Assembly (NCBI GenBank): GCA_900298995.1
Contig: OMIC01000039.1
Span: 186,001-250,000, forward strand
Reading direction: 5' to 3'
Length of the DNA: 64,000 nt
From: Hyphomicrobiaceae bacterium
GTDB lineage: Bacteria; Pseudomonadota; Alphaproteobacteria; Rhizobiales; Aestuariivirgaceae
In this document: positions 1 to 64,000 of the stretch, piece by piece
How positions within the stretch are numbered: the first letter of the stretch is position 1
Layout: the number at the start of each line of letters is the position of its first letter
Program-made: the position numbers and the translations under genes
Notes under the pieces: model-generated
The model's input: the letters and a program-made list of their open reading frames with translations, nothing else
Database searches by the model: none
What the model was told of the DNA's origin: nothing

Positions 1-904
1 AGACATCGCGGGCCGCCAGGCCGACCCTGGCGGTCAGGATGCCATTGACCGTTCCCTCACCGAACCGCGCAGAAAGCCTCCCCAGCAGGCCCTTGCCCAC
101 CACATGCTGAATGAGATTGTCCGAGAGGGCGAGGCCTCCGGTGACGGCGAGGTGGCTCAGAACCATGCGGGCAAGCCGAAGCGTGGCCAGTGCTGACGGC
201 CGTCCGCCATAGAGTGTGGCCAGTTCACGGATCATGCGCAGATTTTGCGCGGCAACCAGCAGGATGTCGAGGGCGGCGGTGGGCGCGACCGTGGTGAGGA
301 GCGTGATACGCCGGGCCGCATGGGCGATGATGCGGTGTGCCTCGGCATCGCGCCATGTCACGAGGTGGCGCTCGGCCAGCCGCATGCGTGCCCGGCCATC
401 AAGGATGTCGCTGTCATAGGTGCTGAGATCGCGCAGGCCCAGCTGGGCGTCGGGACGATGGCGGTAGAGCGTCCTGAGATTGGTGACGGCGCGGTTGGCG
501 GCGGGCAGATCGTCCGTGTTCAGGGCATGGGCGGCATCAGCCTGGATGTGGACGATGCGGTTGAGGCGGGCAAGCGCCCAGATCTCGCGGGCAATGATGG
601 CGAAGGCAGCCAGAGCGGCGATGCCAGCAAGGCCCGTTGCCACCCAGCCGAGGAGCGGTGCCCGCGCAAAGTAGTCTTCGATGAGCTGCGTGACGGCGAG
701 GCCGGCCCACATCATCAGCAGGCTGGCAAGTGTTCCGGCCAGCAGCACGCCCCACGGGACCCGGGGTGGCCTCAGTACCGGCGCCGGCGGAACGACGATG
801 GCGCGGTCTTCCTCCGTTTCAGGCTCGAAGCGAAGGGTTGCGAGCTCGACATTGGCGGTGGGCTCGATCACGAAGACCTGCGGCTGGCGTCTCTCACCGC
901 TCAT
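1..904 (-). CDS. YcjF/TIGR01620-like inner-membrane protein (3' end outside window)
   Basis: The frame is open from the ATG at 902-904 to the left edge, so about 301 codons are visible and the C-terminus is missing. A proline-rich hydrophilic N-terminus (about 50 residues) is followed by two strongly hydrophobic segments at about residues 55-75 and 85-105, then a long helical domain, the layout of the DUF697/YcjF family of inner-membrane proteins. Its ATG overlaps the TGA of the YcjX-like gene in an ATGA junction, which implies translational coupling. YcjX-YcjF pairs are common in proteobacteria and are linked to envelope stress; the molecular role is not known. Family call is from architecture plus partner. 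Confidence 0.8.
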   Translation of the reverse strand, partial: MSGERRQPQVFVIEPTANVELATLRFEPETEEDRAIVVPPAPVLRPPRVPWGVLLAGTLASLLMMWAGLAVTQLIEDYFARAPLLGWVATGLAGIAALAAFAIIAREIWALARLNRIVHIQADAAHALNTDDLPAANRAVTNLRTLYRHRPDAQLGLRDLSTYDSDILDGRARMRLAERHLVTWRDAEAHRIIAHAARRITLLTTVAPTAALDILLVAAQNLRMIRELATLYGGRPSALATLRLARMVLSHLAVTGGLALSDNLIQHVVGKGLLGRLSARFGEGTVNGILTARVGLAARDV

Positions 905-2337
905 CTGAATTTGTCTCCCAGCAGGAATTCCATGGAGCGATCAAGTCGGATGTGTGGCCAGGCGCCATCCCTTGCGAGGGGTGGCCGAAACCGCAGAAAT
1001 CTGAGCTTTCCTTCCAGCGACCCATCGCGTGCCTTTTCCGGATCCGCAGGCAGGTCGCCTGGAAACACCGCTGCCTCGGTCAGGCCGTCAAAGCGCGTGT
1101 CCCCCATCCCCTCGCCCGCCAATGGCGTGCCCGCGATGCACTCGAGTGTCTCACCCTTCTGGCGGACACTGGCCTCACGCGTCGCGCGGATGGCGCTGAG
1201 GGCTGCAACATCAATCTCGGCGCCGGCATAGCTTGCCCGCTGCAGTGCATCGGCCACGATGTGCTTCAGGATGTTCTCCAGCCGGTCATGGCTTGCGTGA
1301 TGCAGGAGGTCGGCCTTGGTTGCGGCAAACAGCACCCGTTCGATGCGGCGGCCGAACAGGGCCGAGACCGGCGTGTTGGCGCCCTGTCGGAAGCAGGCCA
1401 GAATTCCGGCGAGTGCCTGCTCGAGGTCCCGGACAGCGGATGTACCGGCATTGAGCGCACTCAGCGCATCGACCAGAATGATTTGCCGGTCAAGCCGTGC
1501 AAAATGATCGAAGAAGAATGGCTTCACGATCGCTGCGACATAGGACTGATAGCGCCGTTCCATCAATGCGCCGAGAGAACCCTTTTCGAACACCTCCTGC
1601 CGTGAAACATCGAGTGGCGCGAAGGCCAGAAGCGGCGAGCCCTTGAATTCGCCTGGCATCAGGAACCTGCCCGGCGGCAGGCTGGACAGGGCGACATCCT
1701 CCGAACGGCAGCGGGCGAGATAGGCGGTGAACACCTCGGCAGCCGTGATCGCGGCGGCTTCGTCGGCAGGCTGCGCGTGATTGAGTGTTGCGAGCAGCCC
1801 GTGCCAGCCGCCCGCATGTCCGAGCCGGGGTTCCAAACGGCTGGCAGCGACGGTCGCGGCCGACCATTCCGCGTAGCTCATGCGCAGCAGCGGCAGATCC
1901 AGCAGCCATTCGCCAGGGTAATCGATGATGTCGATGTGCAGCCGGCCGCTGCCGAGCGTGCGTGCAAGGAAGCCGGAAGGCGCATATTCCGCCGTGACCC
2001 TGAGCTGGCTGATGCTGCTGGTGCTGTCGGGCCAGTGGCGGCCTTCCCCCGAGAGGGCTTTCCTGTGCGTTTCGTATGCAAACCGCGGCAGGGTGTCATC
2101 GGGCTGCGGCTCCAGGTAGCAGCGTGTGATGCGTCCGCTGCTCATGGCTTCGAAGGCTGGAAATCGCCCGCCCTGAAGGAGCGCATTGACGAGGGCGGTG
2201 ATGAAGACCGTCTTTCCGGCGCGCGACAGGCCTGTCACACCGAGCCGGACGGACGGAGTGACGAGTCCGGACGCGAAGTCAGCAAGGCCGCCCGCTGCAA
2301 GGCGCGCACCATCCGCAATGACGGCGAAGCTGGCGAT
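901..2337 (-). CDS. ycjX: YcjX-family P-loop GTPase-like protein (DUF463), start codon unclear
   Basis: The frame holds the YcjX hallmark RLGVTGLSRAGKT, a Walker A motif (G-x4-GKT), followed by the family body to the TGA at 901-903. A conserved YcjX N-terminal stretch (…ADFASGL…VRLGVTGLS) reads in frame upstream of the P-loop, but the only ATG/GTG/TTG in that part is the GTG at 2236-2238, which would start the protein three residues before the P-loop and drop its first beta strand and helix. The frame stays open to a TGA at 2365-2367. A good Shine-Dalgarno (AAGAAGGGGG) lies about 9 nt before an ATC at 2335-2337; I place the end there (478 aa, a normal YcjX length). Followed by the YcjF-like gene with a 4-base overlap. 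Confidence 0.85.
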   Translation of the reverse strand: MASFAVIADGARLAAGGLADFASGLVTPSVRLGVTGLSRAGKTVFITALVNALLQGGRFPAFEAMSSGRITRCYLEPQPDDTLPRFAYETHRKALSGEGRHWPDSTSSISQLRVTAEYAPSGFLARTLGSGRLHIDIIDYPGEWLLDLPLLRMSYAEWSAATVAASRLEPRLGHAGGWHGLLATLNHAQPADEAAAITAAEVFTAYLARCRSEDVALSSLPPGRFLMPGEFKGSPLLAFAPLDVSRQEVFEKGSLGALMERRYQSYVAAIVKPFFFDHFARLDRQIILVDALSALNAGTSAVRDLEQALAGILACFRQGANTPVSALFGRRIERVLFAATKADLLHHASHDRLENILKHIVADALQRASYAGAEIDVAALSAIRATREASVRQKGETLECIAGTPLAGEGMGDTRFDGLTEAAVFPGDLPADPEKARDGSLEGKLRFLRFRPPLARDGAWPHIRLDRSMEFLLGDKFR

Positions 2338-2397
2338 GGTTGCGTCCCCCTTCTTGAACTCTGCTCAGGTGGTGCGCGGATCGTGGCAAAACAAGGC

Positions 2398-2925
2398 TTA
2401 GCTTTCCGCCAGATCTTTTGGACGTATGAAGGCCTCGAGCCGACCGCTGCCGGGCGTGGTCGTCGCCCACTCAGCGCCGGGAAGGGTTATGACTGCCAGT
2501 CCAGCCGTCGGATACTTCTCGGCCATCTGACGCCGCAGGTCCATATCTCCGGAGCCAGATAGCTGCAGTGCCAGTTGCTGGGTCGCGGGGTTGTGGGTCA
2601 CCAGAAGGATTCGTCGCGCGGTCCCCCCTTCGCGTTGCGCCGTCTCGAGCAGGGCTGCGCCGTCGCCGAAGTCATACAGACTTTCGAGGACACGCGTCTC
2701 GACCGCTGGCAAGGTAGGCCTGGCGATCTCCCAGGTCTCTCGGGTGCGCCGGGCGGGCGAGCAGAGGACAAGATCCGGCGGCAGGTCATGTTCCGCAAGA
2801 TACCGGCCCATGCGCTCGGCTGCACTGCGCCCGCGGGCTGCGAGTGGACGCTCGATATCGCGCATGCCTGAGGTGCCGATCTCGGCCTTGGCGTGGCGAA
2901 GGAGGAGAAGCTGGCGGTCCGGCAT
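2398..2925 (-). CDS. sixA: SixA-type phosphohistidine phosphatase (histidine phosphatase superfamily)
   Basis: A 175-aa protein that opens with a beta strand and the RHAK motif at residues 10-13, where His11 is the phospho-acceptor of the histidine phosphatase (RHG) superfamily; further on come the CSPARRTRET segment and a second active-site His in LVTHNPA. Length and motifs fit SixA, which dephosphorylates His-phosphorylated proteins such as phosphotransfer domains; the substrate here cannot be told. The ATG at 2923-2925 has CGGAG a few bases upstream. It lies 32 nt downstream of metAA and about 60 nt upstream of ycjX, so all four leftward genes may share a transcript. Confidence 0.85.
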   Translation of the reverse strand: MPDRQLLLLRHAKAEIGTSGMRDIERPLAARGRSAAERMGRYLAEHDLPPDLVLCSPARRTRETWEIARPTLPAVETRVLESLYDFGDGAALLETAQREGGTARRILLVTHNPATQQLALQLSGSGDMDLRRQMAEKYPTAGLAVITLPGAEWATTTPGSGRLEAFIRPKDLAES

Positions 2926-2957
2926 GCGTGTGCTCCGCTGGAAGACGCCGAACGATC

Positions 2958-3881
2958 TTAACCCGCCCGGCCAATCTCCGAAAGAGCGAACGGCACGGTC
3001 TGATATACCTCGTTGATCCAGTTTCCGAAAAGCAGATGGGCATGGCTGCGCCAGCGATTTTCTGGCGGCAGTTCCGGATCGTTTTTCGGGAAATAGTTCG
3101 CGGGGATCGTGATCGGCTTTCCGGCTGTCCGGTCGCGCCAGTATTCGTCGGCCAGCGATGTGGTGTCATATTCGATGTGGTTGAACATGTAGAGCGTGCG
3201 GTGCCTCGGATCATTGACGAGGCAGAGCCCTGCGTCATCTGACTCCATCAGCACTTCGAGCCCTTCGCCCTGTGGCAGGTCTGCGCGGTGATTTTCAGTC
3301 CAGCGGGACACCGGAACCGAGAAATCATCCGAGAAGCCATGCAGATATTGCGAGTCTGGCCTCAGGTTGCGATGGCGATAGACGCCGAAGAGCTTTTGCT
3401 GCAGCGCATGCTTGGGCACACCGTAAAAGTGATAGAGCGCCGCTTGTGCGCCCCAGCAGACGCAGAAGGTGGAGTGCACGTTGGTCTGCGTCCAGTCGAA
3501 GATGCGCTTCAGTTCCGGCCAGTAGGTCACCTGTTCGAACTCGAGCAGTTCGACCGGCGCGCCGGTCACGATCAGGCCATCGAACTTGCGGCTCTTCACA
3601 TCCTCCCAATCCTCATAAAAGGACAGCATGTGTTCGGCGGAGGTGTTCTTCGGCGTGTGACTGGTGATCTTGATGAGCGTCAACTCAACCTGCAGCGGTG
3701 TGGCGCCGATCAGACGGGCAAATTGCGTTTCTGTCTTGACCTTGTTCGGCATCAGGTTGAGGAGGCCGATCTGCAGCGGACGAATGTCCTGGCGGGCAGC
3801 CGTGGCTTCGGTCATCACCTTGACGCCCTCGGTTTCGAGCGTGTGGCGTGCGGGAAGGTCGTTTGGAATGCGGATGGGCAT
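2958..3881 (-). CDS. metAA: Homoserine O-acetyltransferase, MetA type
   Basis: Activates homoserine by acylation in the first committed step of methionine synthesis. The 307-aa protein matches MetA along its length, with the catalytic Cys at residue 142 in [12 protein letters not shown] and the downstream His in FNHIEYD. Residue 111 (GAPVELLEF) is Glu; in the MetA family Gly at this place goes with succinyl-CoA and Glu with acetyl-CoA, so the acetyl-CoA reaction is predicted. The gene follows a P-loop NTPase gene by only 12 nt, so it has no room for its own leader. No SAM-II riboswitch, common before alphaproteobacterial metA genes, is visible. Confidence 0.93.
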
Positions 3882-3893
3882 GGAATCTGGTGC

Positions 3894-4757
3894 TTATCTT
3901 GATTGGTCGATCGTCGCTGCGACGAGGGCGGTGAAGTCTTCCTCCGACTGGACGGAGGGCACGTCACGCATTCGAACCGTATAGCCAAAATTATCGGCGA
4001 TCGCCTTGTAGAGTGGAATGCGATGGTGAAGAAGTTGTTCGAAGCCCCAGACAGCAAAGCCATCGGGGTCCACGTCGTCATCGCGAGAGATGCCGTTTAG
4101 CGCCTTGTATTCCGTCCATTTCTGGTCGAGGAACTGTGGCTGGTAATACATGGGCTTCGGCGCCTTGCGGAACCGGTCGACAAGCATGCGGGTATGCTCG
4201 GGCGTTCCTTCGATGAACAGGAGAAGCGTGTTCTCGGCAAGGGAGGTCAGGACAGGGTCGAGGGGATTATCCGGATTGACCACCTCGCAGAGAGAACCGC
4301 CAGAGTCGCAGACAAAATTTTCGTATCGGTAGATGTCGTGAGCCTTGCCGATGAAGGACGAGACATCGAGCAGCGCGGCGATCTCCGCCTCCCTGTGCTC
4401 ATGCTGACGCTTCTTGTATTCAGCGAAGGATATGCCGCCCTTGTCCGGATTGCCGGGCTTTCCGAGATAGGTCGACAGGGGCTTCAGGTGATCGAACGTG
4501 ATGTTGGACTGGATGTGGATCGAGTCTGACAGCAGGAGATCCCGCAGGAAGGGAACCCGCATGGCCTCGCGCTTGAAGTTGTCGACAATGTGCTCGCCCA
4601 TGTAGCGGGTGCCGATGCGGTAATCGACCGAGTAATGATACCAGCCTGATTCCTGCAGGAGGCCGGACAAGGTCGTCTTGCCCACGCCGGACATGCCGAA
4701 TATGGTGACGGCCTTGTGCGGCCTGCTGGCGAAGTCCTTGCCCGATGTAAAGCGCAT
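3894..4757 (-). CDS. P-loop ATPase of unknown function upstream of metAA
   Basis: A 287-aa protein with a textbook Walker A (GMSGVGKTT, residues 21-29) after a short beta strand (AVTIF). Later segments include a YENFVCDSGGSLCE stretch and LLLFIEGTPEH, resembling nucleoside-kinase-like P-loop folds, but I recognise no named family. The start is the ATG at 4755-4757: longer in-frame extensions run into sequence antisense to the divergent flavoprotein gene. It ends 12 nt before metAA, so the two are almost certainly cotranscribed, which hints at a link to sulfur amino-acid metabolism. That link is inference from position only. Confidence 0.85.
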   Translation of the reverse strand: MRFTSGKDFASRPHKAVTIFGMSGVGKTTLSGLLQESGWYHYSVDYRIGTRYMGEHIVDNFKREAMRVPFLRDLLLSDSIHIQSNITFDHLKPLSTYLGKPGNPDKGGISFAEYKKRQHEHREAEIAALLDVSSFIGKAHDIYRYENFVCDSGGSLCEVVNPDNPLDPVLTSLAENTLLLFIEGTPEHTRMLVDRFRKAPKPMYYQPQFLDQKWTEYKALNGISRDDDVDPDGFAVWGFEQLLHHRIPLYKAIADNFGYTVRMRDVPSVQSEEDFTALVAATIDQSR

Positions 4758-4817
4758 GATGGCGTTCCATAGCGGAAGGCGTGGGGCGGCGGCAACTGGG
4801 ACGATTCGGGGTGGAAC

Positions 4818-6090
4818 ATGATCGGCACCGACCACTCTGGCGGGACCTGGTACGAGGCGACGGCGGGTCGCGGGGCTGCGCGTTCCAGCCTGCGCGGGGA
4901 GCGGCAGGCAGAGGTCTGTGTGATCGGCGGGGGGCTGGCGGGGCTCACCACCGCCCTGGAACTCGCCCGGGCTGGGGTTTCCGTGCTCCTGCTGGAGGCC
5001 CGGCGTCTGGCCTGGGGGGCGTCCGGCCGGAATGGCGGCTTCGTATCCAACGGCTTTGCCGAGTCTATGGACAATGTGGCGGCCCGGGTCGGGCTCGATG
5101 CGGCGCGGGCGCTGTACAGGCTTTCCCGGCAGGGAACGGACTACGTGCGCCGCGAGATCGCTGCCACAGACCCTGCAATCAGGATGGGGGATGGCTGGCT
5201 GGGCTGCCTGCGCCATTCCGATCCTGTCGGTAAGCGGGCCTCCGTTGACGCCATGGCTCGCGACTATGGTGAGAAGTTGCAGTTCCTTGATGTGGCCGAG
5301 ACGCGGGCTCTGGTCGCCTCACGCCGCTACTATCAATCCTCTTTCGATCCTACGGCGTTTCACGTTCATCCCCTGCGCTATGCACTGATGATTGCCGCCA
5401 GGGCCGAGGCGGCGGGAGGAGGCATTTTCGAGGATTCGCCGGTCATGGCGGTCGAGCGCGAGGGCAGCGCATTCCTTGTGCGGACGGCGGAGGGCCGGGT
5501 GCGGGTCCGGCACGTAGTCTATTGCGTGTCTTCGCTCGATCGCAAGCTGCACCGCCAGACAGGGCGCGCGGTTCTGCCCGTCGCGACTTACATTGCAGTG
5601 ACGCGGCCGCTCGAACAGCATGTGATCCGTACACGGAGTGCCGTGTCGGATTCCCGTCGGGCCGGCAATTACTATCGGCTCATTGACGACGGCAGGCTCC
5701 TGTGGGGAGGCGCCATCACGACGCGCCTGTCGGAGCCGGGTCTTCTTGCGGCGCGCATGAAGTCCGACATGGTCTCGGTCTTTCCCGAGCTTGGCGATCC
5801 GCAGATTGACCATGCCTGGGCCGGACTCATGGGCTATGCCCGCCACTTCATGCCGCTCATCGGCTCGGACGGGCAGGGGCAATGGTGGGCGACGGCATTT
5901 GGCGGGCATGGCATGAACACGACCGCCATGGGTGGCATGCTCGTGGCCCGGGCCATAGCGGCACACGACGATGAATATCTCCGCTTCGCGCCCTATGCGC
6001 CCGTGGGGGCCGGCGGGCCTTTTGGCCGCGCGGCCGTGCAGGCCTCCTACTGGTACATGCAGCTGCGCGACCGACTCGATGAGCGGCGCG

Positions 6091-6107
<17 letters not shown>
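4818..6107 (+). CDS. FAD-dependent oxidoreductase, PuuB/DadA-like (DAO family)
   Basis: The N-terminus carries the dinucleotide-binding fingerprint VIGGGLAGL at residues 35-43, followed by LLEARRLAWGASGRNGGF, typical of the D-amino-acid-oxidase superfamily branch that includes gamma-glutamylputrescine oxidase. Near the C-terminus ATAFGGHGMNTTAMGG closes the FAD site. The 429-aa length is normal. Likely oxidises an amine or amino acid using FAD; the substrate is not determined by the sequence. It starts 60 nt from the divergent ATPase-metAA operon, so the two share a promoter region, and its 3' end overlaps the convergent MoxR gene by 17 nt. Confidence 0.85.
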
Positions 6108-6927
<820 letters not shown>

Positions 6928-7124
6928 CCCGAAGCTCCCCATCGCATCCCGCGCGTGCCTTTGTGGCATTCCGGCGGCGTTCTGGCAAATGTCAGAAATC
7001 TGTCACCGAATCATGATGATAGCGGGTCTGTGGACAGGGCCGTCGGTGGCCGCGGCGGCTATTGTGGAAGCCGGGGGCTGCCGCTATAAGCGCGCGCGAG
7101 CGGGAGACGATCAGAGAGTACAAT

Positions 7125-7541
7125 ATGGCCGTTGCAGTCGACCACACCTACAAGCCCAGTGACCACGAACCGTTCATGAATGAGCGGCAGCGCGAGTATT
7201 TTCGGTTGAAGCTCCTGGCCTGGAAGGACGACATCCTGAAGGAGAGCAAGGAGACCATCGCGCATCTGCAGGACGAGAATCACGTCCTGCCCGACCTCGC
7301 CGATCGCGCCTCCTCCGAAACCGATCGCTCGCTCGAGCTTCGCACCCGCGATCGCCAGCGCAAGCTCATCTCCAAGATCGATGCCGCCCTCAAGCGGATT
7401 GAGGACGGCTCCTACGGATATTGCGAGGAGACGGGCGAACCGATCAGCCTGAAGCGGCTCGATGCCCGGCCGATCGCAACGCTGTCGATCGAGGCGCAGG
7501 AGCGCCATGAGCGTCGCGAGCGCGTCTATCGCGACGACTGA
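7125..7541 (+). CDS. dksA: RNA polymerase-binding transcription factor DksA
   Basis: A 138-aa protein with the DksA coiled-coil (about residues 20-90) and the C-terminal block GSYGYCEETGEPISLKRL followed by RERVY. DksA enters the RNA polymerase secondary channel and with ppGpp tunes rRNA and amino-acid promoters. Only one Cys (residue 100) of the zinc-finger set remains, as in many alphaproteobacterial DksA proteins, so the globular domain probably folds without zinc. Start is the ATG at 7125-7127, giving MAVAVDHTY; an upstream in-frame extension has no family similarity. Monocistronic, with a non-overlapping small secreted protein gene 60 nt downstream. Confidence 0.93.
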   Translation: MAVAVDHTYKPSDHEPFMNERQREYFRLKLLAWKDDILKESKETIAHLQDENHVLPDLADRASSETDRSLELRTRDRQRKLISKIDAALKRIEDGSYGYCEETGEPISLKRLDARPIATLSIEAQERHERRERVYRDD

Positions 7542-7601
7542 CTATCGAAGTCAACCTTATCCATCCCGTTCCTGCGTCATTAACTCCCAAGGAGACCGTT
7601 C

Positions 7602-7874
7602 ATGCGCCTGTTCGCCGCCGTCATTCTTGCTGCAATCGTTAGCTCGCCCGCCCTTGCCGGACAGTCGGAGGCGCAGAGCTGCGCGGCCGGTCTCGATGCC
7701 AATGGCCAGCTGATTTTCAATGCGGCCCTGCCGCAGATCTCACCCTCGGCTGATCTCAGGGGTGTTCTCACGACTGCGACAAAGTCGCTGGTTGAGTCCG
7801 GCCAGGTGGCGCGCAGCAACGCCCGGCCTGCGGCCATGGCCGCCGCCGAATGCCTCAAGCTTGCGATGCAGTGA
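7602..7874 (+). CDS. Small secreted protein of unknown function
   Basis: A 90-aa protein with a clear Sec signal peptide: basic start, hydrophobic core and an SPALAG cleavage region at about residues 15-20. The mature part is about 70 residues with two Cys (in QSCAAGLD and AECLKLAM), which could form a disulfide in the periplasm. A Shine-Dalgarno (AAGGAGA) sits about 7 nt before the ATG at 7602. I recognise no named domain. It lies between dksA and the convergent adenine deaminase gene. The gene is likely real because of signal peptide, ribosome site and coding-like composition; the function is unknown. Confidence 0.7.
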   Translation: MRLFAAVILAAIVSSPALAGQSEAQSCAAGLDANGQLIFNAALPQISPSADLRGVLTTATKSLVESGQVARSNARPAAMAAAECLKLAMQ

Positions 7875-7901
7875 CTGCAGCTGTTGACGCGCGGGTGGGC
7901 C

Positions 7902-9695
7902 TCAGACGAAGAGGTCCACCTTCTCGAACGTCCGGACATCGACAAGGCCCATGTCCGATATGCGCAGTTCCGGAATGACGACAAGCGCCAGCAGTGAGTG
8001 CTGCATGTAGGCGTTGTTGAGGGTGCAGCCGCAGGACTTCATGGCCTCGACAAGCGCACCGGCCTTGGCGGCGACGAGTTCCGCCCGTTCATCCGACATC
8101 AGCCCGGCGATTGGCAGTTCGACCAGGGCAAGCTGCCGGCCCTTGCTGACCACGACCGCGCCGCCGCCGGCCTTGCGCAATATGTTGGCCGCCATCGCCA
8201 TGTCCTGACGGTTGGTGCCAACCACGATCATGTGGTGACTGTCATGGGCGACCGTCGAGGCAACGGCGCAGTCCACATTGTATCCGAAGCCCGATACAAA
8301 GGCGTTGGTCACGCCGCCCGTCGCGCGGTGGCGCTCGACCACCGCAATCTGGCACACGCCGGACTGTACCCCCACATCGACGAGGCCTGATGCCACCTTC
8401 AGCCGCTTTTCCAGCGCGCGGGTGGGAGCCTGGTTCTCGATGACGCCGATCACCCGTGCGGTGACCTCATTGGCGCCCTTCGGAGCGGCGATGGCGAAAT
8501 CCTCGGCCGTCAGGTCCCGCTTCATGTTCACGGTGTTCTTGGCGGACGGGGGATAGGTAAAGGCCGGAATGTCCGCCGTGAGGCGCCCGGCCTCGGCGAG
8601 CACCGTTCCGCGGGCGATGACGAGGTCGATGGGCAGGGTCACGAGATCGGGCGTCAGGATGAGGTCGGCGCGGCGGCCCGGCGTGATCGACCCCAGTTCG
8701 CGCTCCAGCCCGAAATGCTGCGCGGTATTCAGGCTTGCCATCTGGATCGCGGTGATCGGCTTCAGCCCCTGTGCAATGGCATGGCGCACGACCCGGTTCA
8801 TGTGGCCATCATTGACCAGCGTGCCTGAATGCGAGTCATCCGTACACAGAATGAAATTGCGGGAATCGAGTCCGTCTTCTGTCACGGCCTCGATCTGGGC
8901 GGCCACGTCGTACCAGGCCGATCCCAGCCTCAGCATGGCGCGCATGCCCTGGCGTACACGGGCGATGGCATCCTCGCGCCGCGTTCCCTCATGGTCGTCT
9001 GCGGGCCCGCCGGCAGCATAGGCGTGAAAGGCGGGGCCCAGATCGGGTGAGGCGTAGTGTCCACCCACAGTCTTGCCTGCCTTCTGCGTGGCGGCGATTT
9101 CGGCAAGCATCTTGGCGTCACCGCTGATGACGCCGGGGAAATTCATCATCTCGCCAAGTCCGATGATGTTGGGCCACGTCATGGCCTCCCGCACATCATC
9201 GGGGCCCAGTTCGGCGCCTGCGTTCTCGAGGCCGGGCGCGCTCGGCACGCAGGATGGCATCTGCACGAAGACATTCACCGGAAGCCCCATGGCCTCGTCA
9301 TGCATGAGACGGACGCCGGACAGGCCCAGCACGTTGGCGATCTCGTGTGGGTCGATGAACATCGAGGTCGTGCCATGCGGGATCACCGCGCGCGCAAACT
9401 CCGTGACCGTCACCATGCCGCTTTCGACATGCATGTGCGCATCGCACAGGCCGGGCACCATGTAGCGGCCCTCCGCGGCAATAACCGTCGTGCCGGGGCC
9501 AATGGCATGTGAGGCATCCGGCCCCACATAGGCGAAGCGGCCTGCCGTGATGGCGATGTCGGTCCCGGCGATGATCTCGCCCGAGTGGACGTTCACCCAG
9601 CGGCCGTTGCGGATCACCATCTCGGCCTTGCGCCGGCCCATGGCCGTGTCGATCAGGAGGTGCGCTGTGTCGGACCAGCTCTTCAGTGTCGTCAT
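7902..9695 (-). CDS. ade: Adenine deaminase
   Basis: A 597-aa amidohydrolase converting adenine to hypoxanthine in purine salvage. It carries the metal-binding motif of the superfamily (CDAHMHVESGM), the downstream CTDDSHSG segment and the C-terminal half typical of bacterial Ade rather than the eukaryotic adenosine-deaminase type. Start is the ATG at 9693-9695 (MTTLKSW), because GAGGAG lies 6 nt upstream; a start six codons earlier has no ribosome site. The 3' end converges on the small secreted protein gene. The neighbouring leftward hisN-like gene is 50 nt upstream and could be cotranscribed. Confidence 0.93.
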   Translation of the reverse strand: MTTLKSWSDTAHLLIDTAMGRRKAEMVIRNGRWVNVHSGEIIAGTDIAITAGRFAYVGPDASHAIGPGTTVIAAEGRYMVPGLCDAHMHVESGMVTVTEFARAVIPHGTTSMFIDPHEIANVLGLSGVRLMHDEAMGLPVNVFVQMPSCVPSAPGLENAGAELGPDDVREAMTWPNIIGLGEMMNFPGVISGDAKMLAEIAATQKAGKTVGGHYASPDLGPAFHAYAAGGPADDHEGTRREDAIARVRQGMRAMLRLGSAWYDVAAQIEAVTEDGLDSRNFILCTDDSHSGTLVNDGHMNRVVRHAIAQGLKPITAIQMASLNTAQHFGLERELGSITPGRRADLILTPDLVTLPIDLVIARGTVLAEAGRLTADIPAFTYPPSAKNTVNMKRDLTAEDFAIAAPKGANEVTARVIGVIENQAPTRALEKRLKVASGLVDVGVQSGVCQIAVVERHRATGGVTNAFVSGFGYNVDCAVASTVAHDSHHMIVVGTNRQDMAMAANILRKAGGGAVVVSKGRQLALVELPIAGLMSDERAELVAAKAGALVEAMKSCGCTLNNAYMQHSLLALVVIPELRISDMGLVDVRTFEKVDLFV

Positions 9696-9745
9696 CGGGA
9701 ACTCCTCAGACATTCGCCATTACAGCGACGGGCGCACGGGTGCAA

Positions 9746-10534
9746 TCAATGGGACATGATGGCCAGCGCCTCGTCGAGCAGCGCCTCCGAGCCTGCCGTG
9801 ATCACGTTTCCGCCGCGCGCAAGATCGCCTCCGGTCCATTCCGCCGCCGCCCCGCCCGCGCCCTTCACGATGGGCAGCAGTGGCGTGATGTCATAGGGCT
9901 GCAGGCCGCAATCCATGGCAATGTCGATGTGGCCAGCGGCGAGGAGGCAGAAGAAATAGGCATCGCCGCCATAGCGGGTCAGCTGTGCTTGCTGCCGCAG
10001 GAACTGGAAACGGCGCTGGTTTTCTGCGCTCCTGTAGAGTTCCGGTGCGGTGGTCCCGATGGTGGCTCTGCTCAGCGTGATGCCCCGCCGGGTTGAGATC
10101 GCCGTTCTCTGGCCCCGATAGTCATGCCACGCGCCGGACGGGTTTCCGAAGAACATGTCGCCCACCACCGGCTGGTTCATCAGGCCGAGCGCCGGCTTTC
10201 CCTCGTAGCTGAGGCCGATGAGCGTCGCCCAGGTCGGCATGCCGCAGACGAAGGCGCGGGTCCCGTCGACCGGATCCAGCACCCAGGTGAAGGGCGAGCG
10301 GCCCTCCTTGATGCCGTATTCCTCGCCATGGATCCCATGATCGGGGAAATGTTCCTCGATCAGACGGCGGATGGCCCGCTCACCGGCGCGGTCGCCCTCG
10401 GTGACCGGATCCCACACCGGCCCGTCCTTCACCTCGATCTCGGCATTGCGCCGGAAGAAGGGGAGGATGGCGTTCGCCGATTCATGCGCCAGCCGGATTG
10501 CGAATTGAGTGAGCTGGTCCCAGTCAGGTGTCAT
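9746..10534 (-). CDS. hisN: Histidinol-phosphatase-like inositol monophosphatase family protein
   Basis: A 262-aa member of the Mg-dependent inositol monophosphatase fold. The metal site is seen in HGEEYG and WVLDPVDGTRAF, with the second Asp region at CGLQPYDITPLLPIVKGAGG. The GEEYG/DGTRAF pattern and length fit the histidinol-phosphatase (HisN) subgroup, which dephosphorylates histidinol phosphate in histidine synthesis; other monophosphate substrates are possible. The start is the ATG at 10532-10534 (MTPDWDQ); the longer reading frame upstream is Cys-rich and non-conserved. The gene next to the MmgR/suhB-type sRNA in other alphaproteobacteria is of this family. Confidence 0.85.
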   Translation of the reverse strand: MTPDWDQLTQFAIRLAHESANAILPFFRRNAEIEVKDGPVWDPVTEGDRAGERAIRRLIEEHFPDHGIHGEEYGIKEGRSPFTWVLDPVDGTRAFVCGMPTWATLIGLSYEGKPALGLMNQPVVGDMFFGNPSGAWHDYRGQRTAISTRRGITLSRATIGTTAPELYRSAENQRRFQFLRQQAQLTRYGGDAYFFCLLAAGHIDIAMDCGLQPYDITPLLPIVKGAGGAAAEWTGGDLARGGNVITAGSEALLDEALAIMSH

Positions 10535-10757
10535 GAGGCAGTTCCGGAACAGTCGTATTTCCTGACCAAAGACAAACTTCCGAGTTTGGCATGCTGCGAT
10601 GCAACAAAAATTGGCCGCCATGCGCTATCTGCATGCCTATCCGCCGTCCTGGAGCAGGTTCCAAAAAAATTAAAATATTTCAATTTCTTAAGCGCCATTT
10701 ACCTGTTCTCGGCAGAGGGTGATCCGATGGCAGAAGGGAAATTCCCGCCCGTGCCTC

Positions 10758-10786
10758 TTGATTAAGACATATCGCACTGCCATATC
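10758..10786 (+). promoter_or_regulatory. Housekeeping-type promoter for the MmgR-like sRNA
   Basis: TTGATT (10758-10763) and CATATC (10781-10786) are separated by exactly 17 nt, a sigma-70 style arrangement. Transcription would start near 10793, giving an RNA of about 86 nt that ends at the T-run of the terminator at 10847-10878. Read by eye; no expression data. Confidence 0.55.
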
Positions 10787-10792
10787 CCGAGG

Positions 10793-10878
10793 CGCAGGGC
10801 AGAGATGTCCTGCAGCCCTTCCTGGGCGTTTCCTCCCTAGACTTGGGCCGGTCACCGTGGTGATCCGGCTCTTTTTTT
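10793..10878 (+). ncRNA. mmgR: Alpha-r8 / MmgR family trans-acting sRNA (Rfam suhB)
   Basis: The 364-nt gap between the hisN-like and deformylase-like genes contains a short transcription unit on the plus strand: promoter at 10758-10786, a small hairpin (GCCC…GGGC, about 10814-10828), the single-stranded element TTTCCTCCCTAGACTTGG typical of the alpha-r8/MmgR family, and an intrinsic terminator. In Sinorhizobium the family member MmgR is a Hfq-associated sRNA affecting polyhydroxybutyrate granules, and the family's Rfam name (suhB) reflects its inositol-monophosphatase-like neighbour, as here. Exact 5' end is inferred from the promoter. The family call rests on remembered consensus plus synteny. 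Confidence 0.75.
10847..10878 (+). terminator. Intrinsic terminator of the MmgR-like sRNA
   Basis: Arms GCCGGTCACC (10847-10856) and GGTGATCCGGC (10859-10869) pair with one bulged T, followed by seven T residues from 10872. Confidence 0.85.
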
Positions 10879-10899
10879 GTGCAATGGGCAGGCCGGTGA

Positions 10900-11790
10900 T
10901 CATTCTGCCGCCAGTTGCGGCTGCGACATGCGCGCCTCGAGATGCCCGAGCAGTTCCCGGTTCAGGTCCGAGATCACATCCTTAACATATTGAAAATTAG
11001 AAGTTTTTTCGAGATTGGCCTCGTTCATGTAGAGGCTGCGGTTGATTTCGATCTGCAGCGCGTGCTGTCCGCGTTGTGGCGCGCCATGGTTCTGAGTGAT
11101 GAACCCGCCGGCATAGGGCTTGTTGCGCAGAACCCGCAGGCCATGGCGGCGGAGATTGTTTTCGACAATCTCCGTTATGTCTTCAGCGCATGAAGAACCG
11201 TACCTGTCGCCCAGAACCACATCGACCGGGCCGCTGCCCGGGGGCGCGACATGGGCTGTGGCGCTCGCCGGCATGGAATGGCAGTCGACGAGCAGGACCT
11301 CGCCCGTCTTGGCCAGGACCGCCTGTGCCAGTGCTGCCAGCGTGCGGTGATAGGGAATATGGATGCGTTCGATGCGCTGCCGGGCCTCTGCGTAGTCAAT
11401 GCGGCCCCGGTAGATGTCTTCGCCCTCGGACACGATGCGCGGGATGGTGCCGAGCCCGCCCGCCACCCGCGGCGAACCGGTATTGGCATGGCCGGGCAAG
11501 TTGCCGGTGAACATGCGCGGGTCAAGTTCATAAGGCTCGCGGTTGAGGTCGATGTAGCTGCGCGGTACCCGCGCCCGCAGCATCGGTGCGCCATGGCTGA
11601 TGCAGGACAGGAAGAGTTCGTCCACATAGCAGTCTTCCGACTTCCGCAGCTTCGCCACCGGCAGCCGTGACTGGCGCAGGAACGCGGCGGGAAAATCGCG
11701 GCCGCTGTGGGGAGAATTGAAAATCGCCGGCGCAGTCCATTCGGCGGGCGGGATGATCTCGAAGGGCGGGGCGTTCAGGCGGTCCTGCAT
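10900..11790 (-). CDS. N-formylglutamate amidohydrolase (HutG-like)
   Basis: A 296-aa member of the N-formylglutamate amidohydrolase family, zinc hydrolases that release formate from N-formylglutamate at the end of one histidine-degradation route. Diagnostic segments are FNSPHSGRDFP near the N-terminus, PRSYIDLNREPYELD, VDCHSMP and GHAN. No other hut gene is near, so a general N-formyl-amino-acid or modified substrate is possible. It lies divergently from cpdR across about 165 nt, an arrangement kept in other Hyphomicrobiales, and its 3' end faces the MmgR-like sRNA 22 nt away. A second, shorter family member is at 18723-19490. Confidence 0.88.
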   Translation of the reverse strand: MQDRLNAPPFEIIPPAEWTAPAIFNSPHSGRDFPAAFLRQSRLPVAKLRKSEDCYVDELFLSCISHGAPMLRARVPRSYIDLNREPYELDPRMFTGNLPGHANTGSPRVAGGLGTIPRIVSEGEDIYRGRIDYAEARQRIERIHIPYHRTLAALAQAVLAKTGEVLLVDCHSMPASATAHVAPPGSGPVDVVLGDRYGSSCAEDITEIVENNLRRHGLRVLRNKPYAGGFITQNHGAPQRGQHALQIEINRSLYMNEANLEKTSNFQYVKDVISDLNRELLGHLEARMSQPQLAAE

Positions 11791-11956
11791 GCCGACTCTT
11801 TGTGGGTTGCCGATTGACTGCTACTATCCCCGAGCCGTCACGGCCTGTCCAGTGGCGGAACGGGCTTCATTTGCCGTTTACCGGGCCGCGTCTAGAAGGT
11901 GCCGGGGCAAGTGGCCCCCATGGGCAGGGTTGGGACGAGTGACGGCAATGAAGAGC

Positions 11957-12316
11957 ATGGCAAAGATTCTCCTCGCCGAAGACGATGACGACATGCGCAA
12001 CTTCCTCGTCAAGGCGCTGCAGAAAGCAGGCCATGAGGTCACCAGTTTCAGCGAGGGGCTCAGCGCCTTCGAGGAGATCAAGCAGACCAGCTTCGACCTG
12101 CTGCTCACCGATATCGTCATGCCCGAAATGGACGGAATCGAACTGGCCCGGCGGGCTGCGGAACTCGATCCCTCGCTCAAGATCATGTTCATCACCGGCT
12201 TCGCCGCCGTGGCGCTGCATCCGGACTCCAAGGCCCCGAAAGACGCCAAGGTCCTGTCCAAGCCCTTCCACCTGCGTGATCTCGTGAACGAGGTTGAGCG
12301 GCTGATGGCGGCCTGA
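11957..12316 (+). CDS. cpdR: Single-domain response regulator CpdR
   Basis: A 119-aa stand-alone receiver domain with the acidic pocket EDDDD (residues 8-12), phospho-acceptor Asp52 in TDIVMPEMDG, and the block SKAPKDAKVLSKPFHLRDLVNEV that is diagnostic for CpdR. In Caulobacter and Sinorhizobium unphosphorylated CpdR brings ClpXP to the pole and primes degradation of CtrA and other substrates; phosphorylation by the CckA-ChpT relay blocks this. The start is set at the ATG at 11957 by family length; an ATG three codons earlier (11948) is possible. Followed by tRNA-Val. RcdA, its partner adaptor, is encoded at 36968-37489. Confidence 0.95.
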   Translation: MAKILLAEDDDDMRNFLVKALQKAGHEVTSFSEGLSAFEEIKQTSFDLLLTDIVMPEMDGIELARRAAELDPSLKIMFITGFAAVALHPDSKAPKDAKVLSKPFHLRDLVNEVERLMAA

Positions 12317-12390
12317 GAGGCGGGCTCCGGCTGCGGGGCTTGCGCCTTCGGCCTGCCCCCGCTATAGGGTCGCCACCGTTGTCGGAGTGT

Positions 12391-12465
12391 GGGTGGTTAG
12401 CTCAGCGGTAGAGCACTACCTTGACATGGTAGGGGTCACAGGTTCGATCCCTGTACCACCCACCA
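12391..12465 (+). tRNA. tRNA-Val (anticodon GAC)
   Basis: A full cloverleaf is visible: acceptor GGGTGGT/ACCACCC, anticodon arm CTACC-TTGACAT-GGTAG with anticodon GAC, T-arm with GGTTCGATCCC, and an encoded CCA end at 12463-12465. No integrase or repeat is found beside it, so it does not mark an island here. Confidence 0.97.
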
Positions 12466-12539
12466 TTTCCGGCTTGCGTGCGCGCCTCCATCGCTGCCCG
12501 CTGCGCCCGGTTCGAGAAACCCCCTGGAACTTTCGAAAC

Positions 12540-13487
12540 CTAATCGCCCAGGCGCCGAAGGATGTCACGTGCGGCTCGTTTCACGGCGTCGCGCGTGTCC
12601 TCGCTTAGGGCGTCGGGATCAACCGTGATGTCATAGCCTGTACCCTTGCGGATGATCGCGCCGTCAGACGCTCCGCTGGGTTCGCTCAGCACGCGATAGA
12701 GCCGAATGGGCGCTGCGAAGCCCTTCAGCGTGGCGGGTTCGCATTCAGCCAGCGGCACCTTGTCATGCACCAGCGCCCATGTGGAATGCGACATCAGGAT
12801 TCCGTCCTTCGGGGCCAATGACTGGATGCGGGCCGCGAGGTTCATGTCGCCGCCGATTGCCGTGTAGTCCATGCGCGTCGCGCTGCCGAAATTGCCAACC
12901 GTGCAATAGCCGGTGTTGATGCCGATCCGGCAGTGGAACGGGCGCTGGACGCCGCGCGCCGCCCATGTGCTGCGCAGGCTGCGCAGCCGCGCCTGGATGT
13001 CGATGGCCATTTCAACGCAACGCAACGCATCGGTGCGCTCGCCCGCTGTCTCGGGGTCGCCGAAAAAGGCCACCATCGCATCGCCAATGTATTTGTTGAC
13101 GGTGGCGCCGTGGCGGTGGGCGGTTGCGGTGATCTCCGTCAGATATTCGTTGAGAAGTGCCGAGAGCTCCTCCGGTTCGAGGCTGTCGGTGATTTCCGTG
13201 AAGCCGACGATGTCTGAGAAGAAGATCGACAGTTTCTTGCGTGCCGCGTGGATCTCGACATCACGCCGGCCAGAGAAGATTGCCTCGTAGACCTGCGGTG
13301 CAAGATAGAGCGAGAGCTTTTCGGACAGCCTCTTCAACTCGGTGTTCTTCTCGGCGAGCTGATGCTCGATCGCTTCGCTGTGGTCGAGCGTTGCGTCATA
13401 GAGGTGGCGCGCATCCTCGAGCTCGGCACGCAGACGCTTCAGCGTCTCCTCGGCAGCTTCTGTCCCTGAGGTCTGGTCCTGTGTCAT
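12540..13487 (-). CDS. Class III adenylate/guanylate cyclase with N-terminal coiled coil
   Basis: A 315-aa cytosolic protein. Residues about 10-62 form a predicted coiled coil, and residues about 85-265 form a class III cyclase catalytic domain with both metal-binding Asp residues (Asp92 in FFSDIVGFTEIT and Asp136 in KYIGDAMVAFFG) and the RIGINTG segment. It should make cAMP or cGMP; substrate choice is not clear by eye. The coiled coil before the catalytic domain is the position of signal-transducing helices, but no sensor domain is attached, so a partner may supply the input. It starts 3 nt after the DUF3307 membrane protein gene, a tight operon. Confidence 0.9.
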   Translation of the reverse strand: MTQDQTSGTEAAEETLKRLRAELEDARHLYDATLDHSEAIEHQLAEKNTELKRLSEKLSLYLAPQVYEAIFSGRRDVEIHAARKKLSIFFSDIVGFTEITDSLEPEELSALLNEYLTEITATAHRHGATVNKYIGDAMVAFFGDPETAGERTDALRCVEMAIDIQARLRSLRSTWAARGVQRPFHCRIGINTGYCTVGNFGSATRMDYTAIGGDMNLAARIQSLAPKDGILMSHSTWALVHDKVPLAECEPATLKGFAAPIRLYRVLSEPSGASDGAIIRKGTGYDITVDPDALSEDTRDAVKRAARDILRRLGD

Positions 13488-13490
13488 GCG

Positions 13491-13865
13491 TCAGCGGGTC
13501 ATCAGCCAGACAATCACGATGTAGGACAGCTGGTGAAGCCCCTGGTCCGCGCCGGCGAGCCACCAGAATTGCTTGTCGGCGGGCGTCCAGCCCATGCGAT
13601 GTGTCCAGCCGTCCTTCAGCCAGTCGAGGTGATAGTGGAACAGGGCCTCGCCGAGCAGGATGGCCAGCAGCAGCGGCAGTGCGACGTCGGCGACCAGCAG
13701 GATGGGCAGCGTCAGCGCGGCGTGGATTGCCACATGCAGGAGCCCGCCGCCATGACCCCAGATCCTGCGGTTGGCGAGGATGTAACTGTTCTGGAGAACA
13801 TAGTCTCCCAGGAAGTGCTTGATCTGGAAGGCGCAGAGCAGGAGGAGGGGGCTGAGCTCGTTCAA
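13491..13865 (-). CDS. DUF3307 integral membrane protein
   Basis: A 124-aa protein with three to four hydrophobic segments and the family features QIKHFLGDYVLQ near the N-terminus and HYHLDWLKD later, with conserved His and Asp residues inside the membrane part. The function of DUF3307 is not known. The start is apparently the TTG at 13863-13865 (MNELSPL); no ATG gives a better N-terminus. It is placed immediately upstream of the nucleotide cyclase with a 3-nt gap, suggesting that it could be the membrane partner of the otherwise sensor-less cyclase; that is inference only. Confidence 0.8.
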   Translation of the reverse strand: MNELSPLLLLCAFQIKHFLGDYVLQNSYILANRRIWGHGGGLLHVAIHAALTLPILLVADVALPLLLAILLGEALFHYHLDWLKDGWTHRMGWTPADKQFWWLAGADQGLHQLSYIVIVWLMTR

Positions 13866-14011
13866 GAAGGGCTGGCCTATGCTGGTCCGTTGCCTCCACA
13901 GCTAGGCTGCGCAGGCACGGGGGTCAAGCAACGCCGGGTCGCGGATTCTGATGCCGTTGTTGCCGCTCGCCTGCCGCGTTAGACTGCAGCATGGGCTGGA
14001 GAGATATCAAC

Positions 14012-14587
14012 ATGAGCCGCCGCAGGCCGGTCCCGCGTGTCGCGGTGGTTCCGCGGGCGGCGGGGCAGGACCATGACGCGGCCGTACTGGACAAGGCCGC
14101 GCGTGCGGCCTCTGCGGCGCTCGGGGCTCAGGAACTCGTGCCGTCTGCGCTCGCGAGTCCTTTCGCTGCGGCCTATGTCGCAGGCTATGCGCGCCAGCAG
14201 TCGCTCCGGAACGGCGTCGATCCCGAGAGCCGCTCGCACGGCATGGCGGATCTTGTCGCCTGTCTGTCAGGCCTGTCGCCCGCGCCGGTGGCCAGCGGCC
14301 TGCAGGCCCTGCGGTTCGAGAAGCGCGAGGGCGATGGCCCGCACCGCGCCTTGCTCCGCGCTGTGGGGGCCGAGGCGGATGCAGGATACCTCGTCGGCCA
14401 TCTCGAGTCGCTGTGCGGTACGAGGATGCTTCTGGCCGCCGCCCTCTCGCCTCGTCCGGAGTCAGCGTCCGCCTATCTCACCCTGTGCGATCTTGCCGCC
14501 GACCGCCTTCAGACCCATCAGCCCACCGCCAGCCTGCGTTTTGAGTCCGGCGAGCGCGCTGTCCTGCGTGCGGCCTTTGGCGCCTAG
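14012..14587 (+). CDS. Hypothetical protein
   Basis: A 191-aa protein, Ala/Leu/Arg-rich and predicted mostly helical, with no signal peptide and no membrane segment. The start is set at the ATG at 14012 (MSRRRPV) because GGAGAG lies 8 nt upstream; an ATG seven codons earlier lacks a ribosome site. Balanced acidic and basic residues and third-position GC bias favour this frame over the two overlapping Arg/Ser-rich alternatives. Two Cys (LVACLSG, SLCGT) could be functional. I recognise no family. It converges on the RbsD/FucU-like gene 11 nt away. Confidence 0.6.
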   Translation: MSRRRPVPRVAVVPRAAGQDHDAAVLDKAARAASAALGAQELVPSALASPFAAAYVAGYARQQSLRNGVDPESRSHGMADLVACLSGLSPAPVASGLQALRFEKREGDGPHRALLRAVGAEADAGYLVGHLESLCGTRMLLAAALSPRPESASAYLTLCDLAADRLQTHQPTASLRFESGERAVLRAAFGA

Positions 14588-14598
14588 CCCGCCGGTCC

Positions 14599-15051
14599 TC
14601 AGCCCTTGGGCGGGATCACGCCCTTCTTGAGGATGAAGCAGCCGTAGAAACGCGTCTCGCCGGTGACGATCACCGCATAGGCCTTGCGCGCCTTTTCATA
14701 GAAGGCGAAGCGTTCGACCGATCCCATCGGCCAGTGCCTGCCCTCCCACTTGTCGATCACCGCCTGAACCTCGGCCTGAACCGGAGGAACCTCCTGCGGC
14801 TTGCCGACGATCTCCATGCGCTCGGCCGGCCTGTCGACGAAGCTGTCGAGCGGCAAAACCGAGAGAATGGCATCGATGGCCTCGGCCGCCGTGAGATTGT
14901 CCATGCGCAGCAGCTTGCCCGTGACCGTGTGGCGCGCGACCGAGTCGGCAGGAAAATTGGTGTCGCTGATGATCAGATCATCGCCATGCCCCATGGCGCG
15001 CAGGCACCGGATGACATCGGCATTCAGGCGGTTGTCGAAATTGCGCAGCAT
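14599..15051 (-). CDS. RbsD/FucU-family sugar mutarotase-like protein
   Basis: A 150-aa protein of the RbsD/FucU fold, small oligomeric enzymes that interconvert sugar anomers (ribopyranose or fucose mutarotase). The N-terminal MGHGDDLIISDTNFPADS carries the catalytic-region His and Asp, and the C-terminal VTGETRFYGCFILKKGV is the usual family ending. The FucU branch is more likely from length and the DTNFP motif. No sugar-transport gene is near: the genes upstream are a MaoC dehydratase and a two-TM protein, so its sugar is unknown. Confidence 0.87.
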   Translation of the reverse strand: MLRNFDNRLNADVIRCLRAMGHGDDLIISDTNFPADSVARHTVTGKLLRMDNLTAAEAIDAILSVLPLDSFVDRPAERMEIVGKPQEVPPVQAEVQAVIDKWEGRHWPMGSVERFAFYEKARKAYAVIVTGETRFYGCFILKKGVIPPKG

Positions 15052-15111
15052 GGCGGACCTCCCAGCAAGTCCGGTCAGGCTAAACAGGCCGTCTCAGGAG
15101 TCAAGCAAGCC

Positions 15112-15552
15112 TCAGAAGCCCTCGGGCTTGCCCGGCACCTTGACGAGCGCCTCGCCCTCCAGAACCAGCGTCTCGCCGACCTTGCAGCGGCAGATGAGCT
15201 TCACGCGCCGGCCCTTCTCCACCAGTTCCACGACCTCGACGCTGGCCTCCACCAGGTCGCCGATGCGGACCGGCGCCTTGAAGTTGAGGGTCTGCGAGAG
15301 ATAGACCGCGCCCGGCCCCGGCAACCGCGTGCCGATCACCGCCGAGATGAGGCTTGCGGTATAGAGGCCATGCGCGATGCGGCCGCCGAAGGGCGTGCGC
15401 GCTGCGAAATGCTCCGACAGGTGGATCGGGTTGCGGTCGCCCGAGATCTCGGCAAAGCCGACCACGTCGGAGGATTTCACCTCCTTGACATAGGTTTCGG
15501 TCATGCCGACCGACAGGTCTTCGAAATACAGTGTCTGGGTGGGCGGCAGCAT
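15112..15552 (-). CDS. MaoC-family (R)-specific enoyl-CoA hydratase-like protein
   Basis: A 146-aa single hot-dog-fold protein. The catalytic MaoC motif is intact: FAEISGDRNPIHLSEHFA with Asp and His at about residues 39 and 44, followed by FGGRIAHGLYTASL. PhaJ-type enzymes of this size hydrate trans-2-enoyl-CoA to (R)-3-hydroxyacyl-CoA, linking beta-oxidation with polyhydroxyalkanoate or other lipid synthesis. The gene is second in a leftward set after a 79-aa membrane protein (6-nt gap) and before the FucU-like gene (60-nt gap). Confidence 0.88.
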   Translation of the reverse strand: MLPPTQTLYFEDLSVGMTETYVKEVKSSDVVGFAEISGDRNPIHLSEHFAARTPFGGRIAHGLYTASLISAVIGTRLPGPGAVYLSQTLNFKAPVRIGDLVEASVEVVELVEKGRRVKLICRCKVGETLVLEGEALVKVPGKPEGF

Positions 15553-15558
15553 GGCGTC

Positions 15559-15798
15559 TCACGGAACGGTGCGGTTGCCGGTCGTTATGCCGTAGAGATT
15601 GACCAGATGCACCAGCGCCAAAAGTCCAAGGAAACCGAACACCAGCAGGACCGGCGTCGTCGGAAACAGCCGGGGCTTCAGGCCGGTGCGGGGGCGGTGC
15701 TCCAGCCAGGACATCAGACCGACCACCCCGGCGCTGACCAGCGCCACGCCCAGGGTGATCCAGAATTCGGCGGTATCGGGGGAAGAGGGCATCGGCAA
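15559..15798 (-). CDS. Small two-TM membrane protein
   Basis: A 79-aa protein with two hydrophobic helices (about residues 12-30 and 48-70) joined by a short basic loop. The tight 6-nt spacing to the MaoC dehydratase gene and the membrane-like composition argue that it is real. I recognise no named family. Possible role: small membrane subunit of unknown partner. Confidence 0.7.
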   Translation of the reverse strand: MPMPSSPDTAEFWITLGVALVSAGVVGLMSWLEHRPRTGLKPRLFPTTPVLLVFGFLGLLALVHLVNLYGITTGNRTVP

Positions 15799-15906
15799 GG
15801 GTCGATTGGTTGACAGCCGGAGGTCCCCCGGCTAAGGAACCCGCCAACGAACAACAGGCGGGGCAGGGCATCTGGCTCTTACTGCCTGAAATATCAGGTG
15901 AAGTCC

Positions 15907-16032
15907 ATGAAAGTCCGCAATTCCCTCAAGTCGCTTCTGAAGCGCCACCGCGACAACCGCATGGTGCGCCGCAAGGGCCGCATCTACATCATCAACAAGA
16001 CCAACCCGCGCTTCAAGGCGCGCCAGGGCTAG
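15907..16032 (+). CDS. rpmJ: 50S ribosomal protein L36
   Basis: A 41-aa highly basic protein beginning [10 protein letters not shown] and ending FKARQG before TAG, the alphaproteobacterial form of bL36 without the zinc-binding Cys/His set of the shorter 37-38-aa form. It binds 23S rRNA in the large subunit. The gene stands alone between convergent or divergent neighbours and is closed by a strong intrinsic terminator at 16059-16094. Its stop is TAG, which shows that amber is an ordinary stop codon in this genome. Confidence 0.95.
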
Positions 16033-16058
16033 GTTTCGGCTTTTACTGCCGTTTGGAT

Positions 16059-16094
16059 CGCCGTGAACGGGAAGCCGCTCACGGCGCTCTTTTT
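16059..16094 (+). terminator. Intrinsic terminator after rpmJ
   Basis: CGCCGTGA (16059-16066) pairs perfectly with TCACGGCG (16079-16086), followed by CTC and five T residues (16090-16094). Confidence 0.9.
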
Positions 16095-16126
16095 GTTGCC
16101 ATGATGGATGGTATAGTCTGGCCATC

Positions 16127-16708
16127 ATGCGTCCCGTCCTGCTGTTTGTCGCCCTGACCGCTCTTGCGCTGCCCGCCCTGGCGCAAGATGCGCCGGATGC
16201 CGGGCCGCTCCCTCACCGTGAGAAACCCTCCGAAATCCGCGCCGAGCAGCTCGATGCGCTGTTTGCCCGGCTTCACCAGCCTGGCGCCCAGGGCGAGGCG
16301 CTCGAGGAGCGCATCTGGCAATTGTGGAGCAGCTCCGATTCGCCCACAGCCGAGGCGCTGCTCCAGCAGTCCGAGCGGGCCATAGCGGCGCGGGCACCTG
16401 CCGAGGCGCTTTCGATCCTGGACCGGCTCACAACCGCCTTTCCCGATTTTGCCGAAGCCTGGAACAAGCGTGCGACCCTCTATTTCATGATGAAGCGCTA
16501 TGATGCTTCGCTCCAGGACATTGACCGGGTGCTCGAACTGGAGCCGCGCCATTTCGGTGCGCTGTCGGGCAGGGGCATGATCCTGATGCACCAGAAAAAA
16601 TATGCCGAGGCACGAGTCGCCTATGAGGAAGCGCTGGCTGTCAATCCCACGCTCGAGAGGGCGCAGGAAGCCCTCGACGCGATCGACCGTCTGGAGCAGG
16701 GGATCTAA
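16127..16708 (+). CDS. Secreted tetratricopeptide-repeat protein
   Basis: A 193-aa protein with a Sec signal peptide (hydrophobic core, cleavage near LALPALAQ-D, residue 20). From about residue 85 three TPR-like helix pairs follow (ERAIAARAPAEALSILDRL, AWNKRATLYFMMKRYDAS, ALSGRGMILMHQKKYAEA), so it is probably a periplasmic protein-interaction scaffold. The start at the ATG at 16127 lies just after the rpmJ terminator, so it needs its own promoter. The partner is unknown. It converges on pyk. Confidence 0.82.
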   Translation: MRPVLLFVALTALALPALAQDAPDAGPLPHREKPSEIRAEQLDALFARLHQPGAQGEALEERIWQLWSSSDSPTAEALLQQSERAIAARAPAEALSILDRLTTAFPDFAEAWNKRATLYFMMKRYDASLQDIDRVLELEPRHFGALSGRGMILMHQKKYAEARVAYEEALAVNPTLERAQEALDAIDRLEQGI

Positions 16709-16731
16709 GAACTGCCTCGCACGTTGCCGGC

Positions 16732-18147
16732 CTAGCCTACATAGGCGATGCGGATCATGTTGGTGGCGCCGGGCGTGCCGAGCGGCAGGCCCGCGGTGAT
16801 GATGATGCGCTGGCCTGTGTCGGCGAAACCTTCTTCGCGGGCAATGCGGGTCGCCCTTGTCACCATGTCATCGAGGTCGCGCGCATCTTCTGTCAGCACG
16901 CAGTGGAGGCCCCAGACCAGAGCCAGACGGCGCGCCGTGGCCGGGATCGGCGTGAGCGCGATCACCGGTGCATCGGGGCGTTCGCGCGACATGCGCACGC
17001 CCGTGGAGCCCGAGCCCGTGTAGCAGACGATCGCCGCGAGCTTGAGGGTTTCCGAAATGGCGCGCGCGGCGCTGGAGATTGCGTCGGCGCTGGTGGGCTG
17101 CGGCTCATAGCGCTGGGCAGTGATGATGCCGCGATAGAGCGAATCCCGTTCCACTGCCTGCGCGATCCGGTCCATTGTGGCCACGGCCTTGTCGGGCCAG
17201 GCGCCGGTTGCGCTCTCGGCCGACAGCATGATGGCGTCCGCGCCTTCATAGACGGCGGTGGCCACATCCGAGACCTCGGCTCGGGTCGGAACCGGCTCGA
17301 CGATCATCGACTCCAGCATCTGGGTGGCGACGATCACGGGCTTGCCCACCCGCCGCGCCGCCCGTGTGATCTGCTTCTGCTTGCCTGGTACGGTCTCGAG
17401 CGGCAGCTCGACGCCGAGATCGCCGCGCGCCACCATCAGGCCATCGGCGATTTCGAGAATTTCGTCCAGCACATGAAGGGCTGCGGGCTTCTCGATCTTG
17501 GCCATGACGCCGGCCCGTCCGGCGATGAGCTTGCGGGCCTCGGCCACGTCATCGGCACGCTGCACGAAGGAAAGTGCGATCCAGTCAACGCCCACGGACG
17601 CTGCGGCCTCGAGGTCGGCACGGTCTTTCGGTGTCAGCGCCGGAATAGGGATGACCGTGTCCGGCAGATTGACGCCCTTGCGGTCCGACAGCGTGCCGCC
17701 GAAGATCACGCGCGTCGTCAGCCGCTCCGGTTCGGCCTTGATGATCTCGACGCGCAGCCGGCCATCGTTCAGGAGCAGGTTGTCACCCTGGCGGGCGGAC
17801 GCGAAGATTTCCGGATGCGGCAGATGCACGCGCGTGCGGTCGCCGGGGGTGCTGTTTGTGTCGAAGATGAATGTGTCGCCCGCCTCGATCTTCGCTTCCT
17901 TGCCCGCAAAGGTGCCGATGCGGATCTTTGGACCCTGCAGGTCGGCCAGTATGCCGACCGGACGCTTGAGCTTCGCTTCCACCGCGCGGATGTCCTGATG
18001 CAGCTGGCGCAGCAGGTCATGCTGCGTGTGGCTCATGTTGATGCGGAAGACATCAACTCCGGCAAGGAACAGTTTCTCGAGCATCTCCCGAGAGGACGAC
18101 GCGGGCCCCAGCGTCGCCACGATCTTGACCTTGCGGTTTCGCCTCAT
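16732..18147 (-). CDS. pyk: Pyruvate kinase
   Basis: A 471-aa enzyme that makes pyruvate and ATP from phosphoenolpyruvate and ADP. It opens with KVKIVATLGPASSS, followed by FRINMSHT, the catalytic segment GVMAKIEKPAAL with the active-site Lys and Glu, and MVARGDLGVELPLE; the effector-binding C-terminal domain is present. The start is the ATG at 18145-18147, overlapping the TGA of the DUF1036 gene by one base (TGATG), which implies coupled translation. The DUF1036-pyk pair is conserved in Hyphomicrobiales. Confidence 0.96.
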   Translation of the reverse strand: MRRNRKVKIVATLGPASSSREMLEKLFLAGVDVFRINMSHTQHDLLRQLHQDIRAVEAKLKRPVGILADLQGPKIRIGTFAGKEAKIEAGDTFIFDTNSTPGDRTRVHLPHPEIFASARQGDNLLLNDGRLRVEIIKAEPERLTTRVIFGGTLSDRKGVNLPDTVIPIPALTPKDRADLEAAASVGVDWIALSFVQRADDVAEARKLIAGRAGVMAKIEKPAALHVLDEILEIADGLMVARGDLGVELPLETVPGKQKQITRAARRVGKPVIVATQMLESMIVEPVPTRAEVSDVATAVYEGADAIMLSAESATGAWPDKAVATMDRIAQAVERDSLYRGIITAQRYEPQPTSADAISSAARAISETLKLAAIVCYTGSGSTGVRMSRERPDAPVIALTPIPATARRLALVWGLHCVLTEDARDLDDMVTRATRIAREEGFADTGQRIIITAGLPLGTPGATNMIRIAYVG

Positions 18148-18575
18148 CACGGGCCTTGTGTGGTCTTGTCGCCGGAAAGCGAGATGGTCCAGTCCTTCTC
18201 TTCGCCGGTGTCGACCTCGAAGAAGCCCGTCTTGTTGTAGCCGCGGGTTTCGCAGTCCTCGACGCCGCGGATGGTGAACACCTTGTCGCGGGTGCACATG
18301 ATGGACTTGCCGCCCCACGAGCCGCCCTTGTCATAGTCGACCGCAAAGACATAGTAGTAGCGCGCGATCAGGTCGCCCTTCAGCAGGGTCATGCATTTCT
18401 GCGGGGCGATCGTCCACCAGCCCTCGGTCGCCCAGCCTTCCTTGTCCTTGTAGCCCAGTGCCACGCCGACCCGGCTCTCTGTGTTGTTGCACAGCTTGAG
18501 GTCTGCGCGCGCGGGAAGGGTCATGGCGCCCACCATCAAAAGCGCGCCTGAAATAAGCGCCAACTTGCGAAGCAT
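18147..18575 (-). CDS. DUF1036 secreted protein
   Basis: A 142-aa protein with a Sec signal peptide ending near LPARA-DLKLCNN, then the DUF1036 domain with four Cys (CNNT, QKCMTLLKGD, IMCTRD, EDCETRG) that could form two disulfides in the periplasm. The start is the ATG at 18573-18575, because GGAGG lies 8 nt upstream; a start twelve codons earlier has no ribosome site. It overlaps the pyk start by one base. The function is unknown, and the conserved link with a cytosolic glycolytic enzyme is unexplained. Confidence 0.88.
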   Translation of the reverse strand: MLRKLALISGALLMVGAMTLPARADLKLCNNTESRVGVALGYKDKEGWATEGWWTIAPQKCMTLLKGDLIARYYYVFAVDYDKGGSWGGKSIMCTRDKVFTIRGVEDCETRGYNKTGFFEVDTGEEKDWTISLSGDKTTQGP

Positions 18576-18722
18576 CCTGTCGCCTCCGGGTCCAATCCGC
18601 GAATCTGTCATAGCTTTTCAACCCGCTACCTCCGCGTCAACCCTCGGCAGGGCAGGGCCCTGCCCGGATTGTGCGTCGTAACCGGGTGACTGAGGAATTA
18701 GCGTCATCTATATGGCCAGTCC

Positions 18723-19490
18723 ATGGCAAAGATTTCGGCTACCGAAGCCTGCGAAATTCTGGCTGGAACAGCCGGGACACGGCTCATTCTTCTGTGCGAC
18801 CATGCTTCGAACGCGATCCCGGCCGATTATGCGGGACTTGGCATCAGGCCTGATCAGCTGGCCAGGCATATTGCCTATGACATCGGCGCCCGCGACCTGA
18901 CGCTGGGGCTTGCAGACCGGCTGGGAGCCCATGCCGTTCTCTCCTGCTTTTCCCGCCTGCTGATTGATCCCAACCGCGGGCGCGACGATCCCACTCTCAT
19001 CATGCGCTTGTCGGATGGCGCCATCGTTCCCGGCAACAGGCATCTGGACGAAGCGGAGAGGCAGGCCCGCCTGGCGCGCTTCCATGACCCCTATCACCGC
19101 GCCATCGCAGGCATCATCCGTGAGGTTCAGGATGCGGGCCAGGTCCCGTTTCTCGTCTCGCTCCACTCCTTCACGCCAGTCTGGCGCGGCTGGTCTCGGC
19201 CCTGGCACGTGGGCATACTGTGGGACAACGACATGGCGGTGGCGCAGGCGATGATCCGCGGCTTCCTGAGCCAGGGTGACCTGGTGGTGGGCGACAACGA
19301 GCCCTACCGCGGCGGTCTCGAGGGCGACACCCTGAACATCCACGGCACGCGGACCGGTCTGCCGCACGCGCTGATCGAGATCCGGCAGGATCTCATCGCC
19401 TCCAAAACAGGTGTGGATGAATGGGTGGAACGGGTGGCGAAGGTCATTGAACCCATTATGTATGAGGCAGGAGCGGCGAGGCCGCGATAG
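18723..19490 (+). CDS. N-formylglutamate amidohydrolase family protein
   Basis: A 255-aa zinc-hydrolase-like protein. LLCDHASNAIPA near the N-terminus holds the family's first metal His, followed by SRLLIDPNRGRDDP and LVSLHSFTPV with later metal and catalytic residues; LIEIRQDLI is the usual closing block. It is shorter and clearly distinct from the HutG-like protein at 10900-11790, so the substrates may differ. It is first in a rightward cluster with DUF1244 (13-nt gap) and gapR (18-nt gap). Confidence 0.87.
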   Translation: MAKISATEACEILAGTAGTRLILLCDHASNAIPADYAGLGIRPDQLARHIAYDIGARDLTLGLADRLGAHAVLSCFSRLLIDPNRGRDDPTLIMRLSDGAIVPGNRHLDEAERQARLARFHDPYHRAIAGIIREVQDAGQVPFLVSLHSFTPVWRGWSRPWHVGILWDNDMAVAQAMIRGFLSQGDLVVGDNEPYRGGLEGDTLNIHGTRTGLPHALIEIRQDLIASKTGVDEWVERVAKVIEPIMYEAGAARPR

Positions 19491-19503
19491 GAAGTGTCCT
19501 TTC

Positions 19504-19803
19504 ATGAACATCGACGCAGCGACGAAAACGGAACTCGAGGCAGCGGCCTTCCGCCGTCTGGTCGAGCATCTGCGCACGCGCACCGACGTACAGAACATCG
19601 ACCTCATGAATCTGGCAGGCTTCTGCCGCAACTGCCTCGCCAACTGGTTCGAGGAGGCCGCGAAGGCCACAGGCGTGGCGGTCACGCGGGACGAGGCGCG
19701 CACGATGGTCTACGGCATGCCCTATGAGGATTGGAAGGCCCGGCACCAGCAGGCCGCCACCGACCAGCAGCAGGCGCGGTTCGCGCAGTCACAGAAGCAC
19801 TAG
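19504..19803 (+). CDS. DUF1244 small protein
   Basis: A 99-aa soluble protein matching DUF1244: an N-terminal helical segment and the motif NLAGFCRNCLANWFEEAA with a C-x2-C pair that could bind metal, followed by MVYGMPYEDWKARHQ. A structure of this family is known from Sinorhizobium but no function. It begins at the ATG at 19504 and sits between the deformylase-like gene and gapR with short gaps, forming a probable operon. The last 15 residues are Gln-rich and likely disordered. Confidence 0.88.
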   Translation: MNIDAATKTELEAAAFRRLVEHLRTRTDVQNIDLMNLAGFCRNCLANWFEEAAKATGVAVTRDEARTMVYGMPYEDWKARHQQAATDQQQARFAQSQKH

Positions 19804-19821
19804 AACGCCGGGAACAGGATC

Positions 19822-20094
19822 ATGGCCGGAAGCAAGACCAGTTTCGCACGCGGGCAGCTCAAGTCCATCGTCGAGCGTATCGAACGTCTCGAGGAAGAGA
19901 AGAAGACGATCGCGGGCGACATCAAGGAAGTCTATGCCGAGGCCAAGGCCAATGGCTTCGACACGAAGATCCTGCGCAAGGTCATCAGCCTGCGCAAGAA
20001 GGAAGCCACCGAGCGCGCCGAGGAGCAGTCGATGCTCGACGTTTACATGGCAGCGCTTGGCATGATCCCGGGCGAGGCCGAGGAAGCGGCCTGA
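19822..20094 (+). CDS. gapR: DUF2312/UPF0335 nucleoid protein GapR
   Basis: A 90-aa protein with the GapR/DUF2312 signature: [17 protein letters not shown], then [22 protein letters not shown]. In Caulobacter GapR is an essential nucleoid-associated protein that clamps overtwisted DNA ahead of replication and transcription and stimulates type II topoisomerases. The N-terminal coiled coil (about residues 10-50) is the dimerisation region, and the Lys/Arg pattern after it lines the DNA channel. Third gene of the cluster starting at 18723. The name rests on family membership; some species carry several DUF2312 paralogues. Confidence 0.88.
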
Positions 20095-20115
20095 GAGGCC
20101 GCATCGTCAGCGTCT

Positions 20116-21636
20116 TCAGTTCTGGTTTTCGGCAGTCTTGGCCATCGCGTCGGGTGACACGAGAAGGCTGCCCTTGCCCTCACGGTTCACGACAAGCATG
20201 TCGCCTTTCCCGGAAGCGGGGAGCTGGGCCATTTCGGCCACCGCGAGCCGCGGCATCTGCGGCGGCGGCTCGGCGGCTGCGGCGCTGACGCCGGGCAGCA
20301 GATCCGACAGGGCCGCCTCGTCGAAGGACTGCGGTGCGCCGTCACGGCGAACAGCCTTGGCATTGTCGAACACCAGTTGCTGCGGCCACCAGAACAGATC
20401 CTCGCCCGCCGCCGAAGCGGTGATCGACCGGATGGTCGGAATGCCCTCCGACTGACCATTGCGCAATTCATCCGTCAGGCTGGCCTTGCCGTCAGCGGTG
20501 GAACCGGCCTCATCCGTCTCGGTCATGGTCTCAGCTGCAATCACTGCACCGATTGAATTGCCGGCGAGAGGCGATGCCGTCTGGCGCGTGTTGGCATCGG
20601 GCGGCGGCGCCGACGCTGGCTCGATCTTCATGTTGACGGCTGCCATCATCAGCACTTCGATGGGCTTCGGCCGCGGCTTCGGCGTCGGGTAACCCTGATT
20701 GATGCCCTCGGCGTCGGCAACGGCTTCGCTGCCGTCCGCCGCGACGTCCGCGGTCGTGGGCTTGCTGCGCGGCGTGGCCTGCGGGGCCGAGGCATCCGCG
20801 CTCATGCCCGCGAGTTCTTCGTCATCCTCGGTGTAGGCGGTTTCGAGAGGGATTTTCTTCTTCGATGACACGGCGGCGGTTTCGGCGCCCTCCTGCTGCG
20901 ACGGAAGGCCTGCAGCAGTTGCATCGGCTTCGGCGATTTCAACCTCCGGAACGGCCTTCATGCCCTTCTTGTTGAGACGTGCGCCGACGGTCTTGCGATA
21001 GTCACGCATGATCTTGGCCATCTGCACCTGGCTGATGGCGGGTCCCCAATGGCGGATGCGGCCCGAGTCGATATGCAGGAAGCCGGTGGGTCCGCCACCT
21101 GAACGATAGTAGCCTACGCCTCCGACCTGACGCACCAGGGCCGAATTGCGAATTTTCACGGTGGGAACATCGGGGAAGTAGAGATCGATGGCGTGGCCAG
21201 CCATGTGCTGGCTCTTGCGAGCAACGTTGCGTCCGATCTTCTTCAGGAAGGCATTGGTCTTGGGCGAGCGGTAGCCGCACACGATGTGGATCGGCGCCTT
21301 CGACCCGAGGTCGGCATGCAGTTCCCACATCAGGTCGATGGTCCGGGGCGAGATCGTCACCGCTTCGTTGCGGCGCCAGTCACGCAGGAAGTAATTCAGC
21401 TTCTTCATGGCGGACGGCACGTACTTGCCGTCCTTCATGTAGGTTATGGTGATGCTTTCCTTGGTGTGGACATGATACAGCGACAACGTGCGTGTCTCGC
21501 CGCCCGAAAAAGCAGGATTCTGCCAGCCAGCAACGCTCGACAATCCGATGGCCGCCGCAAAAACCAATGTAGCGGCCGCTTTCATGCAGCGCTGAAACAA
21601 GGTGCGACGACCGGCGTCCCTGCAGTCCAAACCCAT
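20116..21636 (-). CDS. DUF882 (peptidase M15-like) peptidoglycan protein with long C-terminal tail
   Basis: A 506-aa exported protein. The N-terminus has a twin-arginine-like signal (GRRTLFQR, then a hydrophobic stretch), which favours the start at 21636. Residues about 55-200 form the DUF882 domain with the M15-like zinc residues in HMAGHAIDLYFPD and GFLHIDSGRIRHW, suggesting a murein endo- or carboxypeptidase. The remaining ~300 residues are low-complexity, Ala/Pro/Glu-rich and probably disordered, unusually long for this family. A perfect CtrA-type box lies about 150 nt upstream (21784-21798), before the L,D-transpeptidase gene on the same strand. Confidence 0.85.
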   Translation of the reverse strand: MGLDCRDAGRRTLFQRCMKAAATLVFAAAIGLSSVAGWQNPAFSGGETRTLSLYHVHTKESITITYMKDGKYVPSAMKKLNYFLRDWRRNEAVTISPRTIDLMWELHADLGSKAPIHIVCGYRSPKTNAFLKKIGRNVARKSQHMAGHAIDLYFPDVPTVKIRNSALVRQVGGVGYYRSGGGPTGFLHIDSGRIRHWGPAISQVQMAKIMRDYRKTVGARLNKKGMKAVPEVEIAEADATAAGLPSQQEGAETAAVSSKKKIPLETAYTEDDEELAGMSADASAPQATPRSKPTTADVAADGSEAVADAEGINQGYPTPKPRPKPIEVLMMAAVNMKIEPASAPPPDANTRQTASPLAGNSIGAVIAAETMTETDEAGSTADGKASLTDELRNGQSEGIPTIRSITASAAGEDLFWWPQQLVFDNAKAVRRDGAPQSFDEAALSDLLPGVSAAAAEPPPQMPRLAVAEMAQLPASGKGDMLVVNREGKGSLLVSPDAMAKTAENQN

Positions 21637-21783
21637 ACCCCACTTACGACCGGTTTCCCGGTTCCTCTGGTATCCGTCCAGGCTGCCAACCCCCATCCCG
21701 GGCATCGGCTTACACTGAAACCGCGTTTTGAACAAGAATAAGGCCGCGGTGAGGCGGCATTCAGGAAGAGTAAATGAGTATGT

Positions 21784-21798
21784 TTAACAAGCGCTTAA
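21784..21798. promoter_or_regulatory. Perfect TTAA-N7-TTAA (CtrA-type) box upstream of the DUF882 gene
   Basis: TTAA at 21784-21787 and at 21795-21798 are separated by seven bases (CAAGCGC). It lies in the 186-nt gap between the L,D-transpeptidase stop and the DUF882 start, both leftward, where a promoter for the DUF882 gene is expected. This matches the full CtrA consensus known from Caulobacter and rhizobia. Confidence 0.6.
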
Positions 21799-21822
21799 TC
21801 CGGGCAAACGCAATGCAGGCGT

Positions 21823-23721
21823 TCAATTCCCGGCCAGCACCGTAGCTGACCGGGCCGTGTCCATGGCGCGGTCCCGGCCGTAAATATCATTGAAATACAG
21901 CATGTTGCCTGATTCATCCGGCCAGGCGGTGAAATAGGTGATGTGAACCGGGATCTTGGTCTTGAGACGAATGGTCTCACTGTGTTTCGACGTGACACGC
22001 TTGGCCACGTCCTCCGGGCTCCAGCCCAGAACCATGGCAGCGAAGTCGCGTGGATTCTGCACCCGCACGCAGCCATGGCTGAAGGCACGCACGTTCTGCG
22101 CGAACAGATTCCGGTTCGGCGTGTCGTGCATGTAGATGTTGTGTGAATTCGGGAACAGGAACTTGATCTCGCCGAGGGCGTTGTCGGTGCCCGGCGGCTG
22201 GTGGATGCCAAAGGGCACCTTGTTGCCATAGCTCGCCCAACTGACAGACTTCGAGGGCACGACTTTGCCCTGCTGGTTCACCACCTTGAAGCCGATCCGG
22301 TCGAGGTAGCCCGGGTCCCGCCGCAGCTTGGGCAGATATTCATTGGCGATGATGGAGGGCGGCACACCCCAGGAAGGGTTGAAGACCACATACTCCATTT
22401 CGTCATGGAAGGCTGCCGTCTGGGTATTGGGCTTGCCCACGATCACCCGTGTCTGCCAGATCGGCTGGCCATTCTCGATCACCTCGGCGGTGAAAGCCGG
22501 CTGGTTCACGAACACATACCTGTGCCCGAGGTTGCGCGGCAGCCAGCGCAAGCGTTCCATGTTGTCGAGCAGCTTTTCAGTGTCGCTGCGGTTGCCGTCG
22601 CCATTCAGCGCAGCCAGCGTCTGGGGGCCGATCGCGCCCGTCACCTTGATGCCCGATGCCTTCTGGAACAGCTTCAGCTGGTCGGTGAGCGCCGCATCCA
22701 GCAGGCTGTCGTCGGCTTCATTGTCCGGCGCGGATTGATAGCCGAGCCCGGCGAGGCGACGGCGGATCAGCGGGATGCGCGGATCGATTTCGCCGGGCCT
22801 GATGATCTTGCCCTCGGCGATCACGTCATCATCCGTGCCGCCAGCCTGCGCCGCGCGCTGCTCTGCCAGGGCCTTCCTCATCGCCGCATAGGCCGGATGG
22901 GTGGGGTGGAGGCTCTTGAGATACTCCGCCGCATAGGGCGACCAGGCGATCACCTTGAGGGCTTGCGGCGCTTCAACCCAGACCGGCGTGATGTCGTTGT
23001 AGCGTGACAGTCGGCGCGGGTCGAACTGTCCGCCCGAGGCATCGCGCGCATAGCGCAACGCTGCCGCCGAGAGATCGATATCAAGACGCGCCATGGCGGC
23101 GGGGTCGTTGTCGGGGATGGAGGCTGAGAAGCTTGCAAGTGGGGTCGGCAGATAGCTGGCAGGGTCGAGCCCATCCTGATCGGCAGTGGAAAGAAGGTTG
23201 AGGACGGCCTTGCCGCGCACGCCAAGCGTGCCGTTCTCGAGCCAGACTGGCCTGAACCCGTGAGCGACGTAATGTGCGACCAGTGTGTCGCGGGCGCCCG
23301 GGAGCAGGCGAAGCGCGGGTCCCTCCGCCGTCAGTTGATCATGGATCTGTGCTGCCGCGGTGTCGGCTGGCCGTGGCGCGTCGAGCGTCAGGCCGCTCAG
23401 CGGCAGGAGCTTCGGCGGCACATAAACGAGGTTGCCCAGCCCGAGGCCGGGATCGCCCTCCGGGTCTTCATCCTGGACGCTGGCGGTTGCCCGCCGTGTC
23501 TTCCGCGGGACGTTTCCCGCAACATTTTCCTCATCCGCGCGGCGTCCAAAAAGCTTCCGCCGCAACGGCTGACCATTCGCATCAAGCCGCTCCGAACCAC
23601 TGAACAGCCGCTCGAAGAAACCGGAATTGCGGGCTTTCGCAGGCTCCTGGGCAATGGCGGGTGCATTGGCTGCGAGTGCCAAAAAACAAGCCAAGGCCTT
23701 GAAACCAATGTGCTTTTTCAT
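21823..23721 (-). CDS. YcbB-type L,D-transpeptidase
   Basis: A 632-aa envelope enzyme with a signal peptide (ALACFLALAANAPAIAQ), a peptidoglycan-binding segment around residues 325-380 (LFQKASGIKVTGAIGPQTLAAL) and a YkuD catalytic domain with the diagnostic SHGCVRVQ containing the nucleophilic Cys. Such enzymes make 3-3 cross-links in peptidoglycan or attach proteins to it. Length and the long N-terminal scaffold match the YcbB/LdtD group. The start ATG at 23719-23721 follows GGTGGAG; a GTG three codons earlier is an alternative. Same strand as the DUF882 gene downstream. Confidence 0.92.
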   Translation of the reverse strand: MKKHIGFKALACFLALAANAPAIAQEPAKARNSGFFERLFSGSERLDANGQPLRRKLFGRRADEENVAGNVPRKTRRATASVQDEDPEGDPGLGLGNLVYVPPKLLPLSGLTLDAPRPADTAAAQIHDQLTAEGPALRLLPGARDTLVAHYVAHGFRPVWLENGTLGVRGKAVLNLLSTADQDGLDPASYLPTPLASFSASIPDNDPAAMARLDIDLSAAALRYARDASGGQFDPRRLSRYNDITPVWVEAPQALKVIAWSPYAAEYLKSLHPTHPAYAAMRKALAEQRAAQAGGTDDDVIAEGKIIRPGEIDPRIPLIRRRLAGLGYQSAPDNEADDSLLDAALTDQLKLFQKASGIKVTGAIGPQTLAALNGDGNRSDTEKLLDNMERLRWLPRNLGHRYVFVNQPAFTAEVIENGQPIWQTRVIVGKPNTQTAAFHDEMEYVVFNPSWGVPPSIIANEYLPKLRRDPGYLDRIGFKVVNQQGKVVPSKSVSWASYGNKVPFGIHQPPGTDNALGEIKFLFPNSHNIYMHDTPNRNLFAQNVRAFSHGCVRVQNPRDFAAMVLGWSPEDVAKRVTSKHSETIRLKTKIPVHITYFTAWPDESGNMLYFNDIYGRDRAMDTARSATVLAGN

Positions 23722-23765
23722 GCACTCCACCTGTGCGGTCTGGCCGCCGCCCGCTCTGTCCGAGC

Positions 23766-25271
23766 CTAGCCCGCGGCCTCCTCGAGGCCAAGGTCTTTCA
23801 TGCGGCGGTAGAGCGTCGACCTCCCAATCCCCAGCTTTCGCGCCACCTCGGACATCTGCCCCTGGTAGCGGGCCAGCGCCAGCCGGATCATGTCCGCTTC
23901 AACATCCTCAAGCTTGCGGATGTGCCCACCCTCTGTGACGGCGGGGATGCCGTAAGCGATGCCGTCCGACACCGCTGGTCCACCCTTGAGCGGCAAAGGT
24001 GCACCGCTGGCGATGGCTTCGGCGCCGCGCGGCAGCGGCGCTTTCGGCGCCAGTTGCGGAGCAGGCGGGATCTTGATCTCATACCCTTCGACCAGCGAGG
24101 CAATCTGCGGGAAATCCTCGATACTTAGCCGATCGCCCTCGCACAGGACCATCGCCCTGAACACGGTATTCTCAAGCTGTCTTACGTTGCCTGGCCATGT
24201 GTAGCCGCGCAGAAGCTCGAGCGCGTCCGGCGTGATGCCGCGGATCTTGCGGCCTTCTTCCGCGGCGAAGCGGGTGATGAAGTGCTCGACCAATGCAGGA
24301 ATGTCTTCCTTCCGTTCGCGCAACGGCGGCACCATGACCGGAAACACGTTGAGCCGGTAGTAGAGGTCCTCGCGGAACTGACCTGCTTTCACCATGTCGA
24401 TCATGTTGCGGTTTGTTGCCGAAATGATGCGGATGTTGACCTTCACGGGCTTGCGCGCGCCAACAGGGTCGATCTCGCCTTCCTGGATGGCGCGCAGGAG
24501 CTTCACCTGCATGTCGAGGGGAAGCTCTGCAACCTCATCGAGAAACAACGTCCCGCCATCTGCCTCCTGAAACTTGCCCGTGTGGCGGGCGGTGGCGCCG
24601 GTGAACGCGCCTTTCTCATGGCCGAACAGGATCGACTCGACGAGATGCGACGGGATGGCGCCGCAATTGACCGCAACGAAGGGCCGGCCGGCGCGTTCGC
24701 TTTCGCCCTGGATGGCGCGGGCGATCATTTCCTTGCCGACACCCGATTCACCTTCGATCAGAACGGGAATGTTGGACTGGGCGCCCCGGCGGCCGAGCCT
24801 CAGCACATTGGCCATGGCGGGGGAGGAGGCGATGAGATCGTGAAAGCCGAGTGCCCCGCCCACTTTCTTGTTGAGACGCTTGACCTCTTCGGTGAGGGCA
24901 TTGACCTTGAGGAGGTTCTGAACCGAGATGCGCAGACGTTCCGGACTCACCGGTTTCACGACGAAATCGTCCGCTCCCGCGCGCATGGCTGTGATGACGG
25001 TTTCGATCGATCCCTGGGCGGTCTGGACGATGACCGGCAGGTCGCCACGGATGGCCTGCATCTTGTCGAGGAATTCGAGGCCGCTCATGCCCGGCATGTT
25101 GAGGTCGAGAATGACCAGTTCGATGCTGGCGCCCGACTGGCTTTTCAGCACTTCGATGCCCTTGTGCCCGCCATCGACCGGCATGGGATCGCAGCCAAAG
25201 CGGCGGATCATTTCCTCTAGAATTCTGCGTTGTGCCGGATCATCTTCGACAATGAGAACGCGAACAGCCAT
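23766..25271 (-). CDS. Sigma-54-dependent response regulator (REC-AAA+-Fis)
   Basis: A 501-aa NtrC-family regulator. The receiver domain (1-120) has ED at 9-10 and phospho-acceptor Asp56 in VILDLNMPGMSG; the AAA+ domain has Walker A GESGVGKE and an intact KGAFTGATARHTG loop, which contacts sigma-54; a C-terminal Fis helix-turn-helix (EVARKLGIGRSTLYRRMKDLG) binds DNA. No cognate histidine kinase is adjacent, so it is an orphan in this window. The start is the ATG at 25269-25271, which gives a receiver domain of normal length. It ends 45 nt before the L,D-transpeptidase start on the same strand. Confidence 0.92.
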   Translation of the reverse strand: MAVRVLIVEDDPAQRRILEEMIRRFGCDPMPVDGGHKGIEVLKSQSGASIELVILDLNMPGMSGLEFLDKMQAIRGDLPVIVQTAQGSIETVITAMRAGADDFVVKPVSPERLRISVQNLLKVNALTEEVKRLNKKVGGALGFHDLIASSPAMANVLRLGRRGAQSNIPVLIEGESGVGKEMIARAIQGESERAGRPFVAVNCGAIPSHLVESILFGHEKGAFTGATARHTGKFQEADGGTLFLDEVAELPLDMQVKLLRAIQEGEIDPVGARKPVKVNIRIISATNRNMIDMVKAGQFREDLYYRLNVFPVMVPPLRERKEDIPALVEHFITRFAAEEGRKIRGITPDALELLRGYTWPGNVRQLENTVFRAMVLCEGDRLSIEDFPQIASLVEGYEIKIPPAPQLAPKAPLPRGAEAIASGAPLPLKGGPAVSDGIAYGIPAVTEGGHIRKLEDVEADMIRLALARYQGQMSEVARKLGIGRSTLYRRMKDLGLEEAAG

Positions 25272-25504
25272 GCGTTTCTTTTTCTTTCCTGATTCTCGCC
25301 GGCTCCTGAGACTGCCGTGTCCTCTGGGACCTGGCCTTCCCGACTCGCCGTTCTCGCAGATCAAAGGTGCCAGCGAAGGGTAAAGGCGCTGTTAACGGAG
25401 AGCCACGTTTGGGGACACCTGCAATCGTTTGAATCAAGTGTTTTTGATATTGGTCATTGCATTGCCGGCAATCCCGTACTGAATGTGCAACCAAGGGAGG
25501 AAGC

Positions 25505-27313
25505 GTGAACCCCATTCGCATCGGTCTGTTTGCCGTCGCCGTGCTGGGGCTCGTCCTCGGGCTTGCGGCTCCGCTTGCTGGCCTCGACGCTGCCCGGGAC
25601 TGGATCTGGGGGGCAGCGGCGGCAATGGTTCTTGTCTCCCTGCTCGCTGAGATCGTCAGTTCGCTGGCCAGGGGCGAGGTTGGTCTTGACATTGTTGCCG
25701 GCCTCTCGATCTCGGCGGCGCTGGTGTTCGGTGAGCCGCTGGCGGCGGCGGTTGTGGCCCTGATGTATGCCGGCGGCCGGCTTCTCGAGGAATATGCCGC
25801 CAACCGCGCCCGGGCCGACATGAGCGCGCTGCTTGCGCGCGTCCCCAAGACAGCGCTGCGCTATGACGACGGGCATCTGCGCGAGGTTGCAATCGATGAA
25901 ATCGTGCCAGGGGACCGCCTGCTCATCCGTCAGGGCGACATTGTACCGGTGGATGGCCTGATCTCTGCGGGCAAGGCGCTGCTCGACATGGCTGCGCTCA
26001 CGGGGGAATCGGTGCCGGTGCGGGTTCTCGAGGGCGGCGAGGTACAGAGCGGCGCCCGCTCCCTCGATACCGCCTTCGACATGCGCGCCACCCGACCCGC
26101 CGCCGAAAGCACCTATGCCGGGGTGGTGCGGCTGGTGCAGGCCGCCCAGTCGGCGAAAGCCCCCATGGAGCGGCTGGCAGACCGCTACGCGATCGTGTTT
26201 CTCGTGGTCACGGTGGCCCTGGCGGGTGGCACCTGGCTCGGCACCTCGGATCACATGCGCATGCTGGCGGTTCTGGTCTCGGCGACACCATGTCCGCTGA
26301 TCCTTGCCGTGCCGGTGGCCATCATCTCGGGAATGGGCAAGGCGGCGCGGCGCGGGCTGCTGATGAAGGGCGGGCCGGTGCTCGAAACCATGGCGCGCGC
26401 CACGGGTCTGGTGATCGACAAGACCGGAACGCTGACGCGCGGCCGCGCCATGCTGACGGGCATCCTGCCGGCTGCCAGCCTTGCCGAGCAGGAGATGCTT
26501 CGGCTTGCCGCATCTCTGGAGCAGGCCTCGGCCCATGTCACGGCCGCCTCGATTGTGGAGGCGGCCCGCGACAAGGGCCTGCGCCTCAGCTTTCCGCAGG
26601 CCGTGCGCGAGACGGCGGGCGAGGGGCTGTCGGGCGAGGTTGATGGTCAGTCGGTCATTGTTGGCGGGCATGATTTCGTTGCCGCACATCTCGGTCTCCC
26701 GATCACGCGTCCGCCTCACCCCCCGGGAACAGCGCTTGCCGCGCTTGCGGTAGGCGGCCAGTTCGTGGGTCATCTCCTTTTGGCTGATGCGGTGCGCGCC
26801 GAAACCCCTGCCGCTCTGGCCGCGCTGCGTGCAGCGGGCATCCGCCGCATCGTGCTCGCGTCCGGGGATCAGCAGGCGGTGGTTGACAGGATTGGCGAGA
26901 CGCTCGGGCTTGACGTTCGCCGGGGCGGACTGAAGCCACAGGAGAAGGTCGATATCGTGCTTGCCGAGCGCAGCAATGGCGTCACGCTGATGGTTGGGGA
27001 CGGCGTCAACGACGCACCGGCGCTGGCGGCCGCCGATGTCGGCATCGCCATGGGAGCAACAGGCTCCGCCGCTGCCTCGGAGTCGGCCGATGCCGTCTTG
27101 CTGGTCGATGACCTGACACGCCTCGCGGAGGGGCTCGTGACCGCCCGCCGCGCCCGCGCCATCGCGCTGCAAAGCGTTTACATCGGGCTTGGCCTGTCGC
27201 TCGCGGCCATGGTTGCGGCGGCGCTCGGCTATCTGCCGGTCGTCGCCGGGGCGCTGCTGCAGGAGGCGATTGACGTGGCGGTGATCCTCAATGCCTTGCG
27301 GGCACTCAGATAG
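25505..27313 (+). CDS. P1B-type heavy-metal-transporting ATPase with TPC motif
   Basis: A 602-aa P-type ATPase with phosphorylation motif DKTGTLT at 305-311, TGES at 166-169 and the hinge MVGDGVNDAPAL. The membrane metal-binding motif is Thr-Pro-Cys (261-263, SATPCPLIL), not CPC, SPC or CPH, which places it in the less-studied TPC group; the rhizobial example Nia exports nickel and iron. There is no N-terminal heavy-metal-associated domain and no C-terminal hemerythrin domain. The start is the GTG at 25505, preceded by GGAGG at 6 nt. It lies divergently from the sigma-54 regulator. The metal is not determined. Confidence 0.9.
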   Translation: MNPIRIGLFAVAVLGLVLGLAAPLAGLDAARDWIWGAAAAMVLVSLLAEIVSSLARGEVGLDIVAGLSISAALVFGEPLAAAVVALMYAGGRLLEEYAANRARADMSALLARVPKTALRYDDGHLREVAIDEIVPGDRLLIRQGDIVPVDGLISAGKALLDMAALTGESVPVRVLEGGEVQSGARSLDTAFDMRATRPAAESTYAGVVRLVQAAQSAKAPMERLADRYAIVFLVVTVALAGGTWLGTSDHMRMLAVLVSATPCPLILAVPVAIISGMGKAARRGLLMKGGPVLETMARATGLVIDKTGTLTRGRAMLTGILPAASLAEQEMLRLAASLEQASAHVTAASIVEAARDKGLRLSFPQAVRETAGEGLSGEVDGQSVIVGGHDFVAAHLGLPITRPPHPPGTALAALAVGGQFVGHLLLADAVRAETPAALAALRAAGIRRIVLASGDQQAVVDRIGETLGLDVRRGGLKPQEKVDIVLAERSNGVTLMVGDGVNDAPALAAADVGIAMGATGSAAASESADAVLLVDDLTRLAEGLVTARRARAIALQSVYIGLGLSLAAMVAAALGYLPVVAGALLQEAIDVAVILNALRALR

Positions 27314-27407
27314 CCGCATGTGAAATCTCGGTAAGCTTCGTCATCCGGCGGTTGCCGAAGCGCTGCGGCTGGGCCATATCCATGACAGTTCTTCGCAAGG
27401 ATGTGTC

Positions 27408-29189
27408 ATGACAGCTGCCGCCGCCCAATCCCTTGGACCTCTTCCTGAATGGAACCTTGCCGATCTCTACGCCGGGCCGGACGCGCCCGAATTTGCAGCC
27501 GACATGAAAACGGGCGAGCGGCTGGCGCGAGAATTCGCCGAGACCTACCGCGGCAAGCTCGCAGGCCTTGACGGGGCTGGCCTCGCCTGCGCGCTCAAGG
27601 AGTATGAAGCGCTCTCCGATCTTCTGGGCCGCACCGGCTCCTATGCCCAGCTCTATTATGTCGGCGACACCACGGATTCCCAGCGCGGGAAGTTCTATGG
27701 CGATGTCTCGGCAAAGCTGACTGACATCTCGACCCTGCTGTTGTTTTTCGAGCTTGAACTCAACCGCATCGACGATGCCGCGCTCGAAAAGGCGATGCAG
27801 GTTCCAGCACTGGCGCACTACCAGCCCTGGATCGAAAACCTGCGCATGGAAAAGCCCTACCAGCTCGATGACAAGCTGGAAGAGCTGTTCCTTGAAAAGT
27901 CTCAGACATCAGCCTCCGCCTTCAACCGGCTGTTCGATGAGACCATGGCGGGATTGCGCTTCGAGGTCGAGGGCGAGACGCTCACCCTCGAGCCAACGCT
28001 GAATCTCATGCAGAACCCGGTTGAGGCCAGGCGCAAGGCGGGTGCCGAGGCGCTGGCCAGGACCTTCGGCGCCAACCTCAAGCTCTTTACCCTGATCACC
28101 AACACGCTTGCGAAGGACAAGGACATATCGGACCGCTGGCGCGGCTTCACGGACATCGCCGACGCCCGTCACCTCTCAAACCGCGTCGAACCCGAGGTGG
28201 TTTTGGCGCTGGTCGAGTCGGTGCGCCGGAACTATGCGCAAATCTCCCACCGCTATTACCGGATGAAAGCGAAATGGCTGGGCAAGGACAAGCTCATGCA
28301 CTGGGACCGCAACGCGCCGCTTCCCGCGGAAGACACCCGCGAAGTGCCGTGGAGCGAAGCGCGCGAGATGGTGTTGTCCGCCTACGGACAATTTGCTCCG
28401 GAGATGGCGGATATCGCCCGCACCTTCTTCGACCGGAACTGGATCGACGCGCCGTCGCGCCCGGGCAAGGCGCCCGGGGCATTCGCCCATCCGACGGTTC
28501 CCTCGGCGCATCCCTATGTGCTGCTCAACTACATGGGCAAGACACGGGACGTGATGACGCTTGCCCATGAACTTGGCCATGGCGTTCATCAGGTGCTGGC
28601 TGCGAAGCAGGGTGCGCTCATGGCCTCGACACCGCTCACCCTTGCTGAAACGGCCAGCGTGTTCGGCGAGATGCTGACCTTCCAGGCCTTGCTCGCCAGG
28701 ACCGATGACCCGAAGAAGCGCAAGGCGCTTCTGGCCTCCAAGGTCGAGGACATGATCAACACGGTGGTCCGCCAGATCGCATTCTACAGCTTCGAGCGCG
28801 AGGTTCACACGGCGCGCAAGCAGGGTGAGCTGACGCCCGAGCAGATCAATGCGATCTGGCTCAAGGTGCAGGCCGAGAGCCTTGGCGACGCCATTGTCTT
28901 CGGCGAGGGCTACGAGACGTTCTGGACATACATCCCGCATTTCATCCACTCGCCCTTTTACGTCTATGCCTATGCCTTCGGCGACTGCCTGGTGAACTCG
29001 CTCTATGCCCGCTACCGGGAAAGTGCGCAGGGATTTCAGCAGAAGTATTTCGAGATGCTCAAGGCGGGCGGCACCCGGCACCATTCCGACCTGCTGCGCC
29101 CCTTCGGCCTCGACGCGGCGGACCCCGGCTTCTGGGACAAGGGCCTTTCGGTGATCTCCGGCATGATCGACGAACTGGAGAAGATGTGA
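27408..29189 (+). CDS. pepF: M3-family oligoendopeptidase (PepF type)
   Basis: A 593-aa cytosolic zinc metallopeptidase. The active-site motif HELGHGVHQ is present at about residues 387-395, with a downstream Glu in ETASVFGEM as third zinc ligand; the protein is otherwise a long helical channel as in oligoendopeptidase F. It cleaves short peptides arising from protein turnover. The ATG at 27408 lies 95 nt after the metal ATPase gene, which probably has its own terminator. Followed after 140 nt by the cytochrome oxidase subunit IV gene. Confidence 0.94.
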   Translation: MTAAAAQSLGPLPEWNLADLYAGPDAPEFAADMKTGERLAREFAETYRGKLAGLDGAGLACALKEYEALSDLLGRTGSYAQLYYVGDTTDSQRGKFYGDVSAKLTDISTLLLFFELELNRIDDAALEKAMQVPALAHYQPWIENLRMEKPYQLDDKLEELFLEKSQTSASAFNRLFDETMAGLRFEVEGETLTLEPTLNLMQNPVEARRKAGAEALARTFGANLKLFTLITNTLAKDKDISDRWRGFTDIADARHLSNRVEPEVVLALVESVRRNYAQISHRYYRMKAKWLGKDKLMHWDRNAPLPAEDTREVPWSEAREMVLSAYGQFAPEMADIARTFFDRNWIDAPSRPGKAPGAFAHPTVPSAHPYVLLNYMGKTRDVMTLAHELGHGVHQVLAAKQGALMASTPLTLAETASVFGEMLTFQALLARTDDPKKRKALLASKVEDMINTVVRQIAFYSFEREVHTARKQGELTPEQINAIWLKVQAESLGDAIVFGEGYETFWTYIPHFIHSPFYVYAYAFGDCLVNSLYARYRESAQGFQQKYFEMLKAGGTRHHSDLLRPFGLDAADPGFWDKGLSVISGMIDELEKM

Positions 29190-29329
29190 CGAGCATCTGC
29201 ATTCTTGAGCGTCTTGAGGATCTCGCACGCTTTGCGTGACTGATCGCCGCGCGCGAGGTGGGGTGCTTGCGGGGGCCGGGCGGACTGGCTAGAAGCCTCC
29301 GTCGACTGGCTTCCAAGCGGAGGGGAATC

Positions 29330-29620
29330 ATGGCTGATCACGGGACGGGCGCTGTCCATTCTCAGGACCTGGAGGCCCACCGGGCCACCTATCAGGGCTT
29401 CATCAAGGGCTCGATAATCCTTACGATTTTCTGCCTCTACATCCTCGTCGCGCTGGTCGCGTTCGCGTTCATTACCAGCGGCAACCTGCTGATCGGCTTC
29501 GGCGGCCTGATCATCGGCACGCTGGCCCTGATCATTGATGCAAGGGCCGGAAACAATTGGTATCTTTCTGCGGGCTGGCTGGTGATCTTCGGGCTGCTCA
29601 CAGCCGTAATGATCGGCTGA
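29330..29620 (+). CDS. aa3-type cytochrome c oxidase subunit IV
   Basis: A 96-aa protein with a hydrophilic N-terminus and membrane helices from about residue 30 onward. The family (bact_c_ox_IV) is a small accessory subunit of alphaproteobacterial aa3 oxidase. The ATG at 29330 follows GGAGGGG. The gene is encoded apart from the other oxidase subunits, directly before pntAA (16-nt gap), a placement seen in many alphaproteobacteria. It is probably transcribed with the transhydrogenase operon. Confidence 0.85.
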   Translation: MADHGTGAVHSQDLEAHRATYQGFIKGSIILTIFCLYILVALVAFAFITSGNLLIGFGGLIIGTLALIIDARAGNNWYLSAGWLVIFGLLTAVMIG

Positions 29621-29636
29621 CCATCAGGGCGGGCTC

Positions 29637-30749
29637 ATGAAAATCGCGATCCCCACGGAAACACAGGTCGGGGAGAGTCGCGTTGCGGCCAGTCCCGATA
29701 CGGTAAAGGCCTTCGTCAAGAAGGGCGCAGAGGTCTGGGTCCAGGCGGGTGCCGGCAAGGGCGCCAGCATCCCTGACGAAGCGTTCGCCGCAGCGGGCGC
29801 CAAGATTGCAACCAGTGGTTTTGACATGGCGGATGTCGTGCTCACCGTGCGGCGGCCGTCGCCGGGGCTGCTGGCGTCGCTCAAGCCCGGAACAATCCTC
29901 ATGGGTGGACTTGAGCCCTATGGCGACCGGCCCGGTCTCGAGGCCATTGCCAAGTCAGGTGTCACGGCCTTCGCCATGGAACTGATGCCACGCATCACCC
30001 GCGCGCAGTCGATGGACATCCTCTCCTCGCAGGCCAATCTTGCCGGCTACAAGGCAGTCATCGATGCGGCCTTCCACTTCACGCGCGCCTTCCCGATGAT
30101 GATGACGGCAGCCGGCACGGTTCCGGCGGCCAAGGTGTTCATCATGGGCGTCGGCGTCGCGGGCTTGCAGGCCATCGCGACAGCGCGGCGGCTCGGCGCC
30201 ATCGTCTCGGCAACCGACGTCCGCAAGGCGACCGAGGAGCAGGTCAAGAGCCTCGGTGCCAAGTTTGTCTATGCCGACATCGCGGATGCGGCGACCTCCG
30301 GCGGCTATGCCAAGGAACTGTCGGCTGAGGACAAGGCGAAGCAGGCCGCGCTGGTGGCCGAGCATGTGAAGAACCAGGATGTGGTGATCACCACCGCGCT
30401 CATTCCGGGCCGGCCCGCGCCCGTGCTGATCACGCAGGAAATGGTGGAAAGCATGAAGCCCGGTTCGATCATCGTTGACCTTGCGGTCGAGCGCGGCGGC
30501 AACTGCCCGCTCTCGAGGCCTGATCAGATCGTCGAGCACAAGGGCGTGCGCATTGTTGGCACCGTCAATCTGGCGGGCAAGCTCGCGGGCAACGCCTCCC
30601 CGCTGTTTGCCAAGAACCTCGCCAATTTCCTGGATCTCATGATCCAGAAAGACGGATCGCTGAAGATCGATGACGCAGATGAATGCATCAAGGGCACGAT
30701 GATCGCGCGCAGCGGCGCGCTCGTGCACCCCATGTTCCAGGGAGCCTGA
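29637..30749 (+). CDS. pntAA: Proton-translocating NAD(P) transhydrogenase subunit alpha 1
   Basis: A 370-aa soluble NAD(H)-binding domain I. It starts MKIAIPTETQVGESRVAASPD, and carries ATARRLGAIVSATDVRKA and the mobile-loop and Rossmann motif GVGVAGLQAIAT as in alanine-dehydrogenase-like transhydrogenase subunits. The enzyme couples hydride transfer from NADH to NADP+ with proton re-entry, supplying NADPH. The three-subunit form seen here (alpha1, alpha2, beta as separate genes) is usual for alphaproteobacteria. Followed by pntAB after 3 nt. Confidence 0.96.
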   Translation: MKIAIPTETQVGESRVAASPDTVKAFVKKGAEVWVQAGAGKGASIPDEAFAAAGAKIATSGFDMADVVLTVRRPSPGLLASLKPGTILMGGLEPYGDRPGLEAIAKSGVTAFAMELMPRITRAQSMDILSSQANLAGYKAVIDAAFHFTRAFPMMMTAAGTVPAAKVFIMGVGVAGLQAIATARRLGAIVSATDVRKATEEQVKSLGAKFVYADIADAATSGGYAKELSAEDKAKQAALVAEHVKNQDVVITTALIPGRPAPVLITQEMVESMKPGSIIVDLAVERGGNCPLSRPDQIVEHKGVRIVGTVNLAGKLAGNASPLFAKNLANFLDLMIQKDGSLKIDDADECIKGTMIARSGALVHPMFQGA

Positions 30750-30752
30750 GCA

Positions 30753-31058
30753 ATGGAAGCGATCGACCCGTTTGTCTCGCTGTTCGGCATTTTCGTGCTG
30801 GCGGTGTTCGTTGGCTACTATGTGGTGTGGAATGTCACGCCGGCGCTGCACACGCCGTTGATGTCTGTGACCAACGCCATTTCCTCGGTCATCGTGGTTG
30901 GTGCGCTGCTGGCGGTCGGTGTGGGCGCGCTCGAGTCCGGCTCGATTGTGGCCATGATCTTCGGCTTCCTCGCCCTCATCCTGGCGTCGGTCAACATCTT
31001 CGGTGGCTTCATGGTCACCTCGCGCATGCTCGCCATGTACAAGAAGAAGGAGAAATAG
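30753..31058 (+). CDS. pntAB: NAD(P) transhydrogenase subunit alpha 2
   Basis: A 101-aa membrane protein with three hydrophobic helices, forming part of the proton channel (domain II) together with PntB. The segment [19 protein letters not shown] is highly typical. It sits 3 nt after pntAA and 4 nt before pntB, so all three are cotranslated. Confidence 0.95.
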
Positions 31059-31062
31059 GCGC

Positions 31063-32457
31063 ATGTCGGCCAATCTTGCAGCCATTCTCTATCTCGTCTC
31101 GGGCGCGCTGTTCATCATGGCGCTGAGGGGCCTGTCCTCTCCCGCCACGTCGCGTCAGGGCAACATGTACGGCATGGTTGGCATGGCGATTGCCATGCTG
31201 ACGACGCTCGCCACCATGCAGCTCTCGCCGATGGTGATCGGCCTCGTCGTTCTGGGGCTTGCGATCGGCGGCGGCATCGGCGCCGTGATGGCGAAGAAGA
31301 TCGCCATGACGGCGATGCCTCAGCTCGTTGCCGCCTTTCATTCGCTGGTGGGCCTTGCCGCCGTATTCGTCGCGGCCGCGGCATTCTATGCTCCGGAAGC
31401 CTTCCACATCGTCCTCGACGGCGTGATCCAGCCGATCTCGCGCATCGAGATGTCGCTCGGCGCGGCGATTGGCGCCATCACCTTCACGGGCTCTGTGATC
31501 GCCTTCCTGAAACTGGACGGGCGCATGTCTGGTGCACCCATCCTCCTGCCCGCGCGCCATGTCATCAACATGGCGCTTGGCGTCGCGCTGTTCGCCTGCA
31601 TCGCACTGTTCTTTGCCAGCCCCTCGGCGCTGTGGTTCTGGGCGATCATCGCCATCAGCCTGGCGCTCGGCTTCCTGCTCATCGTGCCGATCGGCGGTGC
31701 CGACATGCCGGTCGTGGTGTCGATGCTCAACTCCTATTCGGGCTGGGCGGCGGCGGGGATTGGCTTCACGCTCCACAACACCGCACTCATCATCACCGGC
31801 GCGCTGGTGGGTTCCTCGGGCGCCATCCTGTCCTACATCATGTGCAAGGGCATGAACCGGTCGTTCATCTCCGTCATTCTCGGCGGCTTCGGCGGCGAGA
31901 GCGCGGGTCCGGCGGCACAGGGCGAGGCCAAGCCCGTGAAGCAGGGCTCGGCGGATGACGCGGCCTTCATCATGAAGAATGCCGGCTCGGTCATCATCGT
32001 GCCGGGCTACGGCATGGCGGTGGCCCAGGCCCAGCACGCGCTGCGTGAAATGGGCGATCACCTCAAGAAGGAAGGCGTGTCCGTCAAATACGCCATCCAC
32101 CCTGTCGCTGGCCGTATGCCCGGCCACATGAACGTGCTGCTCGCCGAGGCCAATGTGCCCTATGACGAGGTGTTCGAACTCGAGGACATCAATTCCGATT
32201 TCGGCCAGGCAGACGTGGCTTTCGTGATCGGCGCCAATGACGTGACCAATCCTTCAGCAAAGGACGATCCGACCTCGCCGATCTACGGCATGCCGGTGCT
32301 CGAGGTCTGGAAGGCCAAGACCGTGATGTTCATCAAGCGCGGCATGTCGTCAGGCTATGCCGGCGTCGACAACCCGCTGTTCTGGCGTGACAACACCATG
32401 ATGCTGTTCGGCGACGCCAAGAAGATGACCGAAGAGATCAACAAGGGAATGGCCTGA
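31063..32457 (+). CDS. pntB: NAD(P) transhydrogenase subunit beta
   Basis: A 464-aa protein: about 260 residues of membrane helices (domain II) followed by the NADP(H)-binding domain III, with VIIVPGYGMAVAQAQ as the NADP fingerprint and FVIGANDVTNP further on. It begins at the ATG at 31063 (MSANLAAIL), 4 nt after pntAB. With pntAA and pntAB it completes the transhydrogenase. The last gene of the operon; a hairpin-like inverted segment GGCC…GGCC follows but without a T-run. Confidence 0.96.
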   Translation: MSANLAAILYLVSGALFIMALRGLSSPATSRQGNMYGMVGMAIAMLTTLATMQLSPMVIGLVVLGLAIGGGIGAVMAKKIAMTAMPQLVAAFHSLVGLAAVFVAAAAFYAPEAFHIVLDGVIQPISRIEMSLGAAIGAITFTGSVIAFLKLDGRMSGAPILLPARHVINMALGVALFACIALFFASPSALWFWAIIAISLALGFLLIVPIGGADMPVVVSMLNSYSGWAAAGIGFTLHNTALIITGALVGSSGAILSYIMCKGMNRSFISVILGGFGGESAGPAAQGEAKPVKQGSADDAAFIMKNAGSVIIVPGYGMAVAQAQHALREMGDHLKKEGVSVKYAIHPVAGRMPGHMNVLLAEANVPYDEVFELEDINSDFGQADVAFVIGANDVTNPSAKDDPTSPIYGMPVLEVWKAKTVMFIKRGMSSGYAGVDNPLFWRDNTMMLFGDAKKMTEEINKGMA

Positions 32458-32552
32458 CGCGGGCGTTTGGTCCGAGAAGGCCACTCCCGTTCGGCCACGC
32501 AATGGTCTAGATTTGCCGCCAAAGCTCAACGCGACAAGTGGCGGAAACACAG

Positions 32553-33614
32553 ATGGCTGAACCGGCGGCAACGCAACCCCTTGAACCGCCACGGGTTTAT
32601 CTCGTGCACATGCTGGTCTTTACCCTGCTGGTGGGGATTCTCGTGGTGGTCATCCTGCCCGGACTGACCAGCGCCTTCATGGCGAACCCCATGCTGAACG
32701 GCGTCATCGTGGCGACGCTGCTGCTCGGCATGTTCCATTCCTTCCGCATGGTCGGGCGGCTGTTCCGCGAGGTGAACTGGGTCAACCGCTTCCGCGACGG
32801 AGAGCGCGAGGACAGTTCCAGGCCGCCACGCCTGCTTGCTCCCATGGCCATGCTGCTCCGCAACCGGCAGGATACGGTCCTCTCGCCGCTCTCGATGCGT
32901 TCACTTCTCGACTCCCTGGCATCGCGCCTTGACGAGTCGCGCGACCTGTCGCGCTATCTGGTGGGGCTGCTCATCTTCCTCGGCCTTCTCGGCACGTTCT
33001 GGGGCCTTCTCGAGACCGTGCAGTCCATCGGCGGCGCCATCGAGGGGCTGGACGTCACCTCGGCCCAGTCGGCCACGCTCTTTGACCAGCTGAAGCAGGG
33101 GCTGCAGGCGCCGCTGCGGGGCATGGGCCTCTCCTTCTCGTCGTCGCTCCTTGGTCTCGCCGGATCGCTGATCCTCGGCTTCCTCGATCTCAAGGCGGCG
33201 CAGGCGCAGAACCGGTTCTACATCGACCTTGAAGACTGGCTGTCGAGCATCACCGACATTGCGGCGGGTGAGGGCCAGCAGGCGCCGGCCTCTTCCGGTC
33301 TGGCACCGCAGTTGCTGCGCAGTGAAGTCCAGGCGCTTCTCCGTGCCATGGAGAAACTGAACTTCACGCTCGAGAACCAGAAGTCGGGCACCTCCGGGAC
33401 GGGCGCGAGGGGTGGCCCTGACGCAATCGAGCAGCTGGCCGATGCCGTCGCGGGACTGGTCGAGCAGATGCGGGAGGAACAGAAGATCGTGCGTCAGTGG
33501 GCTCAGGGCCAGCAGACGCAGCAGAACGAGATCCAGCGCCTGCTCATGCGCGCTACGGGACCCGCACCCCGCACAACCGCGCGGACCACGCGCAAAGACG
33601 AAGAGCGCAGTTAA
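32553..33614 (+). CDS. MotA/TolQ/ExbB-family proton channel subunit
   Basis: A 353-aa inner-membrane protein. Two N-terminal helices (about residues 20-60) precede a cytoplasmic part, then a MotA/TolQ/ExbB channel core (about residues 135-215) with YLVGLLIFLGLLGTFWGLL and LRGMGLSFSSSLLGLAGSLIL; the last 130 residues are a coiled coil. It forms a pair with the next gene, whose product has an OmpA-like peptidoglycan-binding domain, so together they resemble a MotAB-like stator, but no flagellar gene is near. The ATG at 32553 follows GGCGGAA; a GTG at 32538 is an alternative. Confidence 0.85.
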   Translation: MAEPAATQPLEPPRVYLVHMLVFTLLVGILVVVILPGLTSAFMANPMLNGVIVATLLLGMFHSFRMVGRLFREVNWVNRFRDGEREDSSRPPRLLAPMAMLLRNRQDTVLSPLSMRSLLDSLASRLDESRDLSRYLVGLLIFLGLLGTFWGLLETVQSIGGAIEGLDVTSAQSATLFDQLKQGLQAPLRGMGLSFSSSLLGLAGSLILGFLDLKAAQAQNRFYIDLEDWLSSITDIAAGEGQQAPASSGLAPQLLRSEVQALLRAMEKLNFTLENQKSGTSGTGARGGPDAIEQLADAVAGLVEQMREEQKIVRQWAQGQQTQQNEIQRLLMRATGPAPRTTARTTRKDEERS

Positions 33615-34646
33615 GTGGCGGGCCTCCTGAGACGGCGTGGCCGCGGCAGCGAGGATGCCTACTGGCCGGGCTTTGTCGATGCCATGGCCCAGCTGCTTCT
33701 GGTGATCCCGTTCCTGCTCTCGGTGTTCATGGTGGCGCAGTTCCTCCTTGCGCGTCAGATCTCGGGACAGGACTCGGCCCTCGGCCAGCTCCGCGCCCAG
33801 ATTGCCGAACTGACCCAGCTTCTGGCGCTTGAACAGGCGGCCAAGGCAGATGCCGAATCCAGCCTTCTCGCCCTGCAGGACGATCTGTCGTCCGAAAAGA
33901 ACAAGTCGGCCGAACTCTCCGCCCTGCTGGAAAACGCGGGCGAGAAGGGTGACAGTGCCAGCCTGACGATCAGCGGACTGCAAACGGCGCTCGACAAGGA
34001 AAAGACCATATCATCGGACGCTCTGGCAAAGGTCGAACTGCTCAACCAGCAGATCGCAGCCATGCGCCGTCAGTTGCAGACCCTCAACGCACTGCTCACC
34101 GATGCCGAGACCAAGAACCGCGAGTCGGAGGCCCAGATTGCCGACCTCGGCAAGCGTCTCAACTCGGCGCTGGCCCAGCGTGTGCAGGAGCTGACTCGCT
34201 ACCGCTCGGAATTCTTCGGGCGTCTGCGCCAGATCCTCTCACAGCGCTCGGATGTGCTGGTGGTGGGCGACCGCTTTGTCTTCCAGGCGGAAGTCCTGTT
34301 CCCCAAGGGGCAGGCGACACTCAATGCCGAAGGGCAGGCGGAGATGCTCAAGCTCGCCGACGCGCTGAAACAGCTCGAGAAGGAAATCCCCACTGATATT
34401 GCATGGGTCCTGCGGGTGGACGGCCACACCGACATCGACCCCATCCAGTCGCCGCAGTTCAAGTCCAACTGGGAGCTTTCGGCGGCGCGTGCCATCGCGG
34501 TGGTGAATTTCCTGGTTGCCAATGGCGTCTCGCCCCAGCATCTCGTGGCGGCGGGCTTTGGCGAATTCCAGCCCATCGATCCCGGTTCCACCGAAGAAGC
34601 CAAGTCGCGCAATCGCCGGATCGAGCTGAAACTCACCGAGCGCTGA
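33615..34646 (+). CDS. OmpA/MotB-like peptidoglycan-binding membrane protein
   Basis: A 343-aa protein with one N-terminal membrane helix (about residues 20-45; PGFVDAMAQLLLVIPFLLSV), a coiled coil of about 150 residues, and a C-terminal OmpA-like domain (RVDGHTDIDP, SNWELSAARA, GFGEFQPIDPGSTEEAKSRNRRIE) that binds peptidoglycan. The membrane helix contains an Asp (FVDAMAQ) where MotB has its proton-carrying Asp. It starts at a GTG directly after the TAA of the channel gene with no gap, so the pair is coupled. A conserved but functionally unclear pair in Hyphomicrobiales. Confidence 0.85.
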   Translation: MAGLLRRRGRGSEDAYWPGFVDAMAQLLLVIPFLLSVFMVAQFLLARQISGQDSALGQLRAQIAELTQLLALEQAAKADAESSLLALQDDLSSEKNKSAELSALLENAGEKGDSASLTISGLQTALDKEKTISSDALAKVELLNQQIAAMRRQLQTLNALLTDAETKNRESEAQIADLGKRLNSALAQRVQELTRYRSEFFGRLRQILSQRSDVLVVGDRFVFQAEVLFPKGQATLNAEGQAEMLKLADALKQLEKEIPTDIAWVLRVDGHTDIDPIQSPQFKSNWELSAARAIAVVNFLVANGVSPQHLVAAGFGEFQPIDPGSTEEAKSRNRRIELKLTER

Positions 34647-34654
34647 CAGCCGCC

Positions 34655-36445
34655 TCAGCCTGCGGGAGCCTGAAACTGCAGCCTGGCCAGTCGTGCATAA
34701 AGCGGGCTTGAGACCATGAGATCGGCATGGGTGCCTTCGGCAACCAGTTCGCCGCCGTCCAGCACGAGGATCCGATCGGCATTGCGCACGGTCGCCAGCC
34801 TGTGGGCGATCACCAGTGTCGTGCGGTTCGCGGTCAGCCTCTCGATGGCCTGCTGGATAAAGGCCTCGCTCTCGGAGTCGAGCGCGCTGGTCGCCTCGTC
34901 CAGAAGCAAGATCGGCGCATCGCGCAGGATGGCGCGCGCAATGGCGATGCGCTGGCGCTGGCCGCCTGAAAGGGTGACGCCCCGCTCACCTACCTGCGTG
35001 TCATAGCCCTGCGGCAGGCGCTCGGCGAATTCATCCACCCTGGCTGCGCGCGCGGCTTCCATCACCTCGGTCTGGCTGGCCTCGGGCTTTCCGAACCGGA
35101 TGTTGTCAAGGACGCTGCCGGAGAAGATGACCGTCTCCTGCGGCACGACCGCGATGCGCTCGCGGACCTCTGCTGGAATTGCCTTCCTGACATCTGTGCC
35201 ATCGACGATGACGCGCCCCGTCTGTGGATCAAAGAAGCGCTGGACGAGGGCGAACACGGTGGTCTTGCCGGCGCCGGATGGGCCGACAATGGCGACGGTT
35301 TCGCCTGTTTGCACGGAGAAGGAGATACCGGACAGCGCGGGGCTATCCGGCCGTGTCGGATAGGAGAAGTTCACGCCCTCGAGCGCCAGCCGTCCCTGAG
35401 ACGGGCGCGGCAGGGGCTCCGGAGAGGGCGGCGCAGCAATATCAGGCTGTTCGTCGAGCAGTTCGGATATGCGTTCGGCTGCGCCTGCAGCCAGTTGCAC
35501 CTCGCCCCATACTTCCGAGAGCTGGCCCATCGAGCTGGCCGCAAGAATGGCGTAGATCAGGAACTGGCTGAGCGTGCCTGCCGTCATGTTCCCGGCAATG
35601 ACCGCGCTTGCGCCGTACCAGAGAAGCAGGACAACCGCACCTGCCACGACGCCGATGATCAGCGCCGTCAGGACGGCGCGTGCCACGGTGCGCTGGGCGG
35701 CGGCGGCAAAGGCACTGGAAGTGGCTTCCGAGAATGAGGCCCGTGCCGCGTCTTCCTGAACATTGGCCTGAACGGTCGTCACCGCCTGCAGCCGCTCCTG
35801 TGCGAAAGCGGCAGACGAGGCCAGCGTGTCCTGGGCCAGACGCGAGAGGTTCCGGACCTTGCGTCCGTAGATGACGAGCGGCAGAACGATCAACGGCAGT
35901 GCCAGCAGTGACAGGCCGGCGAGACGCGGGCTGGTTGCTACCATCATCGCGACGGCACCAGCCAGCATGACGACGTTGCGCAGTGCGATGGATGCGGTGG
36001 ACGAAAAGGCCGCCTTGATCTGAGTGGTGTCAGCGGTGAGCCGCGAGACGACCTCGCCGGTCCGCTGAACTTCGAAGAAGGCAGGGCTGAGGTCGAGGAG
36101 ATGGCTGAAGATCCGGTCGCGGATGTCGGCCACCACACGCTCGCCGATCCAGATCACGAAATAGAAGCGCAGTGCCGAGCCCAGCGCCAGCACCGCAACC
36201 ACCGCCAGCATGGCGAGGAAGTACTTGTCGATCAGCGGGGCATCGGCGGCCGTGAAGCCATGGTCGATGATGCGCCGGACGGCCAGCGGCAGGGCCAGCG
36301 TCGCTGCCGCCGCGGTCAGGAGCGCAAGCAGCGCCAGTACCATCTGACGCCGATAGGGGCGCACGAAGGGTGTCAGGCGGAGGAGGGGGCGCAGATTGCG
36401 GCTCTTGGGCCGCCGCCGGGCCTCGTCTTCGTAGATGTTGCTCAT
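34655..36445 (-). CDS. MsbA-like ABC exporter (fused permease and ATPase)
   Basis: A 596-aa half-transporter: six predicted membrane helices (about residues 35-320) then an ATPase domain with Walker [10 protein letters not shown], signature LSGGQRQR and Walker [13 protein letters not shown], so it works as a homodimer. Layout fits lipid/drug exporters of the MsbA/BmrA type; the substrate is not shown. The start is the ATG at 36443-36445 (MSNIYEDE); a longer frame upstream is Arg/Gly/Pro-rich and not coding-like. It is divergent from rpmE across about 196 nt. Confidence 0.9.
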
Positions 36446-36641
36446 AAGCGCCCTTCTAGCCGATGGCCGCCGGAATGGAAGCGCATGGCTGTGTCCGGCG
36501 CCCCGTCCGGCCCTCGGCCGACGTCCGGCGGGGGTTTTCCGCCCACTTGCCTCCCCCGGTGCTCTCCTGTATAGGCCGCTGCGAAACCGAAATCCGGAAA
36601 TCCCCTGCGCGGGCTGTCCCGCCATCGAGAGAGTTTTGGCC

Positions 36642-36863
36642 ATGAAGCAAGGCGTCCACCCCGACTATCACATGATCAATGTGGTGATGACCGACGGCAG
36701 CACCTTCCAGACCCGGTCCACCTGGGGCAAGGCTGGTGACACGATGAACCTTGACATCGATCCGAAGTCCCATCCCGCCTGGACGGGTGGTCAGCAGACC
36801 CTGCTGGACCGCGGTGGCCGCGTGTCCAAGTTCAACCAGAAGTTCTCGTTCCTGAACAAGTAG
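36642..36863 (+). CDS. rpmE: 50S ribosomal protein L31
   Basis: A 73-aa protein beginning [20 protein letters not shown] and containing [12 protein letters not shown] and the closing KFNQKFSF. It lacks the Cys-x2-Cys pair of zinc-binding L31, so it is the zinc-free form usual in alphaproteobacteria. Monocistronic, with a strong terminator at 36893-36919. Confidence 0.95.
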
Positions 36864-36892
36864 TTCCGGCAAGTCGCCCGGATCGGACTGAA

Positions 36893-36919
36893 GCCCGGCC
36901 AGCGGCCGGGCTTTTGTTT
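36893..36919 (+). terminator. Intrinsic terminator after rpmE
   Basis: GCCCGGCC (36893-36900) and GGCCGGGC (36904-36911) pair perfectly around a 3-nt loop, followed by TTTTGTTTT. Confidence 0.9.
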
Positions 36920-36967
36920 TGGATCGGGCTGTTCTCTCGCCCCCTGCGTGTTTCAGGGAACATTGCG

Positions 36968-37489
36968 CTAGGAGCGTGCGTTGAACACGGCCGCAATGCG
37001 GTCGATCTGGCTGCTCACCGGACTCTGGTTGCCGGTCGCCTCGGTCTTGCCCTGCAGCCCCATCATGGCATCGAATTTGACGACGCGCTGATGCAGGGCG
37101 AGCGAGCGCTCGATGATCTCCATCAAGCCGGCTGGCAATTGCTCGACGCCACTGACCGGGCTGCCCCGGCCGATCTCGCCCAGCGTGATCCGCCGGCGCT
37201 CCCGTCTGGCGTCTTCCGGCCGCATCTCGCCCGCGGCGATGGCCCGCTGCAGCAGCAACCAGGATGCCAACTGCATCAACCGTGTGGTCAACCGCATGCT
37301 TTCCGTGGCGTAGGCCACCGCGCCATGGCGGTCGAGTAGCCGGGCTTCCTTGCGGCCTGGCCCATCGAGATAATTCGCCGTTTCCTCAACAAGCCCCATG
37401 CCTTCGCGAAACACCTTGTCGAACTGCTCGGAGGCGGTGAACCGCTTCATGAAGTCGACGGTGACGGTCGGGCTTTCAACGGGTGGCAT
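36968..37489 (-). CDS. rcdA: RcdA (DUF1465), adaptor for CtrA proteolysis
   Basis: A 173-aa protein of the DUF1465 family, to which Caulobacter RcdA belongs. RcdA binds CpdR-primed ClpXP and delivers a set of substrates, with PopA leading to CtrA degradation at the G1-S transition. Recognisable blocks are FTASEQFDKVFREGMGLVEE, AYATESMRLTTRLMQLASWLL and RRRITLGEIGRGSPV. The C-terminal tail is polar and probably disordered, as in Caulobacter. The start ATG (37487-37489) has AAGGA 8 nt upstream; Met codons farther upstream lack a ribosome site. A perfect CtrA box lies about 255 nt upstream, which would close a feedback loop. Confidence 0.85.
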   Translation of the reverse strand: MPPVESPTVTVDFMKRFTASEQFDKVFREGMGLVEETANYLDGPGRKEARLLDRHGAVAYATESMRLTTRLMQLASWLLLQRAIAAGEMRPEDARRERRRITLGEIGRGSPVSGVEQLPAGLMEIIERSLALHQRVVKFDAMMGLQGKTEATGNQSPVSSQIDRIAAVFNARS

Positions 37490-37621
37490 GGCTGGATTTC
37501 CTTCTGCTCTCATGGCGGCAGAGCGGAGCGTTGTCAGATAATGACCGTGGTTTCCGTCCCGGTCAATGAGGCGCATGCTCCGTCTCGGCAGGATTCGGAA
37601 AGCAAGACTGATGCCACGGCC

Positions 37622-37650
37622 AAAAAAAGCCGCGCAATCGAGCGCGGCTT
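37622..37650 (-). terminator. Intrinsic terminator (leftward), after the DUF1192 gene
   Basis: Read on the minus strand, AAGCCGCGC (from 37650) and GCGCGGCTT (to 37627) pair around a 6-nt loop and are followed by a run of T residues (A at 37622-37628). It would end transcripts coming from the DUF1192 gene, about 170 nt downstream of its stop, and insulates rcdA. Confidence 0.85.
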
Positions 37651-37745
37651 TGAAGTTTCAAACAGGGAGGCGTCAAACAGAGTGACTGGCGTCACTCAAA
37701 GCAATCCGGTCAAGGATTACAGAAATTGACGGTATCGTTAATTCC

Positions 37746-37760
37746 TTAACCAAAGCTTAA
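37746..37760. promoter_or_regulatory. Perfect TTAA-N7-TTAA (CtrA-type) box between rcdA and the DUF1192 gene
   Basis: TTAA at 37746-37749 and 37757-37760 with a seven-base spacer (CCAAAGC) and a trailing C, in an A/T-rich 333-nt gap (37490-37823). Only leftward genes flank it, so rcdA is the likely target, although the terminator at 37622-37650 lies between the box and rcdA; promoter output would need to start downstream of it or read through. No other gene is seen in this gap. Confidence 0.55.
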
Positions 37761-37823
37761 CATTAGCAACCTGTGCGGCCAATCTGTGTCGGAATGACAA
37801 TCAAACCGCGCAGTGTCACTGCC

Positions 37824-38009
37824 TCAGGAGCGGAAAAAGGCATCAGCGGCCGACTTCGAGGCCCGCTTTGACGTGATCATGGCCTTGACCCTGACGATCT
37901 CGTCCTCGAGCAGGCGCAGCCTGTCCTCAAGTTCCTGGACGGAGAGCAAATCGAGGGTCTCACCGACGGTCACGCCGGCAGGCTTTCTGGGCGGGTCTTC
38001 GAAAGTCAT
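37824..38009 (-). CDS. DUF1192 small protein
   Basis: A 61-aa protein of the DUF1192 family with a short polar start (MTFEDPPRKP) and one amphipathic helix or coiled coil (LSVQELEDRLRLLEDEIVRVKAMI). The function is unknown. GAGGGA precedes its ATG at 38007-38009. It is divergent from the quinone oxidoreductase across about 92 nt; the set rcdA-DUF1192-oxidoreductase-trcR is conserved in Hyphomicrobiales. Confidence 0.85.
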   Translation of the reverse strand: MTFEDPPRKPAGVTVGETLDLLSVQELEDRLRLLEDEIVRVKAMITSKRASKSAADAFFRS

Positions 38010-38101
38010 TGGGTGTCCCTCCTCTGGAGTCTCATTTTGTCATTGCAGGCAGGGGGTCTTCAACCCAAACTGACACAGATCCTGCTGCCGGAGACCCGAA
38101 T

Positions 38102-39085
38102 ATGACGGATATGACTGCAATCGCCATCACCGCGCCGGGTGGTCCGGAGGTTCTTAAGCCCGTCCGGCTTCCGGTCCCGGAGCCCAAAACTGGCGAATTG
38201 CTCGTCCGGGTTCGCGCGGCCGGTGTCAACCGTCCCGACGTCCTGCAGCGCCAGGGTGCCTATCCGCCGCCGCCCGGTGCGCCGGACACGCCAGGGCTCG
38301 AGATCGCTGGCGAAGTGGTGGCGCTGGGCGCCGGCGTTCAGCGGTTCGAGGCGGGTGATAAGGTTTGCGCGCTGGTTCCAGGCGGTGGCTATGCCGAGTA
38401 TGCGGTCGTGCATGAGGAAAATGCACTGCCCGTGCCACCGGGGCTGTCGCTGGTCGAGGCGGGGGCGCTGCCGGAGACCTTTTTCACGGTCTGGACCAAT
38501 GTGTTCGATCGGGGCCAACTCAAGCCCGGCGAAACCCTGCTTGTCCACGGCGGGTCGAGCGGCATCGGCACCACAGCCATCATGCTGGGCAAGGCCTTCG
38601 GGTCGAGCGTGGTCGTGACGGCGGGATCGATGGAAAAATGCCTCGCGTGCCGCAATCTCGGGGCAGATCTTGCCATCAACTACCGCGACCAGGATTTTGT
38701 CGCTGTGCTGTCCGACCACGGCATCAAGCCCAATGTCATCCTCGACATGGTCGGCGGCGATTATGTTGCGAAGAACCTGAGGATCGCCGCGATGAATGGC
38801 CGCATCGTGATGATCGCCTTCCAGAGGGGATCGCGCTTCGAGGCGGACTGGATGCCGGTGATGCTGAAGCGTCTGACGTTTACGGGGTCCACGCTCCGGG
38901 CGCGCAGCATTGCCGAAAAGGCCGTGATTGCCCGCGCCCTCGAGGCACAGGTCTGGCCGCTGTTTGGCGCGGGGCAGATCAGGCCCATCATCCACCGCAC
39001 CTTCCCGCTTGCTGAGGCCGCAGCTGCCCATGCCCTGATGGAAGCGGGCGACCATATTGGCAAGATCGTGCTTCTTGCAGGATAG
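38102..39085 (+). CDS. NAD(P)H:quinone oxidoreductase, zinc-free MDR family
   Basis: A 327-aa medium-chain dehydrogenase/reductase. AGVNRPDVLQRQGAYPPPPG, the NADPH fingerprint LLVHGGSSGIGTTAI and the absence of structural and catalytic zinc ligands place it in the quinone oxidoreductase group (Qor/PIG3-like). It probably reduces quinones or unsaturated carbonyls with NADPH. The start is the ATG at 38102 (MTDMTAIAI), with CCGGAG upstream; Met35-like alternatives are close. It is followed after 119 nt by the trcR locus. Confidence 0.92.
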   Translation: MTDMTAIAITAPGGPEVLKPVRLPVPEPKTGELLVRVRAAGVNRPDVLQRQGAYPPPPGAPDTPGLEIAGEVVALGAGVQRFEAGDKVCALVPGGGYAEYAVVHEENALPVPPGLSLVEAGALPETFFTVWTNVFDRGQLKPGETLLVHGGSSGIGTTAIMLGKAFGSSVVVTAGSMEKCLACRNLGADLAINYRDQDFVAVLSDHGIKPNVILDMVGGDYVAKNLRIAAMNGRIVMIAFQRGSRFEADWMPVMLKRLTFTGSTLRARSIAEKAVIARALEAQVWPLFGAGQIRPIIHRTFPLAEAAAAHALMEAGDHIGKIVLLAG

Positions 39086-39204
39086 GGACACCCGGAAAAC
39101 AAGCATTGCGCGCCGCCCGGCCGCCGGTTATATCACCGTCATTCCCATCATGCTGTCGTAAAGACAGGGAACCTGAAACACCGGTTCTCAAGGAGTGAAA
39201 GATC

Positions 39205-39948
39205 ATGTCCCGCCCACCGTTGATGCCAAAGGCCACCGCCGTCTAGCTGGTTGAGAACACCGGCCTGTCCTTCCGCCAGATCGCCGATTTCTGCCATCTC
39301 CACGAGCTCGAGGTGAAGGGCATTGCGGACGGCGACGTGGCGGCCGGAATCAAGGGCCTCGATCCGGTCACCGGCGGCCAGATCACCCGCGAGGAGATCG
39401 AGAAGGGCGAGAAGGACGCCGAATACCGGCTCAAGATGCTTGAATCCAAGGTCAACATCCAGGTCCAGAAGGCGACCTCCGGCCCGCGCTACACACCGGT
39501 CTCGCGCCGTGGCGACCGTCCGGACGCCATCGCCTGGCTGTTGCGTCACCATCCGGAGCTTCCGGACTCCGCCATCATGAAGCTTGTCGGAACCACGAAG
39601 TCCACGATCAATGCGGTGCGCGACCGCAGCCACTGGAACGCGCCGAACATAAAGCCGGTTGATCCCGTATCGCTTGGCATCTGCTCACAGCTGGCGCTGG
39701 ACTTCGCAGTGCAGAAGGCTGCGCGCAAGGCAGGCCGCCCTGCAGCCGATCAGGCGCCTGTCCGCACTCTCATCCCGGCTGCCGAGGTCGAAGGCACGGC
39801 GGCCCATGCCGCGGCGCAGGCTGCCGAAGAGCAGCCGACCTTTGCTGCTTCTGAGCTCGCGGCCAGGGAGGTCGAGCCCTCTTATGATGCCGACTCGGTG
39901 TTCGCCAAGCTGAAGTCGCTGAAGCGCAGCGACCAGGACGGAGAGTAA
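39205..39948 (+). pseudogene. trcR: Cell-cycle regulator TrcR (DUF1013) with in-frame amber codon 14
   Basis: AAGGAG precedes ATG at 39205-39207, and the frame reads MSRPPLMPKATAV, TAG (39244-39246), LVENTGLSFRQIADFC, then runs intact to 39948. DUF1013/TrcR homologues read ATAVWLV here, so a conserved Trp (TGG) is replaced by TAG through one G-to-A change. If the codon were read, the protein would have 247 aa with HTH-like DNA-binding parts (IADFCHLHELEVKGIADG; MKLVGTTKSTINAVRDRSHW). No frameshift or other stop is present and codon use is normal, so decay would be very recent. Alternatives: sequencing error, suppression, or restart at a later codon. A GTG at 39313 would lose the first 36 residues. 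Confidence 0.85.
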
Positions 39949-39953
39949 TCGCC

Positions 39954-40553
39954 ATGCGCATTCTCGTGGTGGGTGCGTCGGGAACGGTTGGCCGCTCTGC
40001 GGTCGCTGAACTGTCGCGCCGGCACGAGGTCGTGACGGCAGGCCGCACCGCGGGCGAGGCGACTGTTGACCTCATGAACGAGGAATCGGTCAGGGCGATG
40101 TTCGCTCGTCTGGGCCGGCTTGACGCCGTCGTGGCCTGTGCGGGTCATGTTCATTTCGGGCCGCTTGCCAGCATGACCCCGGCGCAGTTCCGCAAAGGTC
40201 TTGATGACAAGCTCATGGGCCAGATCAACCTGGTGCTGCTTGGTCTTCCTCATGTCGCCGATGGTGGTTCCTTCACCCTGACCAGCGGCATCCTCGACCG
40301 CGACCCGGTACGGGCAGGTGCGAATGCTGCAGCCGTCAATGGCGCAATCGGCGGATTCGTGAAGGGCGCGGCAATCGACATGCCGCGTGGCATCCGCATC
40401 AATGCGGTGAGCCCGGGGCTCCTCGAGGAGTCAGCGGCAAAGTATGACGGCTTCTTCCCCGGTCATGAGCCGGTGTCCTCGGTCCGTGTCGGCCTTGCCT
40501 ACGCCAAGAGCGTCGAGGGCGGATTGACGGGCCAGGTGATCACCGTGGGCTGA
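39954..40553 (+). CDS. Short-chain dehydrogenase-like protein lacking the catalytic Tyr
   Basis: A 199-aa Rossmann-fold protein with the nucleotide-binding start MRILVVGASGTVGRSAV and the AVVACAGHVHFGPL (NAG-like) segment. At the usual Tyr-x3-Lys position it reads AAVNGAIGGFV, so both catalytic residues are replaced, although the Ser (LTSGIL) and the later VSPGLLEESAAKY block remain. A subgroup of ~200-aa SDR-like proteins shows the same pattern. It may bind NADP without classic dehydrogenase chemistry. It starts 5 nt after trcR, so it is likely cotranscribed. Confidence 0.85.
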   Translation: MRILVVGASGTVGRSAVAELSRRHEVVTAGRTAGEATVDLMNEESVRAMFARLGRLDAVVACAGHVHFGPLASMTPAQFRKGLDDKLMGQINLVLLGLPHVADGGSFTLTSGILDRDPVRAGANAAAVNGAIGGFVKGAAIDMPRGIRINAVSPGLLEESAAKYDGFFPGHEPVSSVRVGLAYAKSVEGGLTGQVITVG

Positions 40554-40561
40554 GCGCCCGC

Positions 40562-41335
40562 TCACTCCTTCACCGGCACCGTGTAATTCAGCGGCATGCG
40601 GCCGCCGTCCACGTAGATTGTCTCACCAGTGACATAGCTTGCGTCATCGGATGCGAGAAAGGCAGCGATCGACGCCACTTCCGAGGGCTCGCCCACGCGG
40701 CCCAGCGGCGTCCGCGAGAGCGCCCGGTTCAGCGCCGCCTTGTCGGAGAGTACGCCTTTCATCATGTCGGTCGCGATCGAGCCGGGGCCGATGGCGTTCA
40801 CCCGTATGCCATGTGGGGCGAGTGCCAGCGCAGTGGCCCGCGTGAGCTGGGAGATGCCGCCCTTGGCCACGCAGTAGGTGACGATGCCCGGAATGGCGAG
40901 CGTGTCATTCACCGAAGACATGTTGACGACAGCGCCGGGTCTGCGGCCGGCTGCAGCCTGTTTGACCATCTGTCGGGCGCAGGCCTGAAGCATCAGGAAG
41001 GAGCCCTTGAGGTTGATCCCGATCACCCTGTCGAAATCAGCCTCCGTGATGTCGAGAAAATCACCGGGAACGGCAATCGCTGCATTGTTCACCAGAACAT
41101 CGATGGCCCCGTGCTGCGCGGTGACGCCCGCCACCATTGCATTGACATCGGCCGATTTCGCGACGTCGCAGTGGCGGTACTCCGCTCCCAGAGCCTTTGC
41201 GGCGGCGCCTCCGGCCTCGTCGAGAATGTCTGAGATGATCACGGTGGCGCCCTCGGCCACAAACCGCTGGGCGATGGCGAGGCCAATGCCGCGAGCGGCG
41301 CCTGTGATGATGGCGATACGGTTCTTCAGTCTCAA
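40562..41335 (-). CDS. SDR-family oxidoreductase (3-ketoacyl reductase/glucose dehydrogenase-like)
   Basis: A 257-aa classical short-chain dehydrogenase: TGAARGIGLAIAQRF cofactor motif, NNAAIAVPG, catalytic Ser-Tyr-Lys in NMSSVNDTLAIPGIVTYCVAKGG, and the C-terminal MLFLASDDASYVTGETIYVDGG-like ending. The start is placed at the TTG at 41333-41335, because AGGAGA lies 9 nt upstream and the family starts there; the ATG 13 codons earlier lacks a ribosome site and overlaps the upstream MFS gene. Likely cotranscribed with that transporter. Substrate not determined. Confidence 0.87.
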   Translation of the reverse strand: MRLKNRIAIITGAARGIGLAIAQRFVAEGATVIISDILDEAGGAAAKALGAEYRHCDVAKSADVNAMVAGVTAQHGAIDVLVNNAAIAVPGDFLDITEADFDRVIGINLKGSFLMLQACARQMVKQAAAGRRPGAVVNMSSVNDTLAIPGIVTYCVAKGGISQLTRATALALAPHGIRVNAIGPGSIATDMMKGVLSDKAALNRALSRTPLGRVGEPSEVASIAAFLASDDASYVTGETIYVDGGRMPLNYTVPVKE

Positions 41336-41363
41336 GCCTGTGTCTCCTGCGTGTGCGGACCGG

Positions 41364-42509
41364 TCAGTAGCCATCGGCCGCCTGAACTCTTCGCGCGAAC
41401 AACGCGATGATAAGCGCCGCCGCGACTGTAAGGAAGAGGGCGGTCGAAAGCGTGCTGATCTGGGCTATGAGGCCGATCAGAGGTGGACCGCATAGAAATC
41501 CCATGTAGCCCAGTGTCGTCACGGCGGCGATGCCGCGGCCTGGCGCGTCGGGTTCCAGCCGCCCGCCGCCCGCGAACAGCACCGGTACGATGTTGCCGAG
41601 GCCCAGTCCGGCAAAGACGAAGGCGACGATGGCAAGGCCGGGTGACGGGGCAAGGAGGGCCGCTGTCGTGCTCAGGGCCGTCATCAATGCGCTCGTCATC
41701 ACCATCTTTACCGCGCCTACCCGCAACCTGATCCAGTCGCCCGTGAATCGGGATACGGCCATGCCGCCCTGATAGACGCCAAAACCCAGCGCCGCCACGC
41801 TGGCCTCCACCTGATAGGTCTCCCGCATCATGATGGCCGCCCAGTCGAGGATCGAGCCTTCAATCATCAAGGCCAGAAAACACAGCAAGCCAAGCCCGAC
41901 GGTCGCGCGTGTCGGCCAGGCGAAATGGCTGCCCGAAAGACCCTTGTCGACATCGTTTTGCAGGTAGAAGCGCGAGGCCACCAGCAAGGCCGCCGCGCAG
42001 GCCAGCGCGATGAGGCTCGCCTGCCCGAATTCACCCAGGACATCGAGCAGCAGGGCTCCGAGAAACGTCCCGACCATGCCGCCCACACTGAAACTGCCAT
42101 GCAGCATCGACATGATCGGCTTGCGCAGCGCGTTCTCGACGGCAATGCCATGGGCATTCATCGCCACATCCATGCTGCCGATGGCGATGCCCATGACGAC
42201 GCCCGCGATGGCGAAGGCCGTCAGCGTATCGGCCATGACGGGTCCGAGAAAGGCGACGCAGAACAGGAGACCGGTGACCACCGTCATGGCAGCACTGCCG
42301 AAGCGGTTGATGAGCACACCTGCGATCGGCATCGTGCAGACGGCACCCGAGGCGAAGGCCAGCAGCGCAAGGCCGAACACCGCAGGTCCAGCCTCAAGCC
42401 GTTCCTTGGCGAGCGGGATATGCGGGACCCAGGCTCCGATCAGGATGCCGTGAACCAGAAAAGTGGTAGCCATGGCCCCGCGGGCGCGGGCGGGCGTGTC
42501 GTGAGTCAT
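41364..42509 (-). CDS. MFS transporter, YbjJ-like
   Basis: A 381-aa membrane protein with about twelve hydrophobic helices. The block GSMDVAMNAHGIAVENALRKPIMSMLHGSFSVGGMVG is characteristic of the YbjJ-type MFS group; such proteins are poorly characterised, with sugar or drug transport proposed. It ends about 28 nt before the SDR gene on the same strand. No repressor gene is adjacent. The start ATG is at 42507-42509; GC content and codon use do not differ from neighbours. Confidence 0.88.
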   Translation of the reverse strand: MTHDTPARARGAMATTFLVHGILIGAWVPHIPLAKERLEAGPAVFGLALLAFASGAVCTMPIAGVLINRFGSAAMTVVTGLLFCVAFLGPVMADTLTAFAIAGVVMGIAIGSMDVAMNAHGIAVENALRKPIMSMLHGSFSVGGMVGTFLGALLLDVLGEFGQASLIALACAAALLVASRFYLQNDVDKGLSGSHFAWPTRATVGLGLLCFLALMIEGSILDWAAIMMRETYQVEASVAALGFGVYQGGMAVSRFTGDWIRLRVGAVKMVMTSALMTALSTTAALLAPSPGLAIVAFVFAGLGLGNIVPVLFAGGGRLEPDAPGRGIAAVTTLGYMGFLCGPPLIGLIAQISTLSTALFLTVAAALIIALFARRVQAADGY

Positions 42510-42687
42510 TCTGTACGATTCGTCATTTGCCCGGCTTGCCTAGCCGATCCGCTCGGCAAGTAGAAACATCTGACATCGTCTGGCCAGTTGCGCCCGGCGC
42601 CGCGGCACGGCATCCTGTGAGGGCGGGTCGCCGGGTTGGGGAACGGCGGCGACCGGTGCATGCGGCGTCTTTTCCGGGAGAACAGCC

Positions 42688-43497
42688 ATGGAAAGTTCCG
42701 AGCAAGCCGTCCCCCTCGTGCCACGGCCACCGGCTGTGAAGATCAACGCGATTTCCTTCTCCGATGTGTGGGACGCACTGGCCGCTGGCTGGCGTGACTT
42801 CACGCGGGCGACGCTGTTCGGGCTGTTCTTCGGCGGCATTTATGCGGCGGGTGGAATTGCCATCTGGCTGCTCCTCATGGTCTATCACGAGCCGTGGTGG
42901 ATCATTCCCATCGCGGTTGGTTTTCCGTTGATCGGACCATTCGTTGCGGTTGGCCTCTATGAAACCAGCCGCCGGCTGGGTCTGGGCGAACCGCTTCGGT
43001 TCAGCGAAATCCTGACTGTCATCGTTGAGCAGCGCAAGCGTCAGGTGGGATGGATGGCCTTTGTCGTTCTCTTCATCTTCTGGATGTGGCTCTATGAAGT
43101 CCGGATGCTTCTGGCGATATTCCTCGGCTTCAAGTCCTTCTCGACGATCGAAGCCTTTCTGCAAGTCGTCACAGGCACGCCGGAGGGGCTAGGCTTTCTC
43201 ATCGTCGGGACTGGTGTCGGCGCATTCATCGCCTTCGTGCTGTTTTGCAGCACCGTGATTGCGATCCCGCTGCTGCTGGACCGAGAGATTGATCTGATCT
43301 CCGCCATCATTGCCAGCTTCAAGGCAGTGCTCCAGAATCCCGGGCCCATGATCGGCTTCGGGCTGATCGTCGTGGCGCTCAGCTTTGTGGCGCTGGCGCC
43401 GTTCTTTCTCGGACTCCTGGTGGTCCTGCCGGTGCTGGGCCACGCAACATGGCACCTCTACATCCGCGTGATCGCGCCATTGAGCGCTGCAGGCTAG
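42688..43497 (+). CDS. DUF2189 integral membrane protein
   Basis: A 269-aa inner-membrane protein with about six hydrophobic segments after a 45-residue cytosolic start. Conserved features of DUF2189 include FSDVWDALAAGWRDFTRA and a closing HATWHLYIRVI block. Its function is unknown. The stop TAG overlaps the convergent prpE stop by three bases, so the genes end on each other. The start ATG at 42688 follows a GGAGAA motif. Confidence 0.86.
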   Translation: MESSEQAVPLVPRPPAVKINAISFSDVWDALAAGWRDFTRATLFGLFFGGIYAAGGIAIWLLLMVYHEPWWIIPIAVGFPLIGPFVAVGLYETSRRLGLGEPLRFSEILTVIVEQRKRQVGWMAFVVLFIFWMWLYEVRMLLAIFLGFKSFSTIEAFLQVVTGTPEGLGFLIVGTGVGAFIAFVLFCSTVIAIPLLLDREIDLISAIIASFKAVLQNPGPMIGFGLIVVALSFVALAPFFLGLLVVLPVLGHATWHLYIRVIAPLSAAG

Positions 43498-45395
43498 ACC
43501 CCGATCCCCTTCGCTGCCAGTGCTGCGCGGATCTCGTCGAGAATTGCCGGATCGTCGATGGTGGCAGGGGTCTTGAATTCCTCGCGGTCTGCGATCTTTC
43601 GCATGGTGGCGCGGAGAATCTTGCCGGATCGCGTCTTGGGCAGACGGGGAACGACCGCTACGGTCTTGAGTGCCGCCACGGCGCCGATCTTCTCACGCAC
43701 GCGCGCGACGCATTCCTTCTCGATCTCCGCCGCCATTCGCGCGACGCCCGCCTTCAGCACCACGAACCCCACCGGCACCTGCCCCTTTAGCTCGTCGGCA
43801 ATCCCTATCACCGCCGTTTCGGCCACATTGGGGTGCCCGGCCAGCACTTCTTCCATGCCGCCTGTCGAGAGCCGGTGGCCGGCAACGTTGATGATGTCGT
43901 CGGTGCGGGCCATGATGTAGAGGTAGCCGTCCTCATCCATGTAGCCCGCATCGGCGGTTTCGTAGTAGCCGGGGAAGTGCGACAGATAGCTTTTCCGGAA
44001 ACGCTCATCGTTGTTCCAGAGTGTCGGCAGGCAGGAAGGCGGAAGCGGCAGTTTCACGCAGATGGAGCCGAGCCTGCCCGGGGGCAGCGGGTGGCCGCCC
44101 TCATCCAGAACCTCGATCGCATAGCCTGGCATTGCCACGGTCGGTGAGCCGTGTTTCACCGGAAGCAGACCCAGTCCAACTGGATTGGCCGCAATCGACC
44201 AGCCGGTTTCCGTCTGCCACCAATGGTCGACCACAGGGACCTTCAGCTTGTCTTCCGCCCATTTGACGGTGTCCGGGTCGGCGCGCTCGCCTGCGAGAAA
44301 CAGAGTGCGCAACGACTTGATATCGTATTTGCCGATGTATGTGCCCTCGGGGTCCTCTTTCTTGATTGCGCGAAAGGCCGTGGGGGCCGTGAACAGCGCC
44401 GTCACGCCATGGTCTGAAACGATACGCCAGAACGTGCCGGGATCCGGCGTTCCGACTGGCTTTCCTTCGAAAACAATCGTGGCTGCGCCCTGCAGCAAGG
44501 GCGCGTAGACGATATAGGAGTGACCCACCACCCAGCCGACGTCGGATGCTGCCCAGAACACCTCGCCGGGCCTGATGTCATAGATGTTTTCCATGGACCA
44601 TTGGAGCGCAACCATGTGCCCGCCATTGTCGCGCACCACGCCCTTGGGCTGGCCAGTGGTCCCCGACGTGTAGAGGATGTAGAGCGGGTCGGTCGCCTTG
44701 ACGGTGACACAGTCGGTTGTTCGCCCCTGACCGCGCGCCACGCCGGTGATGGCCCCCCAGTCATGGTCGCGACCCTCTTTCAACTCCGCAGACACCTGCT
44801 CGCGCTGGAAAATGACACATGCTTCCACTTTGTGGGCTGCGACATCGAGCGCCTGATCAAGCAAGGGCTTGTAAGAGATGACGCGGCCTGGTTCGAGACC
44901 GCAGGACGCCGAAAGGATCATCTTTGGCTTCGCATCATTGATGCGGGTTGCCAGTTCGGGTGGAGCAAAACCGCCGAACACCACGGAATGAATGGCCCCG
45001 AGCCGGGCGCAGGCCAGCATGGCGAAGACCGCCTCCGGGATCATCGGCATGTAGAGGATGACCCGGTCGCCCTTTCGCAAGCCCAGATCCTCAAGCGCTG
45101 CCGCCAGCGTGGCCACCTCATCGAGAAGCTCGCGATAAGTGAAACGTGCCGACTTGCCCGTGATGGCGCTGTCATAGATGACCGCGAGCCGGTCGCCATG
45201 ACCCGCCTTGACGTGCCGGTCCACGGCATTCCAGCAGGTGTTGCATTCGGCGCCGACGAACCAGCGGTCAAGCCCGTCCACCTGCGCCTGGACCTTCTCC
45301 CACGGCTTCACCCAGTCGATGGCGCGGGCTGCACCCGCCCAGAAGCCTTCTGGGTCCTGCTTCCAACTGGTATAGGTCTCATAGTAACGGCTCAT
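43494..45395 (-). CDS. prpE: Propionyl-CoA synthetase
   Basis: A 633-aa acyl-CoA synthetase of the acetyl-CoA-synthetase branch, with YTSGTTGQPKGV (ATP binding), VDHWWQTETGWSI and the catalytic Lys motif KTRSGKILRATMRK near the C-terminus. It starts MSRYYETYTSWKQDPEGFWA, with RAIDWVKPWE as expected for PrpE. It activates propionate (and other short acids) to the CoA ester. No methylcitrate or methylmalonyl-CoA gene is near. It is divergent from the PAP2-like gene across about 180 nt. Confidence 0.9.
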   Translation of the reverse strand: MSRYYETYTSWKQDPEGFWAGAARAIDWVKPWEKVQAQVDGLDRWFVGAECNTCWNAVDRHVKAGHGDRLAVIYDSAITGKSARFTYRELLDEVATLAAALEDLGLRKGDRVILYMPMIPEAVFAMLACARLGAIHSVVFGGFAPPELATRINDAKPKMILSASCGLEPGRVISYKPLLDQALDVAAHKVEACVIFQREQVSAELKEGRDHDWGAITGVARGQGRTTDCVTVKATDPLYILYTSGTTGQPKGVVRDNGGHMVALQWSMENIYDIRPGEVFWAASDVGWVVGHSYIVYAPLLQGAATIVFEGKPVGTPDPGTFWRIVSDHGVTALFTAPTAFRAIKKEDPEGTYIGKYDIKSLRTLFLAGERADPDTVKWAEDKLKVPVVDHWWQTETGWSIAANPVGLGLLPVKHGSPTVAMPGYAIEVLDEGGHPLPPGRLGSICVKLPLPPSCLPTLWNNDERFRKSYLSHFPGYYETADAGYMDEDGYLYIMARTDDIINVAGHRLSTGGMEEVLAGHPNVAETAVIGIADELKGQVPVGFVVLKAGVARMAAEIEKECVARVREKIGAVAALKTVAVVPRLPKTRSGKILRATMRKIADREEFKTPATIDDPAILDEIRAALAAKGIGV

Positions 45396-45578
45396 GGGAC
45401 GGGCCTTTCGCGGCGGGTGACGACGGCTCCGTTATCCTCAGCCCCGCTGCCGTCTGGCAAGGGCCAGGGTCTCGTCTTTTCGTATGGCCTGTCGAGACCA
45501 CATCATGAAATGCTTTGCAGATTTGGGATTCAGCTTCCGGATAACCTTTGGTGGCATTTTGGGTTTATGGGAGATTCT

Positions 45579-46724
45579 ATGACCGATTCGGAAACAGTCC
45601 CGACCAGCGGAGAGGATGCCAGCCACAGACCTCGGCGCATTGCCGGGCTGTTTGCGCTGGGGTTCCGCGCTCAGACCCCTATCCTGGTTCTGGTTCTGGC
45701 TTATCTCGGAATACAACTGCTCCTCGCCGCGCTGTTCCCGCCCTTGACCACCGTCTCCCCCCAGACCGTCTTCCTGGCTGTCATCTCGATGTTTCTGGGT
45801 TTGCTGTTCTTTCTAGTGATCATTCTCTCTGCGTATCTCTTCATTATCATGGCTGTCTACGAACGGCCGAAGCGTCCGACGGTTCATCTCATCCGACGCA
45901 TGGCAGCGGTGATACGCAGTCCACGCAACCTGGCGTCTGGTCTTCCCATTTTTGTCAGCACATTGATCCTCGTCTATGCCTTTTCCCGGATCAAGGGCAG
46001 CATTCCCTTTATTGCTCCGTTCTCCTGGGACACGACCCTGGACCACTTGGATCTGGTGCTGCATTTTGGCCGCCGTCCATGGGAGTGGCTCCATCCCATT
46101 CTTGGCCACTGGCCTGTCACCTTCGTGATAAGCGTCATCTATAATCTCTGGTTCGCAGTGATGTATGGCGTCTGGCTGCACCACGCGTTCATGGAGCGAC
46201 CAGGCATGCAACGCACGCGCTATTTCCTGACATTCATGCTGCTGTGGATGGTGGCGGGAAGCCTGCTGGCACTGTTGCTCTCATCGGCGGGGCCTTGCTT
46301 CTATGGCCAGGGCAGGCTCGGACTTTCGCCCGACCCCTATGCTCCGCTGGTGACCTATCTGCATGCCGTTAACGACATCGTTCCGATCTGGGCGCTGAGC
46401 ATTCAGGACATGTTGTGGAAGTTGCATCTCTCAAACCTCATGGAAAGCAGCATATCGGCCATGCCGAGCCTGCATAATGCAACCTCGCTGTTGTTTGTCC
46501 TGGCCAGCCGAGGCTGGCCGCGCTGGGTACGCACACTGCTTGTCGCGCATTGCGGGGTGGTGTTCATTGGCTCAGTGCATCTCGCCTGGCATTACGCAGT
46601 GGACAGTTATGTGGGCTGGGCGGTGACCATTCTCCTGTGGTGGCTCATGGCTCCAGTGGCGCGCTGGTGCGAGTCACGCCCGGCCGCGCGGCGTTTTCAG
46701 CGCACATATCAGGCGTCGGCATAA
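45579..46724 (+). CDS. PAP2-superfamily (inositol phosphorylceramide synthase-like) membrane enzyme
   Basis: A 381-aa protein with about seven hydrophobic segments. The C-terminal half has the PAP2 catalytic pattern: SAMPSLHNATSLLF and HLAWHYAVDSYVGW, with the His-x3-Asp pair. This two-part arrangement is that of PAP2_3/AUR1-type enzymes, which transfer phosphoinositol or other head groups to lipids or act as phosphatases. The start is placed at the ATG at 45579 (GGGAG 6 nt upstream); an ATG four codons earlier is possible. Followed after 89 nt by an acyl-CoA synthetase, suggesting a lipid role; the exact reaction is unknown. Confidence 0.83.
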   Translation: MTDSETVPTSGEDASHRPRRIAGLFALGFRAQTPILVLVLAYLGIQLLLAALFPPLTTVSPQTVFLAVISMFLGLLFFLVIILSAYLFIIMAVYERPKRPTVHLIRRMAAVIRSPRNLASGLPIFVSTLILVYAFSRIKGSIPFIAPFSWDTTLDHLDLVLHFGRRPWEWLHPILGHWPVTFVISVIYNLWFAVMYGVWLHHAFMERPGMQRTRYFLTFMLLWMVAGSLLALLLSSAGPCFYGQGRLGLSPDPYAPLVTYLHAVNDIVPIWALSIQDMLWKLHLSNLMESSISAMPSLHNATSLLFVLASRGWPRWVRTLLVAHCGVVFIGSVHLAWHYAVDSYVGWAVTILLWWLMAPVARWCESRPAARRFQRTYQASA

Positions 46725-46813
46725 TAGCCCGTTGATCTGCAACAGGCTCTTGCCAGGCTTTGACGGCGCAGGCAGTTGGGCTAGAAGGCCGTTATCAGAT
46801 CAGGATTGGAAGA

Positions 46814-48439
46814 ATGTCCGCCTACGCGACCAGCCTCGAAAAGAATCCAGCCAACTATCAGCCGCTGACGCCGCTGACCTTTCTGGCCCGCTCGGCTGCG
46901 GTCTATCCCGATCAGCTGGCCATCATTCATGGCCGCCAGCGCACCAGCTATCGTCTTTTCTACGCCCGCTGCCGGAAACTTGCCTCGGCGCTGGCGCGGG
47001 CGGGTGTGAAGAAGAGCGAGACGGTCTCGGTTCTGCTCGCCAACACGCCCGCAATGCTCGAGTGCCACTATGGCGTGCCGATGACGGGTGCGGTCCTCAA
47101 CACGCTCAACACCCGGCTTGACGCAGCGACAATCGCCTTTTCGCTCCAGCATGCGGAGACGCGGGTGCTGATCGTGGACCTCGAATTCTCGACTCTCGCG
47201 AGGGAGGCGCTGGCGCTGATGCCTGCGCCACATCCGATCGTGATCGACTACGCCGATCCGGAATTTGCGGTCGAGGGTGAGCGACTCGGCTCCATCGACT
47301 ACGAACAGTTCCTCGGCAGCGGCGAGGACAGTTTCGAGTGGTCGTGGCCTGCGGACGAGTGGGAAGCGATCTCCCTCAACTACACCTCAGGCACCACCGG
47401 CAACCCCAAGGGTGTCGTGTACCATCATCGTGGAGCCTATCTGCTGGCTCAGGGCAACGTACTCACCGCCTCGATGCCCAAGCATCCGGTCTATCTCTGG
47501 ACGCTGCCCATGTTTCACTGCAATGGCTGGTGCTTTCCATGGTCGCTCTCGGTTGTTGGCGGCACGCATGTGACGCTGCGCTGGGTGCGCTCGAAGGCAA
47601 TCTGGGAAGCTCTCGCCGAGCACAAGGTCACCCATCTCTGCGGTGCGCCCATCGTCATGTCGACAATCCTCAATGCCCCGGCAGAGGAAAAGCGCCTGCT
47701 GACGCAGAAGGTCGAATTCTTCACGGCCGCGGCACCGCCACCTGAGGCCGTACTCGCTGCGATGGCCGAGGCCGGATTCAATGTCACCCATCTTTACGGT
47801 CTTACCGAGACCTATGGACCCGCGGTCGTCAATGACTGGAAGGCGCATTGGGACGAACTCGAGGGACCGGCGCGCGCGGCGCGCAAGGCGCGGCAGGGCG
47901 TACGCTATCATGCGCTCGAAGACCTGACGGTCATGGATCCAGAGACCATGCAGCCTGTCCCCGCTGATGGCGAGACGATGGGCGAGGTGATGTTCCGTGG
48001 CAACATTGTCATGAAGGGCTATCTCAAGAATCCGAAGGCGTCAGCCGAAGCCTTTCGGGGCGGCTGGTTCCATTCCGGTGACCTCGGCGTCCTGCATCCC
48101 GACGGCTACATCCAGCTGAAAGACCGCTCGAAGGACATCATCATCTCGGGTGGCGAGAACATATCCTCGATCGAGGTCGAGGATGTGCTCTACAAGCATC
48201 CGGCCATCCAGGCTGCGGCGGTTGTTGCGAAGCCTGATGAGAAATGGGGCGAGACGCCCTGCGCCTTTGTCGAGTTGAAACCTGGCAGGCAGGCCACGCC
48301 GGATGACATCATCGAATGGTGCCGCAAGGGCCTGGCGCGCTACAAGGTGCCGCGCCATGTGGTGTTCGCCGAACTGCCGAAGACCTCAACGGGCAAGATC
48401 CAGAAGTTCAAGCTGCGTGAGATGGCGAAATCCGTCTGA
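46814..48439 (+). CDS. Acyl-CoA synthetase (AMP-dependent ligase, medium/long chain-like)
   Basis: A 541-aa ANL-family enzyme: LNYTSGTTGNPKGVVYHHRG (ATP-binding P-loop), YGLTETYGPA, GWFHSGDLG and the closing KTSTGKIQKFKLRE with the acylation Lys. The block YLWTLPMFHCNGWCFPW is typical of the group often annotated acyl-CoA synthetase or 3-methylmercaptopropionyl-CoA ligase. Its acid substrate is not clear. The ATG at 46814 (MSAYATSLEKN) follows GGAAGA. It converges on the Sel1-repeat gene 7 nt away. Confidence 0.9.
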   Translation: MSAYATSLEKNPANYQPLTPLTFLARSAAVYPDQLAIIHGRQRTSYRLFYARCRKLASALARAGVKKSETVSVLLANTPAMLECHYGVPMTGAVLNTLNTRLDAATIAFSLQHAETRVLIVDLEFSTLAREALALMPAPHPIVIDYADPEFAVEGERLGSIDYEQFLGSGEDSFEWSWPADEWEAISLNYTSGTTGNPKGVVYHHRGAYLLAQGNVLTASMPKHPVYLWTLPMFHCNGWCFPWSLSVVGGTHVTLRWVRSKAIWEALAEHKVTHLCGAPIVMSTILNAPAEEKRLLTQKVEFFTAAAPPPEAVLAAMAEAGFNVTHLYGLTETYGPAVVNDWKAHWDELEGPARAARKARQGVRYHALEDLTVMDPETMQPVPADGETMGEVMFRGNIVMKGYLKNPKASAEAFRGGWFHSGDLGVLHPDGYIQLKDRSKDIIISGGENISSIEVEDVLYKHPAIQAAAVVAKPDEKWGETPCAFVELKPGRQATPDDIIEWCRKGLARYKVPRHVVFAELPKTSTGKIQKFKLREMAKSV

Positions 48440-48446
48440 CGACCGG

Positions 48447-49163
48447 CTATGGCGTTGCCACCGGCTTGAAGGCGTCGGCCCGGCGCTGGGCTTCTGCCTT
48501 CTGGTCCGCTGTCAGGCTGGCGAGCATGGTGTCCAGTTCCGGATCACTCCGGCCGCCACGCGTGGCGAGGATGTTCCAGCTCATTGCCTCGACGGGATCG
48601 ACGGTGACACCCTTTCCAAAGGCGTAGATGCGGGCCACACGGTTCTGCGCGATCACATTGCCCCGCCTTGCGGCAAGCAGCAGCCATTGCGCGCCGATCT
48701 TCTCGTCCTGCTTGACGCCCTCGCCACGGAAGACGAGGACGCCATAATCGAGCATGGCGTCCGAATTGCCTTTTTCTGCTGCCTGGCCGATCAGCGCTGC
48801 GGCTTTCACCACATCCTTGCCGACGCCGCGTCCCTCGAGATAGAGAACGCCGAGCTCATGCTCGGCGCCTGCATGGCCCTGGGCGGACGCTTTTGCGAGC
48901 CAGTCCGCGGCCGCGACGAAATTCGGCGGGTTGTCAAAGGCGCCAAGCGAGAGAAGCCCCATGCTGAACTGCGCTTCGGCAAGCCCTGAGTCGGCGGCCT
49001 GCCGCAGCAGTGACTCGCCCTTGGCATAGTCATAGCGGCCGCTCGCCTTGTCGAGATAGATGCGCGCTTCCTTCAACTGCGTGTCAGCCTCCGTCTGGCC
49101 GGCAGCGGATATGGACGTGGCGGCGATGAGCAGAGCAAGGGCGGTGGCAGCGAGCTTCATCAT
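48447..49163 (-). CDS. Secreted Sel1-like repeat protein
   Basis: A 238-aa protein with a signal peptide (KLAATALALLIAATSISAAGQ) and Sel1/TPR-like repeats: AQFSMGLLSLGAF, AEHELGVLYLEGRGV, AMLDYGVLVFRGEGV and AQNRVARIYAFGKGV, spaced about 35-37 residues. Sel1 proteins are periplasmic adaptor scaffolds. Start codon choice is between ATGs at 49161-49163 and 49158-49160; the ThiE-like gene stop TGA (49160-49162) lies within this ATGATGA. It ends the leftward tkt-pgk-fba-thiE transcript, a place conserved in Hyphomicrobiales. Confidence 0.87.
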   Translation of the reverse strand: MMKLAATALALLIAATSISAAGQTEADTQLKEARIYLDKASGRYDYAKGESLLRQAADSGLAEAQFSMGLLSLGAFDNPPNFVAAADWLAKASAQGHAGAEHELGVLYLEGRGVGKDVVKAAALIGQAAEKGNSDAMLDYGVLVFRGEGVKQDEKIGAQWLLLAARRGNVIAQNRVARIYAFGKGVTVDPVEAMSWNILATRGGRSDPELDTMLASLTADQKAEAQRRADAFKPVATP

Positions 49164-49732
49164 GATCCGAGGCGTTGCGACAGCGCCGCCACCATGCGGC
49201 GCGCGTCCTCCGCGCTCTGCCACATTGCGTCCGGCGGCCGGATGAAATCGGGCCTCTGCGGCAGCAATGTGTCAAGTTCGTCAGGTCCCGCGGGGGTGAA
49301 GGCGACACAGGGAACCTCTGTCAGCGCCTGCCACCACGCGACGATGGGTTCGCCGCCCAGAGCGGGACCGGTCTGGTCGAACGCGATATAATCGGCGCCT
49401 GCTTCTGCGGCCTCCATGGCGAGATGACGCGAGCTTCCTGCGAATACGCCCAGAATGCGCTCCTTGCCGAGCGCCTGGCGCGCAGCGGCCAGATCCTCGG
49501 ACCCGGCGTCAAGCTGAATGCCATCGGCACCGCAGCGCGCCGCATCGCGGGGCTCGCCCGCGACGATCACCGCGACGCCAAGCTGCTGGGCGGCAGGTGT
49601 GATCTCGCCGGCAACGGCGACGGGCACGAGCAGACTCGCGACATCGCCTGCGCCGCATGCGGCCTTCAGGCAGTCGAGAAGGCGGGCCGCGGGCACATCC
49701 GCGGGAGCCGCGAGAAAAAGCCGGGGCGTCAG
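49160..49732 (-). CDS. Thiamine-phosphate-synthase-like (TMP-TENI) protein, probable CTG start
   Basis: A 190-aa TIM-barrel protein of the ThiE/TenI family. The usual phosphate- and diphosphate-binding blocks are altered: DGIQLDAG stands where DGVHLG is expected, and GADYIAFDQTGP replaces the usual GADYVAFGP…P, so ThiE catalysis is doubtful. No ATG/GTG/TTG lies at the conserved start; CTG at 49730-49732 overlaps the fba stop (CTGA), with GGAG 8 nt upstream, and gives a full-length N-terminus ([10 protein letters not shown]). A GTG at 49697-49699 would drop 11 residues. It is cotranscribed with fba and overlaps the Sel1 gene. Confidence 0.8.
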   Translation of the reverse strand: MTPRLFLAAPADVPAARLLDCLKAACGAGDVASLLVPVAVAGEITPAAQQLGVAVIVAGEPRDAARCGADGIQLDAGSEDLAAARQALGKERILGVFAGSSRHLAMEAAEAGADYIAFDQTGPALGGEPIVAWWQALTEVPCVAFTPAGPDELDTLLPQRPDFIRPPDAMWQSAEDARRMVAALSQRLGS

Positions 49733-50751
49733 GCCGCCGTCTCCATGTCCTGGCTCCAGCGGCCGGTCGCCGCCAGCCCGTTCATGCGGGCGCGGTGGGC
49801 AAAGGCGCGCTGACCCGCAGTGACATTTTCCGGCTTGCCGCCCCAGGCCTTGATCGCATCTGCCTGCAGGGCGCGGCCATAGGAGAAGGTCAGCTTCCAG
49901 GGCAGGGAGCCGGCAGCGTTCATCAGGTGGAGATGCGCGGTAGCGTCCTGGCTCGACTGGCCGCCCGACAGGAAGGCGATCCCGGGCACGGCGGCAGGCA
50001 CGCAGCGCTTCAGCACGGCAAGCGTCTTCTCGGCCACTTCGGCGCGGCTCGCCTGGCGCGGGCACTTCTTGCCGGAGATCACCATGTTGGGCTTGAGCAC
50101 GATGCCTTCCAGTGCCACCCGTGCGTGATAGAGCTGCTGGAACGTCTCCTTCAGGGCCCATTCCGTGGCCTCGGCACAGCGGTCGATGTCATGGGCCCCG
50201 TCCATCAGCACCTCGGGCTCGACGATCGGGACGATGCCGCCAGCCTGGCAGATGGCTGCATAGCGGGCCAGAGCCTGGGCATTGGCGTTGATGGCGTTGT
50301 AGCTCGGGATCTGGTCATTGACATCGATCACCGCCCGCCACTTCGCGAATTCGGCGCCAAGCTTGGCATATTCGGCAACCCGCTCGGCCAGCCCGTCGAG
50401 TCCTTCGGTCACTGTCTCGCCGGGCGAGAAGGGCAGCGGCTTCGGGCCCTTGTCCACCTTGATGCCCGGCACCGCGCCCGCGTCCTTGATGAGCTTGACG
50501 AGCGGCGTGCCGTCCGCGGCCTTCTGGCGCAGCGTTTCATCGAACAGGATCACGCCTGACACGCAGGACTTCATGGCCTCTGTGGACCGGAACAGCATCT
50601 CGCGGTAGTCGCGGCGATTGTTCTCGGTCGACTCGAGGTTGATGGACTCGAAACGCTTGGTGATCGAGGCCGTCGATTCATCGGCGGCAAGAATGCCCTT
50701 GCCGGGGGCCACCATGCGGTTGGCGATCTCGTTGAGCTTGTCGATGGTCAT
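49729..50751 (-). CDS. fbaB: Fructose-bisphosphate aldolase class I
   Basis: A 340-aa eukaryote-like class I aldolase: [18 protein letters not shown] near the start, the Schiff-base Lys region [10 protein letters not shown], and the segment [18 protein letters not shown]. It cleaves or forms fructose 1,6-bisphosphate without a metal ion. The start is the ATG at 50749-50751, overlapping the pgk TGA as ATGA, so translation is coupled. Downstream it overlaps the ThiE-like gene. Part of the leftward tkt-pgk-fba set, serving lower glycolysis, gluconeogenesis and pentose interconversion. Confidence 0.95.
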
Positions 50752-51938
50752 GCTTGTGCCTCCAGAGCCTTGACGCCAGGCAGGGTCTTGCCTTCCAGCC
50801 ATTCGAGAAAGGCGCCGCCCGCAGTTGAAACATAAGTGAAGTCACCGGCTGAACCGGCATGGTTGAGGGCTGCGACGGTATCGCCGCCGCCGGCCACGGA
50901 TACCAGCTTGCCCGCCCGCGTGCGTGCCGCTGCATGGCGGGCGGCGGCAACTGTTGCCGCATCGAAGGGAGCGATCTCGAAGGCGCCGAGCGGTCCGTTC
51001 CAGACCAGCGTGTGGGCGTCGTCAATCGCCGAGCGGATGCGGTCGAGGGACAGCGGACCCACGTCGAGCACCATGCCATCGGCCGGAATGGCGTCGACAC
51101 CATAATCATGGGACTCCGCACCCGCCTTGAACTCCTTCGCCACAATGCCATCGAGGGGCAGGATGATGGCGCATCCGGCGTGTTCGGCCTGCTGAAGGAT
51201 CTTCTGCGCAGTATCGGTCATCTCGCGTTCAGCAAGCGATTTTCCGATGCCACGCCCCTGGGCCAGAAGAAAGGTGTTGGCCATCGCGCCGCCGATCACA
51301 AGTGCGTCGACCTTGGTGACGAGATTGCCGAGAAGCTCGAGCTTGGTGGAAACCTTGGCGCCGCCTACAATGGCAATGACCGGGCGCCGGGGCTTTTCCA
51401 GCGCCACATGCAATGCCTTCAGTTCGGCCTCCATCGTACGCCCGGCGTAGGCGGGAAGCAGATGCGCAACGCCCTCCGTCGAGCTGTGGGCACGATGGGC
51501 GGCAGAGAAAGCGTCGTTCACATAGATCTCGCCAAGGCTGGCGAGGAGTCGCGAGAAGGCCTCGTCGTTCTTTTCCTCGCCGGGGTGGTAGCGAGTGTTC
51601 TCCATCAGCACGCATTCGCCGGGCTTCACATCGACCTTCGGCGCCTGCTGCCAATCCGTGAAAATGAAGCGTACCGGCCGGCCAAGATGGCTCTCCAGTG
51701 CCGTCGCCACCGGCTTCAGCGACATTTCCGGCACAACCTTGCCCTTGGGACGGTCGAAATGCGCAAGCACGATCAGCGCGCCGCCCTTGTTCATGATCTC
51801 GCGCAAGGTGGGGACGATGCGCTCGATGCGGGTAGCGTCGGTGACCACGCCATTGCTCACCGGCACATTGAGATCCACCCGGCACAGCACGCGTTTGCCG
51901 GAAAGAGACGCGTCATCAAGCGTGCGGAACCCGGTCAT
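50748..51938 (-). CDS. pgk: Phosphoglycerate kinase
   Basis: A 396-aa enzyme that interconverts 1,3-bisphosphoglycerate/ADP and 3-phosphoglycerate/[15 protein letters not shown] near the N-terminus, the nucleotide-binding [17 protein letters not shown] and the hinge [15 protein letters not shown] are present. The ATG at 51936-51938 follows GGGAG and lies only 13 nt after the tkt stop. In many relatives gap sits between tkt and pgk; here it does not. Its 3' end overlaps the aldolase start by 4 nt. Confidence 0.97.
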
Positions 51939-51951
51939 GCTCTCTGCTCCC

Positions 51952-53925
51952 TCAGCCTGCCGCCTTGACTGCGGCTTCTGCCGTGATGCCAAAATGCTTG
52001 TAGAGAAGCTCGGCGGGACCCGATGCCCCGAAGCCGGTCATGCCGATGAAGTGCCCGTCCGTGCCGATGAAACGGTCCCAGCTCTGGCGCACGCCCGCCT
52101 CGATGGCGATACGGGTTTTCTCATTGCCGAGCAGCTTTGCCTGATAGGCCGCGCTCTGGCCGGCGAAACGCTCCATGCTGGGAACCGAGACAACGCGCGC
52201 AGGCTTGCCCGCCGCGTCGAGGCTCGCCTTGGCGGCCATCGCGATTTCGACCTCTGAGCCGGAGGCGAAGATCACGACTTGCGACTTGCCCTGGGCGGGC
52301 GCCACCTCATAGGCGCCAAGCGCGCAGAGATTCTCGGCGGAATGGGTCGTGCGCGCGGGCTTCAGCTTCTGGCGGGTCAGGGCCAGAACCGAGGGCCGGA
52401 TTGCATCCTTCAGCGCCAGTTCCCAGCACTCGGCGGTCTCGATCGCATCGCATGGCCGGTAGACGGCGAGATTGGGGATCACCCGCAACGCTGCGAGGTG
52501 CTCGACGGGCTGGTGGGTGGGGCCGTCTTCGCCGAGCCCGATTGAATCGTGGGTCATCACATAGATCACGCGCAGTCCCATCAGTGCGGACAGGCGGATC
52601 GACGGGCGACAGTAATCGGTGAACACGAGGAATGTGCCGCCATAGGGAATGACGCCGCCATGCAGCGCCATGCCGTTCATCGCCGCGGCCATGCCATGCT
52701 CGCGAATGCCATAATAGACGTAGCGGCCGCCGTAATCGGCGGCAGTGAGTGGCGTCTGCTCCTTCGACTTGGTGTTGTTCGAACCGGTGAGGTCGGCAGA
52801 GCCGCCCACCGTGTCGGGCAGTGCAGCATTGATGACGTCGAGCGCATTCTGTGACGCGTTGCGGGTGGCAAGGGCGGGCGGGTTCTTGGCCAGTTCCTGC
52901 TTGTAGGCCGTCATGGCGGCGTCAAGGGCGGCGGGCAGCTTGCCGGAAATCCGGCGCTCGAACTCCGCCTTGTGCGGCGAGGCGGCAAGGCGTGCAGACC
53001 AGGTGCTTCGAGCCTCGGCGCCGCGCGAACCGGCCTTGCGCCACGCGTCCATCAGATCGTTGGGGATCACAAAGGGCTCATGGGTCCAGCCCAGCGCCTT
53101 GCGGGCGCCCGCGATCTCGTCCGGGCCCAGCGGCGAGCCGTGGCTGCCGGCCGTTCCCGCCTTGGTGGGGGCTCCAAAGCCGATCACCGTCTTGCAGGCA
53201 ATGAGGACGGGACGGTCCGCGGACTGCGCGGCCGAGAGGGCCGCGGCGATTTCACCCGGATTGTGCCCGTCGCAGGCGGACACTGCCCATCCGCTGGCTG
53301 CAAAGCGTGCGAGTTGATTGGTGGAATCGGTCATCGACACCTTGCCGTCGATGGAGATGCCGTTGTCATCCCAGAGCACGATGAGATTGCGGAGCTTGAG
53401 ATGGCCCGCGAGGCTGATCGCCTCCTGGCTGATGCCCTCCATGAGGCAGCCGTCACCGGCCAGCACATAGGTCTTGTGGTTCACGAGCCCGTCGCCGAAG
53501 GCCGCATTGAGGTGGCGCTCGGCGATTGCGAAGCCCACGGCATTGGCAATGCCCTGGCCCAGCGGGCCGGTGGTGGTTTCGATGCCGGGAGCATGGCCAT
53601 ATTCCGGGTGACCCGCCGTCTTCGCGCCGAGTTGCCGAAAGTTCCTGAGGTCATCCAGCGACATGCCCTTGTACCCCAGCAGATGCAGCAGGGCATAGAT
53701 GAGCATGGAGCCATGCCCGGCCGAGAGGATGAAGCGGTCGCGATCGGGCCAGCTCGGGTCGGCCGCGTCGAACTTCAGGAACTGGGTGAACAGCACGGTG
53801 GCCACATCGGCCGCGCCCATGGGCAGGCCTGGATGGCCGGAATTGGCCTTCTGGACGGCGTCCATGCTCAGGGCGCGGATGGCATTGGCCATGTGGCGGG
53901 TCTGCTCGGGGGAATAGGCGGTCAT
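51952..53925 (-). CDS. tkt: Transketolase
   Basis: A 657-aa thiamine-diphosphate enzyme of the pentose phosphate pathway. [17 protein letters not shown] opens the catalytic part, [13 protein letters not shown] is the TPP-binding motif, and the pyrimidine-domain block [13 protein letters not shown] is intact. It moves two-carbon units between sugar phosphates. The start is the ATG at 53923-53925 (MTAYSPEQT), with AAGGAT upstream; the longer frame is non-coding-like. First gene of the leftward sugar-phosphate operon, divergent from the DUF4164-zapA operon across 182 nt. Confidence 0.96.
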
Positions 53926-54107
53926 GCGCGGCTGATCCTTGTCGCTCAATCGCTGAAATTGCGCTCCTGATAAAGCCTTGGGGCCGGGAGTCAATTGGAA
54001 CCATGGTGTGGCTGGCCGATGATGAGGGCCGTTGCGCGACGCCCGGGTCCAGCCTATTGTGAGTCGGTGTTGGGACCGAAAATTCATCAGTCTTGCCAGA
54101 GGCTTTG

Positions 54108-54392
54108 ATGACGAACATTGACAATCTGGATGAAGCATTCCGGCGTTTCGAGTCTGCTCTGCGCAGGCTCGAGGACGCGGCGGCCTCGCGTGCCGACGGC
54201 GCCAGCCGACTGGCCGGCGTCGAAGAAGAGGCCGAATCCCTCCGCCGCGACCGGGCGCGGCTCGCCAATGAACTGGACCTCCTGCGCAGCAAGGCAGGGG
54301 CGCTCGCAGACAGCAGCAGGAGTGCCGCTGGCAAGATCGATGCCGCCATGTCGCGCATCCGCGCCGTGCTGCACTCGAACGTGGCGGAGTAG
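54108..54392 (+). CDS. DUF4164 coiled-coil protein
   Basis: A 94-aa protein that is one continuous helical coiled coil ([18 protein letters not shown] through [13 protein letters not shown]), as in DUF4164. It lies 4 nt before zapA in a fixed alphaproteobacterial order (DUF4164-zapA-6S RNA-5-FCL), hinting at a division role, but its function is unknown. AGAGG precedes the ATG at 54108. Confidence 0.85.
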
Positions 54393-54396
54393 GGCC

Positions 54397-54750
54397 ATGG
54401 CGCATGTCATCGTACAGGTGAATGGACGCCCCTACACCATGCAGTGCGAGGAGGGCGAGGAAGAGCATCTTCGCGAACTCGCCGAACTGCTCGACAGCGA
54501 GGTGCAGCGCGTCAAGACCAATGTCGGGTCGGTGGGCGACATCCGCATGCTGGTGATGGCGGGACTCATGGTTGCGGATCGGCTTTCGGAGGCGATCCAC
54601 AAGATTCAGGCTCTCGAGGAACAGGTGGCGGGCTTGCGCGAGGCGCGGAACATCGCGCAGAGCGAGGCAGCGGGCCTCGAGGCGCGGTTCAGCGAGAGGC
54701 TTGTGGCGGCATCCGAACGGCTGGAGAAGCTGGCGCAGCTGATCAGGTAG
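54397..54750 (+). CDS. zapA: Cell division protein ZapA
   Basis: A 117-aa FtsZ-ring stabiliser. The N-terminal ZapA head ([30 protein letters not shown]) is followed by [18 protein letters not shown] and a coiled-coil tail. ZapA tetramers cross-link FtsZ filaments at midcell. It starts at the ATG at 54397, 4 nt after the DUF4164 gene, and is followed by the 6S RNA candidate, the same order as zapA-ssrS-ygfA in Escherichia coli. Confidence 0.92.
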
Positions 54751-54798
54751 AAGACTCGCGCCGGTGGACACTGGGCGCGCGCGCACCTAAATAGGTCA

Positions 54799-54955
54799 TT
54801 GGCGGGCTGCCCGGCGCGTGAGACGACATATTTTCCCTGGGGCCTATGCGATTCTGAATGGGAGCTGTCCCTTGGCTTGGCCGTGGCCTCGTCAACACGG
54901 CGCCCACCTACAACTGTAGGGACCCGGGATCGTCAGTCGTTCACGGCCCATGGTG
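54799..54955 (+). ncRNA. ssrS: 6S RNA (ssrS)
   Basis: The 239-nt gap between zapA and the 5-FCL gene folds as 6S RNA should. A long closing stem pairs 54813-54827 with 54936-54948 (GGC, CGTGA, ACGAC against GTCGT, TCACG, GCC, with two bulged G). A large open region follows, then GTCCC (54867-54871) with GGGAC (54919-54923), and an apical hairpin GCCGTG/CACGGC (54880-54885 with 54896-54901). A -10-like TAAATA lies at about 54788-54793. 6S RNA binds the housekeeping RNA polymerase as an open-promoter mimic. Ends are approximate. Confidence 0.8.
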
Positions 54956-54989
54956 GCTCGCCACGCCTCTTGTCCGCCCGGGGAGGGTC

Positions 54990-55565
54990 ATGGAACTCGC
55001 AGAAGAAAAGCGCCTTGCCCGTCAGGCGGCCGGTCGGCGCCGCGCTGAAGCCCATGCGGCGCTCAAGGATGTCGCAGGCGAAGCCCTGGCAACGCGCGGG
55101 CTCCCGGCTGAACTGTCCGGCACGCCGGGCATCGTCTCGGGCTTCATGCCCTACAAGAGCGAAATCACCACGCTGCCGCTGCTCACGCGCCTGGGGGCTG
55201 AGGGCTGGCAGACCTGCCTTCCTGTCGTCGTGGCGGCAGATCAGCCGCTCCTGTTCCGGGCCTGGGCGCCGGGCGGGCCGCTGGTGCCGGGCGTCTGGGA
55301 TATTCCGGTGCCGCCTGAAACCGCGCCCGAACTGCTCCCGGATGTTCTCCTGGTGCCGATGCTCGCCTTTGACCCGCTGGGCTATCGCCTCGGCTATGGC
55401 GGCGGCTTCTATGACCGCACCCTCGAAAAGCTCCGTTCACTGAAGAAAGTGGTGGCGATCGGGGTCGCCTATGCCGCGCAGATGGTTGACGGCGTGCCGC
55501 GCGGCGAACATGACGCGCCCCTCGACCATGTGATGACCGAGCGGGAGACCTTTGCGTGCGGCTGA
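54990..55565 (+). CDS. ygfA: 5-Formyltetrahydrofolate cyclo-ligase
   Basis: A 191-aa ATP-dependent enzyme that recycles 5-formyl-THF to methenyl-THF. The family blocks PYKSEITTLPLL, the metal- and substrate-site region LLVPMLAFDPLGYRLGYGGGFYDRTL and the closing GVAYAAQMVDGVPRGEHDAPLDHVMTE-type ending are present. The ATG at 54990 follows GGGGAGGG, and the upstream frame covers the 6S RNA, so it is not coding. It overlaps the next gene by 10 nt. Placement directly after 6S RNA is conserved. Confidence 0.93.
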   Translation: MELAEEKRLARQAAGRRRAEAHAALKDVAGEALATRGLPAELSGTPGIVSGFMPYKSEITTLPLLTRLGAEGWQTCLPVVVAADQPLLFRAWAPGGPLVPGVWDIPVPPETAPELLPDVLLVPMLAFDPLGYRLGYGGGFYDRTLEKLRSLKKVVAIGVAYAAQMVDGVPRGEHDAPLDHVMTERETFACG

Positions 55566-56383
55566 TCTTTCTGGGCGATGTGGTGGGCCGAAGTGGCCGC
55601 GAGGCCGTGACGCGCGAGCTTCCCGGCCTGAGGGCGCGGTACCGGCCTGATCTGGTCGTGGTCAATGGCGAGAATGCCGCGCATGGCTTTGGCATCACGG
55701 AAGAGATCTTCCTCGGCTTTCTCGCGGCGGGCGCCGACGTGGTGACGCTGGGCAATCATTCCTTCGACCAGCGCGAGGCGCTGGTCTTCATCGAGCGTCA
55801 TCCCAATCTCCTGCGGCCGGTGAACTGGCCGGCCGGATGTCCGGGCCGCGGCGCGGCACTCGTCGACACAGCCTCCGGCCGGCGGGTGCTGGTCATGCAG
55901 GCCATGGGCCGGGTCATGATCGAACCCGTTCTCGACGACCCGTTTCCCGCCGTGGCGCGGGAACTGGAGGCCTGCCCCCTGGGCCTGGGCTGCGACGCCG
56001 TGCTCGTCGATTTCCATGCCGAGACCAGTTCGGAGAAGATGGCCTTCGGTCATTTCTGCGACGGCCGGGCGAGTCTTGTGGTCGGCACCCATACCCATGT
56101 GCCGACCGCCGACCACCAGATCCTGCCCGGCGGCACCGCCTATCTCACCGATGCCGGCATGTGCGGCGACTATGACTCGGTGATCGGCATGGAAAAGGCC
56201 GAACCCTTGCAGCGCTTCCTTCGTAAACTTCCGGTTGAGCGCATGCGCCCGGCCGAAGGTCCGGCCACGCTTTGCGGCGTTGCGGTGGAGACCGATGACA
56301 GGACTGGAAAGGCCCTGATGATCGCGCCCTTGAGGCTCGGCGGGCGCCTGGCGGAGGCGCGGGTGGCCCCCTGGGAGGGCTGA
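55556..56383 (+). CDS. TIGR00282/YmdB-family metallophosphoesterase
   Basis: A 275-aa protein starting at a GTG (MRLIFLGDVVGRSGREAV) inside the end of the 5-FCL gene. Metal ligands are visible in GDVVG, VVNGENAAHG, LGNHSFD and GTHTHVPTAD. Members of this family (YmdB, DR1281) hydrolyse 2',3'-cyclic nucleotides and other phosphodiesters. The VVNGENAAHGFG segment is diagnostic. It is the last gene of the zapA-linked operon; a 273-nt non-coding gap follows. Confidence 0.9.
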   Translation: MRLIFLGDVVGRSGREAVTRELPGLRARYRPDLVVVNGENAAHGFGITEEIFLGFLAAGADVVTLGNHSFDQREALVFIERHPNLLRPVNWPAGCPGRGAALVDTASGRRVLVMQAMGRVMIEPVLDDPFPAVARELEACPLGLGCDAVLVDFHAETSSEKMAFGHFCDGRASLVVGTHTHVPTADHQILPGGTAYLTDAGMCGDYDSVIGMEKAEPLQRFLRKLPVERMRPAEGPATLCGVAVETDDRTGKALMIAPLRLGGRLAEARVAPWEG

Positions 56384-56540
56384 TCGCATGACTCGATTTG
56401 CGCCGTTCGGAGAAAAAATCTCTAGTGACGGGCGGGAAAAAGCCGCTAGTATCTTGTGTAGCGCTTATAAAAAGACGGGGTAGGCAGGTAGTGCGCCGGA
56501 AACGGCGGTCAGTGCCACCTGCTCGATAAAAGCGTGGAAA

Positions 56541-56610
56541 ATGGGGAGGAAAGTCCGGCATGCCCGAACTGCGCAGGCTCGCAGGGGGCGGCTGTTGTCT
56601 GTCCTCCCTT
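56541..56610 (+). promoter_or_regulatory. Possible structured leader upstream of the polyamine-type binding protein
   Basis: The 273-nt gap 56384-56656 holds no gene. Within it GGGGAGGA (56543-56550) can pair with TCCTCCC (56602-56608), enclosing about 50 nt with smaller G/C inverted segments, roughly 50 nt before the binding-protein start. AT-rich TATAAAAA at about 56465-56472 could be part of a promoter. No known riboswitch class is recognised; this may be only an mRNA hairpin. Confidence 0.35.
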
Positions 56611-56656
56611 CACAGTAACGCGCCGGCCTGACCGGCATTCTGGAGGAAGCTGTCGT

Positions 56657-57706
56657 ATGAAGAAATTCGCTACACTGTTCGGTGCGGCCCTGCTGGCCGG
56701 CACGGCGCTCTATGCCGTCAAGGCTCAGGCTGCTGACGAACTCACCATCACGTCCTGGGGCGGCGCCTATCAGGAAAGCCAGCGCAATGCCTTCTTCAAG
56801 CCGTTCATCGACGCGGGCAACAAGATCACCGAGGCCGAGTACAATGGCGAGATCGCGAAGATCCGCGCCATGGTTGAAGCCAAGGCCGTGACCTGGGACG
56901 TCGTCGACGTCGACACCCAGACCGCGCTGGCCGGCTGTGCCGAGGGCACCTTCGAGACCATCGACTGGGCCAAGCTCGGGCTTGACCGCGCCAAGTTCAT
57001 CGGTGGCGACGTGACCGACTGCGCCGTGCCGAACATCCTCTACTCGACGGTCGCGGCCTATGACACGACCAAGACCGAGGCCCCGGCCAGCCTGTTCGAG
57101 GCACTGTTCGACACCACCAAGTATCCGGGCAAGCGCGCCCTGCAGAAGAGCCCCTTCGTGAACCTCGAGTGGGCCCTGATGGCGGATGGCGTCGCGCCGG
57201 CCGATGTCTACAAGGTCCTCGGCACCGACGAGGGCGTTGATCGCGCCTTCAAGAAGCTCGACACCATCAAGAAGGATGTTGTCTGGTGGGAGTCGGGCGC
57301 TCAGGGTCCGCAGCTTCTTGCCGACGGTCAGGTGGTGTTCGCCACCTCCTGGAATGGCCGCTTCTACAATGCCATCAAGACCGACAACAAGCCCTTCAAG
57401 ATCATCTGGGACTTCCAGGCTCCGGACTGGGATTGGTGGGCGATCCCGAAGGGCACGCCGAAGATCGAGGAAGCCTATCGCTTCATCACTTTCGCGTCTG
57501 ACCCGCAGCGCATGGCCGACCAGACCAAGTGGATTTCCTATGGTCCGGCCAACAAGGATGCCGCGCCGAAGATCGATCCGGCCATCCTTCCGGACCTGCC
57601 GTCTGCTCCCGACAACCTCAAGACCGTGTTCTATCCGGACCCGCAGTTCTGGGGTGACAAGGGCGATGAGCTGCGCGAGCGCTTCAACGCCTGGCTGGCC
57701 CAGTAA
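56657..57706 (+). CDS. ABC transporter substrate-binding protein, polyamine (PotD) type
   Basis: A 349-aa periplasmic protein with a signal peptide (LFGAALLAGTALYAVKAQA), then LTITSWGGAYQESQRNAFFKPF, a start typical of the spermidine/putrescine-binding family. ATSWNGRFYNAI and IWDFQAPDWDWWAIPKGTPK line the ligand-cleft region, rich in Trp and Asp as in polyamine binders, though other cations or opine-like compounds are possible. GGAGGAAG lies upstream of the ATG at 56657. It is followed by a hairpin and two permease genes; no ATPase gene is present. Confidence 0.9.
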   Translation: MKKFATLFGAALLAGTALYAVKAQAADELTITSWGGAYQESQRNAFFKPFIDAGNKITEAEYNGEIAKIRAMVEAKAVTWDVVDVDTQTALAGCAEGTFETIDWAKLGLDRAKFIGGDVTDCAVPNILYSTVAAYDTTKTEAPASLFEALFDTTKYPGKRALQKSPFVNLEWALMADGVAPADVYKVLGTDEGVDRAFKKLDTIKKDVVWWESGAQGPQLLADGQVVFATSWNGRFYNAIKTDNKPFKIIWDFQAPDWDWWAIPKGTPKIEEAYRFITFASDPQRMADQTKWISYGPANKDAAPKIDPAILPDLPSAPDNLKTVFYPDPQFWGDKGDELRERFNAWLAQ

Positions 57707-57720
57707 CTCCTGACACTCGC

Positions 57721-57748
57721 GCGGGGAGGAGGCACGCCTCTTCCCCGC
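57721..57748 (+). terminator. Intercistronic hairpin (partial terminator) after the binding-protein gene
   Basis: GCGGGGAGGAGGC (57721-57733) pairs with GCCTCTTCCCCGC (57736-57748) with one G-T pair, followed by TGCTTTCTCTTC. Such hairpins commonly protect or terminate the binding-protein message so that it exceeds the permease message. Confidence 0.75.
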
Positions 57749-57791
57749 TGCTTTCTCTTCTGTTGAAGACGCATCGGGGGTCAACCCACCC

Positions 57792-59081
57792 ATGGCCACG
57801 GCTCAGGCAGTTCCCGCAGACGGCGTGATGCGCGCCGCCGACGGCACGCCGCTCAAGACGGCCCTGGCCCGCGCCGAGCGGCGCGAGAGGCTGAAGGCGC
57901 TTGGCCTGGTGCTGCCGCTCTTCGCCTTCATCGTCTTGTCCTTCGTCGTTCCCATCCTGGTGATGCTCTACAACTCGGTCTACGACCCCGATGTGGCCGA
58001 GAACATGCCACAGACCGTTCAGGCGCTTCAGGCCTGGGACGGCCGGGAACTTCCTCCCGAGGAGGTCTTTGCAGCCTTCGTGGCCGATCTCCAGGAAGCC
58101 CAGAAGAACAAGCAGGCCGCTCTGATTGGCAAGCGCCTCAACTACGAGATTTCCGGCATCCGCTCGAAGGTGACGACCACCGCCCGCAAGGTGGGCGCGC
58201 TGGCGGAGGGTCCCTACAGGGAAGCTGTCATCGCCATAGACAAGGTGTGGGGCGATATCGATACCTGGGCAACCATCAAGCGGTCGTCTTCCGACTGGAC
58301 GCCCTTCTACATTCTCTCGATGCTCGATCTGCGCCAGGGCCCGGATGGCTCGATCGAGCATATGCCGGCTGACCGCTCCATCTACAAGGACATACTGGTC
58401 CGCACGCTCGGCATTTCACTTCTGGTCACCGCCATGACGCTGGTGCTCGGCTATCCGGTGGCCTACATGCTGGCGACTTCGCCGCAGAAGACCGCGTCGA
58501 TCCTGATGATCTTCGTGCTGCTGCCGTTCTGGACCTCGCTTCTGGTGCGCACCACAGCCTGGATGATCCTGATGCAGGATGGCGGCGTGTTCACGCAGAT
58601 GCTCAATTTCTCCGGCATCACCTTCCTCATGAACATGCTCGGCGTGATCGACGGCGAACCACAGTTGTTCAAGACGCGCTTCGCCACCGTGGTGGCCATG
58701 ACCCATATCCAGTTGCCCTTCACGCTGCTGCCCATCTACTCTGTCATGAAGACCATCTCGCCCAACTACATGAGGGCGGCAAAATCACTGGGCGGCACGC
58801 CCTTCTATTCCTTCCTCCGGGTCTATATGCCCCAGACGCTGCCCGGCGTGGCTGCGGGCTGCCTGCTCACCTTCATCTTGTGTCTTGGCTATTACATCAC
58901 GCCCGCGCTGGTTGGTGGCCCGACCGACCAGATGATCTCTGGTTTCATCGAGCGCGCCATCAATTCCGAGAACAACTGGGGCAAGGCGTCGGCGCTGGGT
59001 GTCATCCTGCTCACCGCCACGCTGATCCTCTATTACGTCTACAACAAGCTGGTCGGCATCGACCGCATGAAGCTGGGCTGA
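57792..59081 (+). CDS. ABC transporter permease, PotB type, with enlarged first periplasmic loop
   Basis: A 429-aa inner-membrane permease. After a 35-residue cytosolic start, the first helix (about 36-63) is followed by roughly 130 hydrophilic residues before the second helix at about 200; ordinary PotB proteins are near 290-310 aa, so this loop is an insertion. The C-terminal core is normal and has the ATPase-contact EAA-like loop MRAAKSLGGTPFYSFLRVYMPQTLPG. It must partner with the permease that starts 4 nt downstream and an ATPase encoded elsewhere. Confidence 0.9.
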   Translation: MATAQAVPADGVMRAADGTPLKTALARAERRERLKALGLVLPLFAFIVLSFVVPILVMLYNSVYDPDVAENMPQTVQALQAWDGRELPPEEVFAAFVADLQEAQKNKQAALIGKRLNYEISGIRSKVTTTARKVGALAEGPYREAVIAIDKVWGDIDTWATIKRSSSDWTPFYILSMLDLRQGPDGSIEHMPADRSIYKDILVRTLGISLLVTAMTLVLGYPVAYMLATSPQKTASILMIFVLLPFWTSLLVRTTAWMILMQDGGVFTQMLNFSGITFLMNMLGVIDGEPQLFKTRFATVVAMTHIQLPFTLLPIYSVMKTISPNYMRAAKSLGGTPFYSFLRVYMPQTLPGVAAGCLLTFILCLGYYITPALVGGPTDQMISGFIERAINSENNWGKASALGVILLTATLILYYVYNKLVGIDRMKLG

Positions 59082-59084
59082 GCC

Positions 59085-59912
59085 ATGGCTGTCCCGTCCT
59101 ATTACACGCGCGGTGAAACAATTGCCTATTACGCGCTGCGCGTGTTCGTGGCGCTCGTGCTGCTGTTCCTGATCTCGCCCATCCTCGCGGTCATGCCGCT
59201 CTCGTTCAACTCCGAGAGCTTCTTCACCTATCCGATGCCCGGCTATTCGCTCAAATGGTACGAGGACTTCTTCTTCAATCCGCGCTGGACGGGTTCGGTG
59301 AAGATGAGTTTCTTCGTGGCGTTCGCAACGACCATACTTGCCACCACGCTGGGCACGCTGGCGGCACTGGGCCTGTCACGGTCCAATTTCCCGCTCAAGT
59401 CCACCATGATGGCGATCCTGATCTCGCCGATGATCGTGCCGGTGATCATTTCTGCTGTCGGCATGTTCAAGTTCTATGCCCAGCTCGATCTTGCCGGCAC
59501 GCGGATCGGCATCATCCTGGCGCATACCGCGCTCGCCACGCCCTTCGTGGTGATCACCGTCACCGCAACGCTCGCCAGTTTCGACAAGACGCTGATGCGT
59601 GCCGGCGCCTCCTGCGGGGCTCCCCCCCATACGGTGTTCTTCAAGGTCGTCATGCCGCTCATCCTGCCCGGCATGATCTCGGGCGCGCTCTTTGCGTTCG
59701 TCACATCCTTCGATGAAGTCGTCGTTGTGCTGTTCCTGGCAAGCCCGGAGGACCGCACGCTGCCGCTGCAGATGTTCTCCGGAATCCGCGAAATGATTTC
59801 CCCCACCATTACAGCCGCCGCTACCGTTCTGGTGCTTATCTCGACGGCGCTGCTCATCACGGTGGAAATGCTGCGCCGCCGCTCGGAACGGCTGCGGGGC
59901 GTACAGGTCTGA
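59085..59912 (+). CDS. ABC transporter permease, PotC type
   Basis: A 275-aa permease with six helices and the conserved loop LMRAGASCGAPPHTVFFKVVMPLILPG (an EAA-type motif). SFNSESFFTYPMPGYSLKWYEDFF after the first helix is typical of PotC-like subunits. It starts 3 nt after the first permease gene. The next gene is on the opposite strand 3 nt past its stop, so the operon ends here without an ATP-binding subunit. Confidence 0.92.
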   Translation: MAVPSYYTRGETIAYYALRVFVALVLLFLISPILAVMPLSFNSESFFTYPMPGYSLKWYEDFFFNPRWTGSVKMSFFVAFATTILATTLGTLAALGLSRSNFPLKSTMMAILISPMIVPVIISAVGMFKFYAQLDLAGTRIGIILAHTALATPFVVITVTATLASFDKTLMRAGASCGAPPHTVFFKVVMPLILPGMISGALFAFVTSFDEVVVVLFLASPEDRTLPLQMFSGIREMISPTITAAATVLVLISTALLITVEMLRRRSERLRGVQV

Positions 59913-59915
59913 AGC

Positions 59916-60242
59916 CTAACGCCGCACCTGCCGCTTGCGGCGCTGCGGCGCGTCGGTATCCCGGGCGCGGTCGGCCAGATCCTTCAGTTGCGATACGGCC
60001 TCGCTGAGCCGTTCGGCTGCCTCTGCGGAATCGGCCCCGCTCAGTGCGCGGCTTCCATTCTCAAGCGTCCGTCCCGCCCGTGCAGACGCATCGGCGAGTG
60101 TTGCGATGGCGCTGAACAGACGGCCGGATGGCGCGTGGTCCATGAGTCGCCCGAGTTTGCGCAACGACGAGACGGCCGCCGTGCCAGACAGGCCCTCCGC
60201 TGAGAAGCAGATTTCATTAACCCTATTGCACCCGGATTTCAT
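59916..60242 (-). CDS. Hypothetical helical protein
   Basis: A 108-aa Ala/Arg-rich soluble protein, predicted helical throughout, ending in a basic tail (RRKRQVRR). GGGAG lies upstream of the ATG at 60240-60242; an ATG eight codons earlier is less supported. An overlapping rightward frame (59935-60249) is Ser/Arg-rich and less coding-like. No family recognised. It shares its upstream region, including a perfect CtrA-type box, with yebC. Confidence 0.5.
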   Translation of the reverse strand: MKSGCNRVNEICFSAEGLSGTAAVSSLRKLGRLMDHAPSGRLFSAIATLADASARAGRTLENGSRALSGADSAEAAERLSEAVSQLKDLADRARDTDAPQRRKRQVRR

Positions 60243-60294
60243 CGCCTGACACTCCCTCACGCACACATACGCACATAAGCTTGGCCGGGTCGGC

Positions 60295-60309
60295 TTAAAG
60301 CCCGGTTAA
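60295..60309. promoter_or_regulatory. Perfect TTAA-N7-TTAA (CtrA-type) box upstream of yebC-ruvCAB
   Basis: TTAA at 60295-60298 and 60306-60309 with a seven-base spacer (AGCCCGG). It lies 73 nt before the yebC start and 53 nt from the divergent hypothetical gene, in the 139-nt intergenic region where promoters are expected. Confidence 0.55.
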
Positions 60310-60381
60310 GCGGCTTGTTTCGTGGCGCGGGGCCTGTCTATAAGGCGGGTCAATCCGCAGCAGTCCGAACCCGGGGGTTTC

Positions 60382-61131
60382 ATGGCCGGCCACTCGCAAT
60401 TCAAGAACATCATGCACCGCAAGGGCAAGCAGGACGCGGTGCGCTCGAAGATTTTCTCAAAGCTGGCGCGCGAGATCACCGTGGCGGCCAAGGCCGGCCT
60501 GCCGGATCCTGACGCCAACTCGCGCCTGCGTCTTGCCATACAGAACGCCCGCGCCGAAAACATGCCGAAGGACAATATCGAGCGCGCCATCAAGAAGGCT
60601 GCCGGCGGTGACGGCGAGAACTACGATCTGGTTCGTTACGAGGGCTATGGACCGGGCGGCGTCGCCGTCATCGTCGAGGCGCTCACCGACAACCGCAACC
60701 GCACCGCCTCGAACGTCCGGTCGCTGTTCACGAAATTCGGCGGCAATCTGGGCGAGTCCGGCTCCGTGGCCTTCATGTTTGCGCGTGTGGGCGAGATCAT
60801 CTATCCGGCGTCGAGAGCGTCGGCCGATGCGATGCTCGAAGCGGCGATCGATGCCGGCGCTGATGATGTCGTCTCGGAAGCCGAAAACCATACCGTCACC
60901 TGCGCGTTTGAATCGCTGGGCGAAGTGTCGTCGGCGCTGGCGAAGGCGTTTGGCGAGGCCGCTTCCGTCAAGGTGGTCTGGAAGCCGCAGACACTTGCCC
61001 CCGTCGACCAGGAGAGAGCGGAAAGCCTGCTGAAGCTGGTTGATGCACTCGATGAGGATGACGATGTGCAGGTCGTCTTCTCGAATGCCGACATTCCCGA
61101 TGAGGTCATGGCGAGGCTCAACGGCGCCTGA
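60382..61131 (+). CDS. yebC: YebC/PmpR-family regulatory protein
   Basis: A 249-aa protein with the YebC/TACO1 signature [23 protein letters not shown] and the three-domain length. Members were first named as transcription regulators and more recently shown to help ribosomes through proline stretches. The start is the ATG at 60382; Met codons upstream are non-conserved. It heads the yebC-ruvC-ruvA-ruvB-ybgC order found widely in alpha- and gammaproteobacteria, 17 nt before ruvC. Confidence 0.95.
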
Positions 61132-61148
61132 TGTGCTAGCCTGTGCCG

Positions 61149-61652
61149 ATGGTGAGAATCATCGGCATTGACCCCGGTCTTCGCAATACCGGCTGGGGCG
61201 TCATCGCGCAGGACGGCACGCGGCTCAGCTACGTCGCTGATGGCACGCTGCATTCCGATGCCGGCAAGCCGCTGGCCGAGCGGCTGCTCGAACTCCACGC
61301 CCAGCTGATCGATGTGATCCGTGAGTATCAGCCGGATGAGGCGGCCGTTGAGGAAACCTTCGTCAATACCGACGCCCGGGCCACGTTGAAGCTCGGCCAG
61401 GCGCGTGGCGCCCTGATGCTTGCGCCCGCCATCCTGAAGCTGCCGGTCGCCGAATATGCGCCCAACACGGTCAAGAAGGCGGTCGTCGGCGCGGGCCATG
61501 CCGAGAAGGATCAGGTGAAACACATGGTCCGCCTGCTTCTGCCCAAGGCCATGATGCGCACGGCGGATTCGACCGACGCCCTGGCCGTGGCCATATGCCA
61601 TGCCCACTATCGGGGCTCTCAGAAACTGGCTGATGTTCTGGCCCGTTCTTGA
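61149..61652 (+). CDS. ruvC: Holliday junction resolvase RuvC
   Basis: A 167-aa RNase H-fold endonuclease that cuts four-way junctions in recombination and fork repair. The acidic catalytic set is visible: Asp in IIGIDPGL (residue 8), Glu in AAVEETF, and Asp residues in HAEKDQVK and [15 protein letters not shown]. Start at the ATG at 61149; a GTG two codons earlier is possible. Followed by ruvA after 46 nt. Confidence 0.96.
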
Positions 61653-61698
61653 CTTGTTCTCTTTCAGCCTATAGCAAGCCCAGTGAAAGGGCGCGGGG

Positions 61699-62316
61699 AT
61701 GATCGCAAAACTGAAGGGCCGGATTGACGCCATGGGCGCGGACTGGCTGGTGATCGAGGTCAATGGTGTTGGCTACCATGTGTCCTGTTCCGGCAAGACG
61801 CTGGGCGCGCTGCCGGGCCCCGGGGAATTCGCCGAAATCCACACCGACATGCTGGTATCGCAGGACATGATCCGGCTCGTGGGCTTTGCCACTCCGGCAG
61901 AGCGCGAGTGGTTCCGCCTGCTGCAGACCGTGCAGGGGGTTGGCACCAAGGTGGCGCTGGCCATCCTGTCGGTTCTCTCGTCGGCCGAGATTGCGGGCGC
62001 CATCGCCATGCAGGACAAGGCGATGATCGGCCGTGCCAACGGAGTCGGAAAGAAGCTGGCCGAGCGCATCGTTCTCGAGCTGAAGGACAAGAGCCCCGCA
62101 CTGGCGCCGCTCGACCCGCAACTGGGCCAGATTTCGGCGGGCCTTGATGCGCCTAGGCCCAGTGCCGCGACCGATGCCGTGTCAGCCCTCGTCAATCTCG
62201 GTTACGCTCAGGTTCAGGCCGGCACCGCCGTCGCCACCGCACTGCGCAAGGCGGGAGATGATCAGCCAACGGAGAAATTGATCCGTCTCGCCCTGAAGGA
62301 GCTGGCGCTATCATGA
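61699..62316 (+). CDS. ruvA: Holliday junction DNA helicase subunit RuvA
   Basis: A 205-aa junction-binding protein: N-terminal OB domain ([26 protein letters not shown]), helix-hairpin-helix motifs ([16 protein letters not shown] and [20 protein letters not shown]), and a C-terminal RuvB-binding domain ([16 protein letters not shown]). It loads RuvB rings on the junction for branch migration. Overlaps ruvB by four bases (ATGA). Confidence 0.97.
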
Positions 62317-63356
62317 CCAGTCCGGTGCGCGGTCAGGATCATGGCTCCGACGATGCGGTCGACACGCATCTGAGGCCGCAGCGGCTGGAAGAATTCATCG
62401 GCCAGTCAAAGGCCAAGCAGAATCTGCGCATCTTCATTGAGGCAGCGCGGGCGCGCGGCGAGGCGCTGGATCACGTGCTCTTCGCAGGGCCTCCTGGGCT
62501 TGGCAAGACCACGCTCGCCCAGATCATGTCGCGAGAACTCGGCGTCAATTTCAAGGCGACGTCCGGTCCGATCATCGCCAAGGCTGGTGATCTTGCCGCG
62601 CTGCTCACCAATCTCGAGGAGCGCGATGTTCTGTTCATCGACGAGATTCACCGTCTCAACCCGGCGGTGGAAGAGGTGCTCTATCCGGCGATGGAAGATT
62701 TTCAGCTCGATCTCATCATTGGCGAAGGCCCGGCGGCACGGTCGGTGAAGATCGATCTCGCAAAGTTCACCCTCGTCGGCGCCACCACCCGGACGGGCCT
62801 GCTCACCACGCCCCTTCGTGACCGTTTCGGCATCCCGGTGCGGCTGGATTTCTACACCGAGGACGAGTTGCTGGAAATCGTCCGGCGCGGCGCGCGCGTG
62901 ATGCAGATGGGCATCGCCGAAGAAGGGGCGCGGGAGATTGCCCGCCGCGCGCGTGGTACGCCGCGTATTGCGGGCAGGCTTCTGCGCCGCGTGCGGGATT
63001 TTGCGGCCGTGGCCAAGGCTGCCGTGATTGACGCCAGTCTGGCGGATCGGGCGCTCTCGGCCCTTGATGTGGACGCCAAGGGACTCGATTCTCTCGATCA
63101 CCGCTATTTGAGCTGCATCGCCCACAATTTCGGTGGCGGCCCGGTCGGCATCGATACCATTGCCGCGTCGCTGTCCGAGGCGCGCGATGCGCTGGAGGAC
63201 ATCGTCGAGCCCTATCTTCTGCAACTCGGTTTCCTCAACCGCACACCGCGCGGGCGGCTTCTGACATCGCATGCCTTCCGTCATCTGGGACTTGCCGTGC
63301 CGCAGCGGCCGGAGTTCACCCAGGGCCTGCTCCCGCTGGAGGACGATGATGGCTGA
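62313..63356 (+). CDS. ruvB: Holliday junction DNA helicase subunit RuvB
   Basis: A 347-aa AAA+ motor: Walker [13 protein letters not shown], Walker [11 protein letters not shown], sensor [10 protein letters not shown] with arginine finger region LRDRFG, and a C-terminal winged helix ([14 protein letters not shown]). It drives branch migration with RuvA. ATGA coupling with ruvA upstream, and its last codons overlap the ybgC start. Confidence 0.97.
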
Positions 63357-63786
63357 GGCCTGGCCCGATCTGGCCGGGCGACTCGCGGAGGGTCTGCATG
63401 TTCTGCCGGTGCGGGTCTATTTCGAGGATACGGACGCAGGCGGGGTTGTCTATCACGCTCGCTACCTTGCCTTCTGTGAGCGGGCGAGGTCCGATTTCCT
63501 GCGGTTGCTCGGAATTCACCAGTCGCAGGTGGACGGCATGTTCTTTGTGGTTCGCCACATGACTTGCGATTTTCTGAAGCCGGCCCGGCTGGATGATCTT
63601 CTGGAGGTCGAGACCCGCTTCGGCACGCTGGCCGGGGCCCGCATGATCCTCGCCCAGAAAGTGCGCCGCGACGGGGTTCTCCTGTTCGAGGCCACCGTGA
63701 CGGTGGCGCTTGTCGACCGCCAGGGCCGGCCGCAGCGGCTTCCGGCGATGCTCGCCGGCCGTCTCGCCGGCGCAAGCAAAATCTGA
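63349..63786 (+). CDS. ybgC: YbgC/tol-pal-associated acyl-CoA thioesterase
   Basis: A 145-aa hot-dog-fold thioesterase with the catalytic block [25 protein letters not shown], in which Asp is the catalytic residue of the 4HBT/YbgC family. YbgC hydrolyses short acyl-CoA or acyl-ACP and is tied to phospholipid synthesis at the Tol-Pal complex. GGAGG precedes two ATGs (63346 and 63349); the second has better spacing. Start overlaps ruvB by 8 nt. tolQ is expected next. Confidence 0.93.
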
Positions 63787-63789
63787 ATC

Positions 63790-63804
63790 GTAACAAAGCC
63801 TTAA
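63790..63804. promoter_or_regulatory. CtrA-like box with one mismatch between ybgC and putative tolQ
   Basis: GTAA (63790-63793), seven bases (CAAAGCC), TTAA (63801-63804): one mismatch to TTAA-N7-TTAA. The 202-nt gap 63787-63988 is otherwise non-coding and would hold the promoter of the tol-pal operon. Confidence 0.35.
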
Positions 63805-63988
63805 CCATAAACGATTCATGTGGCTGGAACGGCTCTCCGGCTGCGGCGGGCCGGGCGGCGGGAAACCGGCCCAAAAGCCCCGAATCGCCGCAGTTTCGAC
63901 AGATTTGGCATGTTTTCACGGCCTCTATCTCAAGGCATGAGGCGGACTGGGGTGGCGGCGAAGGCCCGAAAACGGGGTTTCGCGCGTG

Positions 63989-64000
63989 ATGGAAGGGCAG
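63989..64000 (+). CDS. Possible start of tolQ, cut by the window edge
   Basis: An ATG at 63989-63991 opens a frame (MEGQ) that runs off the window. After ybgC the expected gene in this order is tolQ. Only four codons are visible, so this is a placement guess, not a recognised sequence. Confidence 0.3.

What the first reader, a model, noticed from the sequence alone, without database searches (positions are those of the whole stretch)
39205..39948. In-frame amber codon replaces a conserved Trp in the cell-cycle regulator TrcR
Seen: an AAGGAG-led ATG, then TAG at 39244-39246 (codon 14), then an uninterrupted frame of 233 further codons with high conservation. Known: DUF1013/TrcR homologues have Trp here (ATAVWLV), so a single TGG-to-TAG change explains it. 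TAG ends other genes here (rpmJ, rpmE, DUF2189), so amber is not reassigned genome-wide. Inference: a very recent nonsense mutation, an assembly error, a suppressor strain, or programmed readthrough of a core regulator; the intact downstream frame argues against old decay.
Basis: partly seen in the sequence, partly recalled or inferred. Interest (0 to 1): 0.7.

Follow-up and report, generated by a model that had tools for sequence, protein, structure and literature searches.

The report
Lone stop codon in trcR
A conserved bacterial regulator gene carries one premature stop codon in this single genome and in no intact relative examined, which most likely means a very recent loss-of-function mutation or a sequencing error, not a special way of reading genes.

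Summary
The window holds ATG at 39205, TAG at 39244-39246 (codon 14), then 233 open codons matching Pfam TrcR (PF06242, 2.3e-63). It is the only trcR found in its genome, which belongs to an Aestuariivirga-like genus of Hyphomicrobiales.
At codon 14, 98 of 100 distinct sequences have TGG; the exceptions are the window and one genus-mate whose 5' end is missing. So the amber was seen in this genome alone.
No sign of recoding was found. RF1 is present. None of 44 tRNA matches has a CUA anticodon, though the tRNA set is incomplete. There is no PylS and no unusual RNA fold. TAG ends 42 of 216 long open frames sampled.
The downstream sequence is as constrained as in sister species, so the change, if real, is young. 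A real recent nonsense allele (slightly favoured) and a consensus error could not be separated: no reads and no second genome of the species were available. If real, TrcR should be absent or scarce; a trcR deletion is reported viable in Caulobacter (passages). Programmed readthrough and a suppressor strain are not supported. This is an ordinary finding.

The parts
39191..39196 (+). Shine-Dalgarno-like AGGAGT ahead of the trcR start
   Evidence: sequence; pairing with a typed anti-SD hexamer -6.3 kcal/mol, best of the nine in-frame start-type codons scored plus this one; similar in the closest genus-mates printed.
39205..39243 (+). trcR codons 1-13 (MSRPPLMPKATAV), intact
   Evidence: PLMPKATAV precedes codon 14 in 99 of 110 loci.
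39244..39246 (+). in-frame TAG at codon 14, where the other sequences that can be read have a Trp codon
39247..39948 (+). remaining trcR frame, 233 codons and TAA, PF06242
   Evidence: constrained like sister genes.
39313..39315 (+). first in-frame start-type codon after the TAG (GTG, codon 37); a second GTG follows at 39337 (codon 45)
   Evidence: upstream pairing -2.2 and -4.4 kcal/mol. Use as starts is untested.
39954..40553 (+). short-chain dehydrogenase-like gene starting 5 bases after the trcR stop; possibly co-transcribed and subject to polarity
   Evidence: spacing, frame; Pfam adh_short; co-transcription is inferred.

Best explanation
A private, very recent nonsense allele of the only trcR gene found in this genome. 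A single-base difference turns the invariant Trp14 codon into amber. RF1 should end translation after 13 residues, so TrcR is absent or reduced to what ordinary leakiness or weak downstream restarts give. Shown: the amber, its absence from the other sequences read, the intact and constrained downstream frame, one gene copy, RF1, no CUA tRNA seen. Inferred: that the base is real in the organism, that little or no functional protein is made, and that the cell tolerates this as Caulobacter tolerates a trcR deletion on rich medium.
For: Codon 14 is TGG in 98 of 100 distinct sequences. One match in the genome. RF1 487 bits, above cut-off. No CUA anticodon. dN to three more distant genus members 0.181, 0.180, 0.181, inside the range of the nine nearest genus-mates (0.158-0.212); dN/dS 0.10-0.14 against those nine. 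At 112 columns conserved in a set of 32 genus sequences it departs once, the others 0 to 3 times: no sign of decay. Loss is survivable in Caulobacter on PYE (PMC12864828 passages). PMC7918605 (abstract and first parts of two sections) reports in-frame stops in bacterial genes as widespread and mostly short-lived.
Against: No reads, no second genome of the species, so the base itself is unverified. trcR is strongly conserved (295 of 315 good class genomes) and was scored essential in a Tn-Seq made with nalidixic acid (passage), which makes a real null allele rarer and an error relatively likelier. No other gene compared in this genome was judged broken, so general decay is not visible. A premature stop need not be a null: passages of PMC11126739 report that 16 of 117 E. 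coli reporters with a premature stop showed high fluorescence, TGA being the leakiest.
Confidence: 0.5

Rival explanations
1. Consensus or assembly error: the organism has an ordinary trcR and the draft assembly shows one wrong base, or a minority-strain base, at this place.
For: A lone substitution in an otherwise intact, constrained gene is what an error looks like. The assembly is a 58-contig draft in which no Asp-GTC, Ile-GAT, Ala-TGC or Arg-ACG tRNA was seen and no 16S match was found (that search also missed 5 of 14 controls, so it is weak). [quoted passage not shown]
Against: Completeness 99.36%, contamination 0.11%; no other gene judged broken in the partial comparisons.
Confidence: 0.37
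2. Downstream restart: translation re-initiates at GTG 39313 or GTG 39337 and makes an N-terminally shortened TrcR that keeps the second helical unit and the tail.
For: Two in-frame GTG codons follow within 31 codons of the TAG, the second with modest anti-SD pairing of -4.4 kcal/mol. The Pfam match begins at residue 21 of the 233, two residues before the first GTG.
Against: The lost part is among the most conserved of the protein (L6, M7, A10, A12, V13, W14, L15 invariant in the 47 aligned) and holds predicted helices 8-18 and 23-30 (block pLDDT about 94 for residues 11-40). The long start region is kept in the relatives.
Confidence: 0.07
3. Programmed readthrough of the amber as a regulatory switch.
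For: Purifying selection downstream, which youth explains equally well. Premature stops can be leaky in E. coli, depending on context and stress (PMC11126739 passages).
Against: TAG in none of the other 99 distinct sequences (98 have TGG, 1 cannot be read); the fold around the TAG is slightly less stable than shuffles (z +0.71); RF1 present; TAG is an ordinary terminator.
Confidence: 0.03
4. Amber suppressor strain or pyrrolysine-type decoding.
For: The tRNA set recovered is incomplete, so an unseen tRNA cannot be excluded.
Against: 42 tRNAs with assigned anticodons and 2 Gly-like fragments, none CUA; ARAGORN alone on 464 kb found 6 tRNAs, all already in that list; no PylS; tRNA-Trp has a normal five-pair anticodon stem (read by eye).
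Confidence: 0.02

Closest known systems
TrcR / DUF1013 (PF06242), RNA-polymerase-associated factor of Alphaproteobacteria
   Same: The frame downstream of the TAG is a clear PF06242 member, one match in the genome, with the usual start region and ribosome-binding site.
   Different: Amber at codon 14, where the other sequences that can be read have Trp.
Short-lived in-frame nonsense substitutions in bacterial genes (Belinky et al. 2021, PMC7918605)
   Same: A single stop in an otherwise constrained gene; the paper concludes that such stops tend to persist for about the time of population polymorphism (abstract; first parts of sections 4 and 7).
   Different: [quoted passage not shown] this stop is seen in one genome.
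Amber recoding (pyrrolysine, suppressor tRNAs)
   Same: An in-frame UAG followed by a long conserved frame.
   Different: No CUA tRNA seen, no PylS, and the position is an ordinary Trp codon in relatives.

Membership tests
TrcR (PF06242) | Profile match over the domain | tested here: met
   212.9 bits against a cut-off of 22.2, profile positions 1-138 of 139.
TrcR (PF06242) | Uninterrupted frame from the conserved start region | tested here: not met
   TAG at codon 14; it is a trcR gene, broken as read.
TrcR (PF06242) | Association with RNA polymerase | not testable with these tools
   Stated for Caulobacter (PMC10754441 and PMC12864828 passages); nothing tested here.
Recent nonsense allele | Downstream frame free of further lesions and as constrained as in relatives | tested here: met
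Recent nonsense allele | The base is present in the organism's DNA | not testable with these tools
   No reads and no second genome of the species.
Programmed stop readthrough | Stop conserved in related genomes | tested here: not met
   1 of 100 distinct sequences has it, the window itself.
Programmed stop readthrough | Stimulatory RNA structure near the stop | tested here: not met
   z +0.71, 149 of 200 shuffles fold at least as well; one 141-base stretch tested.
Amber suppression or reassignment | tRNA with CUA anticodon | tested here: inconclusive
   None among 44 matches, but four expected tRNAs were not recovered either.
Amber suppression or reassignment | TAG avoided as terminator, or RF1 lost | tested here: not met
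   TAG ends 42 of 216 long open frames; RF1 present.

The most novel reading that the evidence does not exclude
The amber is real and fixed in this species, and the cell lives with a leaky or N-terminally shortened TrcR as a stable low-dose state. This would be a species-level loss of the N-terminal helical unit of TrcR; a genus-mate (G030/L048) also lacks its trcR 5' end.
Probability: 0.05. Interest if true: 0.45.

Novelty: already known. Interest (0 to 1): 0.12.

Why it matters
As it stands it matters little: it is a reminder that a lone stop in a conserved gene of a draft genome cannot be read as recoding. If the allele proved real and fixed, it would show that a factor kept in most sampled Alphaproteobacteria (351 of 385 genomes) can be lost or reduced in nature, and would point to conditions where TrcR is dispensable.

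Tried and rejected
Second trcR copy: none; 1 match in G000.

Reassigned amber, suppressor tRNA, pyrrolysine: searched and not found; limited by the incomplete tRNA set.

RNA structure at the TAG: none beyond chance.

Other broken genes in the window: greedy tblastn with open frames from stretches of G018, G019 and G028 gave 53 non-overlapping alignments, all between 13494 and 63777, so the first 13 kb was not tested. Six held stops. I judged trcR the only real gene interrupted; the other five (stops at 15832/15559, 18618, 37747/37795, 54855, 60276) look like shadow frames, stretches upstream of likely starts or weak short matches. One query matched in two frames (46148-46336 and 46335-46709); the PAP2 frame there is open, so I took it for a shadow frame too. 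These are my readings, not separate tests.

A wider comparison with 438 open frames called in 498 kb of G018 found 64 with a match of at least 60% identity in 464 kb of G000. Two had stops, an over-extended MFS frame and the antisense frame of trcR; trcR itself had evidently been displaced from the calls by that antisense frame. No frameshift was flagged.

A codon-score scan for same-frame open frames joined by a stop gave 111 candidates in 464 kb. It does not separate adjacent genes from broken ones, and trcR itself did not pass its filter, so I drop it. Only the terminator counts are used.

Stops elsewhere in the class: 9 listed rows besides G000 carried a stop; all 9 were fetched, and none had a stop in the stretch tblastn aligned, which begins at residue 4-5 and ends between 168 and 233. 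The row list was cut, so unlisted genomes were not checked.

Genus-mates without trcR: G022 and G009 also lack an intact orthologue of the neighbouring dehydrogenase (G009 has only a fragment near a contig end), so the locus is probably in an assembly gap. G016 and G035 are cut by contig ends.

16S rRNA as a pointer to the kind of assembly: no match, but the search missed 5 of 14 controls.

Solved structures: no sequence match at E <= 1; no Foldseek match at E <= 0.001.

Literature: no listed title or abstract opening concerns a trcR with an in-frame stop; those searches cover open-licence papers only, and the main TrcR paper (PNAS 2021, PMC7923619) is not held. (listings only) gave nothing used.

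Full report
What is there. The window reads ATG at 39205, TAG at 39244-39246 and then 233 open codons to TAA at 39946-39948. The part after the TAG matches Pfam TrcR, PF06242, at 2.3e-63 over profile positions 1-138 of 139. The start has a good ribosome-binding site, -6.3 kcal/mol against an anti-Shine-Dalgarno hexamer, better than any of the nine in-frame start-type codons downstream. A zinc-type alcohol dehydrogenase gene lies upstream and a short-chain dehydrogenase-like gene begins 5 bases after the trcR stop.

Whose genome. G000 has 2,987,378 bases in 58 contigs, completeness 99.36% and contamination 0.11%, with one trcR match. All 11 are titled MAG; one is titled Aestuariivirga sp., the others Hyphomicrobiales, Alphaproteobacteria or other names. 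That G000 is itself a metagenome assembly is a guess; it fits the missing tRNAs noted below.

Is the amber conserved. I read the codon homologous to position 14 in 110 loci, 30 and 80. It is TGG in 108, TAG in the window, and cannot be read in L048, whose 5' end is missing. Among 100 distinct sequences the counts are 98, 1 and 1. W14 is invariant in 47 aligned homologues, chosen from 97. A class-wide search matched 351 of 385 genomes, 295 of 315 good ones. In its listed rows nine others besides G000 were flagged for a stop; all nine were fetched and none had a stop where tblastn aligned them. The row list was cut, so this is not a full count.

Is there machinery to read it. RF1 is present at 487 bits, with a second, RF2-like match. 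The genome gave 44 tRNA matches. ARAGORN assigned 42 anticodons, none CUA; the other two are Gly-CCC-like by my reading, with poor acceptor stems. ARAGORN alone on the window and 400 kb of further stretches found 6 tRNAs, all in that list. Asp-GTC, Ile-GAT, Ala-TGC and Arg-ACG were not seen, so the set is incomplete. There is no PylS match. The RNA around the TAG folds no better than shuffles, z +0.71. TAG ends 42 of 216 long open frames in 464 kb of this genome, and also the DUF2189 gene and the rpmJ- and rpmE-like genes of the window.

How old could it be. Downstream of codon 14, dN from this gene to three more distant genus members is 0.181, 0.180 and 0.181. The nine nearest genus-mates give 0.158 to 0.212 to the same three. 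Against those nine, dN is 0.093-0.129 and dS 0.71-0.94, dN/dS 0.10-0.14. At 112 columns conserved in a set of 32 genus sequences it departs once; the others depart 0 to 3 times. In a narrower set of 13 it departs twice at 147 columns, the others 0 to 4 times. Its terminal branch (0.094) is longer than those of the nine (0.006-0.063), but it has no close sister in the set and no excess dN, so I do not read this as relaxation. A stop that had silenced the gene for long would have left more change. The allele is therefore young, or it is not real.

What it would do. An AlphaFold2 model of an intact relative (L002; mean pLDDT 75.4, pTM 0.37) puts W14 in helix 8-18, the first of three N-terminal helices (8-18, 23-30, 34-42), with a second helical trio at 101-139. 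Calling these units helix-turn-helix is my reading; no solved structure matched at E <= 0.001. Termination at codon 14 leaves 13 residues. Restart at GTG 39313 or 39337 would lose most or all of the first unit. The expected result is a null or near-null allele, perhaps with polarity on the next gene (inferred). Against a full null, passages of PMC11126739 report that 16 of 117 E. coli reporters with premature stops showed high fluorescence, with TGA the leakiest. Passages in PMC12864828 say that Caulobacter in-frame trcR deletions are viable on PYE but sensitive to nalidixic acid, and that trcR was scored essential in a Tn-Seq made with that drug. Passages in PMC10754441 call TrcR an RNA-polymerase-associated factor. 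I saw passages only. The primary paper is not held.

Real or error. In the part of the window that could be compared (13.5-63.8 kb) trcR is the only gene that I judge interrupted, and a partial comparison of 64 matched frames in 464 kb showed no other that I judge broken. This speaks against widespread decay and against a high error rate, but a single error in three million bases would be no surprise (general knowledge). I put a real recent allele at 0.5 and an error at 0.37; the split is judgement.

Known context. PMC7918605 (abstract, first parts of sections 4 and 7) reports that in-frame stops in bacterial genes are widespread and mostly short-lived, and expects a substantial fraction of the raw cases to be artefacts. 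This case falls within that description and needs no new mechanism.

Noticed in passing
L048 and L162 (G030, record JAPLOT010000044.1), upstream of the trcR match: A genus-mate's trcR has its ribosome site and ATG followed directly, out of frame, by the VTGGQLTRDE region; about 158 bases of 5' coding sequence are missing by my count. Real deletion or assembly artefact not resolved.
   Followed up: partly
L149 (G000:C57:3190-3252) and L154 (G000:C2:171966-172034): Two Gly-CCC-like tRNA sequences with degenerate or mismatched acceptor stems that ARAGORN does not call; possibly tRNA pseudogenes or remnants at integration sites.
   Followed up: partly
G000, whole genome: No Asp-GTC, Ile-GAT, Ala-TGC or Arg-ACG tRNA was seen among 44 matches although completeness is given as 99.36%.
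   Followed up: no
G018:C1:368204-369850, minus strand, opposite trcR: A 549-residue open frame runs antisense to trcR in G018 and evidently displaced trcR in a simple codon-based gene call; likely a shadow frame of a high-GC gene.
   Followed up: no
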